Below, piece after piece: positions 1 to 44,767 of a stretch of DNA of 44,767 nt (its first letter is position 1; the number at the start of each line of letters is the position of its first letter). The stretch is from Oligoflexia bacterium (GTDB lineage: Bacteria; Bdellovibrionota; UBA1018; CAIMNF01): NCBI GenBank assembly GCA_903845155.1, contig CAIMWN010000259.1:1-44767 (forward strand). The letters run 5' to 3'. The notes below the pieces were generated by a model that worked only from the letters and a program-made list of their open reading frames with translations, was not told the origin of the DNA and did not search any database. A program made the translations under genes and the position numbers.

Positions 1-180
1 CACACCATCATTTACAAGAATGAACGGTACCAAATTACAACTAAATTACCTTACAGTATTGCAAGACGTGTGATTGAAATCAGAATTACGAGCGATGGAA
101 GAGTTGAAGGATGGTTAAACGAAAGAAATTTAGAGCTAGAATCATTAATAAAATGCTATAGCAACCGATACGCAGCTTAG
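1..180 (+). CDS. Partial C-terminal fragment, possibly an integrase-core transposase
   Basis: The first frame is open from base 1 to a TAG at 178-180 and encodes 59 residues; the start lies outside the window. The fragment is basic and beta-strand-like, with IIYKNERYQI followed later by DGRVEGWLNERNLELE. This resembles the small C-terminal barrel that follows the DDE core in some integrase-type transposases (a line such as 'nn.yqi ... v.i....dG.ve...n.r.l'). The resemblance is short, and no catalytic residues are inside the window, so the family is an inference. If it is right, an insertion element abuts the tandem paralogues that follow. Confidence 0.4.
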   Translation, partial: HTIIYKNERYQITTKLPYSIARRVIEIRITSDGRVEGWLNERNLELESLIKCYSNRYAA

Positions 181-345
181 GTCTACCGAGTGTATTTAAT
201 TAATTCAATCCATTACTTGGTGGGCAGGGACATAATCGTGTGCGAATTAAAGAGACAGAATCGCGCGCGAATCACATCCGAATCCGCTCCATCGAAGTTT
301 CATTTGTGGACTTTTTTAGTCGGATACTGTAAACCATCAAAGAAC

Positions 346-2028
346 ATGTGCGATTTGAAAGCGAAAACAATTCAATTAGGCGTCTTGATGTGCTGTCTTC
401 TCGCGGCAACTTCAGTGGTGGCTAGTCCCGATTGCCCGCATATCATTAATCCTGATCACAGTACCTTCACTAAAATCCTCAAGGCCTCTTTGCACTATGA
501 CGATGCAAGCCTATTACCTAGTGCGGCTTATGCCGAAGTGGCGATGAAGAAATTGGATTTGGTCACAGAAGCTGAACGAGAAATTTTCACAAAAGCCATG
601 AAACTGAAACCACTCCTTGATTCAGAAATACTCCACGAAGCCATCTCATCTGAAGCATCGATGCGGGGATTTAAAGGAAAAGCGAGCGTCGAACGCCTAT
701 TTAACATCTTTAACGCTCTTCCGACTGATCAAAAAGAATCCCTCATCGATGGGGTGATTCAAAATATTCTTTTTATATTCGGTGAAAAAATTGATTTTAG
801 CAATATCGACCAAATTTCAAATTTAGCAAGCTCCTATAAAATGACAAAAGCGGACGTTTTCAGCGTCATTAAAAGTTTTGAAAACATGCCGGCTACTCAT
901 TTCGAAGAAGCGAAGCTCGTCATTCTTGATTTTTTTAGAAACCCAAGTCCAGCGCTATTGCAAAGGGTGGTAACACTACAAAAGTTTCTGAATCCCAACT
1001 ACCCACTCCTTGGCAGACCTCAATTCAGATTAGAGGCGGGCCGCGACGATCGTCTCCAAGATTTCAGTAAATACTTGGGTGCATCCAATACCCGGATAAA
1101 AATCTATTTTCTAGATCAAAACTGGGACCAACTGAGCACCGATCAACTCATGATGGTGGAGAAAGATAAAGCTTGGCCACTTTTTCCACTCAATATCAGG
1201 GAATCAATCAATGGTAAACTTTATCTAAAGAATTCGCTGGCGATAAAAGCACCAGAAACGCCCCCCTCGATGAGCGCCAAATCAAAAGAGTGTAGAGTCG
1301 TAGCCAAGCTATTTCATCAGGCAAACAGTACAGCTGATGCTAAAAAATACTTGAGACAAGCTTTTGAACTACTGGATACCCCCGCTGATTTCGTGAATCT
1401 TTTTAGCAATTCATATTCTAATTTGGATGTTTATTGGGTCAGGAATAAACTCATGCCTGTCTACTTACAGCATTTTTATTACCTAAAACCAAAACTAGAC
1501 GAGGTATTGGCCGTCCTTAAAATCTTTACCTCTGGCAATCAATCAGATGAAACATTTATCGACCTTCAGAAAAAAATATGCGCTGATGCTGATCAACACC
1601 GTATCATGCGTACTCCAGTTGACTACATTCAAGTACTCATGAGCGTCTCGCCTCGGGTCTTGGATGATTGCAGCCTTAAGCTGATCGATGGATTTATGCA
1701 TCTCTCTCCCACTAGCTCAGAGGTGAGGCAGGTCATCAATCAAGTGCCCTTTCATATTTATTCCCCTGCAAGAGGCGCATTTTTAGAGAGAGGCGCACTG
1801 CGTGCGAAAACCGTGGAAGAGTATCTCCATATTTTTGACGAATTCCCATCACAGTCACTCCCTTTTGACACCTTCCGAGTAAAAGCACTAAAATCAAGCC
1901 TCTTTCGTTTCCTTGCGCTTAATCCGTCAAGTATAGATGTCGAAGAACTCCAGGTACGGGCCAATCTTGGAAACAGCATCAATCGGTACATTTTAGTGCA
2001 ATATTTAAAAAGCAAAGGTGCGGAGTAA
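346..2028 (+). CDS. Exported alpha-helical repeat protein, first of two tandem paralogues
   Basis: Predicted 560-residue exported protein of unknown function. The frame is open from a GTG at 190, but the ATG at 346 is preferred because a typical signal peptide follows directly (basic start, hydrophobic LGVLMCCLLAATS, cleavage near VVAS). The mature part begins with PDCPHIINPD, which is mirrored as QDCLYIINPE in the next gene. The rest is helix-rich. The C-terminal half has loosely repeated units of about 65-75 residues of the form 'hFhxLxPtxxEVxxLI', for example FMHLSPTSSEVRQVI and FLALNPSSIDVEEL. Two bases separate its stop from the next gene, so the pair is surely co-transcribed. No enzyme motif was seen. 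A structural, scaffold or binding role is possible but not shown. Confidence 0.8.
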   Translation: MCDLKAKTIQLGVLMCCLLAATSVVASPDCPHIINPDHSTFTKILKASLHYDDASLLPSAAYAEVAMKKLDLVTEAEREIFTKAMKLKPLLDSEILHEAISSEASMRGFKGKASVERLFNIFNALPTDQKESLIDGVIQNILFIFGEKIDFSNIDQISNLASSYKMTKADVFSVIKSFENMPATHFEEAKLVILDFFRNPSPALLQRVVTLQKFLNPNYPLLGRPQFRLEAGRDDRLQDFSKYLGASNTRIKIYFLDQNWDQLSTDQLMMVEKDKAWPLFPLNIRESINGKLYLKNSLAIKAPETPPSMSAKSKECRVVAKLFHQANSTADAKKYLRQAFELLDTPADFVNLFSNSYSNLDVYWVRNKLMPVYLQHFYYLKPKLDEVLAVLKIFTSGNQSDETFIDLQKKICADADQHRIMRTPVDYIQVLMSVSPRVLDDCSLKLIDGFMHLSPTSSEVRQVINQVPFHIYSPARGAFLERGALRAKTVEEYLHIFDEFPSQSLPFDTFRVKALKSSLFRFLALNPSSIDVEELQVRANLGNSINRYILVQYLKSKGAE

Positions 2029-2030
2029 AA

Positions 2031-3737
2031 ATGAGGTGTATGAAAAACCTATTTTTACTATTTCTTTTACTAGGCATCTCTACAGCAAGAGCCGATGACC
2101 AAGATTGTTTGTATATCATCAACCCCGAATTAGTATTACGCAAAGCCCTAGATATGAGCGAAGTGAACCCGGGTGTGGGTTTTTTACCCAATCCTTCCTA
2201 TCTAGAAACAGCCATGAGTAACTTAGGTGTGAACTCCGAAGCCGAGCAGAAAATTTTCATGGCCGCCATGGAACTAAAACCAAAGCTTGATTCAGAACTG
2301 CTCTACGAAGCCATCGCCACCGAGGCCATGATGAGGGGTTTTAAAGGACAAGCAGGCATAGAGAAACTGATCACACACTTCACTTTTCTCGCATCCAAAG
2401 AAAAACGCTCGATGATAGATGGGGTACTCCAAAATATTCTTTTTAATCTCGGTGAGGGTGTCGATTTCAACAACCTAGATCAGACTAAAAAGCTGGCAAA
2501 AAAATACAAAATATCAGAAACTTACTTTTTAAGTTTGATCCAAAACCTTGAAGCCATGACCTCCAGTCATTTTGAGGAAGCGAAACTGGTCATCCTTGAT
2601 TTTTTACTTGCTCCAAGCCCTTTGCTTATTAAAAACATTAGCAGTTCACAAAAACAGTTTTCCGGCCTATTCAAAAAGCCACTACCTCCCCACTTCAAAT
2701 TGGAGTCCGATCACAACCTTCAAACATTCATGACGTATATCGAGAAATCGAATACTCGGATGAAAATTTATTTTATCACTCAGAACCTCGATCAGATGAG
2801 CACTGATCAGTTACTGATAGTAAAACGCGACCAATCATGGAGCGCTTTACCCGATCATTTAAAAAAGCAGATTGAAGACAAAATTAATCTCGGTTCGCCG
2901 TCATCTCAGGAATTGGCATCCCGGAAATTATTAATACAGGAGAGTGCAATAAGAGGTTTCAAAACGCTGAAGGCTCTAACAGATGCACTCCATAGTGCAC
3001 AAGATGAAAGCAAGGCGCAATCATTACTTGAATATGGCGTTGAGATGATCCGAACACAAGAAGACTTCATTGAAGTGTTTCGTACCGCCCGGAATGGAAA
3101 CACAACGTTGACTTCCGCTCGAGTCAAGGCACGTAATCTACCCCTTTATTTAGATCATTTTTTCCAGTTCAAGCCGAGAATCAGTGCGGTAAATACACTC
3201 CTTAAAAACGCGACCACCTACGATGCTCACTCACACATAGATCATGGTGCGACTGAAAAAATTTACCTTCGTGCGGCCGCTCAAACTGAATACCCTGCTG
3301 AGTATAACGAGTTGTTTACTTCATTATATAATACCCATGAAGATGGGGTATATAGACAGATCCTCGGGAAGAGCTGCGTGGCGACGCTTGATCATTATTT
3401 CTCCTTGAACCCCACTGGCTCAGATGTGAGAGCCCTCATCAACAATGGATGGTTTAATGATCACAGTCGTGCCGATGAAGAAATCTTAACAAAAGCGGCA
3501 TTGGGTGCAAAATCAATAGGTGACTACCTTCTCATACTCGATGAGTTTTCGAGAAGGACCGAATCCTTTCAGGTGGCCAGAAGATTAGCATTGAAGTTAA
3601 GCTTGAAGCATTTTTTTGAGTTGGGACCCACATTGATCGAAGTAGATGAATTGATCGCACGGACCAATTTTTCTAAAGAACTCAATAGTTTTATTCTGAA
3701 AAAATATGAATCGCTGAAAACTCAGGGATCAAAATGA
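2031..3737 (+). CDS. Exported alpha-helical repeat protein, second tandem paralogue
   Basis: 568 residues, paralogous along its length to the preceding product. Shared blocks include the N-terminal INPE segment, a stretch around YEAIATEAMMRGFKG, HFEEAKLVILDF and NLDQMSTDQLLIVKRD. The signal peptide is MRCMKNLFLLFLLLGISTARA. A GGAG at 2022-2025 overlaps the upstream stop codon and lies 5 bases before the ATG at 2031, which supports this start and translational coupling. An ATG at 2040 is the alternative. The C-terminal half again carries helical units such as YFSLNPTGSDVRALI and FFELGPTLIEVDELI. The N-terminal halves of the two copies are better conserved than the middles, which suggests an old duplication under different constraints. 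Function unknown. Confidence 0.82.
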   Translation: MRCMKNLFLLFLLLGISTARADDQDCLYIINPELVLRKALDMSEVNPGVGFLPNPSYLETAMSNLGVNSEAEQKIFMAAMELKPKLDSELLYEAIATEAMMRGFKGQAGIEKLITHFTFLASKEKRSMIDGVLQNILFNLGEGVDFNNLDQTKKLAKKYKISETYFLSLIQNLEAMTSSHFEEAKLVILDFLLAPSPLLIKNISSSQKQFSGLFKKPLPPHFKLESDHNLQTFMTYIEKSNTRMKIYFITQNLDQMSTDQLLIVKRDQSWSALPDHLKKQIEDKINLGSPSSQELASRKLLIQESAIRGFKTLKALTDALHSAQDESKAQSLLEYGVEMIRTQEDFIEVFRTARNGNTTLTSARVKARNLPLYLDHFFQFKPRISAVNTLLKNATTYDAHSHIDHGATEKIYLRAAAQTEYPAEYNELFTSLYNTHEDGVYRQILGKSCVATLDHYFSLNPTGSDVRALINNGWFNDHSRADEEILTKAALGAKSIGDYLLILDEFSRRTESFQVARRLALKLSLKHFFELGPTLIEVDELIARTNFSKELNSFILKKYESLKTQGSK

Positions 3738-3759
3738 TCTTGCTCACTACAGTCGCTGA

Positions 3760-4257
3760 TTAATATTCTCTCACTGTTTTAAAATCTTTGGCGCCCGTAA
3801 ACTGATTTCTCATTTCACCTAGTTCAGCACCAAAATCTTTCAAATCAAGCGTCTGATGTTCAGTCGTAGTTTGCACTTTAATATAGCGATATCTCACTGA
3901 TCCATGCGGACCAGCTGGATAGGTTCTAAGTTCGGTATGCGTTTCGATATTGGTTTGAGTATTTACAATTGAAGCGATGACGTAACGGGCCTGATCGGTA
4001 AAACACTCGTCCCCTCTGCTATCAATCGTGAACTTCCCTGCGCCTTCATTCGAAGCGTCATAACGGGGCAAGAAGAGCGAGAATTGATCTAAAGATTTGC
4101 CGGTTTGATCGACTACTGTTACTTGAGCGCAATCCCGATTCGGCCTTTGCGCATCAATATGGAGAGTAGATTCCACACCAGAATAATAACCTTGAATACT
4201 ATCGTGATATTGGCAGCCTGTAATCACCATTAAGACCAGTGGAATTAGTTTCTTCAT
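3760..4257 (-). CDS. Putative lipoprotein
   Basis: 165 residues. The ATG at 4257 is chosen because it gives a compact lipoprotein signal, MKKLIPLVLMVITGC, with Cys15 as the likely lipidation site. An upstream in-frame start at 4305 would put an unusual hydrophilic extension before it. The mature protein is beta-rich with no recognised motif (GYYSGVESTLHID, later RYVIASIVNTQT). The residue after Cys is Gln, which in the E. coli rule points to the outer membrane. It lies 40 bases downstream of the rRNA methyltransferase gene on the same strand and is probably the last gene of that operon. It converges with the tandem paralogue pair. Confidence 0.7.
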   Translation of the reverse strand: MKKLIPLVLMVITGCQYHDSIQGYYSGVESTLHIDAQRPNRDCAQVTVVDQTGKSLDQFSLFLPRYDASNEGAGKFTIDSRGDECFTDQARYVIASIVNTQTNIETHTELRTYPAGPHGSVRYRYIKVQTTTEHQTLDLKDFGAELGEMRNQFTGAKDFKTVREY

Positions 4258-4297
4258 GCTTAAATGATAGCGCGGGCATTTCTCACTGTAAAGACTT

Positions 4298-5635
4298 CTA
4301 CTCAACCTGTCCGATCCAGCATTTCAAATAATGGCCTTCTTTAAACTCAAACCGCGCATAATGATCGAGCCCCGGCGACCCTTGAGCAAGCCAGCGCACG
4401 CCTTTGCCCGACTTCCGAGTGGCCTTGGTGAGCACATCCTCGAACTCTTCATCCGAAAGAAGCTGCGAACAAGAACAACACACCACGAGGCCATTTTTAG
4501 CAGTTTTCTGTATCGCCGTGGTCATCAAATTTACATAAGCGTGTTTTCCTTGAGGCATGCTTTTCCTGTTTTTCATAAAAGCAGGAGGATCAGCAATCAC
4601 GATATCGTAATGGTTGGCATCGAGAGCATTCATGGGCTCTAAAACGTCGGCCTTCAATTTGTTGAATTCCGTCTTCACTTTTACCGCTTGAACTTTCAGC
4701 AGGTGTTGAAAGTTTGTCTCTGCGAGCGCAAGTGCTGGGTCCGAAGCATCAACACAAGTAACCTCGAGTTTTCGGCCTGCACACTTCTCGTTCTTCAGAA
4801 AAGCATGCGCGAGATGAACCGTCCACTGACCAATGTAGGAACAAAGGTCGAGGATTTTATAGTCTTGGGCCGGGGAGTGCGCCACTTTCTTTTGAAATAA
4901 ACGAATGGTGGTTTCAATATTTTGAAGTTGATCAAAGAAAAAACCGGTCTTTTGTCCACCAATCAAATCGGCTTTCAGTTCCACTCCACCCGGAACTTGC
5001 AACCAGAATTGCTTGAACAGATCGAGGGGTAATTCGCTTTTTTGAGTTCCCGAAAGCTCACGCGCAGCTGGCGGCAACTTCTCGAGCCCCTCACGTTCGC
5101 GCGACGATGCATCACGCCTCAAAATCACGCGAGCAGCAAGGCCTTGGTCGAACTCGCGTGTCAGTACTTCAAGTGCTTGAAGTATGATCTCAAGATTGAC
5201 GTCCATTCCAAAAGAATGGGGTTGGACGACATAAACCACGCAAGATTCCGCTTGGGCATCTTTTCCAAAGAACCGATCAATCACCAAGCCCGGTAAGCCA
5301 TCAATTTCACCGTAAACCAGTCTGAAGCTTTCTCTCCGATCAAACCACTGAAGCCTAAATTGCATCGCAGTGTTGATTTTCTTTGAGAAAAAAGCGGGGG
5401 TTAAAATCTCATCATCAGTTTTAATTCTGCTCAAGGTGCGGAACGCAATCAGTGAATGCGAATTTCCAAAACCATAAGCAAGGAATTCACCGCCTGCATC
5501 GTGAAGTTCTATCACTTCCCCAGGACTCACTCCTTTAGGCGACTCCTGAAGCTCATTCGAGTAAACCCACGGATGCCCTTGCTTAAATCGGCGTTCTTCT
5601 TTGCTTTTCAAACGCCAAGTTTTATATTTTCTCAT
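4298..5635 (-). CDS. rlmI: RlmI-like 23S rRNA (cytosine) methyltransferase
   Basis: 445-residue class I SAM-dependent methyltransferase of the RlmI/RlmCD-like group, expected to make m5C in 23S rRNA (C1962 in E. coli). A PUA-type RNA-binding domain occupies about residues 1-75 (KEERRFKQGHPWVYSNEL). It is followed by the EEHEA-like region and a Rossmann methyltransferase with GGQKTGFFFDQ (226-236), the SAM motif ILDLCSYIGQW (261-271), IADPPAF (347-353) and CCSCS (386-390), where the catalytic cysteines of this family sit. The length is somewhat above the usual 390-400, through extra segments around 170-200. The ATG at 5635 has a GAGAAAG-like ribosome site upstream. It is probably transcribed with the membrane protein and aminopeptidase genes upstream. 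Confidence 0.88.
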   Translation of the reverse strand: MRKYKTWRLKSKEERRFKQGHPWVYSNELQESPKGVSPGEVIELHDAGGEFLAYGFGNSHSLIAFRTLSRIKTDDEILTPAFFSKKINTAMQFRLQWFDRRESFRLVYGEIDGLPGLVIDRFFGKDAQAESCVVYVVQPHSFGMDVNLEIILQALEVLTREFDQGLAARVILRRDASSREREGLEKLPPAARELSGTQKSELPLDLFKQFWLQVPGGVELKADLIGGQKTGFFFDQLQNIETTIRLFQKKVAHSPAQDYKILDLCSYIGQWTVHLAHAFLKNEKCAGRKLEVTCVDASDPALALAETNFQHLLKVQAVKVKTEFNKLKADVLEPMNALDANHYDIVIADPPAFMKNRKSMPQGKHAYVNLMTTAIQKTAKNGLVVCCSCSQLLSDEEFEDVLTKATRKSGKGVRWLAQGSPGLDHYARFEFKEGHYLKCWIGQVE

Positions 5636-5682
5636 TGCTACACTTTCTCGTATGGAAGGGGGGGGTTAACTGCGGAATAAAC

Positions 5683-5955
5683 TTAAGATGATCTTCTTTG
5701 AAGAGGCCCTGAAACAATTTTAAAAATAGAACGGCCAAAAAACAGAGCCACAATCATGAGTACAAAAAAACCAACCAACAAAATGGGAATAGCGAGTGGC
5801 AATAACAAAAGCGCCAGTGGGCCACCTTTAATGACTCGAAAATTTCCCATCATGCGTGGATTTCCGCTGTCGCGATCCAGAGTATGATCAGATTCTTTAA
5901 TGACTTGGCCTTTTGCATCGAGCACTTCAACTTGATCTACGGTGATCTTCTTCAT
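5683..5955 (-). CDS. Small membrane protein of unknown function
   Basis: 90 residues. The N-terminal 45 are soluble and charged (MKKITVDQVEVLDAKGQVI). They are followed by a long hydrophobic stretch at about 46-75 (PLALLLLPLAIPILLVGFF and onwards) that can form one or two membrane segments, and a short basic tail. The start codon overlaps the aminopeptidase stop by 4 bases (5952-5955), a classic coupled junction, so this is a genuine gene of the operon. No family was recognised. Confidence 0.72.
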   Translation of the reverse strand: MKKITVDQVEVLDAKGQVIKESDHTLDRDSGNPRMMGNFRVIKGGPLALLLLPLAIPILLVGFFVLMIVALFFGRSIFKIVSGPLQRRSS

Positions 5956-7838
5956 GCTTGAGCCTCCAGAGGGCAGGACACGAGCTCAGTCCCTAGTTCA
6001 CGACATTTTGCTTCGTATGCTTTCAAATAGACTTTCTCTTCGTTTGTTAATTTATCGAGATCGATCAGATCCCAATCGTAACCAACAAATGCCACGTTTT
6101 CATAACGATAGTGCGAGCTTCCTTCAGGAATGAGCAACGCCACGTTTTCAACACGCACCCCACCCTTGCCTTGCAAATAGATTCCAGGCTCTACGCTCAC
6201 ACATGCATAAGGAGATTGCGGGTAAATTGAGAGTGTGGATAAGCGAATCCCCTCCTCATGAACATGAATTCCGATTCCATGCCCAGTTCCATGCATGTAA
6301 TCGTAACCGGCTGCTTTCACTTTTCCACGAATGAGCGCATCGACTTCTTTTCCGGTCAATTTCGCATCTACGGGATGAATAAATACTTCAATCGCACTTT
6401 TTAAGGTCGCGGTGTAAATATCTTTTTGCCATGCTTCGGGCTTTACCCCTGAATTGCCACCGCCCACAAAAAACCCGCGCGTGCAATCCGTGCAAAATCC
6501 TTCTGAATAATAAGCACCACTATCGAGTAGCGCGATCATGCCCTTTTCAAAATAGGAAGTGGCTTGAGGATTACTGTAATGAACGATGGCGCTGTGAGGA
6601 CCCGCACCCGAAATGGTTTTGAAAGAAAGTGCTACTGCTCCCTCATCCGCGTAACACTGATACAAATAATTTGCTAAATCGATTTCAGAAAAACTTTGCT
6701 TTTGACTTTCTGATTTTCCATAGCGAAGTGTTTTCGCAATCGCGCGAGAACTGCGTAAAAACGAAGTGCGAATGGAATTCATTTCGGCGGGGGTCTTTTG
6801 AGCACGAGTTCTTAATAACCATTGATATTGATCGTCAACAGTCGCATTGGGAAATACTTCCATGACGATTGAAGGGAGTAAGCCATTCATGCGACTTCCA
6901 TCAAAAAAGATCTGATCCACCGAGTATTCTTTGAGTGCGGCCTTGAGTGCTGGAATATCGTCGCGAATCACGGTCAATTTAAATTCACCCATATTGCCTT
7001 CATCTATTTGCATGGGTGCATTTTTAGAAGAAGCGGGTAAAAACACGATGAGTTCCTGATCAACAAAAAATGTGTAGGCTAAAAAAGATGCGGTATGAGG
7101 CAAATGGAAGCCTCTTGCGTTCAGTAAAAATGCGGCATCATCGGTGGCACAAGTGAGGTACAAAGTACCCGCGTTCGCTGGGTACCGGCGAGCATGCATA
7201 TCTAGGGTGAGCGTGCGCAGCAGTCCCTTGGTGGAACGTCCGGTCGCAGACTCTGGTACTGAAAATATAGGCCGGTCGATCTTCCAACCCGGCAATGAAA
7301 GCACAGTCAGGATCTTTTCACCTTCGATACTCACAAGCGTGTTTTTCTTTTCGGAAGCACGCGTTCGATATTTGATTAGGGTCGCGATCGAGGTTCGTTC
7401 AAAATCCAGGCCCACTTTAATTCCATTGAAGCCCGAAAGGCGATCAATCACACTTCCCTCGATATTGGGCTCGACATCCAACTTCACCACTTCCACCAAA
7501 TTGAGATCTGTTTCTTGATCTGCCTGTAAGTGATAACGACCATCTACAAATAGGGAAACCGGTTTCAAGTTTGGATTGAACTTTCTGAATTTCTTAGTCC
7601 AATAAATACAGTCGCCCACTGATCCGGTAAAACGAGTAGCGCCGTAGCGCGGGTTATTATCGACAGGCACATATTCAGACATGAAGGGATCTTTGGAGGT
7701 CAGGACAATGGCGTCGAGATCTGGATACGCTTGGTCGAGCCTTTCTAAAGATTTTTCGAGATCTGAAGATGGTTGAGCTGGTGCTTGTGAGGGCTCGGTT
7801 TTAGCTGATTTTGGTTCAAAGTCATATTTCATGAGCAT
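5952..7838 (-). CDS. Xaa-Pro aminopeptidase (M24B family)
   Basis: 628-residue cytosolic dinuclear metallopeptidase that removes an N-terminal residue preceding proline. It has the long, three-domain aminopeptidase P1 layout: two creatinase-like N-terminal domains (about 30-185 and 190-345), then the pita-bread catalytic domain (about 350-570) and a short C-terminal extension. The five metal ligands of the family can be placed: Asp439 (LLDSGAYY), Asp451 (CTDCTRG), His520 (HGTGHGIG), Glu550 (SVEPGIY) and Glu564 (VRVENVA). The start could be 7838 or the ATG at 7832. It is the first gene of a right-to-left operon and is divergent from the NFACT gene, with about 40 bases between starts. Confidence 0.92.
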   Translation of the reverse strand: MLMKYDFEPKSAKTEPSQAPAQPSSDLEKSLERLDQAYPDLDAIVLTSKDPFMSEYVPVDNNPRYGATRFTGSVGDCIYWTKKFRKFNPNLKPVSLFVDGRYHLQADQETDLNLVEVVKLDVEPNIEGSVIDRLSGFNGIKVGLDFERTSIATLIKYRTRASEKKNTLVSIEGEKILTVLSLPGWKIDRPIFSVPESATGRSTKGLLRTLTLDMHARRYPANAGTLYLTCATDDAAFLLNARGFHLPHTASFLAYTFFVDQELIVFLPASSKNAPMQIDEGNMGEFKLTVIRDDIPALKAALKEYSVDQIFFDGSRMNGLLPSIVMEVFPNATVDDQYQWLLRTRAQKTPAEMNSIRTSFLRSSRAIAKTLRYGKSESQKQSFSEIDLANYLYQCYADEGAVALSFKTISGAGPHSAIVHYSNPQATSYFEKGMIALLDSGAYYSEGFCTDCTRGFFVGGGNSGVKPEAWQKDIYTATLKSAIEVFIHPVDAKLTGKEVDALIRGKVKAAGYDYMHGTGHGIGIHVHEEGIRLSTLSIYPQSPYACVSVEPGIYLQGKGGVRVENVALLIPEGSSHYRYENVAFVGYDWDLIDLDKLTNEEKVYLKAYEAKCRELGTELVSCPLEAQA

Positions 7839-7880
7839 GGCGTTTTATACCTTTTTTTCGTGACTTTGCCAACCGAGACG

Positions 7881-8204
7881 ATGATTCTATTTTCAATGCT
7901 ACCCTACCCCATCCTCAGTTTTAAAGAACTTGAGCACTATATTGAGCTCATCGCGCCCTTACTCAAGGAAGCTCGGGTAGACCGCGTCTTTGTGCCTGAA
8001 ACCGCAGCGCATCCCGACCACTACTTTAAGAAGGAATGGATCCTCGATCTCTCCTCACCCACGCAGGCATTTCAACTTTACTTCAGTGTTCGTCATGAGC
8101 AATGCGGACTGGTGTTGCTACCGACTCGGTTGAAAAAACCCCATTCCAAAGCAACTCGGTCTGGCTTCGATTTGAGTCTCAACAAAAACATTTCGGGGCA
8201 ATAA
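7881..8204 (+). pseudogene. NFACT-domain protein, N-terminal piece ending at an in-frame TAA
   Basis: 107 residues if started at the ATG at 7881; a GTG at 7860 and an ATG at 7896 are alternatives. It matches the beginning of NFACT-N (fibronectin-binding A N-terminal / RqcH-like) proteins: LSFKELEHYIELIAPLL, DRVFVPET, then a segment ending KATRSGFDLSLNKNISG, which corresponds to the family's 'sPFdlaL.khL.Ga'. Translation then meets TAA at 8202-8204. The same frame continues without any shift into the next segment (ILGIQTIKNERALQIKF), exactly as the family would. I therefore read 7881-9341 as one ancestral gene carrying a single nonsense codon, not two independent genes. A sequencing error is an alternative explanation. 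Confidence 0.7.
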
Positions 8205-8207
8205 ATC

Positions 8208-9341
8208 TTGGGAATTCAAACCATAAAAAATGAACGCGCCCTTCAAATTAAGTTTTCCCAATTCACATTGGTTTTTGTTTTTATCCCTCATCAGCCCGAG
8301 GTAGTACTCCTCGAGGGGGATACGGTACTTGCATCCACCAAGAATGAAAGTAACTTCACTTTTCCTACTGGAAGAACTGTGACGGAAGACCTTTTGAAAA
8401 AAATACCGTTTCGAAAGGAATGGATTCAATCGATCGCCACCTACGCCACTCTTTGGATGCGGGCTCAAGACGAACAGGCGCTTGGCCTTAGGAAACAGGC
8501 CATTGCGAAACACTTAGAGCATCAACGAAAGTCTTTTCAGAAAAAAATCAAATCGCTCCGGGCGGAAAGTGAACAAAATGAGTTGGAGCCTGACTGGAAT
8601 TATTACGGTTCGCTCTTGCAAATTCATTTTCATTCTCAACCAAAAGCGATTAAAGACGAAGGACACTTTTATTACGAGCTCATGGATTTCGAAAAGGACG
8701 AAAAGATACTGGTTCCCGTTGATTCTAAGTTAAACTTGAAACAACAGCTCGAGCGTTACTTTCATTTAGCAAAACGAAATAAGACAAGAACGTTTGAAAC
8801 CAGCACCAGGATTGCTGCACTCGAGGAGAAACTCACCCACACACTCAAAGCGCAAACACGCCTCACCGAAGCCACTGAAATCAGCGCCCTCCTCGCTCTC
8901 GAAAAAGAACTCAGACTGGTGGAGCAATCGTTTTCTCACTCCATCAAGGAACAAAAAAAATTAGTTCACTTCTCTGGCAAGCAATATCAGTCAGAAGAGG
9001 GCCTCACCATTTTGTCGGGGAAAAATTTGAATGAAAATTTAGAACTCACTTTTAAAATTGCAAAAGGTAACGACATTTGGCTTCATGTAAAGGGCCGCCC
9101 GGGATCACATACCATCATCCTTTTACCACCCGGCAAAAGCGCCTCACTTGAAACCCTACTCGATGCCGCACACGCATGCATTTTACATAGCGGAGGCAAA
9201 GACTGGGGAAAAACGGAGGTCGATTACACCTTTAGAAAACATGTGAAAAAGGTGAAAAACCAAACCGAAGTCATCTACACCCACAATAAAACACTCATGG
9301 TAACGCTTGACCCTGCTCGGATGAAACGGCTCTTCCAATAG
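8208..9341 (+). CDS. NFACT-domain protein, C-terminal piece (rest of NFACT-N, coiled coil, NFACT-R)
   Basis: 377 residues in the same frame as the preceding piece, opening with a TTG two bases after... strictly three bases beyond the TAA (stop 8202-8204, TTG 8208-8210). It contains the remainder of NFACT-N, a charged helical coiled-coil region (about 85-260, e.g. KQAIAKHLEHQRKSFQKK), and a C-terminal NFACT-R/DUF814 domain with KGNDIWLHVKGRPGSH and a late RKHVKKVKNQ segment. NFACT proteins bind tRNA and the large ribosomal subunit; RqcH members drive alanine tailing of stalled chains. If the TAA is real, this part could be made only by reinitiation (a GGGG at 8195-8198 lies upstream of the TTG) or by readthrough. 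Otherwise the gene is dead. The NFACT-R end shows no further damage, so inactivation, if any, is recent. Confidence 0.75.
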   Translation: MGIQTIKNERALQIKFSQFTLVFVFIPHQPEVVLLEGDTVLASTKNESNFTFPTGRTVTEDLLKKIPFRKEWIQSIATYATLWMRAQDEQALGLRKQAIAKHLEHQRKSFQKKIKSLRAESEQNELEPDWNYYGSLLQIHFHSQPKAIKDEGHFYYELMDFEKDEKILVPVDSKLNLKQQLERYFHLAKRNKTRTFETSTRIAALEEKLTHTLKAQTRLTEATEISALLALEKELRLVEQSFSHSIKEQKKLVHFSGKQYQSEEGLTILSGKNLNENLELTFKIAKGNDIWLHVKGRPGSHTIILLPPGKSASLETLLDAAHACILHSGGKDWGKTEVDYTFRKHVKKVKNQTEVIYTHNKTLMVTLDPARMKRLFQ

Positions 9342-9377
9342 GTCGGGCCCACCTTTTGGTTTAGCAATGCGTTATCA

Positions 9378-11042
9378 TTAGTTTGCTTGATGATAAACTT
9401 GTCCGCACAGGGCGACTAAACCGGCGTCACCGTTAGGCGAGTTCATGCAAGTGGTTAGAATAGAACTATAAGTTTGAACGTCTGAGTGATACTGAATTGC
9501 TTTCACCGTTGCGATTTGCACGCTGAGCTTACTATCATTCATGGCAAATTCAATGAGTGACTTGCTACTCTCTGATTGAACGAAGCGTAACGCAAAAGCC
9601 GCTTTTTCACGAACGGATTCATTGTCTGAATGGAGGTCTTGCTCCAAATACGGTAAGAAGTGCGCGTCGCCACTGTTCCCAATTGCATCAATCATCGCTA
9701 GTTTGTCGCTAGGATTACTTGCCGATTGCACCACTGACTCCAGTTTACTTTGAAGGGTTTCATCAAATTCTTTTTTCAGCGAAGATCCCGCTGCAAAAGC
9801 GGCATTGGTAGCTAAATCGGAATCAGTTGCTGTATGATCCATTAACTGAGTGAGAAGTTGTTTTGAGTCAGTGGTCAGTATTGCGGCCGTCGTGGTCAAT
9901 GAACTTAAGATAGTATGGCAATAATCTCTGGTTGCTTCATTCTTTAAAAGATCGGCAAATAGGCTCACTAAGGCCTTTTGCGAGTCTGCTGAACCTTCTG
10001 TTGCCAAAAGGCCAATTCCTAAATTCACGGAAGCTGTGTCCAAATGGGAAAGGATCCAATCTTTCAAATTCGCAATCGCCACCGAATCATTCTTCAATGC
10101 TTTCAATGCGTCGTGAAAGAGCGCCACTTGTTCTTTTGAAGTGAGGTGGGAAACCGCGTGAAAGCGTGGAGCAACCGTGCTCCAGGCAGGTTTCTTAGTC
10201 GAAGCACTAGGATCAATCGTCAGTTGATCATCTACAAGAGAAAGTGTTCCGGATTGAGTAATCCGAGAGGCAGCAGTCGCTTTCATTTTCATGAGTTTGT
10301 ATTCAGATACAGTTCTAATCCCTGAATCCTTGATACTTTTCATCTGAGTCTCTTCGCTACCCTCTACCTTCATCACTGTTCCATTTTTCGGATCAAGCCA
10401 TAGCACATGCTTTGAACGGACTAACTCAACCGGTGACGCCAGTGAAGTGAGATATTTTATTTTTTGTTTGAGGATTTTATCTGTCTCAACACTTTTCTCT
10501 TCCTTAAATTGAGCTACATATTTACCAGTCGTATCCTCGGTAGAGTAAAACGAGTAAAGAGAAACCAAGTCCTTGAGAAACGAAACCTCTTCTTGCTGCT
10601 CAGGTGTTTTAGTCAAGGGCGCCCTAAAAGAGGTCATTTTTCCGTTAGAATCGAACAAAGCTTCAACATAAAGGGATGAGACCAATTTAGGTTGATTAAT
10701 CTCAAACGAGAAGCGTGCCATGCGCGGATTTTTTTTCTGCCACTCGATCAGCATTCGACCTGAGTAAGCAAGGTCCACCATATTTTTAATGGGCGAAACT
10801 GCTTTTGAGTCGTCGCTCACTAAATCAGCTGTAACTCTCCGTTCAAAAGTGTACATCTCTGTACCATCACCCGCACGAATGGATGTATTCGGAATTTCAG
10901 TTTTACCTTCGCTTTGGCTAACGGCCGCAATACTCGCGAGATCGCGTTCAACATGAGGTTTTGACTTTTTCAACCCTACCGCAATAGCCATTACAAAAAT
11001 CGCTGTGTAAAGAATTCTAACCGTGGTTAATTGAGAGCGCAT
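9378..11042 (-). CDS. Membrane-anchored HEAT-repeat protein resembling the N-terminal module of large lipid transfer proteins
   Basis: 554 residues. An N-terminal hydrophobic segment (VRILYTAIFVMAIAVGL) acts as a signal anchor or uncleaved signal. Residues about 60-260 are predicted beta-rich (MYTFERRVTADL, later HVLWLDPKNGTVMKVEGSEE). The C-terminal half is helical: repeats of paired helices with HEAT character, including IGNSGDAHFLPYLEQDL and VREKAAFALRFVQ. The order beta sheet then helical repeats, and phrases like 'aiGNsGd...R..AafALR', recall the vitellogenin/MTP N-terminal region. That is my reading of pattern, not a search result; a plain HEAT-repeat exported protein is the conservative call. 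Its start overlaps the end of the upstream gene by 16 bases, so the two are coupled. Confidence 0.75.
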   Translation of the reverse strand: MRSQLTTVRILYTAIFVMAIAVGLKKSKPHVERDLASIAAVSQSEGKTEIPNTSIRAGDGTEMYTFERRVTADLVSDDSKAVSPIKNMVDLAYSGRMLIEWQKKNPRMARFSFEINQPKLVSSLYVEALFDSNGKMTSFRAPLTKTPEQQEEVSFLKDLVSLYSFYSTEDTTGKYVAQFKEEKSVETDKILKQKIKYLTSLASPVELVRSKHVLWLDPKNGTVMKVEGSEETQMKSIKDSGIRTVSEYKLMKMKATAASRITQSGTLSLVDDQLTIDPSASTKKPAWSTVAPRFHAVSHLTSKEQVALFHDALKALKNDSVAIANLKDWILSHLDTASVNLGIGLLATEGSADSQKALVSLFADLLKNEATRDYCHTILSSLTTTAAILTTDSKQLLTQLMDHTATDSDLATNAAFAAGSSLKKEFDETLQSKLESVVQSASNPSDKLAMIDAIGNSGDAHFLPYLEQDLHSDNESVREKAAFALRFVQSESSKSLIEFAMNDSKLSVQIATVKAIQYHSDVQTYSSILTTCMNSPNGDAGLVALCGQVYHQAN

Positions 11043-11794
11043 GTATCACTCCCAAAGGCGAAGCACTTTCCATTCCATTTGAACAAATCTTTGCTCCACC
11101 ACCGTTTCCAACTTCCAAATATTAATTTACTGTCCACAAAGGCATACACATCTCCACTCAAAAGAGTGACTTTGCCACCATAAGTAAGAATAGGCGGTAT
11201 TTGATAATAGAGTTGAGCAGCAACGGTTGTCAGCCCATTAATTACTTCAACACTTCCACCCACTCCTGCTCGGACGAAAAGTAAAGTCGCCGAACCTTCT
11301 ACAAAGGCAGCAGCCGCAGCGTTGGCACTCAGGGATGCCATCAAACTTGAATCATTGAGCGGATATGCCACACCTGGAGTAAGACTCGCTTGAATATTGG
11401 CTTGCATATCCACCCCTGCAACCACTTGCAATATGAGAGGACCAACGGGATAAGCCAGCACGGGAAAGGCAATTCGAAGTGGCGCGATGCCACCGGTGTA
11501 GGTGTAACTTCCCTTAGAAAATTTAGCAGTACCATTCCAAACACGCATGCCCGCAACATAAAGGGTCGCTTCAGGTTGAGTCGTATACTGGGTGCTCGCA
11601 TCGAGAAGTGTCTTCATGCCTCCCAAGAATTGAAGTTGAGTAAGGGAGCTGACGCCGTTTTGAGCTGGCGTCACCTGTGAGCCATTGCTCACCGTGAGCG
11701 TCTGCCCCATCAGCTTTGATGTAGCAGTTGCCGTTTGGCTTATCGCCAAGTTGGTTTGAGCGGAGAAAATAAGAGCAATAATAGACACAATCAT
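11027..11794 (-). CDS. Exported beta-rich hypothetical protein
   Basis: 255 residues. The ATG at 11794 is preferred over an in-frame start at 11845 because AAAGGTG lies just upstream and the protein then opens directly with a signal peptide (MIVSIIALIFSAQTNLAIS). The 11845 start would also translate through a perfect hairpin. The mature protein is rich in Ala, Ser, Thr, Gly and Val with alternating hydrophobicity, and ends with Trp-rich KRWWSKDLFKW and two cysteines (KCFAFGSDTC) that could pair. No family was recognised. It is the first gene of a two-gene unit with the HEAT/lipid-transfer-like protein, whose start it overlaps, so the two products probably work together in the envelope. Confidence 0.72.
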   Translation of the reverse strand: MIVSIIALIFSAQTNLAISQTATATSKLMGQTLTVSNGSQVTPAQNGVSSLTQLQFLGGMKTLLDASTQYTTQPEATLYVAGMRVWNGTAKFSKGSYTYTGGIAPLRIAFPVLAYPVGPLILQVVAGVDMQANIQASLTPGVAYPLNDSSLMASLSANAAAAAFVEGSATLLFVRAGVGGSVEVINGLTTVAAQLYYQIPPILTYGGKVTLLSGDVYAFVDSKLIFGSWKRWWSKDLFKWNGKCFAFGSDTCALN

Positions 11795-11806
11795 GGGCAC
11801 ACCTTT

Positions 11807-11833
11807 AATAGTAAACAAAAACTGTTTACTATT
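11807..11833 (-). promoter_or_regulatory. Perfect 10-bp inverted repeat just upstream of the exported-protein gene
   Basis: AATAGTAAAC (11807-11816) is matched exactly by its reverse complement at 11824-11833 around a 7-base AT-rich loop. On the coding (minus) strand it ends immediately before the AAAGGTG ribosome site of the gene starting at 11794. It could be an mRNA hairpin affecting initiation or a dimeric repressor operator. The sequence alone does not decide. Confidence 0.55.
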
Positions 11834-12065
11834 CCTTTTCGGCACCCCGTTTGATTACTTGACTAGAATACTACATTTATTTCTCTGGCGCTAGCGCATT
11901 GCGTTATTTTTCTTGCCCTTAGACAATCTCACCGAGATCATTTTGGATTTTCTATTTCAATTCCTGAAAAGAAATCTGGTGACAGAGCGACCTGCATCGT
12001 AGCTCGTAGACTTTTTCATTGATTTAATTTATGACGCAGGCCTCAGTACTCAGTTGTCGGAGACC
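11834..12065. other. Intergenic region with a 10-bp GC-rich palindrome
   Basis: Gene-free stretch between the exported-protein gene and the nucleotidyltransferase stop. The only structure seen is the perfect palindrome GCGCTAGCGC at 11888-11897. On the minus strand a TATTCT near 11863-11868 could be a -10 element, but no matching -35 at a suitable distance was found. No small open reading frame with a credible start was seen. Confidence 0.4.
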
Positions 12066-13361
12066 TTATTTCACGAAATGCTTGAGAACATAATCGAGCG
12101 CAGCCTCGTTGGTGGTGAGCTTCCCTTCCAGGGTCAAATCTTCGATCACGCTCAATATTTCAGTGAAGTGCCGACCTGGACTCATGCCAAGCTTCACCAG
12201 ATCATCGCCCGTTACGAGTGGTTTCAGAGCGAACTTTCGTTTTGATTCGGCGTAAATAGAACGAACAAATTCTAGGCCCGCCACATTGCCATCAAAGGCA
12301 ACCGCATCCAATTCATGAAAGCGCATCAGAAGTTCGAAATAAGGTTCACGCATCCAACGAAGCAAGGTTGCCTCACGCATGGAGAAAACATCTCTGAACT
12401 TGGGAGTTTCACGAACCAAGTATGTCATTTGCTCAAGTGACTCATGCGAGAGCTTCAACCTCGTCGCAATTTTTCTTGCTTCTAAATCTCGATTCTCAAT
12501 AGCAAGAAGTCGGAGGGTGGGCAGAAAAATCAACGCCCAGTAAAAAGAGATCGGCTCTGCATGTATGTTTGCGCCTAGACTTGAAAGTGCACGAAGAGTT
12601 TGCTCCCACACTTTCTTTTGCTCTAATCTTGCCACTGAAATCTCGGGTAAAACATTTTCCATCAAGCCCAATTGATCAAGTTCAATCAATGCCTGACGAC
12701 AGCTCGCGTGCATGAGCATTTTTTCAAGCTCATCGCGTACCCTCTCAATACTTACTTTTCTGATCAGAGGTGCGGCTGCTTTGATCGCTTCTAAGGTTTC
12801 CTTCTCGATATGAAAACCAAAACGGGCAGAAAATCTTACAGCACGGAGTAGCCGCAAAGCATCTTCCTTGAACCGCTCCTGGGGAGCACCTACGGCCTTG
12901 AGTTTTTTAGACTTTAAATCGTCAAGGCCTCCGTAAAAGTCGAGTATTTGCGAAGTTTTTAAATCGAAATACAGTGCGTTCACGGTGAAGTCTCGCCTTG
13001 ATGCATCCGACTTCACATCACTGAACTCCACCCGGGTGGGATGGCGATGGTCTTGATATCCGGACTCTTTTCTAAAGGTGGCAATTTCCAATTCGTAACC
13101 AGTTTCAAAAATCACTTTCATCACACCAAAAGCTCTGCCAATTGAAACTACCTTTGAAAACAGTTTTTCTATGTCCTCGGGTACTGCATTTGTCGCGATG
13201 TCGTAATCCTTAATCACGTGGCCACGAAGAAAATCCCGAACGCAGCCACCAACCAAGTAAGCTTCGAAGCCTGCATCGTAAAGAGTCGTAAGTGCCGTTC
13301 TTACCTCTTGAGGAGGCGAAAAGGGTTTATCAATCCGCGTCCACATCGAGATTTTTTCCAT
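12066..13361 (-). CDS. CCA tRNA nucleotidyltransferase / poly(A) polymerase family (class II)
   Basis: 431-residue template-independent nucleotidyltransferase, adding CCA ends to tRNA or poly(A) to RNA. Motif A is LVGGCVRDFLRG (36-47), with the two catalytic Asp in KDYDIAT (Asp52 and Asp54). Then come IATFRKESGYQDHRHP, RRDFTVNALYFD, the DLKSKKLKAVG segment and RFKEDALRLLRAVRFSARFGF, followed by a helical C-terminal RNA-binding part. The two functions cannot be separated reliably from these motifs; the absence of a long basic tail leans slightly to CCA addition. The start is 13361 or the ATG at 13346. Either way it overlaps the upstream gene (17-32 bases), so it is coupled to the ftsK operon. 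Confidence 0.87.
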   Translation of the reverse strand: MEKISMWTRIDKPFSPPQEVRTALTTLYDAGFEAYLVGGCVRDFLRGHVIKDYDIATNAVPEDIEKLFSKVVSIGRAFGVMKVIFETGYELEIATFRKESGYQDHRHPTRVEFSDVKSDASRRDFTVNALYFDLKTSQILDFYGGLDDLKSKKLKAVGAPQERFKEDALRLLRAVRFSARFGFHIEKETLEAIKAAAPLIRKVSIERVRDELEKMLMHASCRQALIELDQLGLMENVLPEISVARLEQKKVWEQTLRALSSLGANIHAEPISFYWALIFLPTLRLLAIENRDLEARKIATRLKLSHESLEQMTYLVRETPKFRDVFSMREATLLRWMREPYFELLMRFHELDAVAFDGNVAGLEFVRSIYAESKRKFALKPLVTGDDLVKLGMSPGRHFTEILSVIEDLTLEGKLTTNEAALDYVLKHFVK

Positions 13362-13749
13362 TCTTTTTATAAATACTTTTAGTGTCTGATTTCAGGAGAG
13401 GTTGAAACCGATTCATCGCCCGCGAGCCCTGCACTACTGAATTATTCACATTACTTTTGTTCGACGAAGCCGTTGACTGTGTTCCTCTTTTTGCTTTCTT
13501 AGCAGGAACTTGCTCTATTGGTTTTTCTTCTTCTGCAGGAGCACTTTCATCAGGTTCTTCTTCATAATCGATTTCATAGCCGCTATCCGCGCCCTCTGGC
13601 TCACTTGCCTTTTCAGGAACGGCGCTAGGGGCGGCAACAGGTGCCTGAGTTGCTACGGGGGCAACTCCAGGTTGTTCTGCATGTGATGACTGAATCACTA
13701 AATACATTAACAAATAAAAAAAAGATCCAGTCAGTAAACCTAATTTCAC
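13330..13749 (-). CDS. Exported acidic low-complexity protein
   Basis: 139 residues with a signal peptide (MKLGLLTGSFFYLLMYLVIQSSHA). It then has an Ala/Pro/Val linker, an acidic stretch (YEIDYEEEPDESAPAEEE) and a basic Ser/Asn-rich tail. It looks intrinsically disordered and has no recognised domain. The ATG overlaps the ftsK stop by 4 bases (13746-13749), and its own 3' end overlaps the nucleotidyltransferase start, so it is firmly embedded in an operon and is likely real despite its low complexity. A cell-envelope or division-linked role is only suggested by position. Confidence 0.7.
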   Translation of the reverse strand: MKLGLLTGSFFYLLMYLVIQSSHAEQPGVAPVATQAPVAAPSAVPEKASEPEGADSGYEIDYEEEPDESAPAEEEKPIEQVPAKKAKRGTQSTASSNKSNVNNSVVQGSRAMNRFQPLLKSDTKSIYKKNGKNLDVDAD

Positions 13750-16247
13750 GGAAGCAATATCTCTCTCGGTTTTGCGCCATCGGCAGGTCCAACAATGCCC
13801 TTTGACTCCATTGCTTCAATCAAGCGAGCGGCGCGGTTATACCCAATTTGCAAACGGCGTTGCAAAAAACTTGCGGATGCAGTTTTTGAATTTCTGACAA
13901 TCTCAAGCGCTTCTTCCCATAAGGCATCTTGGTCGTCATCAAACCCAGCCTCTCCCGCAGCTTCTTCAGGATCGATCAAAATTTCATTGCGATAGTGTGG
14001 TTTCCCTTGTTCGCGCAAAAAATCAGTCACCTTGTTCAGTTCATTATCATCAATAAATGCACCCTGAAGACGAATGGGTTCACCGGTTCCAGGAGGGATA
14101 AACAACATATCACCTTGCCCGAGCAAGCGCTCAGCACCTGGACGATCTAAAATCGTGCGCGAGTCAATTTGGGAAGCAAGTGAGAACGAGCAGCGTGTAG
14201 GCATGTTCGCTTTAATGAGTCCTGTAATGACATCAGTAGATGGCCGTTGAGTAGCGATCACTAAGTGAATTCCGGCAGCGCGCGCTTTTTGCGCAATCCG
14301 AGCAATCGAGGTCTCGACTTCCTTTTTTACGGTCATCATGAGATCGGCGAGCTCATCAATAATAATCACGGTGTAGGGAAGTTTTCCAATGAGAGGGGCG
14401 CCCGATTCATCCTTATCAAAAACTTCAATCCAATCACCACCGGTGATCATAATTTTAGCTTCTTGCTGACTCAAGGCTTCGGCTTGTAAAATATCTGCCA
14501 TCGTTTCTGCACCCAGTGCTTCCACTTTTTCGTTGTATCCCTGCAGATTCTTTACTCCTGCCGCCTCGAGAACTCGGTAACGGCGATCCATTTCACGCAC
14601 GGCCCATTTCAGAGCACTGGATGCGTTCTTCGGATCATCTACCACTGGCAAAAGCAAATGTGGAATATCGTGGTAAAAACTGAATTCAATAAACTTTGGA
14701 TCGACTAAAATTAAGCGAAGCTCATCCGGCGTGAAACGATAAAGGAGCGAACAAATCAATCCATTCATGAATACTGATTTTCCTGAACCAGTTTGCCCTG
14801 ACACCAAGAGATGTGGCATTTTTGCAAGATCGGCGAAAATCACTTGGCCTGAAATATCCTTACCCATTACCACTGGTATTTGGTAGCGAGGATTTTGGAA
14901 CTCACCCGTTTGCAAAAACTCACGTAATAAAACTTGCTCACGATTCTCACTGGGAATCTCAATCCCGACCACAGCCTTTCCAGGCAATGGAGCTAAGATC
15001 CGTACCGACTTAGAAGAGAGCGCCATTGATAAATCCTCAACTAAGCCTGAAATACGAGAAACCTTAATTCCGGGACCTGGCTTAAATTCATAAAGCGTAA
15101 TCACCGGACCAACTCGCATCGCAGTGACTTCTCCATCAATCCCAAATTCAGCAAGCTTGTCTGAAACCACATGCGCGCGCTCGGTTAAGCGATCACGATC
15201 AATCGCGGTTTCAACTTTGGTCACTTTTCTTAAAAAATCAATGATCGGAAGTTTCCAGCGGCCGCGTTTTTTATCGAATTTGAATTTTGTTTTTTCACCT
15301 TCAGGTACACTCACCGCTTTTTCAATTACAGGCCCCTGATTGAATAAATTAGTCTGACGGGCTTTTTTCAATTCGGTGATCGAAACTACACTTTGCGGCA
15401 CTTCCTCACTCAAATCTTCAACATGGTTTTCAGAGGTAGCGCCAGCATGTTCGGCAATCATCGAAGCTTCAGTTGCACCTTCTGGTACTTTCTTTCCCTT
15501 CGATGACGTGACGGTAATTTCTTTACCAGTCATCTCATGAACAATGGCTGCTTTCGCTTCAATACGGGCCACACGATAGGCTTCAGCCCGCTCTTTAATT
15601 TGATCAAAACTTTTCTTCGCTTGAACACCAATAAATTGCGCAAGCTTATTGAGCAGGATTGCGGAGTAGTAAGCCGCATAAGTCACTGCTAAACGGGCGA
15701 AGCGATAAGCAATCACACCGCTTGCACGAATGAACACCGAGAGAAAATGTGAAACGCCGATCGGAGTGGAAATGACGAGCGAAGAAAAGAAAATAGCGAG
15801 TGACACAATCGATGCACCAGTGCGATTCAACATTTGTTCCATCGGCACGGAAAGCCAGGCTCCGAAAATACCGCCGGTCAAAAACTCCCCTTGCGACCAA
15901 TGCCAGACTTTCCAATGAATAGACAAAAACACCGTCAAGGAGATGACGCTAACACTTAACCCTGCGAGTGAAGAAAGTGCGCGCGCGATCCCTTCTTTTG
16001 AATGGGTTTGTGCTGCGACGAATAAAAATCCAACTGGAATCAAAAATGCGGCCATTCCAAAGAACTGTAAAAACAGTGCCGAGAGGGAGGCGCCCACTCT
16101 CCCGCAGGCGTTCAAAACTGGTTCAGTGGATTGGGTAAAAAACGAAGAATCCTGCGAATGGTAGCTAAAAATCGCTATCCACATGAAGAGTGCGAAAGCA
16201 GTAATGGTGATGGTGCCGAGCTCGATGCTTAATCCTTTTTTAGCCAA
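13746..16247 (-). CDS. ftsK: DNA translocase FtsK/SpoIIIE
   Basis: 833-residue membrane-anchored DNA motor that clears chromosome termini through the division septum. The N-terminal 200 residues contain four or so membrane segments. A short linker (about 205-330) is followed by the alpha/beta motor, with Walker A GQTGSGKS (484-491) and Walker B VIIIDE (627-632). The C-terminal winged-helix gamma domain (about 774-833, FLQRRLQIGYNRAARLIEAM) should read KOPS-like sites. An insert around 575-615 lies between the Walker motifs. The start is TTG at 16247, supported by a strong AGGAGG at 16253-16258 and by the hydrophobic N-terminus. It is the first gene of an operon with the acidic exported protein and the nucleotidyltransferase. 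Confidence 0.95.
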   Translation of the reverse strand: MAKKGLSIELGTITITAFALFMWIAIFSYHSQDSSFFTQSTEPVLNACGRVGASLSALFLQFFGMAAFLIPVGFLFVAAQTHSKEGIARALSSLAGLSVSVISLTVFLSIHWKVWHWSQGEFLTGGIFGAWLSVPMEQMLNRTGASIVSLAIFFSSLVISTPIGVSHFLSVFIRASGVIAYRFARLAVTYAAYYSAILLNKLAQFIGVQAKKSFDQIKERAEAYRVARIEAKAAIVHEMTGKEITVTSSKGKKVPEGATEASMIAEHAGATSENHVEDLSEEVPQSVVSITELKKARQTNLFNQGPVIEKAVSVPEGEKTKFKFDKKRGRWKLPIIDFLRKVTKVETAIDRDRLTERAHVVSDKLAEFGIDGEVTAMRVGPVITLYEFKPGPGIKVSRISGLVEDLSMALSSKSVRILAPLPGKAVVGIEIPSENREQVLLREFLQTGEFQNPRYQIPVVMGKDISGQVIFADLAKMPHLLVSGQTGSGKSVFMNGLICSLLYRFTPDELRLILVDPKFIEFSFYHDIPHLLLPVVDDPKNASSALKWAVREMDRRYRVLEAAGVKNLQGYNEKVEALGAETMADILQAEALSQQEAKIMITGGDWIEVFDKDESGAPLIGKLPYTVIIIDELADLMMTVKKEVETSIARIAQKARAAGIHLVIATQRPSTDVITGLIKANMPTRCSFSLASQIDSRTILDRPGAERLLGQGDMLFIPPGTGEPIRLQGAFIDDNELNKVTDFLREQGKPHYRNEILIDPEEAAGEAGFDDDQDALWEEALEIVRNSKTASASFLQRRLQIGYNRAARLIEAMESKGIVGPADGAKPREILLP

Positions 16248-16252
16248 AATAC

Positions 16253-16311
16253 CCTCCTGGTAAGAGACGTTCTATTACTCAGAGTATACCTAATTTTTGG
16301 CGCTAATTCAA
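16253..16311 (-). promoter_or_regulatory. Sigma70-type promoter and strong ribosome site of ftsK
   Basis: On the minus strand, TTGAAT (16306-16311) and TATACT (16283-16288) are separated by exactly 17 bases, close to the housekeeping consensus. Transcription would begin near 16276. AGGAGG (16253-16258) then precedes the TTG start at 16247, and the strong ribosome site probably compensates for the rare start codon. Confidence 0.75.
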
Positions 16312-16352
16312 CGAATCGAATGGGGGCCGCTCAGGTGATCGAACGCCCCTCT

Positions 16353-17237
16353 TCACTTCTTTTCTTTGGTCGAAAAAAACTGCTTTGCTGCAATGGTGAG
16401 AAACCCATCCATTTTAAAGTCAGGATAAAGTTTTTTCATTTTTGTGATTGCTTCTTCTGCAGATTTTGAGTTCTCAGTAGATAAATTAAAATCGTGAAGA
16501 TACTGAATGTCGGCATCAACAAGAGTTGGATCAGAACTCTCTCCATGCCCTGGATAAATAACCTTAAGGCCTGGAAGTGTTTTAACCACGCCAAGGTTTT
16601 CAATCCATTCTTTCACTTTTCCATCGCGTAACCAAAGATGTACTTTATTGTACAATACATCTCCTGCGATGAGCGCCCCCTCTTCGGGCAAATAGATCAT
16701 CGCAGCGGTACCACTCTCTCCCGCCTTCACTTCAATTACTTTTAATCTCGAGCCTTCAAAATTAATTTCATTCTTCTTAATCGCTTCCGGAATCACCACT
16801 GACGAGGCGATCTGGTCGTTTGCTTTCGCGTCTGAAAGTATTTTAGTAATCAATAACCTGAGCGTCTCGCCGTTATTCCTGATGTCGGCACTCACCGATT
16901 CCGTTGAGACAAACTTTGCATTTGGAAATGCCTTTTTGAGAAGAGCAGCACCCAAAATATGATCCGGATGAGCGTGAGTAAAAAACACCTGTGTGAGTGG
17001 CAGATGGGTTTCTCGAATTTGATCTATCAATTTCTTTGTGTTGTTCACCGTTTTCTGTGCATCAATCAGAAAAACCCCATGGTTACCGACTAGCAAAATA
17101 GAGTTCGCCATCGATCCATTCACCGCGTCCCCAGCGAAGGTCTGAATGGAGAGACTGAAGTGCCTTTTGGTGTTGCTCGCAAATGAATTTTCGGAAAAAA
17201 CAGAGAGCATGAGAAGAATTGAAATGATGAATTGCAT
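16353..17237 (-). CDS. Exported metallo-beta-lactamase-fold hydrolase
   Basis: 294 residues with a signal peptide (MQFIISILLMLSVFSENSFA), so probably periplasmic. The metallo-beta-lactamase signature THAHPDH is at 87-93 (His88, His90, Asp92, His93). Asp193 (AGDVLY) and His231 (PGHGES) are further ligands. At the position where many members have a metal-binding GHT motif, this protein has AGESGT (172-177), as in one branch of uncharacterised MBL hydrolases. One ligand may therefore be absent or replaced, and substrate cannot be predicted. Not a clear beta-lactamase, lactonase or glyoxalase II. It stands alone, with 105 bases to ftsK downstream and a long intergenic region upstream. Confidence 0.85.
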   Translation of the reverse strand: MQFIISILLMLSVFSENSFASNTKRHFSLSIQTFAGDAVNGSMANSILLVGNHGVFLIDAQKTVNNTKKLIDQIRETHLPLTQVFFTHAHPDHILGAALLKKAFPNAKFVSTESVSADIRNNGETLRLLITKILSDAKANDQIASSVVIPEAIKKNEINFEGSRLKVIEVKAGESGTAAMIYLPEEGALIAGDVLYNKVHLWLRDGKVKEWIENLGVVKTLPGLKVIYPGHGESSDPTLVDADIQYLHDFNLSTENSKSAEEAITKMKKLYPDFKMDGFLTIAAKQFFSTKEKK

Positions 17238-17522
17238 GTGTTTTAGCCCCTTTTAATATCAAGATCACGTGCAAAAGTTCGAAGCGAGTAGCTCGGATTA
17301 ATCGCAGCTCGTTCATTGAGTGCATCTGCGAGAATATGTTTTGCTTCCTTCATGAATGAATAAGTAAGCTAGGCTGTGCAAGAAAACAAGATCAATGGAT
17401 ACAAAGTGTATTCACTTCTATTCAATCACAACACTCTTGACGCACCATATCTTGGTTGACCAAAGTGAGATTTGATCGTTCAAAATTACTTGGATTCATT
17501 CTTTAAGGGCATATTCGAGCAT
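17238..17522. other. Intergenic region upstream of the MBL-fold gene
   Basis: About 285 bases with no credible gene. Short frames crossing it lack ribosome sites and overlap the neighbours. It must hold the promoter of the hydrolase gene (minus) and possibly that of ileS (plus). TTGACC at about 17455 is a possible -35 for ileS, but the hexamer 17 bases on is a poor -10, so I do not call it. Confidence 0.35.
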
Positions 17523-17677
17523 TTTTCAATTATAATTTCACAATTGAAAAGGCTCACATAATCATGGAATTTCACCATTCCGAGCGGCCCAGGATGGGCT
17601 AAAGCTCGGAGTACAGGATGTACGAGGTGAAATTCCATGATTATGTGAGCCTTTCCAACTGCGAAACCATATGAAAA
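17523..17677. repeat. Large branched palindrome between the MBL-fold gene and ileS
   Basis: A perfect 29-bp inverted repeat joins 17548-17576 with 17626-17654. Pairing continues outward to about 17523 and 17677 with a 2-base bulge and five non-Watson-Crick positions. The 49-base centre holds two more hairpins: CCGAGC (17580-17585) with GCTCGG (17604-17609), enclosing GCCCA-GGA-TGGGC (17587-17599), and GTACA-GGA-TGTAC (17611-17623). The whole can fold as a long stem ending in a junction with two arms, both with GGA loops on the plus strand. All five mismatches are A.C on the plus strand and hence G.U on the minus strand. It ends about 30 bases before the ileS ATG. Candidates are a structured leader, a small RNA or a miniature palindromic mobile element. 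Confidence 0.85.
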
Positions 17678-17707
17678 TGGTAGAGATTCAGGTACAGTTT
17701 TTGACAT

Positions 17708-20700
17708 ATGAAACCAGTAAAACCGGACGTGAACTTTCCAGGCCTAGAGGAAAAGAACCTAGCTTTTTGGGACCAGAATAAAATTTTCGAAAAATCGATG
17801 ACTGAGAAAACCGATGCAAAACCGTATAGCTTTTACGACGGCCCACCGTTCGCAACCGGTCTCCCCCATTATGGCCATTTGCTCGCCGGAACCTTGAAAG
17901 ATATCGTTCCTCGCTTTTGGACGATGAAGGGCTACCAAGTAAAACGCAGATTTGGATGGGATTGCCACGGAGTTCCTGTTGAATTTGAAATCAACAAAAC
18001 ACTGAATCTCCATTCGCGTACTGATATTTTAGAATACGGAGTCGGAAAATATAATGCCGCCTGCAGAAGCATTGTCGACCGTTACTCTAGCGACTGGAAA
18101 AAAACCGTAAAACGCATGGGCCGTTGGGTGGACATGGACAACGCGTACTTCACCATGCAACCCGAATTCATGCAAAGCGTATGGTGGGTCTTCCAAAGCC
18201 TTTACAAAAAAGGCCTCATTTATGAAGGATTAAAAGTAGTTCCTTATTCTACCGGGATCTCGACTGTACTTTCTAACTTCGAAGCAAACTTAGATTACCG
18301 CGAAGTGCAGGATCCGGCTGTTACCGTTACCTTCCCGCTGACCGCTGAATCTCAGGCTAAACTTGACGCGCATCTCAACATAAAGATCGGGACGACCTTT
18401 GTGTTGGCGTGGACGACCACCCCGTGGACGCTACCATCGAATATGGCCTTAGCGGTGGGAAGTGAGATTGAGTACGTGGCGGTGAAGGAAAAGGCGAGCG
18501 GGAAAGTTTTAATTCTTGCTGAAGCACGCCTTTTTTCACTGTCTAAAAAACCTGCTGAAGATTTTGAAGTGCTAGCTACCCTGAAGGGCAAGTATTTACT
18601 TGGCCTAGAGTACACGCCACTTTTTAATTACTTTCTCAATGAAAAGCAAAATGGCGCGTTCAAAATCATTCCATCAGATCACGTCACTACCGATAGCGGT
18701 ACCGGCATTGTTCACATGGCGCCCGCTTACGGGGAAGAAGATTTTTACGCCTGTAAGGAAGCAAAAATTCCGATCGTGAATCCAGTCAACAGTGACGGTC
18801 TTTTTACCGCTGAAATCACTGATTTTGTGGGCCGAAAAGTGAAAGAGGCCGATAAAGATATTATTGCGCGACTGAAAGCCGATGGACGTCTTTACAAACA
18901 AGACACCATCGTTCACTCCTATCCTTTTTGTTACCGTTCAGGCACCCCGCTTATTTACCGAGCGGTTTCAAGTTGGTATGTCGCGGTTGAGAAAATCAAA
19001 ACCGACGTGGTCGCTGCAAATAAAACCACCAACTGGGTACCTGAAACTTTACGCGATGGTCGTTTCGGAAATTGGCTAGAGAATGCTCGCGATTGGGCAA
19101 TTTCTAGAAACCGTTTCTGGGGAACCCCGCTTCCGATTTGGAAAAACGAAGAAGGCGAAATTATTTGCGTGGGCTCCATGGCCGAACTCGAAAAATTAAC
19201 CGGCAAAAAAGTCACCGACCTTCACAAAGAGTTTGTCGACTTACTCGAAATCCCTTCCCCCACTGGTAAATCTCCCCTCAAGCGTATTGATGAGGTGCTG
19301 GATTGTTGGTTTGAATCGGGCTCGATGCCCTATGCACAGTGGGGTTATCCTTATGTGAAAGCACCGTTTGATTCAGAAGTGGAGTTTAAGAAAAACTTTC
19401 CTGCCGACTTTATTGCGGAAGGCTTAGATCAAACCCGCGGATGGTTTTACACCCTCATGGTGATCGGCGCCGGATTATTTGGTAAATCACCTTTTAAAAA
19501 TGTCATCGTAAATGGGCTCATTTTGGCCGAGGATGGCAAGAAAATGTCAAAGAGCTTAAAGAATTATCCTGACCCTACTGGCGTCTTGAATGAACACGGC
19601 GCGGATGCGCTCAGACTTTATTTAATTGATTCACCCGTAGTGAAAGGCGAAGAGCTCAGATTCTCTGATAAAGGTGTTCGCGAAGTCGTGCGCCGAATTC
19701 TCCTTCGTTGGTGGAATTCGTATTCTTTCTTAACGAGCTACGCGAGTGTGGATGAATTTAAACCTCGTGGTGATTATGCCAACACGCCAAACTTGCTCGA
19801 CCAATGGATTCTCTCGCGCATGAATTCTTTGATTAAGAAAACGAACGAAGAGATGGCTGCTTACCGTCTGTATAATGTGGTGCCCGAGCTCGTGAACTTT
19901 ATTGAGTCGCTCACGAATACTTATATTCGCTTCAACCGTCCTCACTTTTGGAGCGAGGGTCGTGGTGCTACAATGCCTGAGGACAAGCGTTTCGCCTATG
20001 AAACCCTTTATCATGTGCTCACGACTCTCTCTAAGGTGATGGCTCCATTTGCACCCTTCCTCTCAGAAGAAACATATTTAAATCTTACTGAAGGACAGAA
20101 GAATGCCAAAGAAAGTGTGCATTTAGAGACCTTCCCGGAGGCAGACACTCGTTTCATTAAACCTGAACTTGAACAAGCCGTGGCTCGAATGGATGCGCTC
20201 GTGATGTTGGGAAGAAATCTCCGTGAAAAAATTAAAATTAAAACGAAGATCCCACTCCTTTCGATGAAGATCATTCACCGCGATCAAAAAGCGTTGACTG
20301 AACTGAAAAAACTAGAAGCCTATTTCCAAGACGAGCTTAACATTAGAGAATTTGAGTATATTTCTAAAGAGGAAGACTACGTTCAAGTAAAAGCAAAAGC
20401 GAATTTCCCGGTTCTTGGAAAACGCGTAGGCCAAAAAATGAAGGCAATTGCGGCCCAGATTGACAAGCTCACTTTGAGTGACCTTGAAAAGCTTGAGCTC
20501 GGACAAACCCTGACCATTACTCTCGAAGGCGGAAATGAAACCATCACTTTGGGTGATGTTGAAATTCGAAGAAGCTCTCTAGGTGACCGACCAAACCTTC
20601 TCGCTCATCAACAAATCTCAATTGAAGTGGATTCAACTTTGAATGAAGAGCAAATTCTGGAAGGACTCTCGCGCGAAGTGATGAGAAAAATCCAGCAGGC

Positions 20701-20932
20701 GCGTAAGAACGCGGACCTTAAACTCGATGCACGCATTGAGCTTTCATTATTTGTCGAGGGTAAGCTCCTTGAAGCCGTAAAGGCGCATGAAGCGACCGTG
20801 ATTAGCGAAACCCTCGCAGTGAAGCTCAGTTATGCCGCGACTGCCGAGAGCGTTCAGGGCACCCACACTGAAATCGTGACTGATCTCGAAGAAGGTAAAA
20901 TAGCAATCGGCCTTACTGTCAAAAGCCAGTAA
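17708..20932 (+). CDS. ileS: Isoleucyl-tRNA synthetase, eukaryal-like type
   Basis: 1074-residue class Ia synthetase charging tRNA-Ile. The HIGH-type motif is PHYGH (53-57) and KMSKS lies at 612-616. The CP1 editing domain occupies roughly 190-400 (WTTTPWTLPSN is its opening). FIAEGLDQTRGWFYTLMVI precedes KMSKS. The N-terminus (WDCHGVPVEFEINKTL) and the long C-terminal region are those of the eukaryal-like second type of bacterial IleS, not of the roughly 930-residue E. coli type with a C-terminal zinc site. That second type is commonly mupirocin-insensitive. The ATG at 17708 fits the family start, although no strong ribosome site precedes it; a large palindrome lies just upstream. It is convergent with the gene at 20967. 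Confidence 0.96.
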   Translation: MKPVKPDVNFPGLEEKNLAFWDQNKIFEKSMTEKTDAKPYSFYDGPPFATGLPHYGHLLAGTLKDIVPRFWTMKGYQVKRRFGWDCHGVPVEFEINKTLNLHSRTDILEYGVGKYNAACRSIVDRYSSDWKKTVKRMGRWVDMDNAYFTMQPEFMQSVWWVFQSLYKKGLIYEGLKVVPYSTGISTVLSNFEANLDYREVQDPAVTVTFPLTAESQAKLDAHLNIKIGTTFVLAWTTTPWTLPSNMALAVGSEIEYVAVKEKASGKVLILAEARLFSLSKKPAEDFEVLATLKGKYLLGLEYTPLFNYFLNEKQNGAFKIIPSDHVTTDSGTGIVHMAPAYGEEDFYACKEAKIPIVNPVNSDGLFTAEITDFVGRKVKEADKDIIARLKADGRLYKQDTIVHSYPFCYRSGTPLIYRAVSSWYVAVEKIKTDVVAANKTTNWVPETLRDGRFGNWLENARDWAISRNRFWGTPLPIWKNEEGEIICVGSMAELEKLTGKKVTDLHKEFVDLLEIPSPTGKSPLKRIDEVLDCWFESGSMPYAQWGYPYVKAPFDSEVEFKKNFPADFIAEGLDQTRGWFYTLMVIGAGLFGKSPFKNVIVNGLILAEDGKKMSKSLKNYPDPTGVLNEHGADALRLYLIDSPVVKGEELRFSDKGVREVVRRILLRWWNSYSFLTSYASVDEFKPRGDYANTPNLLDQWILSRMNSLIKKTNEEMAAYRLYNVVPELVNFIESLTNTYIRFNRPHFWSEGRGATMPEDKRFAYETLYHVLTTLSKVMAPFAPFLSEETYLNLTEGQKNAKESVHLETFPEADTRFIKPELEQAVARMDALVMLGRNLREKIKIKTKIPLLSMKIIHRDQKALTELKKLEAYFQDELNIREFEYISKEEDYVQVKAKANFPVLGKRVGQKMKAIAAQIDKLTLSDLEKLELGQTLTITLEGGNETITLGDVEIRRSSLGDRPNLLAHQQISIEVDSTLNEEQILEGLSREVMRKIQQARKNADLKLDARIELSLFVEGKLLEAVKAHEATVISETLAVKLSYAATAESVQGTHTEIVTDLEEGKIAIGLTVKSQ

Positions 20933-20940
20933 AGCCGATT
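20905..20940. terminator. Hairpin overlapping the ileS stop codon, possible bidirectional terminator
   Basis: A 14-base arm at 20905-20918 pairs with 20927-20940 at 13 of 14 positions around an 8-base loop. The odd position is C.A on the plus strand and G.U on the minus strand. The structure covers the ileS stop (20930-20932) and lies between two convergent genes. The T-tract is poor on both sides, so termination is plausible but not certain. Confidence 0.5.
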
Positions 20941-20966
20941 GGTTATTAAATTGTGATGAGTTAAAA

Positions 20967-21371
20967 TTATTTACGTACTGATCTGCAAAAAGCTGAAGCA
21001 GAAACAGTAACATAATAACTTTGAACGTAACGAGCAATACGGCCAGTGCGGGTATACTCTACACGTCCATAGCGATCTGTTTTATCAGCCATGTTTTCGC
21101 GAGTTTGACATGCGCCCCAGCTGAATGCTGAAAGACGGCCAGTGTAGAAACGGCTTGAAAATGGAGTTAAATCAGAAACAGAGTCTCTGTTACACTTCAA
21201 TTGCAAATCGCGATCAGCAATTCTCATTGCTTCTTTACAGCTTTGTGTAGAATCGAAAAATGCTGGAGCCGATGCAGGGCTACTTGCAGATGCACTTAAT
21301 TCGCCTTCCCATGCAAATGCTGCGGTTGAACTTACTAACATTACCAACGAAAGAATGATTGTTTTTTTCAT
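20967..21371 (-). CDS. Small exported protein of unknown function
   Basis: 134 residues with a textbook signal peptide (MKKTIILSLVMLVSSTAAFA, cleavage before WEGE). The mature part of about 114 residues has four cysteines (SCKEA, KCNRD, GACQT, FCRSV) that could form two disulphides, plus Arg/Tyr-rich segments (RYGRVEYTRTGRIARY). No family was recognised. It has its own intergenic region upstream and converges on ileS. Confidence 0.72.
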   Translation of the reverse strand: MKKTIILSLVMLVSSTAAFAWEGELSASASSPASAPAFFDSTQSCKEAMRIADRDLQLKCNRDSVSDLTPFSSRFYTGRLSAFSWGACQTRENMADKTDRYGRVEYTRTGRIARYVQSYYVTVSASAFCRSVRK

Positions 21372-21485
21372 GAAACGGACTCTACCAAACTCCCGATCTT
21401 TTGTAAATATACTTTGTGTAAAAAATAACTTTTCGCTCGCTAGTAGTTGACTATTTTACTTCTAATGAAACATACGCGTTTAATT

Positions 21486-21522
21486 ATGCAATTATAAGCC
21501 AAAAATAAGCCAAAAATTGCAT
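21486..21522 (+). repeat. Inverted repeat flanking two tandem 11-bp repeats upstream of the SDR gene
   Basis: ATGCAATT (21486-21493) and AATTGCAT (21515-21522) are exact reverse complements. Between them, ATAAGCCAAAA occurs twice back to back (21494-21504 and 21505-21515), a spacing of about one helical turn. This lies 60-95 bases before the SDR start in the 210-base region between divergent genes and looks like a compact operator. No regulator was identified. Confidence 0.5.
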
Positions 21523-21581
21523 AAAATAATACCATAGCAAAACACTAGCAAGAGTAATCAAATCAGTTTAAATTTTACCCT

Positions 21582-22427
21582 ATGTCAACGTCATATCAAG
21601 ATCGTGTTTGGTTTATTACAGGCTGCTCATCAGGCTTCGGAAAAATATTGGCTGAAGAACTCCTTCAAGAGGGGTATCGCGTGGCCGCAACTGCACGAAA
21701 TCTTGAATCTCTGGAAGTGCTGAAAAAGAAAGCACCGAAACCAGATCAACTCCTTTGCCTGAGGCTCGATGTTACCCGTGACAATCACATTCATGCTGCA
21801 GTCACCGAGGCGATCAAAGTATTTGGCCATATCGATGTACTTGTCAACAATGCGGGCTATGGAATCCTCGGTGCCCATGAAGAAGTGAACGCTCAAGAAA
21901 TTTTTAAAATTTTCGATACCAATGTATTTGGGCTTTTTGAAGTCACCCGGGCTATTCTTCCTTTCATGCGTAAGCAAAAGAGTGGGCATATCATCAACAT
22001 CTCTTCCATCGGCGGACTCGTCTCTTCTCCTGCACTGGGGATCTATAACGCCACCAAATTTGCAGTCGAAGGACATTCGGAAGCGCTTGCCCAAGAAGTG
22101 GCACCGTTTGGGATCAAAGTCACCATCGTCGAACCAGGCCCTTTTAGAACCAACTTCCTCTCAAGCTCGCTCGTCACCGCACCCGAGATGTCTGAGTATG
22201 ACGAAGCGATTGGAAAAGTTCGAGCGCACTACCATTCATTAGAAGGCAAACAAACGGGTGACCCGGTAAAAGCGGCGAAGGCCATCATCACGATCGCCGA
22301 AACAGAAACACCACCCTTGCGCCTACTACTAGGCAAGATTGCGTATTCGCGCATTGAGCAAAAAATGGAAACGCTCAGCAAGGAACTAAAGGCGTGGGAA
22401 AAACTCGGAAAAGAAACAGATTTTTAA
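21582..22427 (+). CDS. SDR-family oxidoreductase
   Basis: 281-residue cytosolic NAD(P)-dependent short-chain dehydrogenase of the classical type. The nucleotide-binding motif is TGCSSGFG (13-20), NNAG is at 89-92, the catalytic Ser is in INISS (138-142), and the YxxxK motif is Tyr155/Lys159 (YNATK). TARN after the second strand (37-40) suggests NADP preference, which is inference. Substrate cannot be assigned; the closest general pattern is the 'oxidoreductase/short-chain dehydrogenase' group with the C-terminal PxxxRTxF segment (EPGPFRTNF). It converges on the protease gene with a 4-base overlap of stop codons. Confidence 0.9.
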   Translation: MSTSYQDRVWFITGCSSGFGKILAEELLQEGYRVAATARNLESLEVLKKKAPKPDQLLCLRLDVTRDNHIHAAVTEAIKVFGHIDVLVNNAGYGILGAHEEVNAQEIFKIFDTNVFGLFEVTRAILPFMRKQKSGHIINISSIGGLVSSPALGIYNATKFAVEGHSEALAQEVAPFGIKVTIVEPGPFRTNFLSSSLVTAPEMSEYDEAIGKVRAHYHSLEGKQTGDPVKAAKAIITIAETETPPLRLLLGKIAYSRIEQKMETLSKELKAWEKLGKETDF

Positions 22428-23251
22428 TAAACTCGTTCGGGATATAGTTCGGGCGCATCACCCCCAAGGCTTGAAACCCCATTTGCATCAAAGCGCAAAT
22501 CTTCCCAATCTATTTCATCCACATCGCTTTGGAAAACTCTACGCAGCAAAGGATTTAAAACGCCACCTGCTTTTCCGGCACGTGCATGCGGATCGATTTG
22601 AAACTGCGCATCGACCAAAGAATTCTTGGGCACCATCATTCGAGGAGCACCTCTCCCCCGCATGTCAGCGGTGAAAGGGTGTTTCAAACAAATGCCATGA
22701 CCAAACTCGTGTGCGGCCGTAGTGGAAGTACCGAGCTCATCACTCAAATACCAAGTGCCGCTGTTTCCGCAAATGCGGTTCATAAACGAGTGATCCACCC
22801 CTGGCTTCCCTTTTAAAATTTGTATAAAATTAAACTCCGGTGAGGGATGACTCGCTAATAACTTCTTCGCGAGATCAGGAGAGATCACTTCCCCGCTCAC
22901 TTGCATTTGAAACTCTTCTTTTGCACCAAGCGCTTGGGCAGATACGGGGCGAATCACCGAGTCCAAGTGAGTACCTCCGTTCCAATACAAATTAATCTCG
23001 TTCGCGCAATCCTTGGCAATCGTCTCGTTGGCGTCTGCGCCGTAAAAATAGAGATGACTCGTCAGCGTGAGCGTTTTTCCATCTTTTGAAAGTTGTAGCT
23101 TTGCCGAAGCATGCGCACTCCCTGGACACAACCCCATTAGCGCGAGCCAGCATGCGAACTGTAAAATGCAACCACTGCTTCTGTTGTGAGCGATGCGGCT
23201 AAATAGACCTGGCGCACCCTCATAACTTCCTTTTTGAACTTCGCAATACAT
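22424..23251 (-). CDS. Exported metzincin-like zinc protease
   Basis: 275 residues when started from the ATG at 23251; a TTG at 23260 is an alternative. After about 30 residues a hydrophobic segment (FACWLALMGLCPGSAHA) looks like a signal peptide with an unusually long n-region. The zinc-binding motif AAHEFGHGICLKHP lies at about 180-192 and has the full HExxHxxxxxH spacing of metzincins. The Met in RMMVPKNS, about 14 residues on, could be the Met-turn. Cysteines at DCANE and RICGN may pair. The short size and motif suggest a matrixin-like or uncharacterised exported peptidase, but the substrate is unknown. Its start is 14 bases from the divergent trmO start. Confidence 0.72.
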   Translation of the reverse strand: MYCEVQKGSYEGAPGLFSRIAHNRSSGCILQFACWLALMGLCPGSAHASAKLQLSKDGKTLTLTSHLYFYGADANETIAKDCANEINLYWNGGTHLDSVIRPVSAQALGAKEEFQMQVSGEVISPDLAKKLLASHPSPEFNFIQILKGKPGVDHSFMNRICGNSGTWYLSDELGTSTTAAHEFGHGICLKHPFTADMRGRGAPRMMVPKNSLVDAQFQIDPHARAGKAGGVLNPLLRRVFQSDVDEIDWEDLRFDANGVSSLGGDAPELYPERVY

Positions 23252-23265
23252 GCTAAACAACTACC

Positions 23266-24048
23266 ATGCCGACCCCCAAGCGTAAACCCACAAACCAGCT
23301 GAAAGACACCCTGAGCTTGAACTATGAGATGCGTCCTATTGGTGTCGCACTCACTCCCTTTACTCAACGTTTCGGAATTCCGAGACAGCCCGGCCTGGTC
23401 CCCGACGCCAAGGGAATCATTAAAATTGATCCGCATCCTGATTTTCAATATGCCTTAAAATGTCTCGATCAGTTTTCACATATTTGGGTCATCTTTGTGT
23501 TTCATGAGCACGGTGGAAATAAATGGAAGCCTACCATTCGCCCTCCGCGCCTGGGCGGTAAAGCCAAAGTAGGTGTCCTCTCATCCCGTTCTCCTCATCG
23601 CCCCAATCCCATTGGCCTTTCAGTGGTGGAGATTGATAGGATTGATTTACTGGCCAAAGGTGGCGCTGAAATTCACGTAAACGGTGTTGACCTGTTAGAC
23701 GGCACCCCCATATTAGATATTAAGCCCTATATTCCCTATGCCGATTCGGTGCCACATGCGAACGCGGGCTGGGCATCGGCTGAAATAAAGCGTACTAAAG
23801 TACTCTTTGAACCGCTCGCACTTAAAAAAATTGAAGCAGCAGAACTTGCGGGCTCCGAGAACCTTAAAAATCTGATTGAACAACTCCTCAGCATTGACCC
23901 TCGACCTGGATTTCAAAAGCGTGACCTCCCTCCTGAATCACAAGAGTCTGAAGGCAAAGAATTTGGCCTCCTCGTTAAGGAATATGACGTAAAATGGATC
24001 ATCCAAAATCAAATGTTTGTGGTGGAAGATATCGAGAAAATAGACTAG
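23266..24048 (+). CDS. trmO: TrmO-type tRNA (t6A37) N6-methyltransferase
   Basis: 260-residue member of the TrmO/TsaA (UPF0066) family, which methylates N6-threonylcarbamoyladenosine at position 37 of some tRNAs using SAM bound by a beta-barrel fold. Diagnostic stretches are MRPIGVALTPF (22-32), HIWVIFVFHEH (72-82), VLSSRSPHRPNPIGLS (104-119) and DGTPILDIKPYIPYAD. A C-terminal extension of about 90 residues follows, as in longer family members. Few bases separate its ATG from the divergent protease start, so its promoter must lie within or across that gene. Confidence 0.9.
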   Translation: MPTPKRKPTNQLKDTLSLNYEMRPIGVALTPFTQRFGIPRQPGLVPDAKGIIKIDPHPDFQYALKCLDQFSHIWVIFVFHEHGGNKWKPTIRPPRLGGKAKVGVLSSRSPHRPNPIGLSVVEIDRIDLLAKGGAEIHVNGVDLLDGTPILDIKPYIPYADSVPHANAGWASAEIKRTKVLFEPLALKKIEAAELAGSENLKNLIEQLLSIDPRPGFQKRDLPPESQESEGKEFGLLVKEYDVKWIIQNQMFVVEDIEKID

Positions 24049-24085
24049 CCTAGCCCCAGCCTAAAACTATCTTCTGGAGCCTCCC

Positions 24086-25558
24086 ATGAATTCAAAATTG
24101 AATTGCATCTTTGTACTATTGTTCTCCACTTATTTAACCGTTCTTTTTAGCAGTGCCTTCACATGTGAAGTTGCATTTGCCGCATCAGACACTCTTACTT
24201 TAAACGAATATTTGAAACAAGTTGAAGGAGCATCTCCCGCCCTCCAAGCCAGCTCCTACAACAGTGAAGGTGCGCTTCAAAGTGCGGTGGAATCTGAACT
24301 TCCACTGATGCCAAAATTCACCGTGCAAGCGAATCACTTACTCGATGAACGACAAAATACCAGCAGCCTTTTTTATGGAACTCGGACCATTTCAGATACG
24401 CTCGTTGCAGGTATTGAAAAACAATTTTCATTCGGCCTGAACACCAAACTCAGCTACACACTCATGAACAATCAAACAACAGGTGCTTCACCTCAGTTTT
24501 ATGTTCCGAATGGATCTAACATTTATAATAATGCTCAAACTGAAATCGACCTCACTCAATCTCTATGGCGAAATTTCTTAGGAAAAGAAAATAAAGCCAC
24601 CGAAACCCGTGATGAGGCGACCCTGCTCATGAGTCACTTCAACGAAAAATTCAATTTGAAAAAAATGAAAGCAATCGCCGAGAGCACTTATTACCGCTTG
24701 GCGGTTGCACGCGAATCGATTGTACTTCAAAAGGATGTGCTCGATCGCGCCAAGAGAATATTAGAATGGGCCACCCGCAGAGTAAAAAACAGAATCGCTG
24801 ACCGCGTGGATCTCCTTCAAGCAAAAACGGCTTATCAACAGCGTAACTTAGATATTCAAGCCGGCATCGATGAAGAGCGTAGTGCCGCCCTCGCCTTCAA
24901 TGTAGTCAGAAACAGTTCAGTCCCTGACGTGAAAGAAAGGCTTAATCCTATTTCGGTACAAGAAATTCTTACGCTCGCACTTCCCACCAAAGCCGAAACC
25001 ACGGATGATGTCAAAGCCGCAGAACAGAACGAACGAATGACATCGGCCATCAGCGAACTTTCGAAACAAAAAGCCCTTCCGGATTTCTCTGTTTTTGCAA
25101 GTGCCGCTTACAATGGGTCTAATCTTTATGTCTCTCCCGCAGTGGGCGATTCCTTCTCCACTCAACACCCGATGTATAAAATCGGTGTGCAATTTAGCTT
25201 TCCTCTTTATTTTTGGGAAACTTCAGAAATGCGCGCGGGGCGGGTAAAGCAACAACTGGGCGCAGAAGCTGCTCTCGTGCAAAAGCGACTCGATAATGCT
25301 CAAACCTGGGAAGATCTGAGCAAAAAATTAAATGAATCTAAGGACCGCCTGAAGATGGCTGACGAACTCGTGAATGCTCAAAAAGAAAAAATGGAATACG
25401 AGCAGCAGCGCTTGAACCTGGGCAGGACCACCACTTATCAAGTCCTCACTTTTGAGCAAGACTACTCTCAAGCCCTGATCCAACGGCTTCGCATTGAGCA
25501 AGAACTCTTAAATCTCCATTCTGAATTAAAAACTTACGCCGTCGATGCCAGCAATTAA
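24086..25558 (+). CDS. TolC-family outer-membrane efflux protein
   Basis: 490 residues with a long signal peptide ending near EVAFAA. The mature protein is mostly long amphipathic helices with two halves of similar pattern (LTLNEYLKQVEGASPALQA at the start; YEQQRLNLGRTTTYQVLTFEQDY near the end). That is the TolC/OMF fold: an alpha-barrel tunnel spanning the periplasm with a beta-barrel in the outer membrane. GGAG seven bases before the ATG supports the start. It is followed 17 bases later by the RND permease gene, so the two form an operon. Confidence 0.88.
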   Translation: MNSKLNCIFVLLFSTYLTVLFSSAFTCEVAFAASDTLTLNEYLKQVEGASPALQASSYNSEGALQSAVESELPLMPKFTVQANHLLDERQNTSSLFYGTRTISDTLVAGIEKQFSFGLNTKLSYTLMNNQTTGASPQFYVPNGSNIYNNAQTEIDLTQSLWRNFLGKENKATETRDEATLLMSHFNEKFNLKKMKAIAESTYYRLAVARESIVLQKDVLDRAKRILEWATRRVKNRIADRVDLLQAKTAYQQRNLDIQAGIDEERSAALAFNVVRNSSVPDVKERLNPISVQEILTLALPTKAETTDDVKAAEQNERMTSAISELSKQKALPDFSVFASAAYNGSNLYVSPAVGDSFSTQHPMYKIGVQFSFPLYFWETSEMRAGRVKQQLGAEAALVQKRLDNAQTWEDLSKKLNESKDRLKMADELVNAQKEKMEYEQQRLNLGRTTTYQVLTFEQDYSQALIQRLRIEQELLNLHSELKTYAVDASN

Positions 25559-25575
25559 TCAAAGGACATAAAACT

Positions 25576-28500
25576 ATGAATCTCGCAGAACTTTCCGTTA
25601 AGCGGCCCACTTTTATCACTTGTTTAGTATTACTCATGTTGTCGGTAGGAATATTCAGTTTATCGAAACTGGGTGTCGATCTTTTTCCTGATGTGAACTT
25701 CCCTATAATTTTTGTAAGCACGCCTTACCAAGGCGCCGGGCCAGCAGAAGTCGAGACCCTGATTTCAAAGCCGCTCGAGGATGAGCTCTCCACCCTTCCT
25801 GGTATCAAGCGCCTGTCATCAGTCAGTCAAGAAGGTGTGAGCCAAGTGATTGCAGAGTTCACACTCGAAACAGACATTAAATTTGCAGAACAACAGATTC
25901 GAGATCGCGTGGGTGGCGCAAAACGCTTTCTTCCTAAAGATATCGATGAACCCGTGATTCGCCGACTCGACCCTTCAGATCAGCCTATTATGATTTTATC
26001 CGTCTCAGCTCAAAAAGCATTGACTGAGGGTGACCTCTTTGATGTCGCCGATCAAATCATTAAACCAAAGCTTGAGCAAATTGACCAAGTTGGGCTCGTA
26101 GAGGTTCTCGGCGCGCGAAAGCGCGAAATTAAAGTTTCCTTCGACGCTCGTAAACTCAAAACCCATGAACTGAGCGCGGGATTCGTGAATTCAAAACTCA
26201 TTGCTGCGGGTGAAAACATTCCGGCGGGTAAACTAGAAGAAGCAAAGCGAGAAGCAATCGTCAGAACTCTCGGACAGTTTAACTCGCTTGATGCCATCTC
26301 CAACACGATCATTAATTTTTTCGGTGGTGAAAAAGCACTCCGAGTGAAAGACATTGCCAAAGTGGAAGATTCCCTCGAGGACGAGAAATCGCGCGTGTAT
26401 GTCAATGGTGTCCGCTCACTCTTCGTGATGGTCTATAAGCAAAGTGGTGCCAATACGATTGCTGTATCAGACAGCGTAATCAGTCGCATCGAAAAGCTCG
26501 GGCCTGAGCTACAGAAAATGCCGGGTGCCCCTGAAATTAAAATGGTTCGCGACGGCTCTATCTATGTACGAGCCAATGTTACTGACGTCAAAGAATCCAT
26601 CATGATTGGGATTTCACTCGCCGTGATCGTGGTATTTCTTTTCTTAGGCAGCCTGCGCTCCACGCTTATTACTGCACTTGCATTGCCTAACTCGCTCTTG
26701 GGTTCATTTATTCTAATGTGGGTGGCGGGCTACACCATTAACCTCATGACTTTGCTTGCGCTCAGTCTCGCGGTCGGCCTCCTCATCGATGATGCCATTG
26801 TGGTGAGGGAAAATATATTTAGGCATATTGAAATGGGTAAAGACCCTAAAAAAGCGGCACTCGAAGGCACGAAAGAAGTGACCCTTGCCGTCATCGCAAC
26901 TACACTTACGGTCGTTGCCGTATTTGGTCCGGTTGCTTTCTTAAAGGGAGTGGTCGGTCAATTCTTTAAACAATTTGGCTTTGTGGTTTGTTTTGCCATG
27001 ATGGTGAGCTTGTTTGATGCGTTGACGATTGCACCTATGTTATCCGCTTATTTTGCGGGAATATCACATGAAGAGAAAAAAGGTTGGTTTGAACGCCTGA
27101 CCAACCCCCTCCTTTCCCGTTTTGAGAAATTCCAACTTTGGTTAGAAGCCAGTTATGAAAAATTGCTTGAGTCCGTATTAAGTAAACCAGGCCGCGCGCT
27201 TGGACTCAGTGTAGTGATTTTTTTCGTTTGCATGGGTACCATTAAGTTTGTACCGAAGACGTTTCTTCCACCTCAAGATGCTGGAGAGTTCTCGGTCGAC
27301 TTCGATTTGCCACCGGGTGCATCTCTCGACGCCACCAATGAAGTGGCCACCAAAATTGATACCATTCTCCGTGCGAACAAAGAAGTGGCCCTCTCCGCCC
27401 TCTCTGTAGGGAACGCCAATAGTGAAGCAAACGTAGGAACCTTTTTTGTAAAACTCGTTCCATCAAAAGGACGCCGCATGAATACTTCGCAATTTAAGGA
27501 GATCCTTCGGAACCAGTTGAAGGATTTTGCTTTTGCGAGTCCAAAAGTAAAAGACTACGATGCAGTGGGCGGTGGCCAAAGGCCGTTCAACTTAAATATC
27601 GTCGGGTCTGACCAAGCTGAAATTGAAGCCGTGACCATGAATGTTCTAGCACGTTTGAAGAAAAATCCAGCGTTGAAGGACGTCGATATCAATTTCCGCC
27701 CCGGTAAACCCGAAGTGCAGTTAGAAATTAAAAATGCGCGTGCAAACGAAATCGGCGTGACCCCGGTTACCTTAGGTGGCGAAATGCGAAGCTTGATTGA
27801 AGGGACCGACGTTGCCAAGTATCGAGTCAATGGTATTGAATACAATATTCATACCCGTCTTGAGGAAGACCAAAGAAATGTACAGAGTAATTATCAGCTC
27901 TACTCGGTTCCAAATTTGAATGGAAACTTAGTCACTCTTTCTGACGTTGCAAACAAAGTTGAAAAGTCGGGCCCATCCAAAATTAATCGCATGGACCGTT
28001 CCCGTTACATTCAAATTCAAGCAGATATCACGCCGGGCTATGGAATGGGTGACGTCATGAAAGAAATTGATACCATGCTCAGCCCGGGTGGTGAGTTAGC
28101 TCTTCCAGTAGGTGTCCGCTACGCCTATGTCGGCCAAGCAGAAAACTTCAAAGAACTTGCTGAGAGCATGGTGACTGCGGTAGTGTTTGGCGCACTCTTT
28201 ATTTTCTTGGTGCTTGCGTCCCTTTACGAATCTTTTGTTACTCCATTTACCATCATGCTTGCACTTCCGCTCGCCTTTTGCGGATCGATGGTTGCACTCG
28301 CAGTGACCCAAGAGTCTTTGAACATCTTCTCCATGATTGGTGTCATCATGCTTCTTGGGGTTGCAGTAAAGAACTCCATCTTGCTCGTCGATTATGCAAC
28401 CCAGCTGATCGACGGAGGAATGGATAGAACGAGTGCGATGATTAAAGCCGGAAAAACAAGACTCCGCCCTATTCTCATGACTTCACTCGCACTCATCGCT

Positions 28501-28692
28501 GGCACTGTGCCCATCGCAGTGGGACTCAACGAGGCATCTAAGCAAAGAACATCTATGGGGATCGCCATCATCGGAGGACTCGTGAGTTCAACTTTACTTA
28601 CTCTTGTGGTCGTTCCAGCGGCGTTCTCGTTTGTGGATCGCTTTAGACTTTGGTCGAAAGCAAAACTCACAGCGATGATCAGTATGTCGTAA
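25576..28692 (+). CDS. RND-family inner-membrane efflux permease
   Basis: 1038-residue proton-driven transporter of the AcrB/MexB-type RND superfamily, predicted with 12 membrane helices and two large periplasmic loops. TM1 is CLVLLMLSVGIFSL. The paired Asp of the proton relay are Asp405 and Asp406 (LLIDDAIVVREN), and the TM10 Lys is in AVKNSILLVDYA. Substrates cannot be predicted; the conserved Asp pair and Lys fit a multidrug/hydrophobe exporter more than a metal exporter. AAAGGAC precedes the ATG. It has a TolC partner upstream, but no periplasmic adaptor (membrane fusion protein) gene is adjacent, so the adaptor must be encoded elsewhere. Confidence 0.93.
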   Translation: MNLAELSVKRPTFITCLVLLMLSVGIFSLSKLGVDLFPDVNFPIIFVSTPYQGAGPAEVETLISKPLEDELSTLPGIKRLSSVSQEGVSQVIAEFTLETDIKFAEQQIRDRVGGAKRFLPKDIDEPVIRRLDPSDQPIMILSVSAQKALTEGDLFDVADQIIKPKLEQIDQVGLVEVLGARKREIKVSFDARKLKTHELSAGFVNSKLIAAGENIPAGKLEEAKREAIVRTLGQFNSLDAISNTIINFFGGEKALRVKDIAKVEDSLEDEKSRVYVNGVRSLFVMVYKQSGANTIAVSDSVISRIEKLGPELQKMPGAPEIKMVRDGSIYVRANVTDVKESIMIGISLAVIVVFLFLGSLRSTLITALALPNSLLGSFILMWVAGYTINLMTLLALSLAVGLLIDDAIVVRENIFRHIEMGKDPKKAALEGTKEVTLAVIATTLTVVAVFGPVAFLKGVVGQFFKQFGFVVCFAMMVSLFDALTIAPMLSAYFAGISHEEKKGWFERLTNPLLSRFEKFQLWLEASYEKLLESVLSKPGRALGLSVVIFFVCMGTIKFVPKTFLPPQDAGEFSVDFDLPPGASLDATNEVATKIDTILRANKEVALSALSVGNANSEANVGTFFVKLVPSKGRRMNTSQFKEILRNQLKDFAFASPKVKDYDAVGGGQRPFNLNIVGSDQAEIEAVTMNVLARLKKNPALKDVDINFRPGKPEVQLEIKNARANEIGVTPVTLGGEMRSLIEGTDVAKYRVNGIEYNIHTRLEEDQRNVQSNYQLYSVPNLNGNLVTLSDVANKVEKSGPSKINRMDRSRYIQIQADITPGYGMGDVMKEIDTMLSPGGELALPVGVRYAYVGQAENFKELAESMVTAVVFGALFIFLVLASLYESFVTPFTIMLALPLAFCGSMVALAVTQESLNIFSMIGVIMLLGVAVKNSILLVDYATQLIDGGMDRTSAMIKAGKTRLRPILMTSLALIAGTVPIAVGLNEASKQRTSMGIAIIGGLVSSTLLTLVVVPAAFSFVDRFRLWSKAKLTAMISMS

Positions 28693-28726
28693 AACTAACT
28701 TTACACAAAATAAGTTTAATAATTAA

Positions 28727-28765
28727 TTGACATTGGTTGAGTGTATCTGTAAATACACGTGAATG
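28727..28765 (+). promoter_or_regulatory. Promoter with consensus -35 and 17-bp spacing, start site at the ATG
   Basis: TTGACA (28727-28732) and TAAATA (28750-28755) are spaced by 17 bases. The expected transcription start, about 7 bases past the -10, coincides with the ATG at 28763. No ribosome site lies between, so a leaderless mRNA is likely. An imperfect palindrome, GTGTATCTGTAAATACAC (28741-28758), overlaps the -10 and could be an operator. Confidence 0.7.
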
Positions 28766-30223
28766 AGATTTACACTCAAACTAGCCATATTCCTCACCTG
28801 TACGGTGCCAAACGTTTCCCATGCAAAAGTCACTGAATTTGCTGAGGGTATTCAGGCACGCGTAGAGAAGTTCGTGGGCAAAGGCGAGTCCTATCGTTCC
28901 TTGTTAGCTCTCGATCAAGACGTGGGCTTTAAAGGCAAAGCTAAAAGCCAACCCTGGTCTGGTGATTATTGGCCGCTTATTCAGGGATCAGTAGCATTCC
29001 CCTACGCTATCAAGACCACTAACAATAAAAACTTCACCCGAAATTACCGAAACTATTCTGATCGCTTAAATCGCTTGATGAAAAACATCAATCACCTGGA
29101 TGCAGCTACCCTCGATGAACTCTCGCCCACCGAGAAATATGACCTCTACCTTGGGGACGAACATTTCACACTCACTCAAAATGTGTGGCAAGCCATTTTT
29201 GATCACTATGAAAACACAAAAGAAAATCACAAGAGACTTCAAGAATGGGAAGGCATTTGCCACGGGTGGGCCACTGCCGCAGCTTACGTCAAGCGCCCCA
29301 CGAAGATGATCACGGTCCTCTCGCTCGATGGACGCTATAGCTTGAACTTCTATCCTGATGATTTAAAAGCATTGGCTACCTTACTCTGGGCGAACTCAAA
29401 AATTCAAAATGATACGATCCTGGAAGGAAATCTTTGTCAAAGCAAGCATCCAGAAATCGATGAACACTCAGGCAAGGTTACCGAGACTACCTGTAAAGGG
29501 ATCAACCCTGGCGTTTGGCACTTGGGTGTTTTAGGATTGCTGGGCAAAAAGCACTCTTCTTTTATTATCAATAAGAACAACGATACTGAAGTGTGGAATC
29601 AACCGGTCAGCGAATACGAGTTTAGTTATTACAATATGAATAGCGATAAAAAAGGATCGCTTTTTGAATCAGCCGTTCCCATTCTCAATGCGCGCGATCC
29701 AAGTGCGGCTTTTCGGGCCCATGGCACGGCTTATCTAGTAGGCGTAGAAATGCAACTTTCGTACGCTTCCGAAACGATGCCAGATCATGCAACAACGGAT
29801 TCTGAGCAGACAGATCGAATTGAACAATTAAACCTTCGATACGACCTAGAGCTCGATGACCGTTATCAAGTTTTAGGTGGCGAATGGCATTACAGAGCAG
29901 AAAGTGACCCTAAAGCCAATAGAAACCATTCAACCTACCCTTCCTACCCCTCATTCATGTGGAAATTTAAATCCGAAAACCCAGTTGCAATGTCTGAAGC
30001 GGACGCACTGATTCCAGAGAACACGACATTACCATCCGACAAAATGATTGAATTCAGCAGCAAGGCCGCCAGTTTTAAATTTGTAACTTACGCGCACGAT
30101 AGCAAGGGCGCTGTTATGAAAAATCCAGACGGCAAAGACACCGTTGCCAGTGAAGAATTGAGACCCCAAGTTTTAGGTAAAGTACTTTACCCACTCATCG
30201 AATTAGCCGCTCAATCCGAGTGA
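28763..30223 (+). CDS. Secreted transglutaminase-elicitor family protein
   Basis: 486 residues with a signal peptide (cleavage after SHA, residue 20-21). It matches what I know of the transglutaminase elicitor family (Phytophthora GP42-like, with bacterial members in Vibrio): WEGICHGWATAA (162-173) with the likely catalytic Cys166; PGVWHLG (249-255) with His253 and, further on, His264; DTEVWNQPV (274-282) with Asp274; and LGGEW (371-375) near the end of the domain. These enzymes form isopeptide crosslinks between Gln and Lys. Which His and Asp complete the triad should be checked against a structure. It is transcribed alone behind a strong promoter, and its 3' end overlaps the convergent methyltransferase gene by 21 bases. 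Confidence 0.75.
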   Translation: MRFTLKLAIFLTCTVPNVSHAKVTEFAEGIQARVEKFVGKGESYRSLLALDQDVGFKGKAKSQPWSGDYWPLIQGSVAFPYAIKTTNNKNFTRNYRNYSDRLNRLMKNINHLDAATLDELSPTEKYDLYLGDEHFTLTQNVWQAIFDHYENTKENHKRLQEWEGICHGWATAAAYVKRPTKMITVLSLDGRYSLNFYPDDLKALATLLWANSKIQNDTILEGNLCQSKHPEIDEHSGKVTETTCKGINPGVWHLGVLGLLGKKHSSFIINKNNDTEVWNQPVSEYEFSYYNMNSDKKGSLFESAVPILNARDPSAAFRAHGTAYLVGVEMQLSYASETMPDHATTDSEQTDRIEQLNLRYDLELDDRYQVLGGEWHYRAESDPKANRNHSTYPSYPSFMWKFKSENPVAMSEADALIPENTTLPSDKMIEFSSKAASFKFVTYAHDSKGAVMKNPDGKDTVASEELRPQVLGKVLYPLIELAAQSE

Positions 30224-30919
30224 CGCTTCGTAATACCAATCTCCACCCACGTCCTTACATAGAAAAGAATCAAGACCAATTCGATCGGTCAGTGCTCGCT
30301 CGTAAGGAAAAAACTGTAGGTGTAAATCCAAAGTATAATAAAAGGGTCTTTGTTTTGGCACTACGATGATCAATTTTGTTTTCGCTACTCGCTTTAATTC
30401 GGAAATCGCCAAATCAAGATTCCTCACATGCTCCAGCGTATGAGTGCATACCACCACATCAAAACTTTGATCCGCGTAAGGCAATTTCTCAGCCAAGGCT
30501 TGAGTATATTTCATTTTTGGAATTTGAACGGAGTCGAGCGCGTCACACCCTTCCACTTCATGCCCCAACTTGATTATTTTTTCGGCAAGAAACCCACGGC
30601 CACAGCCTACATCTAGTACCTTAAGGGCTATTGCCCCACCGTTGGGCATTTGAAGTGCTTGGGCAATCATTTCAATACACGCCGTATTGAGATCGGTATC
30701 GCGATCATTCCCAATACATTCCACTTCATTATAAATTTTTGAGAACTCCTGATCGCTGAGTCTCCACGCGTAACTTTTAAACTCCATGTGCTTTTTTACG
30801 TTTGTTCCCTTAAAAGCATAAACCATAAAAGGATACATGAACCACTTCGAATCGCGAATGATTGCAGGTAAACATTCGTCCATTCCAAAGCGAATGATAT
30901 TGGTGAAGTTTCTATTCAT
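30203..30919 (-). CDS. Class I SAM-dependent methyltransferase (Methyltransf_11-like)
   Basis: 238 residues. The ATG at 30919 is chosen over 30958 because it overlaps the tcdA stop by 4 bases (30916-30919). The SAM-binding motif is VLDVGCGRGFLAEKI, followed by the acidic end of strand two (GCDALD) and FDVVVCTHTLEHV, typical of the UbiE/COQ5-like small-molecule and lipid methyltransferases. An N-terminal segment of about 75 residues with aromatic-rich WFMYPFMVYAF may associate with membrane. Substrate unknown. It is the last gene of the operon that begins with the bufferin-like precursor, and converges on the transglutaminase gene. Confidence 0.85.
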   Translation of the reverse strand: MNRNFTNIIRFGMDECLPAIIRDSKWFMYPFMVYAFKGTNVKKHMEFKSYAWRLSDQEFSKIYNEVECIGNDRDTDLNTACIEMIAQALQMPNGGAIALKVLDVGCGRGFLAEKIIKLGHEVEGCDALDSVQIPKMKYTQALAEKLPYADQSFDVVVCTHTLEHVRNLDLAISELKRVAKTKLIIVVPKQRPFYYTLDLHLQFFPYERALTDRIGLDSFLCKDVGGDWYYEASLGLSG

Positions 30920-31779
30920 GAAGTGCGAGTAAGTTCTTTCACTACTACCGATGCACAAGCAAGACCGAATGCTCCAGTCACAAAACTTGCATTTCCAAGG
31001 ATGACATTCCGGTTATCACAATTAAAGAATTCGTTCTGACCTTGAGGACAAACGCAGCGAAAGCCTTTTCCATGATCGTAATGGAGTTCGTGAGGAGCCG
31101 TAGAAGGTTCATCAGAGTAAACCGCTCTAATATTAAATGCACCCGTTTCTGGAAAACCATGCTGATCGCGCAATATTCTTCTCACTGCCTTGGCGAGTGG
31201 ATCCATCACCGTATCTGCAAGATCGGCAATTTTAATTTTAGTGGGATCAAGCTTTCCGCCGGAACCGGTAGAGGTGACAATAGGAATGTTTTCGTTTTTG
31301 CAAAACTCAAGCAAATGACATTTTGGAGTGATGCTATCGATCGCATCCACTACGAAATCGGGACGCGACTCTAAAACATCTTCTGCTTCTTTAAAAATTT
31401 CCTGACTGAATCTGGCATTGTAAAATTTAACAATGGGGTGAACCTTAGCCTGAGGATTAATTTTTCTTAGGCGCTCAGCCATCACTTCTACTTTTTTCTC
31501 ACCCACGAGTCCCTGAAGGGCATGAAGTTGGCGATTAAAATTAGTGATACATATTTCATCGAAATCTACGAGGGTGATTTTCCCCACACCCGAACGCGCA
31601 AGCGACTCGGCGGTAAATGAACCCACTCCACCTAAACCAATGATCATTACATGAGAACGGAAAAGCTTTTCCATCGCTTCATCACCGACTAAACGCCCCA
31701 TCCGGTCAAAGCGCCTGTGAAGCTTGTATGTTTCGAGTTCACCGTCGGTCATGGGTAGAATTTCTGTGTTTGGATTCAT
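30916..31779 (-). CDS. tcdA: tRNA threonylcarbamoyladenosine dehydratase TcdA
   Basis: 287-residue ThiF/E1-like ATP-dependent enzyme that cyclises t6A37 of tRNA to ct6A. The nucleotide-binding glycine motif is IIGLGGVGS (46-54). It also has VDFDEICITNFNRQ (the E1-type Asp and Arg), VDAIDSITPK and a late CVCPQ. In E. coli the partner is the CsdA/CsdE sulphur-transfer pair, which is not in this window. It overlaps by 4 bases both the TatD gene upstream (31776-31779) and the methyltransferase gene downstream, so it is translated in a coupled chain. Confidence 0.9.
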   Translation of the reverse strand: MNPNTEILPMTDGELETYKLHRRFDRMGRLVGDEAMEKLFRSHVMIIGLGGVGSFTAESLARSGVGKITLVDFDEICITNFNRQLHALQGLVGEKKVEVMAERLRKINPQAKVHPIVKFYNARFSQEIFKEAEDVLESRPDFVVDAIDSITPKCHLLEFCKNENIPIVTSTGSGGKLDPTKIKIADLADTVMDPLAKAVRRILRDQHGFPETGAFNIRAVYSDEPSTAPHELHYDHGKGFRCVCPQGQNEFFNCDNRNVILGNASFVTGAFGLACASVVVKELTRTS

Positions 31780-32516
31780 GAAGAGAGAGTGTACCCAATT
31801 TTTCGAATATTTTCAGCCACTTTCTCTTGAAGCAGCTCAGACGAAATCCCCAATAGTTCCGAGGCTTTTACATAGAGTGGCGCCACATCTGCCGGCTCGC
31901 CCGTGTCCGTTTCGAACAGGAGTCGATCCTGAGGAGTCGCCCGCAATGCTTTTTTTGACTTTTCATGACCATGCACACTCGCGAAATCGGCATTGAACGA
32001 GATGAAAGCACCCAATTCTAAATACGGTTTCAGTTCAGTGACATTGCCTGAATAACGATGAATCATGAAAGGTAAAGTCAAATTGGATTCTTTCAATATT
32101 TGAGTCACCTTCTGGTGGGCTCTGACCACATGAAGCACCATTGGTTTCTTAGTCACCTTTGCTATTTCGATCTGGCTTCGAAATACGGCTTCTTGTTTTG
32201 GAAACTGGGTGGAATCTCGTTTATCTGTAAAAAAATCAAGCCCGATTTCACCCAAGCCTTCAGCGACAGGCAGAAGCGCTTGCAGTTGCACCAGCGCTTT
32301 ATCAATCTCAGTATCGCTCAACTTCTCGACCCACCATGGGTGCAAACCAAAATTTAAATGGAGAGCAGCACCAAATTTTTTCTTGAGCTCAATCTGTTGA
32401 ATCCAGTCCTCAGGGTGAGTTCCACCGAGAATAACATGCTTCACCCCACTTGCCCGAGCGCGGTCTAGCCATCCATTTTCGATATGAGTGATATGAGCGT
32501 GCGCATCGATGAGCAT
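31776..32516 (-). CDS. TatD-family metal-dependent hydrolase
   Basis: 246 residues of TIM-barrel amidohydrolase fold. The HxH metal site is at DAHAHI (4-9). GLGEIGLDFF carries the bridging Glu, later His residues sit in VLHVVRAHQK and MIHRYSGN, and LLFETDTGEP holds the last Asp. TatD-type proteins act as DNases or deaminase-like hydrolases in DNA repair or tRNA quality control; the exact substrate is open. The size is slightly below the usual 255-265. The gap to folE is 9 bases and the tcdA overlap is 4 bases. Confidence 0.87.
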   Translation of the reverse strand: MLIDAHAHITHIENGWLDRARASGVKHVILGGTHPEDWIQQIELKKKFGAALHLNFGLHPWWVEKLSDTEIDKALVQLQALLPVAEGLGEIGLDFFTDKRDSTQFPKQEAVFRSQIEIAKVTKKPMVLHVVRAHQKVTQILKESNLTLPFMIHRYSGNVTELKPYLELGAFISFNADFASVHGHEKSKKALRATPQDRLLFETDTGEPADVAPLYVKASELLGISSELLQEKVAENIRKIGYTLSS

Positions 32517-32525
32517 CGCTTCAAC

Positions 32526-33122
32526 TCAATTTCGAATCAGTTGCAAAAACTCTTTACGGGTCGTGGGATCCGTAAAGAAATCACCCCTCATTGCAGAGGT
32601 AATCGTTTTACTATTTTGCTTTTCCACTCCGCGCATCATCATGCAAAAATGGGCAGCTTCAATGACTACGGCCACACCGAGTGGTTGGAGCACATTCATG
32701 AGCGCATCTGCAATTTGAGCGGTCAGTCGTTCTTGTACTTGAAGGCGGCGAGCGTAGAGATCGACGACCCGTGGAATTTTTGAAAGACCAATAATTTTTT
32801 TGTCAGGGATATAGGCAACATGCGCTTTACCAAAAAACGGAAGCATATGGTGTTCGCATAATGAATACAGTTCAATGTCTTTCACGATGACCATCTCACT
32901 CGACTCGGCTTTAAAGAGCGCACTGCCCACTACTGTTTCCACCTTTTCATGGTAGCCGGAAGTAAGAAAGTGCATCGACTTTGCGTAGCGCTTCGGTGTA
33001 TCTCTCAAACCTTCTCGTGCGGCGTTTTCACCTATTGAGAGCAGAATGTCTTTTACGAGTGGTTTAATCAATTCGATTTGGTCGACAGTTTTTTTAGGTG
33101 CTTGCGTTTTTTTTCCAGCCAC
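32526..33122 (-). CDS. folE: GTP cyclohydrolase I FolE
   Basis: 198 residues, making 7,8-dihydroneopterin triphosphate from GTP, the first step to folate or pterins. Zinc ligands are Cys89 and His92 (SLCEHHML) and Cys160 (HFCMMMRG). [23 protein letters not shown] is the conserved core. The start is GTG at 33122, within the 3' end of the MNIO-fusion gene (29-base overlap, 33094-33122), with GGGGAT upstream. It is a complete zinc-type GCYH-I. Its coupling to a bufferin-type maturase is unusual and has no established explanation. Confidence 0.94.
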
Positions 33123-34683
33123 AAATAATCCCCGATCTTACCCACTCCAAAAAGTAGGGTTCATAAATACTCAATTGAGAGAGCGGTGTTGCTTCCTTAA
33201 GCGCTAACACGCCACGCCACTCTGGTTCTTCAAACGTCTGTTTCTTCTCAGCCGCATCATACCACACTAATGACTTTTCGGGTACTACCCACTGCATACT
33301 CGGATGAGGCACTAAAATCACGGAATTCAGCTCATTTTCGCTTAAATGCCCGAGCTCCTCAAAGCACGGATTCACCCCTAGAGGAAGACCTTGCTCCCCC
33401 AGGGCGCTTGCCTTTATGCCAGCCCATTCTAATTCTGCCTGTCCTAGTTGTGGGTGATTCGTCTCACGACACCATTGAATTAAGTTTTCACCAAGATCGT
33501 TTAAGGTCCACGACTGAGGAGGAAATTGAGAAAGAGATGCAAACAGGACTTCGGTCCAAGCCTCCTCACCCAAAGCGCCTTTAAGCTTAGGAAAATCGAT
33601 ACTCAAGGCTTCATCTAATCGAATCCAAAATGCATTTTCGTAAAACTCAAAACGAGATTCTGCACTCAAAGGCGGTTGATTTTTAATTCCTGTCATTTGA
33701 AAATCACCAATAAGTGAATCCGCCCAACTTTTCTGCCATGTTTGCTCGTATGGGCTCAATGGTGATTTTTTAAGCACTGTGGAGTGAGGCGTGGGAACAT
33801 CTACGGTGGAAACAGATTCGCTGATCGTCAGACTCTTCATCTTCACGATTTCCTTTTCGAGCTCACTCCATTCTGGAATCTTGCCGTCACGCTCAATCAT
33901 TGCACTTGCATGACCATACTGCTCGCCGTACCAACGAAATAAATTCCACACTTCATCTCTCACAGGATGGTCATGAGTATCAATCAGGAAGCCATTTATT
34001 TCAGTATGCCCTGCCAGATGTATTTGTCCGACTCGCCAGTGCGGAAGTTGGGATAGCAAAGCTCGCGGGTCAAAATCGTGATTCCTCGCACTGACGTATA
34101 CATTATTAATATCCAGCAAAAGGCCGCAGTCCGCTTGCGTTGCCACTTCTATCAAGAACTCAGCTTCGCTCATTTGTGATGAGTCAAAAGTGAGATAGCT
34201 TGAAACATTCTCAATCAAAATCCTACGTTTTAAGAAATCTTGTACTTGGATAATTTTACGCGCGACATGATTGACGAGGGTTGGTGTATAAGGAAGTGGA
34301 TTCAAATCGTGAGTTTGAATGCCATGGACTCTCGTCCAGCAAAGATGATCGGAAACGACAATGGGTTCAACTTGATCGATGAGGGCTTTCCATTTTTTTA
34401 AGTATTCAGCATCCAGGTCGTGAGCAGAGCCTAAACTAAGGGATACGCCGTGAAGGGCAATCGCATAGTTTTCTCTGAGCCTCATTAAGTTTTTAAGAGG
34501 CTGAGGGTGATGAAATAACTCTCCACCCATAAAGTTTTCAGCAATAACTTCCACCCAATCAACCACCTTTGGCCTGGTCTCCGGATTCAAGAATACCGGA
34601 TAATGCTTGGGCCTGAGCCCCACTCCCACACCGTAATTCTTGAATAAGCTTCTTTTTTCCACCATTTGGTATTCATTTATCAT
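33094..34683 (-). CDS. bufB: Fused MNIO maturase (DUF692, BufB-like) and DUF2063 partner (BufC-like)
   Basis: 529 residues from the ATG at 34683; an ATG at 34665 is an alternative. Residues about 17-285 are a DUF692/MNIO multinuclear iron oxidase on a TIM barrel. Putative metal ligands in conserved settings are [51 protein letters not shown] and MIERDG. A linker then leads to about 310-525, a DUF2063-type domain ([31 protein letters not shown]). In described bufferin systems these are two proteins, BufB and BufC; MNIO enzymes oxidise Cys residues of a short precursor to thiooxazole-type copper ligands. Here they are joined, and the precursor gene lies directly upstream. No clear ribosome site precedes either start, and a terminator abuts it. 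Confidence 0.85.
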
Positions 34684-34684
34684 C

Positions 34685-34719
34685 AAAAAAGGGCAAAGTG
34701 AACTGAATCACTTTGCCCT
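34685..34719 (-). terminator. Intrinsic terminator between the precursor and the MNIO fusion gene
   Basis: On the minus strand an 11-bp perfect stem (34709-34719 with 34690-34700) with an 8-base loop is followed by six T (34685-34690). The MNIO ATG begins two bases later at 34683. Most transcripts from the precursor promoter should stop here, and the rest read through into the enzyme operon. This would give much more precursor than maturase. Confidence 0.85.
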
Positions 34720-34749
34720 CATATTTAATTCCTAAGAATGAAACAAAAA

Positions 34750-35016
34750 TTATTTAGTTGCAGGAGCTGGAGCAGCTGCATCTGTTTTTGCTGCTGGAGC
34801 TGCTTTTTTATCAGCCTTTTTGCCTTTCGCTTTTTTGCCCTTCATGTTCATTTTGCCATCACAGCCGCCCTTACCGTTGCAAGAATCTTTAGCTGCAGCT
34901 GGTGTTGCTGCCGCTGGAGCTGCTTTTACTGCGTCTTTGTGGTCTTGAGCTTTTGCTACTGAGCCTGCGATTAATCCTGCGATCATTGATGCTGCGAATA
35001 CGTTTTTCATGTTCAT
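34750..35016 (-). CDS. Putative bufferin-type RiPP precursor (BufA-like)
   Basis: 88 residues. A Sec signal peptide (MNMKNVFAASMIAGLIAGSVAKA) is followed by an Ala/Pro-rich spacer. A core with the only two cysteines, DSCNGKGGCDGK (45-55, Cys46 and Cys52), comes next, then a very Lys/Ala-rich tail. The CNGKGGC arrangement and the adjacent MNIO gene match the small exported copper-binding bufferin precursors (BufA2-like, with CxGK..C repeats), though this one has a single pair of Cys instead of several. AGAAGGAA precedes the ATG at 35016. It lies 82 bases downstream of the thiolase gene on the same strand. If it is not a RiPP precursor it would be an Ala/Lys-rich exported protein of unknown role. 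Confidence 0.68.
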   Translation of the reverse strand: MNMKNVFAASMIAGLIAGSVAKAQDHKDAVKAAPAAATPAAAKDSCNGKGGCDGKMNMKGKKAKGKKADKKAAPAAKTDAAAPAPATK

Positions 35017-35098
35017 GTTATTTTTCCTTCTTAAGGTTTTGTTTAGAATCTAGAATTCCATCGTTTTTTTAAATCTGCAAGTCTTTTTCAGTGCTGGT

Positions 35099-36301
35099 TT
35101 AGCATTGACGAACAAGTACCGCCACACCTTGACCACCACTCACGCACAAAGTAGCCACTCCAAGTGCACCCGGTTTATTTTTAAGCGTATGAATGAGCGT
35201 CGTTAAAATGCGGGTGCCCGTTGCACCAATCGGGTGACCAATCGCAATTGCGCCCCCTCGTGGATTGAGCTTTTCTGCAGGGATTTTCAGCTCCCGATTG
35301 CATGCAATCACTTGAGCCGCAAATGCTTCGTTTAGCTCCACCGATTCTAAATCGAGTACAGTGAGACCTTGTCTTGCCAGCATCTTTCTTACCGCATCTA
35401 CGGGACCCAGGCCCATCAACTTCGGATCGAGAGCGACCATTTCATAATCGAGTAACTCCACTTCACTGGTCGATTGCTTCGTACCACACACTTGCAAAAA
35501 TGCAGCTCCATCCGTCACACCACTCGCATTTCCTGCAGTGACCGTTCCCGCTTCTTTATCAAATACAGGGGGAAGCTTCGCGAGACTTTCGAGAGTAGTT
35601 TGAGATCGACGGTGCTCATCATCCTTCAGGCTCGGATTTTTTTCATCGCCCGTAATTTCAAAAGTTTCTGCCGCAAACAGGCCGCTTTTCCACGAATTTT
35701 CAGCACGCAATTGCGACTGGAGCGCATATTCATCTTGCTCTGATCTTGAGATTTTAAGATCACGCGCCAAGTAAGAATCAACGGTAGCACCCATCAGCAT
35801 CTTCGCCATCGGACAAAGAAAACCGTCTTGAGTCATGCCATCGATCATCTCCGTGTTTCCCATTCGCAAACCCCACCGCCCCTGCATCAGAAGATATGGC
35901 GTGTTCGACATACTCTCGACCCCACCTGCGTAAATGGAAGTGGCGCGACCAAGCGCGATTTTTTCCGCCGCTGAAATCACTGACGCCAAACCGGAAGCAC
36001 AAGCTTGATTAAAAGTGATGGCTGGAACCGATTCTGGGAGACCTGCAAAAATGGTGGCCTGACGAGCAGGATTGGGACGGGCCCCGGCTTGCCTTGCTTG
36101 TCCCAAAAACACAAAGTCAGCTAGGGAAGAAGCAGGTCCGCGCCCGCCGAGTGACGCACGGCGCATACTTTCCTTCAGCGCAAGACTTGCAAGTTCGCCT
36201 GCCTGTAGGCGTTTTAAGGTACCGCCGAATTTTCCAATGGGAGTACGGGTAGATGCGCCTAAAAAGATCGGTTTTGGAAATGCAGATTGAATTTTTGCCA
36301 T
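35099..36301 (-). CDS. Thiolase (acetyl-CoA acetyltransferase family)
   Basis: 400 residues, joining or cleaving acyl-CoA at the beta-keto position. The nucleophile is Cys101 (NQACASGLA), NEAFAAQ lies at 324-330, His356 is in IAIGHPIGATG, and the second Cys, Cys386, is in CVSGGQG. Length and motifs fit either a biosynthetic acetoacetyl-CoA thiolase or a degradative acyl-CoA thiolase. No hydroxyacyl-CoA dehydrogenase or CoA-transferase gene is nearby to decide. The start is 14 bases from the divergent MFS gene start. Confidence 0.93.
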   Translation of the reverse strand: MAKIQSAFPKPIFLGASTRTPIGKFGGTLKRLQAGELASLALKESMRRASLGGRGPASSLADFVFLGQARQAGARPNPARQATIFAGLPESVPAITFNQACASGLASVISAAEKIALGRATSIYAGGVESMSNTPYLLMQGRWGLRMGNTEMIDGMTQDGFLCPMAKMLMGATVDSYLARDLKISRSEQDEYALQSQLRAENSWKSGLFAAETFEITGDEKNPSLKDDEHRRSQTTLESLAKLPPVFDKEAGTVTAGNASGVTDGAAFLQVCGTKQSTSEVELLDYEMVALDPKLMGLGPVDAVRKMLARQGLTVLDLESVELNEAFAAQVIACNRELKIPAEKLNPRGGAIAIGHPIGATGTRILTTLIHTLKNKPGALGVATLCVSGGQGVAVLVRQC

Positions 36302-36315
36302 GTATACTAATTATC

Positions 36316-37572
36316 ATGCCCGATCCCACACTACAACCTCTCGAAGAACCCTATCGGGCTCGCGAAAATGCGCTTCGAGAACTTTCGCCTCAGCGCAAAA
36401 AATGGATTGTGGTCGTGCTTGCAATGCTCATGTTCACCAACACGATGGACTTCATGGTTCTCATGCCACTCGGACCGAAGCTCATGAGTTTGTTTCAAAT
36501 CAATCCCCAACAATTTTCATTTCTCGTTTCTATCTACTCCCTCACCGCAGGAATTTTTGGATTCTTGGGTTCACTGATTTTTGATCGACTCGACCGTAAG
36601 CATGCACTCATTGGCTCGTACCTTGGTTTCCTCATCGGTACGCTTTGCTGTGCACTTGCCCCTAATTATTTATTTCTTTTAATTGCCCGTGCGGTTTCGG
36701 GGGCATTTGGTGGCCTGCTTTCTGGAATCAGCTTTGCCATCATTGGCGATGTGTTTTCACTTCATGAACGGGGTGGCGCTACTGGCCGCCTCATGACTTC
36801 ATTTTCACTCGCCGCCATCGTGGGCGTACCTGCAGGATTAATTCTCGCCAATCAATTTGGGTGGCACGCCCCCTTCATTACCATTGTGAGTATTGGAATC
36901 GGCACGCTCATTCTCGTTTCTAAATATGTACCCAACGTAACCACTCACTTAAGAAGCCACTATTCAGGCATCTTTTCAGGGGTTACTGAAAATCTCGCTG
37001 ATCCGAATTCCCGAAAAGCACTCCTCACGACTTTTCTCATGATGCTTTCCCAATTCATGGTGATTCCATTTATCAGTCCGTATATTGTTTCGAACACAGG
37101 ATTTCCTGAGAATCATTTACCTCTCGTCTATTTGCTAGGAGGAACTCTCACCGCATTTAGTGGGCCCTATATGGGGAGACTTTGTGATCGATTCAGAGCC
37201 CGTACTGTTTTTAACAAAACCGGATTATTATTTTTAATTCCTATTTTTGTCATTACTCATGTGGGTCATGTGAGTTTATATTTAGTCCTCACTGCTACCA
37301 CTCTCTTTTTTGTACTATCAAATGCGAGAATGATTCCTGCAATGACCATGATTTCTTCCAGCATTCCTCCGTCCCGACGCGGTAGTTTTTTAAGTTTAAA
37401 CTCCTGCATTCAACAACTGGGCGCTGCATCTGCTTCATTTATGGGAGGCTGGGTCGTAATGCAATTACCTGGTAGCATTGAAATCACTGGATTTTCACAT
37501 ACCGCCTACCTCTCAGCTCTCTTTGGCATTCTCGCCTATCTCATCGGCAAACGCATCCAAATGATTGCATAG
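36316..37572 (+). CDS. MFS transporter
   Basis: 418 residues, predicted 12 membrane helices starting at WIVVVLAMLMFTNTMDFMVL. A motif A-like loop (FDRLDRKHALIGSYL) follows TM2, and PYMGRLCDRF in the second half is its counterpart. The family pattern is drug-proton antiport/sugar-efflux type; the substrate is unknown. The ATG at 36316 is chosen because an earlier frame start at 36253 lies inside the thiolase coding region and adds an irrelevant extension. TATACT at 36303-36308 ends 7 bases before this ATG, so a leaderless or very short leader mRNA is possible, though I saw no matching -35. A 13-base sequence at its 3' end is repeated downstream. Confidence 0.88.
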   Translation: MPDPTLQPLEEPYRARENALRELSPQRKKWIVVVLAMLMFTNTMDFMVLMPLGPKLMSLFQINPQQFSFLVSIYSLTAGIFGFLGSLIFDRLDRKHALIGSYLGFLIGTLCCALAPNYLFLLIARAVSGAFGGLLSGISFAIIGDVFSLHERGGATGRLMTSFSLAAIVGVPAGLILANQFGWHAPFITIVSIGIGTLILVSKYVPNVTTHLRSHYSGIFSGVTENLADPNSRKALLTTFLMMLSQFMVIPFISPYIVSNTGFPENHLPLVYLLGGTLTAFSGPYMGRLCDRFRARTVFNKTGLLFLIPIFVITHVGHVSLYLVLTATTLFFVLSNARMIPAMTMISSSIPPSRRGSFLSLNSCIQQLGAASASFMGGWVVMQLPGSIEITGFSHTAYLSALFGILAYLIGKRIQMIA

Positions 37573-37595
37573 TATTCCCATACAAATGATTGCAT
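37558..37595 (+). repeat. 13-bp direct repeat at the end of the MFS gene
   Basis: CAAATGATTGCAT occurs at 37558-37570 and again at 37583-37595, 25 bases apart. The first copy runs into the MFS stop codon, the second lies in the intergenic space before the aminotransferase. It may be a small slippage duplication or a pair of binding sites. Confidence 0.6.
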
Positions 37596-37644
37596 CAGGG
37601 CTGTTTTCGCGGTTTAATTTCAATATGTTTATGAGGACGCTTCC

Positions 37645-39021
37645 ATGAAAACTATCCACTACCCCGAGGGTAATGTCTTACTTCGCAACCTCTCCAAAGC
37701 CTATCCTGTTTGTACCCATGGCAAGGGAGTAAACCTATTTGATACTCAAGGTAAAAAATATTTTGATGCTTCGGGTGGAGCGCTCGTCACCAATCTCGGC
37801 CATGGCAATGAAGAACTAGCTGCTGCTATTTTTGAACAAATTAAAAAAGTGGCCTATGTGAACGGCACACAGTTTACTACGCAAATCATGGAAGATGCAG
37901 CAGCACTGCTCGCCGAAAAAGCAGCACCACTCGGCTTAAACAAAGTCGCACTTCTTTCCTCAGGGTCCGAAGCAGTAGAGGCCGCCATTAAATTTGCTCG
38001 ACAACTTTGGGTAGACCGCGGATTTCCAAATAAACACAAACTGATTTCCCGGACTCCCGGCTATCATGGAAATACACTATACGCGCTCTCGGCTTCGGGG
38101 CGCCCTCACTATAAAAAAGTGTATGGTCCACTGATTTCATCAGTTCTTACTGTTTCTGCACCTTATGGCTACCGTGCTCCTTTCACTCAAAGCACTGAAA
38201 CTTACGATGAGATTCTCACCGAGTATCACGCAAAGGGTGCTGATTACTATGCACAGGAATTGGAAACACTCATCGAAAAAGAAGGGGCCAGAACGATTAG
38301 CGCCTTTATTTTTGAACCCGTGAGTGGTTCATCTACTGGCGCATGGGTTCCACCCCAAGGTTATTTCAAACGCGTGCAGGAAATCTGCAAAAAGAACGAC
38401 ATCCTGATGATTGCCGATGAAGTGATGTGCGGAGCGGGACGAACCGGAAAATTTTTCGCAAGCGAACATTATGGATTGAAACCTGATATCGCGGTCCTCG
38501 GAAAAGGGATCAATGCTGGAATGCTTCCAGCCTCAGCGGTAATGGTAAAACAAAGTGATGTGGATCAAATGAAACGCGCCAGCGGTGGCTTTATGCATGC
38601 TCAAACTTACATGCAAGTGCCTTCGCTCGCCGCTACGGTGCATGCAGTTTTAAAATTCCTAAACACCCATGCAGTGCTTGAAAAATCCCACGCGGTTTCT
38701 GAATATTGGTTACAAGAATTGAAGCGAAATATACTTCCACTCCATTACGTCGGTTGCGTTACCGGCATTGGCCATATGGCTGGTGTGGAGTTTGTGCAAG
38801 ACAAAACTACCCGAGCCCCCTTCCCTATCTCTAAAAAATTCGCAGCTAAATTCGCTCAGCACGCTCAAGACCAGGGAATTATTCTTTGGCCAAATTATGG
38901 TCAAGCCGATGGCGTGAATGGTGACCTCATCATCATGGGGCCATCGCTCCTCATGACTAAGCCCGAGGCAGATGAATGCATTGGACTCTTAAAAAATGCG
39001 ATTGAAACTTTTAATATATGA
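37645..39021 (+). CDS. Class III PLP-dependent aminotransferase
   Basis: 458 residues of fold-type I, of the ornithine/omega-amino acid aminotransferase group. FDASGGALVTNLGHG (47-61) is the substrate entry region, SSGSEAVEAAIKFARQ binds the PLP phosphate, FIFEPVSGSS is next, DEVMCGAGRTGKFFA holds the PLP-pairing Asp, and VLGKGINAGMLP gives the Schiff-base Lys287. The exact donor and acceptor cannot be read from motifs. GAGGA precedes the ATG. The next gene's ATG overlaps its stop by 4 bases, so aminotransferase and carbonic anhydrase are translated together. Confidence 0.9.
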   Translation: MKTIHYPEGNVLLRNLSKAYPVCTHGKGVNLFDTQGKKYFDASGGALVTNLGHGNEELAAAIFEQIKKVAYVNGTQFTTQIMEDAAALLAEKAAPLGLNKVALLSSGSEAVEAAIKFARQLWVDRGFPNKHKLISRTPGYHGNTLYALSASGRPHYKKVYGPLISSVLTVSAPYGYRAPFTQSTETYDEILTEYHAKGADYYAQELETLIEKEGARTISAFIFEPVSGSSTGAWVPPQGYFKRVQEICKKNDILMIADEVMCGAGRTGKFFASEHYGLKPDIAVLGKGINAGMLPASAVMVKQSDVDQMKRASGGFMHAQTYMQVPSLAATVHAVLKFLNTHAVLEKSHAVSEYWLQELKRNILPLHYVGCVTGIGHMAGVEFVQDKTTRAPFPISKKFAAKFAQHAQDQGIILWPNYGQADGVNGDLIIMGPSLLMTKPEADECIGLLKNAIETFNI

Positions 39022-39647
39022 AAAAACTCGTTGAAGGTGTCGTTGAATTCAGAAAAAAAGTGCGCCCGCATATGCTGGGGCACTTCGAGAAACTAGCGCT
39101 CGGACAAAGCCCCGACGTGCTCTTGATTACTTGCTCAGATAGCCGCGTTGCAGTAAACGTTTTCGCCTCTACGGACCCGGGCGACCTATTCGTTCTTCGC
39201 AACGTCGGAAACATCATTCCACCGTATGAAGAAGATGCAGCCGAATGTCACTATGCAGGAGCGGCAATTGATTTTGCATTGAAAGCCCTACAAGTGAAAC
39301 ACATCATTATTTGCGGGCACTCTGAGTGCGGAGCCATGATCGCTATTCATCAGGGACTTAAAAAAGTTCAAAGCGAGAACTTGAAAGAGTGGCTCAAATA
39401 CGGCATGGAAAACACACTTCAAGCCGCCGATCATAATTCACTCTCCCAACAAAATGTCCTCTTCCAAATTGAAAATTTAAAGAGCTACCCTGAGGTTCAA
39501 AAAGCACTTAACGCTGGCGCTGTCAAACTTCATGGCTGGTGGTTTGAATTAAAAAAAGCTGACGTTTTTGCCTATTCAGAACAAGATGAGTCCTTCATCC
39601 TGATCGATGAAAACTCACTTCCAAAAATCCTCACTATGATGAGCTAA
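39018..39647 (+). CDS. Beta-class carbonic anhydrase
   Basis: 209 residues interconverting CO2 and bicarbonate. Zinc ligands are Cys39, His101 and Cys104, with the Asp41-Arg43 dyad in ITCSDSRV (37-44) and CGHSECGA (99-106). LFVLRNVGNIIPPY is the family core, and HGWWFELKKADVF near the end is typical. Translation is coupled to the aminotransferase by the overlap at 39018-39021. No bicarbonate transporter lies beside it, so it probably supplies bicarbonate for carboxylases or pH control. Confidence 0.94.
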   Translation: MKKLVEGVVEFRKKVRPHMLGHFEKLALGQSPDVLLITCSDSRVAVNVFASTDPGDLFVLRNVGNIIPPYEEDAAECHYAGAAIDFALKALQVKHIIICGHSECGAMIAIHQGLKKVQSENLKEWLKYGMENTLQAADHNSLSQQNVLFQIENLKSYPEVQKALNAGAVKLHGWWFELKKADVFAYSEQDESFILIDENSLPKILTMMS

Positions 39648-39692
39648 GTACGGTATTTTGCTCCGACAACTATTGCATCTTCATCACTTCTA

Positions 39693-39932
39693 TCAGGGTG
39701 CCCACTTGCTGATCTTCTTTAATTTATCTGAGTTCGCTTTCTTGCTGCCTTTAACCACATCCACCTGCGGTGCGGTTGAGATATCCGGGTTTACGCCACT
39801 GATCGCGTTCCTTGCCACCCGCTGGCGATACTTCGCAGCTAACTCCTTATTGAGTTCATAAAAATACTTCTCCTCTTGCGAGTAGCCATCGTCCTTCAGG
39901 AGATCCTTAATTTCAACTTTACCCTCTGCCAT
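39693..39932 (-). CDS. Small charged hypothetical protein
   Basis: 79 residues. The ATG at 39932 is preferred because a GAGGGTGA ribosome site lies just upstream and a longer frame to 39998 adds nothing recognisable. It is a cytosolic-looking charged protein with one helical stretch (EEKYFYELNKELAAKYRQR) and a basic C-terminus. No family recognised. It is convergent with the carbonic anhydrase gene and divergent from ppk2, with 133 bases to the latter. Confidence 0.62.
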   Translation of the reverse strand: MAEGKVEIKDLLKDDGYSQEEKYFYELNKELAAKYRQRVARNAISGVNPDISTAPQVDVVKGSKKANSDKLKKISKWAP

Positions 39933-40065
39933 AAAATCACCCTCTTCCTCGCTGAACCTAGGAACACCCTTTATCCTGCATAAATTACGCCACCTCACCA
40001 GGGCGATTCAGCCAAATTTAAACCAAACTCAGGGAAAAAATGCCCCACCATCTCCAACTAGGAGC

Positions 40066-40974
40066 ATGAAAGCAATTGTGCTAGCGTGGAATGAACCTAT
40101 GAGTAAAAATAAAGTGAATTATTTTGAGATCAATTCTAACAAACGTCTCAGACTATCTGATATTCCGGTCACTGCAAAACCGGCTTACAAATCAGACGAG
40201 AAATACAATGAATTACTCCTTACCAATCACGCACTCATTGAAGAGTCACAAATACTTTTGTACGCAGAACATCAGAAATCTCTCATTATTATATTTCAAG
40301 GGATGGATACTTCAGGAAAAGACGGTGCAATCAAACACGTCATGTCAGGGGTAAATCCACAGGGCTGCTCGGTGATGAGCTTTAAGGCTCCTTCAACGGT
40401 AGACCTAGAGCACGATTTTCTTTGGCGCACCAATCATGCGTTACCTGCACACGGTCAAATTGGAATCTTCAACCGCTCTTATTACGAGGAAGCACTCGTT
40501 ACCCGCGTTCACCCTGAGCTTTTAGATGCGGAAAAACTGCCCACTTCCAACAAATACGATAGGAAATTCTGGAAGAATCGTTTTTCTGACATCGAAAATT
40601 ATGAAAGTTACTTAGGGAGACAGGGCTACGAAATCATTAAAATTTTTATCCACATTTCTAAAACGGAACAAAAAAAACGCCTCCTCGATCGCTTCCAAAA
40701 TCCGAAGAAATTATGGAAAATCTCTAGCAGCGATATCCGCGAGCGAAAATTTTGGAAAGAATATCAAAGTGCCTATGAACAATGCATTCAGAACACTGCG
40801 ACTCAAAATTGCCCTTGGTACATCGTGCCCGGCGACGACAAAAGGAATGCACGGCTCATCATTTCTCAAATCCTGGTTGACCGCTTTAAGCAAATGGATC
40901 TTCGGTACCCCGAATTAAAACCCGAAGAAAAAAGAAAACTCAAGGCTCTCAAGGCACTTTTAGCAAAAGACTAG
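40066..40974 (+). CDS. ppk2: Polyphosphate kinase 2 family protein
   Basis: 302 residues that phosphorylate nucleotides with polyphosphate (or make polyphosphate from nucleotide triphosphates). Walker A is GMDTSGKDG (79-87), followed by HVMSGVNPQGCSVMSFKAPS (91-110) and the Walker B/lid part GIFNRSYYEEALVTRVHP (133-150). A lid-like helix contains IRERKFWKEYQSAYEQ. The length and QGMDTSGKDG fit single-domain PPK2; class I, II or III, and hence AMP/ADP preference, is not decided here. The ATG at 40066 has a GGAG very close to it, and an ATG at 40099 is a reasonable alternative. It is monocistronic. Confidence 0.92.
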   Translation: MKAIVLAWNEPMSKNKVNYFEINSNKRLRLSDIPVTAKPAYKSDEKYNELLLTNHALIEESQILLYAEHQKSLIIIFQGMDTSGKDGAIKHVMSGVNPQGCSVMSFKAPSTVDLEHDFLWRTNHALPAHGQIGIFNRSYYEEALVTRVHPELLDAEKLPTSNKYDRKFWKNRFSDIENYESYLGRQGYEIIKIFIHISKTEQKKRLLDRFQNPKKLWKISSSDIRERKFWKEYQSAYEQCIQNTATQNCPWYIVPGDDKRNARLIISQILVDRFKQMDLRYPELKPEEKRKLKALKALLAKD

Positions 40975-41011
40975 GTGGCCGCTAACAGCTTAGGATCAGT
41001 GTTCGTTTAAT

Positions 41012-41992
41012 TTAATAAATGCGCTTACCGAGTGCCGATGCGACTAACTCTAAGCCAATTTCAACGGTAAGGTTTTTCTCAGAACGCAAAGCCGGGTCAA
41101 GGTAACCCAGTCGCGGATTGATCTCCACCAAATCCATTCCTACTAACTGTTTCGTTTCAGCAAGTGTTTCAGCAATGTAATGGGCTTCACGGTAATTGAG
41201 CCCCCCCCGAACCTTGGTGCCCGTGCTTGGTGCAAAATGCGGGTCGATTGCATCAATGTCATAACTCAAATGTAGAGGACGATTTCCACTCTTAAAAAGA
41301 ATGTCTTTTGCCTTTTCCATAATCACACCAATTCCATCGCGATCAATTTCGGTCATCGAAAAAACATGCACGCCCCACTTTTTCATGAGTAGCTTTTCTT
41401 CTGGATCAATGGAGCGAATTCCAATCAAAACGAGCTGATCCGGACCGAGGAAATTTTTCAACCAATCAAAACTAGGAAGCTGGTATTGCTTCATTAGTCC
41501 TGCAAGGAACGCCAATGGCATCCCATGAATATGGCCACTCGGAGAAGTCGCTGGAGTGTTAAAATCACCATGGGCATCAACCCAAATCACGCCCAAGTCT
41601 GGCCTAGCGAGGAGTGCTCCACCAATTGAACCAATTGCGATACTGTGATCCCCTCCTAATGTGAGCGTAAAAGCCTTTTCGTCGTGCGATTGCTTGGATA
41701 GCACTGCTAAATCGCGGCAGGCTTCACCGAGCTCGAGCGGAAATTTGATGTTGAGACCGGGCTGTCGTGCAGGCACATTTGCTTCAGGTGAATTCCACCT
41801 GAGATGATGGCTATCAATAACTGAGTTTTTTACTACATTCCATCCCAAAGCTTCAACTTGTTGAACCAGTCCATTCGCGATCAGAATTCCAGGGGCTTCA
41901 TCTACGCCTTCGCAGTCCTGCCCGAGCGCAACAGGCGCCTGAATGAGATTGAGGGTATTTCCATTTAAGAATGCTGATTTAGGGTCCGCCAT
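41012..41992 (-). CDS. rocF: Arginase
   Basis: 326 residues from the ATG at 41992; in-frame starts at 42049 (ATG) and 42058 (GTG) would add a hydrophobic extension with no ribosome site. This binuclear-Mn ureohydrolase has GGDHS (first His ligand), VDAHGDFNTPATSPSGHIHG, and SYDIDAIDPHFAPSTGTKVRGG. NLIQAPVALGQDCEGVDEAP at the N-terminus and MDLVEINPRLG near the end favour arginase over agmatinase. It makes ornithine and urea from arginine; no urease is in the window. It converges on ppk2 and is divergent from the large exported protein gene. Confidence 0.88.
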   Translation of the reverse strand: MADPKSAFLNGNTLNLIQAPVALGQDCEGVDEAPGILIANGLVQQVEALGWNVVKNSVIDSHHLRWNSPEANVPARQPGLNIKFPLELGEACRDLAVLSKQSHDEKAFTLTLGGDHSIAIGSIGGALLARPDLGVIWVDAHGDFNTPATSPSGHIHGMPLAFLAGLMKQYQLPSFDWLKNFLGPDQLVLIGIRSIDPEEKLLMKKWGVHVFSMTEIDRDGIGVIMEKAKDILFKSGNRPLHLSYDIDAIDPHFAPSTGTKVRGGLNYREAHYIAETLAETKQLVGMDLVEINPRLGYLDPALRSEKNLTVEIGLELVASALGKRIY

Positions 41993-42142
41993 AGCCCGAT
42001 TATGGTGATGAAAACCGAGCTTGAATAGGAAAAAATAAACGATTTTCATTGAGTGCACTTAAATAATCATTTCAATCTCATCCAATCAGCACTAGTCGTT
42101 GGAACCACAGCGAAATTGTGCTATCGTCCACCACAGAATTTA

Positions 42143-44767
42143 ATGAAAACAATTAAAAAACCTCGTCAACATCAGCTACTCGCATTGGGTTTACTCACCC
42201 TCGCTTTCAGCAGGTCAGCGCCTGCTTTTGCTCAATCAAACCAAAGCACTACATTTGGTCAATGGAGTAATGAATTTGTGTCATCGCTTGGCCAGCTCAG
42301 AGATCAAGCAAGTTTACAGATTACTCAGGCAATCTTTGATTCAGTGTCCAGTTTAGACCTAGTGCAAATACCAATCGGGAGTGACTCCCTCACGCTTCAT
42401 TCGTCACGCACCCTTTACGATAATTACGATCTAAGAAATACCTGGTCCGTGGTGGATCTATTTCGAATTGAATCTTCGATACCCATATTAAGCGTGGGGC
42501 CGGATATTCCAATCGGCGCGGACGCGACTTTATCACTTCGCTTTTATATCGGTGGACGCGCAGGAATTCAGTTTGTAGACGTTAGGCAAGTATCCGCTCA
42601 TAAAGAAAAAACGGATGCGGAGCTCCTCAAAGAGCTTCCCCAATATAGTGAATTACCCAGCATTTCAGAAGATCATCGAAAACTTGAAAGTTCAGATTGG
42701 TACCAACAACAAGAGGATTTAGAAACGGAAGCGAAAACTGATCCTGATTTAAAAAGTATATCGACTTCCCTTTCACCCGAATCTCACCTTACCAAACGTC
42801 AATATCGCAAACAAATGAAGAAGGCCATGGCAGCACTTTCTTCCGATCTCAGCTCCGAACCCACACTCAATGATCCTAATATTACCGAACTTGAAGTCAA
42901 GCAACCCAACTACTTCTTGGATCCTTCAACTTATCCTCGTTTTGCAAAAATTCTGAACCGAGTTACTTTTCCGGCACGCTTACCCCTCAGTAGTGAAGCT
43001 TTCCAGAAATTAGCTGATTTTGAATTAGTCGCCTACACTGGCTATGGCGCCATTGAAATTGGTGCGAACGCGCTCTTTAGCGTAAGTCCAATACCTCTCG
43101 TGGCCAACGTGCACTATGGCTTCAATCAGCATTTTTACATCCGAGATGATTTTACGATTACTGTACTCAAAGAGAATAACCACGTTGCACAAGTGAAACT
43201 CACCAAGACCTTGGCTAAGGGAAGCTCGCGCTCTCATCAAATCAGCATACAATCGAAGCCTATCATAGAAGGCTTTGCCGTATTAGAAACGATCGAATTT
43301 TCTCCCCTCAATGTGACTTTGGTGCCCTTTAGCATCTCTACAGACAAAAGTGCATCTAAAATTTACGACCTCACCTATCGCTACAACATGGACACTGAAC
43401 AGGGGCGTGAGGCATATGATCAAGCAGTAAAAGGCCGCTTTGCACTGTCACAGAGCCTCTCAGAAAAACCCCTTTCACCCTCTGAAATCTGGACGGTAAC
43501 TAAGATTGAGCGGAGTGTGGCCAATAAAACTAGCGAAAGCCACAGGCATGATTTTAACTTTGCTTGGCTCATCACCCTCAGCCGAGGGCGTACTATTGAT
43601 AGCGTCAATCTTGCAGCCGATCTCCCAGACGGAAAACATAAAATATTCAGAGAGACCAATCAAACGATTCGGCAACGAAATATTCTTTTTGATTCGTTTG
43701 AAACCACAAGACGCAGCTTTACTGTTACCGTAGACCAAGATCATTTTGCTTTGGGCGGCTCACAAGCACTGACTCTTCTCGCGGAGACCTCGATCAGCGA
43801 CTCCAATACTAAACCCGGCGAAATGGTTCAGTACATCAACGACGCACAAGAGACGGTAGGAAAGAATGATATTTTTCCTGCGCTCCCATCGACTGCACCC
43901 ACAAATGGGCTCGGTAAAAAAATGAAACGCTTTCACTTCGGGCACTCGTCTTTCAATTTCGGATACCAGTTGAATCGACCACAAATTGAAAGGCTTTTAA
44001 ACGCGCCGGACGAAATAAAACGGAATGCAATTCTCACCGTTTTTAAAGCAGATCCTCTTTATTGCGAGGAAGAACACGCGGACCGAGATACGCTCGTTCC
44101 TTCTCGAGCAGTGTGCAGATTTTACACAGAGTGGCATCCTTTTACGCCAATCCAAACTCCTCAAGAAAGAGTTCAGGCCCTCACTCATTGGCTTGAAGAC
44201 AAGCGGCTATCTCGTGAATTCATGAAGGTAATCCAAATATCAGTTCATGATCAAAAGAATATTGATTTCTTCCTCACCGCGGAAAATTCATCCTTCGGTC
44301 GTATTCAGTACCACTCTAAACCCATCACTCAAGCCGATGAAGTATTGAACGCTACCGAAAACCAAACTCACTATGAGTTGCTCCCCAGGCAGTTGGTACT
44401 CGACAATAAGGCCAAAGTCTTAGAATTAGGCGGAAAAGTAGGTCCACATCGCGTTGTAAAAATAGAATTCAAATTAGCCTACTCACCAAAATGGGTTTAT
44501 TTTACCTTTACCCGGCTCAATGGTTGGCGACATTCAACAGTGACGGGGAAACTCAGACGTGTAAATGCAGACGAAATATTCAAAGTGGGAAATAATTCAC
44601 TTCAAATTGACCCCCTCGCCCCCACTGAGCTCGGCAGAACACTTGCAAAATATCTAAAAGAAGATGGACGCTACACCCTCGACTTTGGCTATAGTCGTGA
44701 CGCAAATCACTGGGGTCCAGGCCTCAGTACTAACTTTGAAATTAAAAAAGAGCCCCTTTCTCGGCCC
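42143..44767 (+). CDS. Large exported protein of unknown function (3' end outside the window)
   Basis: The frame from the ATG at 42143 stays open to the last base: 875 codons with no stop, so the protein is at least that long. It starts with a signal peptide (KTIKKPRQHQLLALGLLTLAF then SAPAFAQ). The mature part has beta-rich stretches (RFYIGGRAGIQFVDVRQV, FGYQLNRPQI, TLDFGYSRDANHWGPG) and a charged helical insert (about 150-245). No enzyme motif or known repeat was seen. The high beta content with Sec targeting suits a large surface or periplasmic protein. No strong ribosome site precedes the ATG (upstream is CCACAGAATTTA). It begins 150 bases from the divergent arginase start. Confidence 0.82.
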   Translation, partial: MKTIKKPRQHQLLALGLLTLAFSRSAPAFAQSNQSTTFGQWSNEFVSSLGQLRDQASLQITQAIFDSVSSLDLVQIPIGSDSLTLHSSRTLYDNYDLRNTWSVVDLFRIESSIPILSVGPDIPIGADATLSLRFYIGGRAGIQFVDVRQVSAHKEKTDAELLKELPQYSELPSISEDHRKLESSDWYQQQEDLETEAKTDPDLKSISTSLSPESHLTKRQYRKQMKKAMAALSSDLSSEPTLNDPNITELEVKQPNYFLDPSTYPRFAKILNRVTFPARLPLSSEAFQKLADFELVAYTGYGAIEIGANALFSVSPIPLVANVHYGFNQHFYIRDDFTITVLKENNHVAQVKLTKTLAKGSSRSHQISIQSKPIIEGFAVLETIEFSPLNVTLVPFSISTDKSASKIYDLTYRYNMDTEQGREAYDQAVKGRFALSQSLSEKPLSPSEIWTVTKIERSVANKTSESHRHDFNFAWLITLSRGRTIDSVNLAADLPDGKHKIFRETNQTIRQRNILFDSFETTRRSFTVTVDQDHFALGGSQALTLLAETSISDSNTKPGEMVQYINDAQETVGKNDIFPALPSTAPTNGLGKKMKRFHFGHSSFNFGYQLNRPQIERLLNAPDEIKRNAILTVFKADPLYCEEEHADRDTLVPSRAVCRFYTEWHPFTPIQTPQERVQALTHWLEDKRLSREFMKVIQISVHDQKNIDFFLTAENSSFGRIQYHSKPITQADEVLNATENQTHYELLPRQLVLDNKAKVLELGGKVGPHRVVKIEFKLAYSPKWVYFTFTRLNGWRHSTVTGKLRRVNADEIFKVGNNSLQIDPLAPTELGRTLAKYLKEDGRYTLDFGYSRDANHWGPGLSTNFEIKKEPLSRP

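Follow-up and report, generated by a model that had tools for sequence, protein, structure and literature searches.

The NFACT gene and its orthologues

The window (the whole stretch of DNA analysed, 44,767 nucleotides of contig CAIMWN010000259.1 in assembly GCA_903845155.1, a metagenome-assembled genome, or MAG, of an Oligoflexia bacterium) contains a gene of the NFACT family on its forward strand. The gene runs in one frame from an ATG at 7881 to a TAG at 9339-9341, and its sole interruption is a TAA at codon 108 (Table 1). The parts upstream and downstream of this stop share the frame, and the TAA is followed by ATC (8205-8207), by a TTG, and then by codons that remain open up to the terminal TAG. 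The downstream part matches the Pfam models NFACT_N (PF05833, profile 295-440, E = 6e-9) and NFACT-R_1 (PF05670, E = 4.9e-9, 37.1 bits against a curated cut-off of 29.8). The 107 amino acids upstream reach no Pfam model when taken alone; they align over their full length to the same orthologues as the downstream part. Elsewhere in the window, two adjoining genes on the forward strand (190-3737, coding for 612 and 568 amino acids) look like tandem paralogues.

Table 1. Features at and around the interrupted gene (positions in the window)
Feature	Position	Strand	Basis or remark
Divergent neighbour, Xaa-Pro aminopeptidase-like	5952..7838	-	Name by inspection of the translation; adjoins the NFACT gene in relatives too
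First 107 codons of the RqcH-like gene, coding for the N-terminal half of the NFACT-N fold	7881..8201	+	Alignment to 29 orthologues
Premature in-frame TAA, codon 108	8202..8204	+	K/R in 29/29 aligned orthologues
Remainder: the other half of NFACT-N, carrying E118-R119 (DR motif in RqcH), then the coiled coil, NFACT-R, and TAG	8205..9341	+	
TTG, possible restart codon after the TAA, unconserved	8208..8210	+	Aligned residue varies in relatives

Orthologues were sought in 40 genomes, among them MAGs of Bdellovibrionales, Bdellovibrio, and Oligoflexia and the window's own genome, for which the part after the stop served as the query. The NFACT gene was found in 38 of them, the window's own counted. 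It went undetected in two of the 39 other genomes, one of these two being only 72% complete. The homologues of the 37 related genomes are all open frames, with a stop inside none of them, and the column of the TAA is occupied by Lys or Arg in every one of the 29 full-length orthologues of the alignment. Because homology runs without a gap through the stop and this column is so uniform, the break is not a matter of chance. The succession of RlmI-like, PepP-like, NFACT, CCA transferase, and FtsK genes (names given by inspection) recurs in G010, L032, and L033, and since gene order is kept around them the NFACT genes of the relatives are regarded as orthologues.

A second NFACT copy bearing a sense codon was sought in the window's genome and none was found. 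The locus shows three traits expected of a nonsense pseudogene: intact orthologues, a single genomic copy, and a stop specific to the lineage. The initial annotation had described a single in-frame TAA splitting an NFACT-domain gene, and reading frame, Pfam matches, and orthologue alignment all agree with that description. It had also proposed a comparison with related genomes, in which two separate, conserved genes would have spoken against a split gene. The interrupting stop is absent from all relatives, and each of them has one open frame.

Position in the fold and conservation of the protein

A structure model was built from the orthologue alignment, the stop being read through for folding only (pLDDT 92.6). 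In this model codon 108 is the first residue of a strand (108-114) inside the NFACT-N fold, behind the helix formed by residues 95-104. The NFACT-N domain, which stands ahead of the coiled coil, is recognized both by the orthologue profile and by its fold, and is here cut by the TAA. Two fragments separated at this position would each carry half a domain in the model and are unlikely to function as fragments. Comparisons of sequence and of fold both led to RqcH, Rqc2/NEMF, and the streptococcal NFACT proteins as relatives of solved structure. RqcH requires its DR motif (D97-R98) for tRNA-Ala specificity (PMC8373112). The aligned counterpart of R98 of Bacillus subtilis RqcH is an Arg that sits 11 residues downstream of the stop and is invariant in all 30 sequences; its acidic partner (D97 in RqcH) is D or E in most relatives.

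Near-invariant residues, defined as those conserved in at least 93% of the other aligned sequences, are retained at 67 of 69 positions of the interrupted protein, including eight of the eight that precede the stop. The end branch of this protein measures 0.58, against 0.66 in its nearest neighbour, the sister. Identities to the four closest relatives before and after the stop are 49% and 52% (L002), 42% and 53%, 50% and 51%, and 44% and 52%; the upstream part is thus similar to, or slightly below, the downstream one. The downstream part had been thought intact, and it is indeed free of any other lesion. Since there is no decay, either the gene has not passed a long spell without selection or the stop is absent from the organism. 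Preserved sequence is, however, equally expected of a product translated by readthrough.

Origin of the stop

There is little doubt that the RqcH-like gene, present in one copy, owes its TAA at codon 108 to a single base change, and that this change is either a very young allele or an error of the assembly consensus, and not a programmed signal. A real recent change and a consensus error are held to be about equally likely.

The case for a consensus error, in which the organism carries an intact gene and the TAA results from a single false base in the metagenome contig, comes close to an even chance. The absence of any trace of decay and the fragmentation of the assembly (337 contigs) are in its favour, and so is the kind of lesion seen in the rest of the MAG. 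A comparison of 96 of its genes (34,769 aligned codons of G000) with their orthologues in G010 revealed two further internal stops of the substitution type and no frameshift, which is the profile expected of wrong short-read bases. The first, in L103 (G000:C9), is a TAA that falls on codon 22 of a gene for a zinc alcohol dehydrogenase (minus strand, 8338-7298), a gene open in relatives. The second, in L148 (G000:C52), is a TGA at 5473, shortly before the end of a gene for an EI24/CysZ-like membrane protein (name by inspection), and homology carries on past it. These stops, of differing kind and in otherwise undamaged sequences, fit scattered single-base changes, be they errors of the consensus or mutations of recent date; they do not fit a recoded codon. 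The reverse comparison, on 99 genes of the sister genome G010, gave no clear internal stop. The excess is small (three against zero, including the case under study) and too few stops are involved for a firm claim. Against a consensus error, the 17 other comparable genes of the window carry no lesion.

Some other candidates were discarded. The two apparent stops of a fliR-like gene (L113) are an artefact of a query start placed too far upstream, and the stops of L106 and L139 sit at C-terminal ends. A scan for split genes by coding score listed chiefly ordinary neighbours in the same frame, and the low codon score of the N-terminal part makes it blind to the present case. A search with ABC domains was uninformative, stops being absent among the matches listed, and a search of the literature on nonsense codons in MAGs returned nothing of use. 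The G000 MAG spans 4.29 Mb, which is clearly more than its genus mates (2.1-3.4 Mb), and N masking covers a number of its small contigs.

A real nonsense allele by which the RqcH-like protein is inactivated, and which may be fixed or segregating in the population, is tentatively placed second, as a possibility of comparable weight. The change would then be very young, that is, a recent null allele or a strain polymorphism. The existence of a backup rescue by tmRNA and SmpB, with which the loss may be tolerated, speaks for such an allele, as does the failure to detect the gene in two other genomes, the incomplete one among them. However, almost every relative has the gene as an open frame, so that it is normally kept by selection, and a second lesion is absent.

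Programmed readthrough of the TAA, or a stop followed by restart at TTG 8208, would allow a working product despite the stop, either whole or as two parts, and the full conservation of both halves and the start-like TTG one codon beyond the stop accord with this; it is nevertheless very improbable, as none of the 29 orthologues has a stop or a start at that place, the break cuts the modelled NFACT-N fold, the RNA surrounding the stop is no more stably folded than shuffled sequences (z = 1.27) and has no Rfam match, TAA is the stop codon that this genome uses most (it closes 186 of the 372 coding frames sampled), and the other in-frame stops differ in kind, so that no single recoded codon accounts for all of them. 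A search for a suppressor tRNA, made in that portion of the genome which was sampled, showed none. That an RqcH-like protein is still made and working, through readthrough or as two fragments restarted at TTG 8208, is hardly credible. Among the causes listed in the initial annotation, a single substitution in an otherwise whole gene stands, whereas programmed readthrough and reinitiation at this TTG are unsupported.

Consequences and comparison with RqcH

If the stop is real, translation would end after 107 residues, ahead of the tRNA-contacting Arg, and RqcH-like function would presumably be lost. Trans-translation is described as a conserved feature of more than 97% of bacterial genomes, RQC being a further rescue route (PMC11633108). 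Both tmRNA and SmpB are present in this genome, and because trans-translation is thereby retained the loss of RQC could be tolerated. A real stop would mean that a cell retaining trans-translation has naturally lost its RqcH-like factor. Caution is also in order with automated annotation, as gene calling on this MAG would give two genes or a truncated one and overlook that genomes of this order regularly encode RqcH-like NFACT proteins.

A premature stop arising by a single-base change is ordinary. The locus shares with ordinary nonsense pseudogenes and with consensus errors of MAGs the one in-frame stop, the intact remainder, and the intact relatives, and no difference from them was found. 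The protein itself is best compared with RqcH of B. subtilis, the bacterial homologue of Rqc2/NEMF (PDB 7AQC/7AS8), with which its NFACT-N region, coiled coil, and NFACT-R align. RqcH has an HhH domain (residues about 168-273) between NFACT-N and the coiled coil, whereas the proteins of this order appear to be without it: the match to Pfam NFACT_N falls into two segments, 31-171 and 276-454, and skips what lies between (for example in G020), and the structure model leaves no room for such a domain. Because of this apparent absence the protein is called an RqcH-like NFACT protein and not RqcH. The apparent lack of the HhH domain in this protein and the orthologues L002-L036, together with the invariant tRNA-contacting Arg, may be worth closer study than the stop itself. 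The protein of the window differs further from RqcH in having E in place of D97 in the DR motif and in being encoded by a gene with a premature stop.
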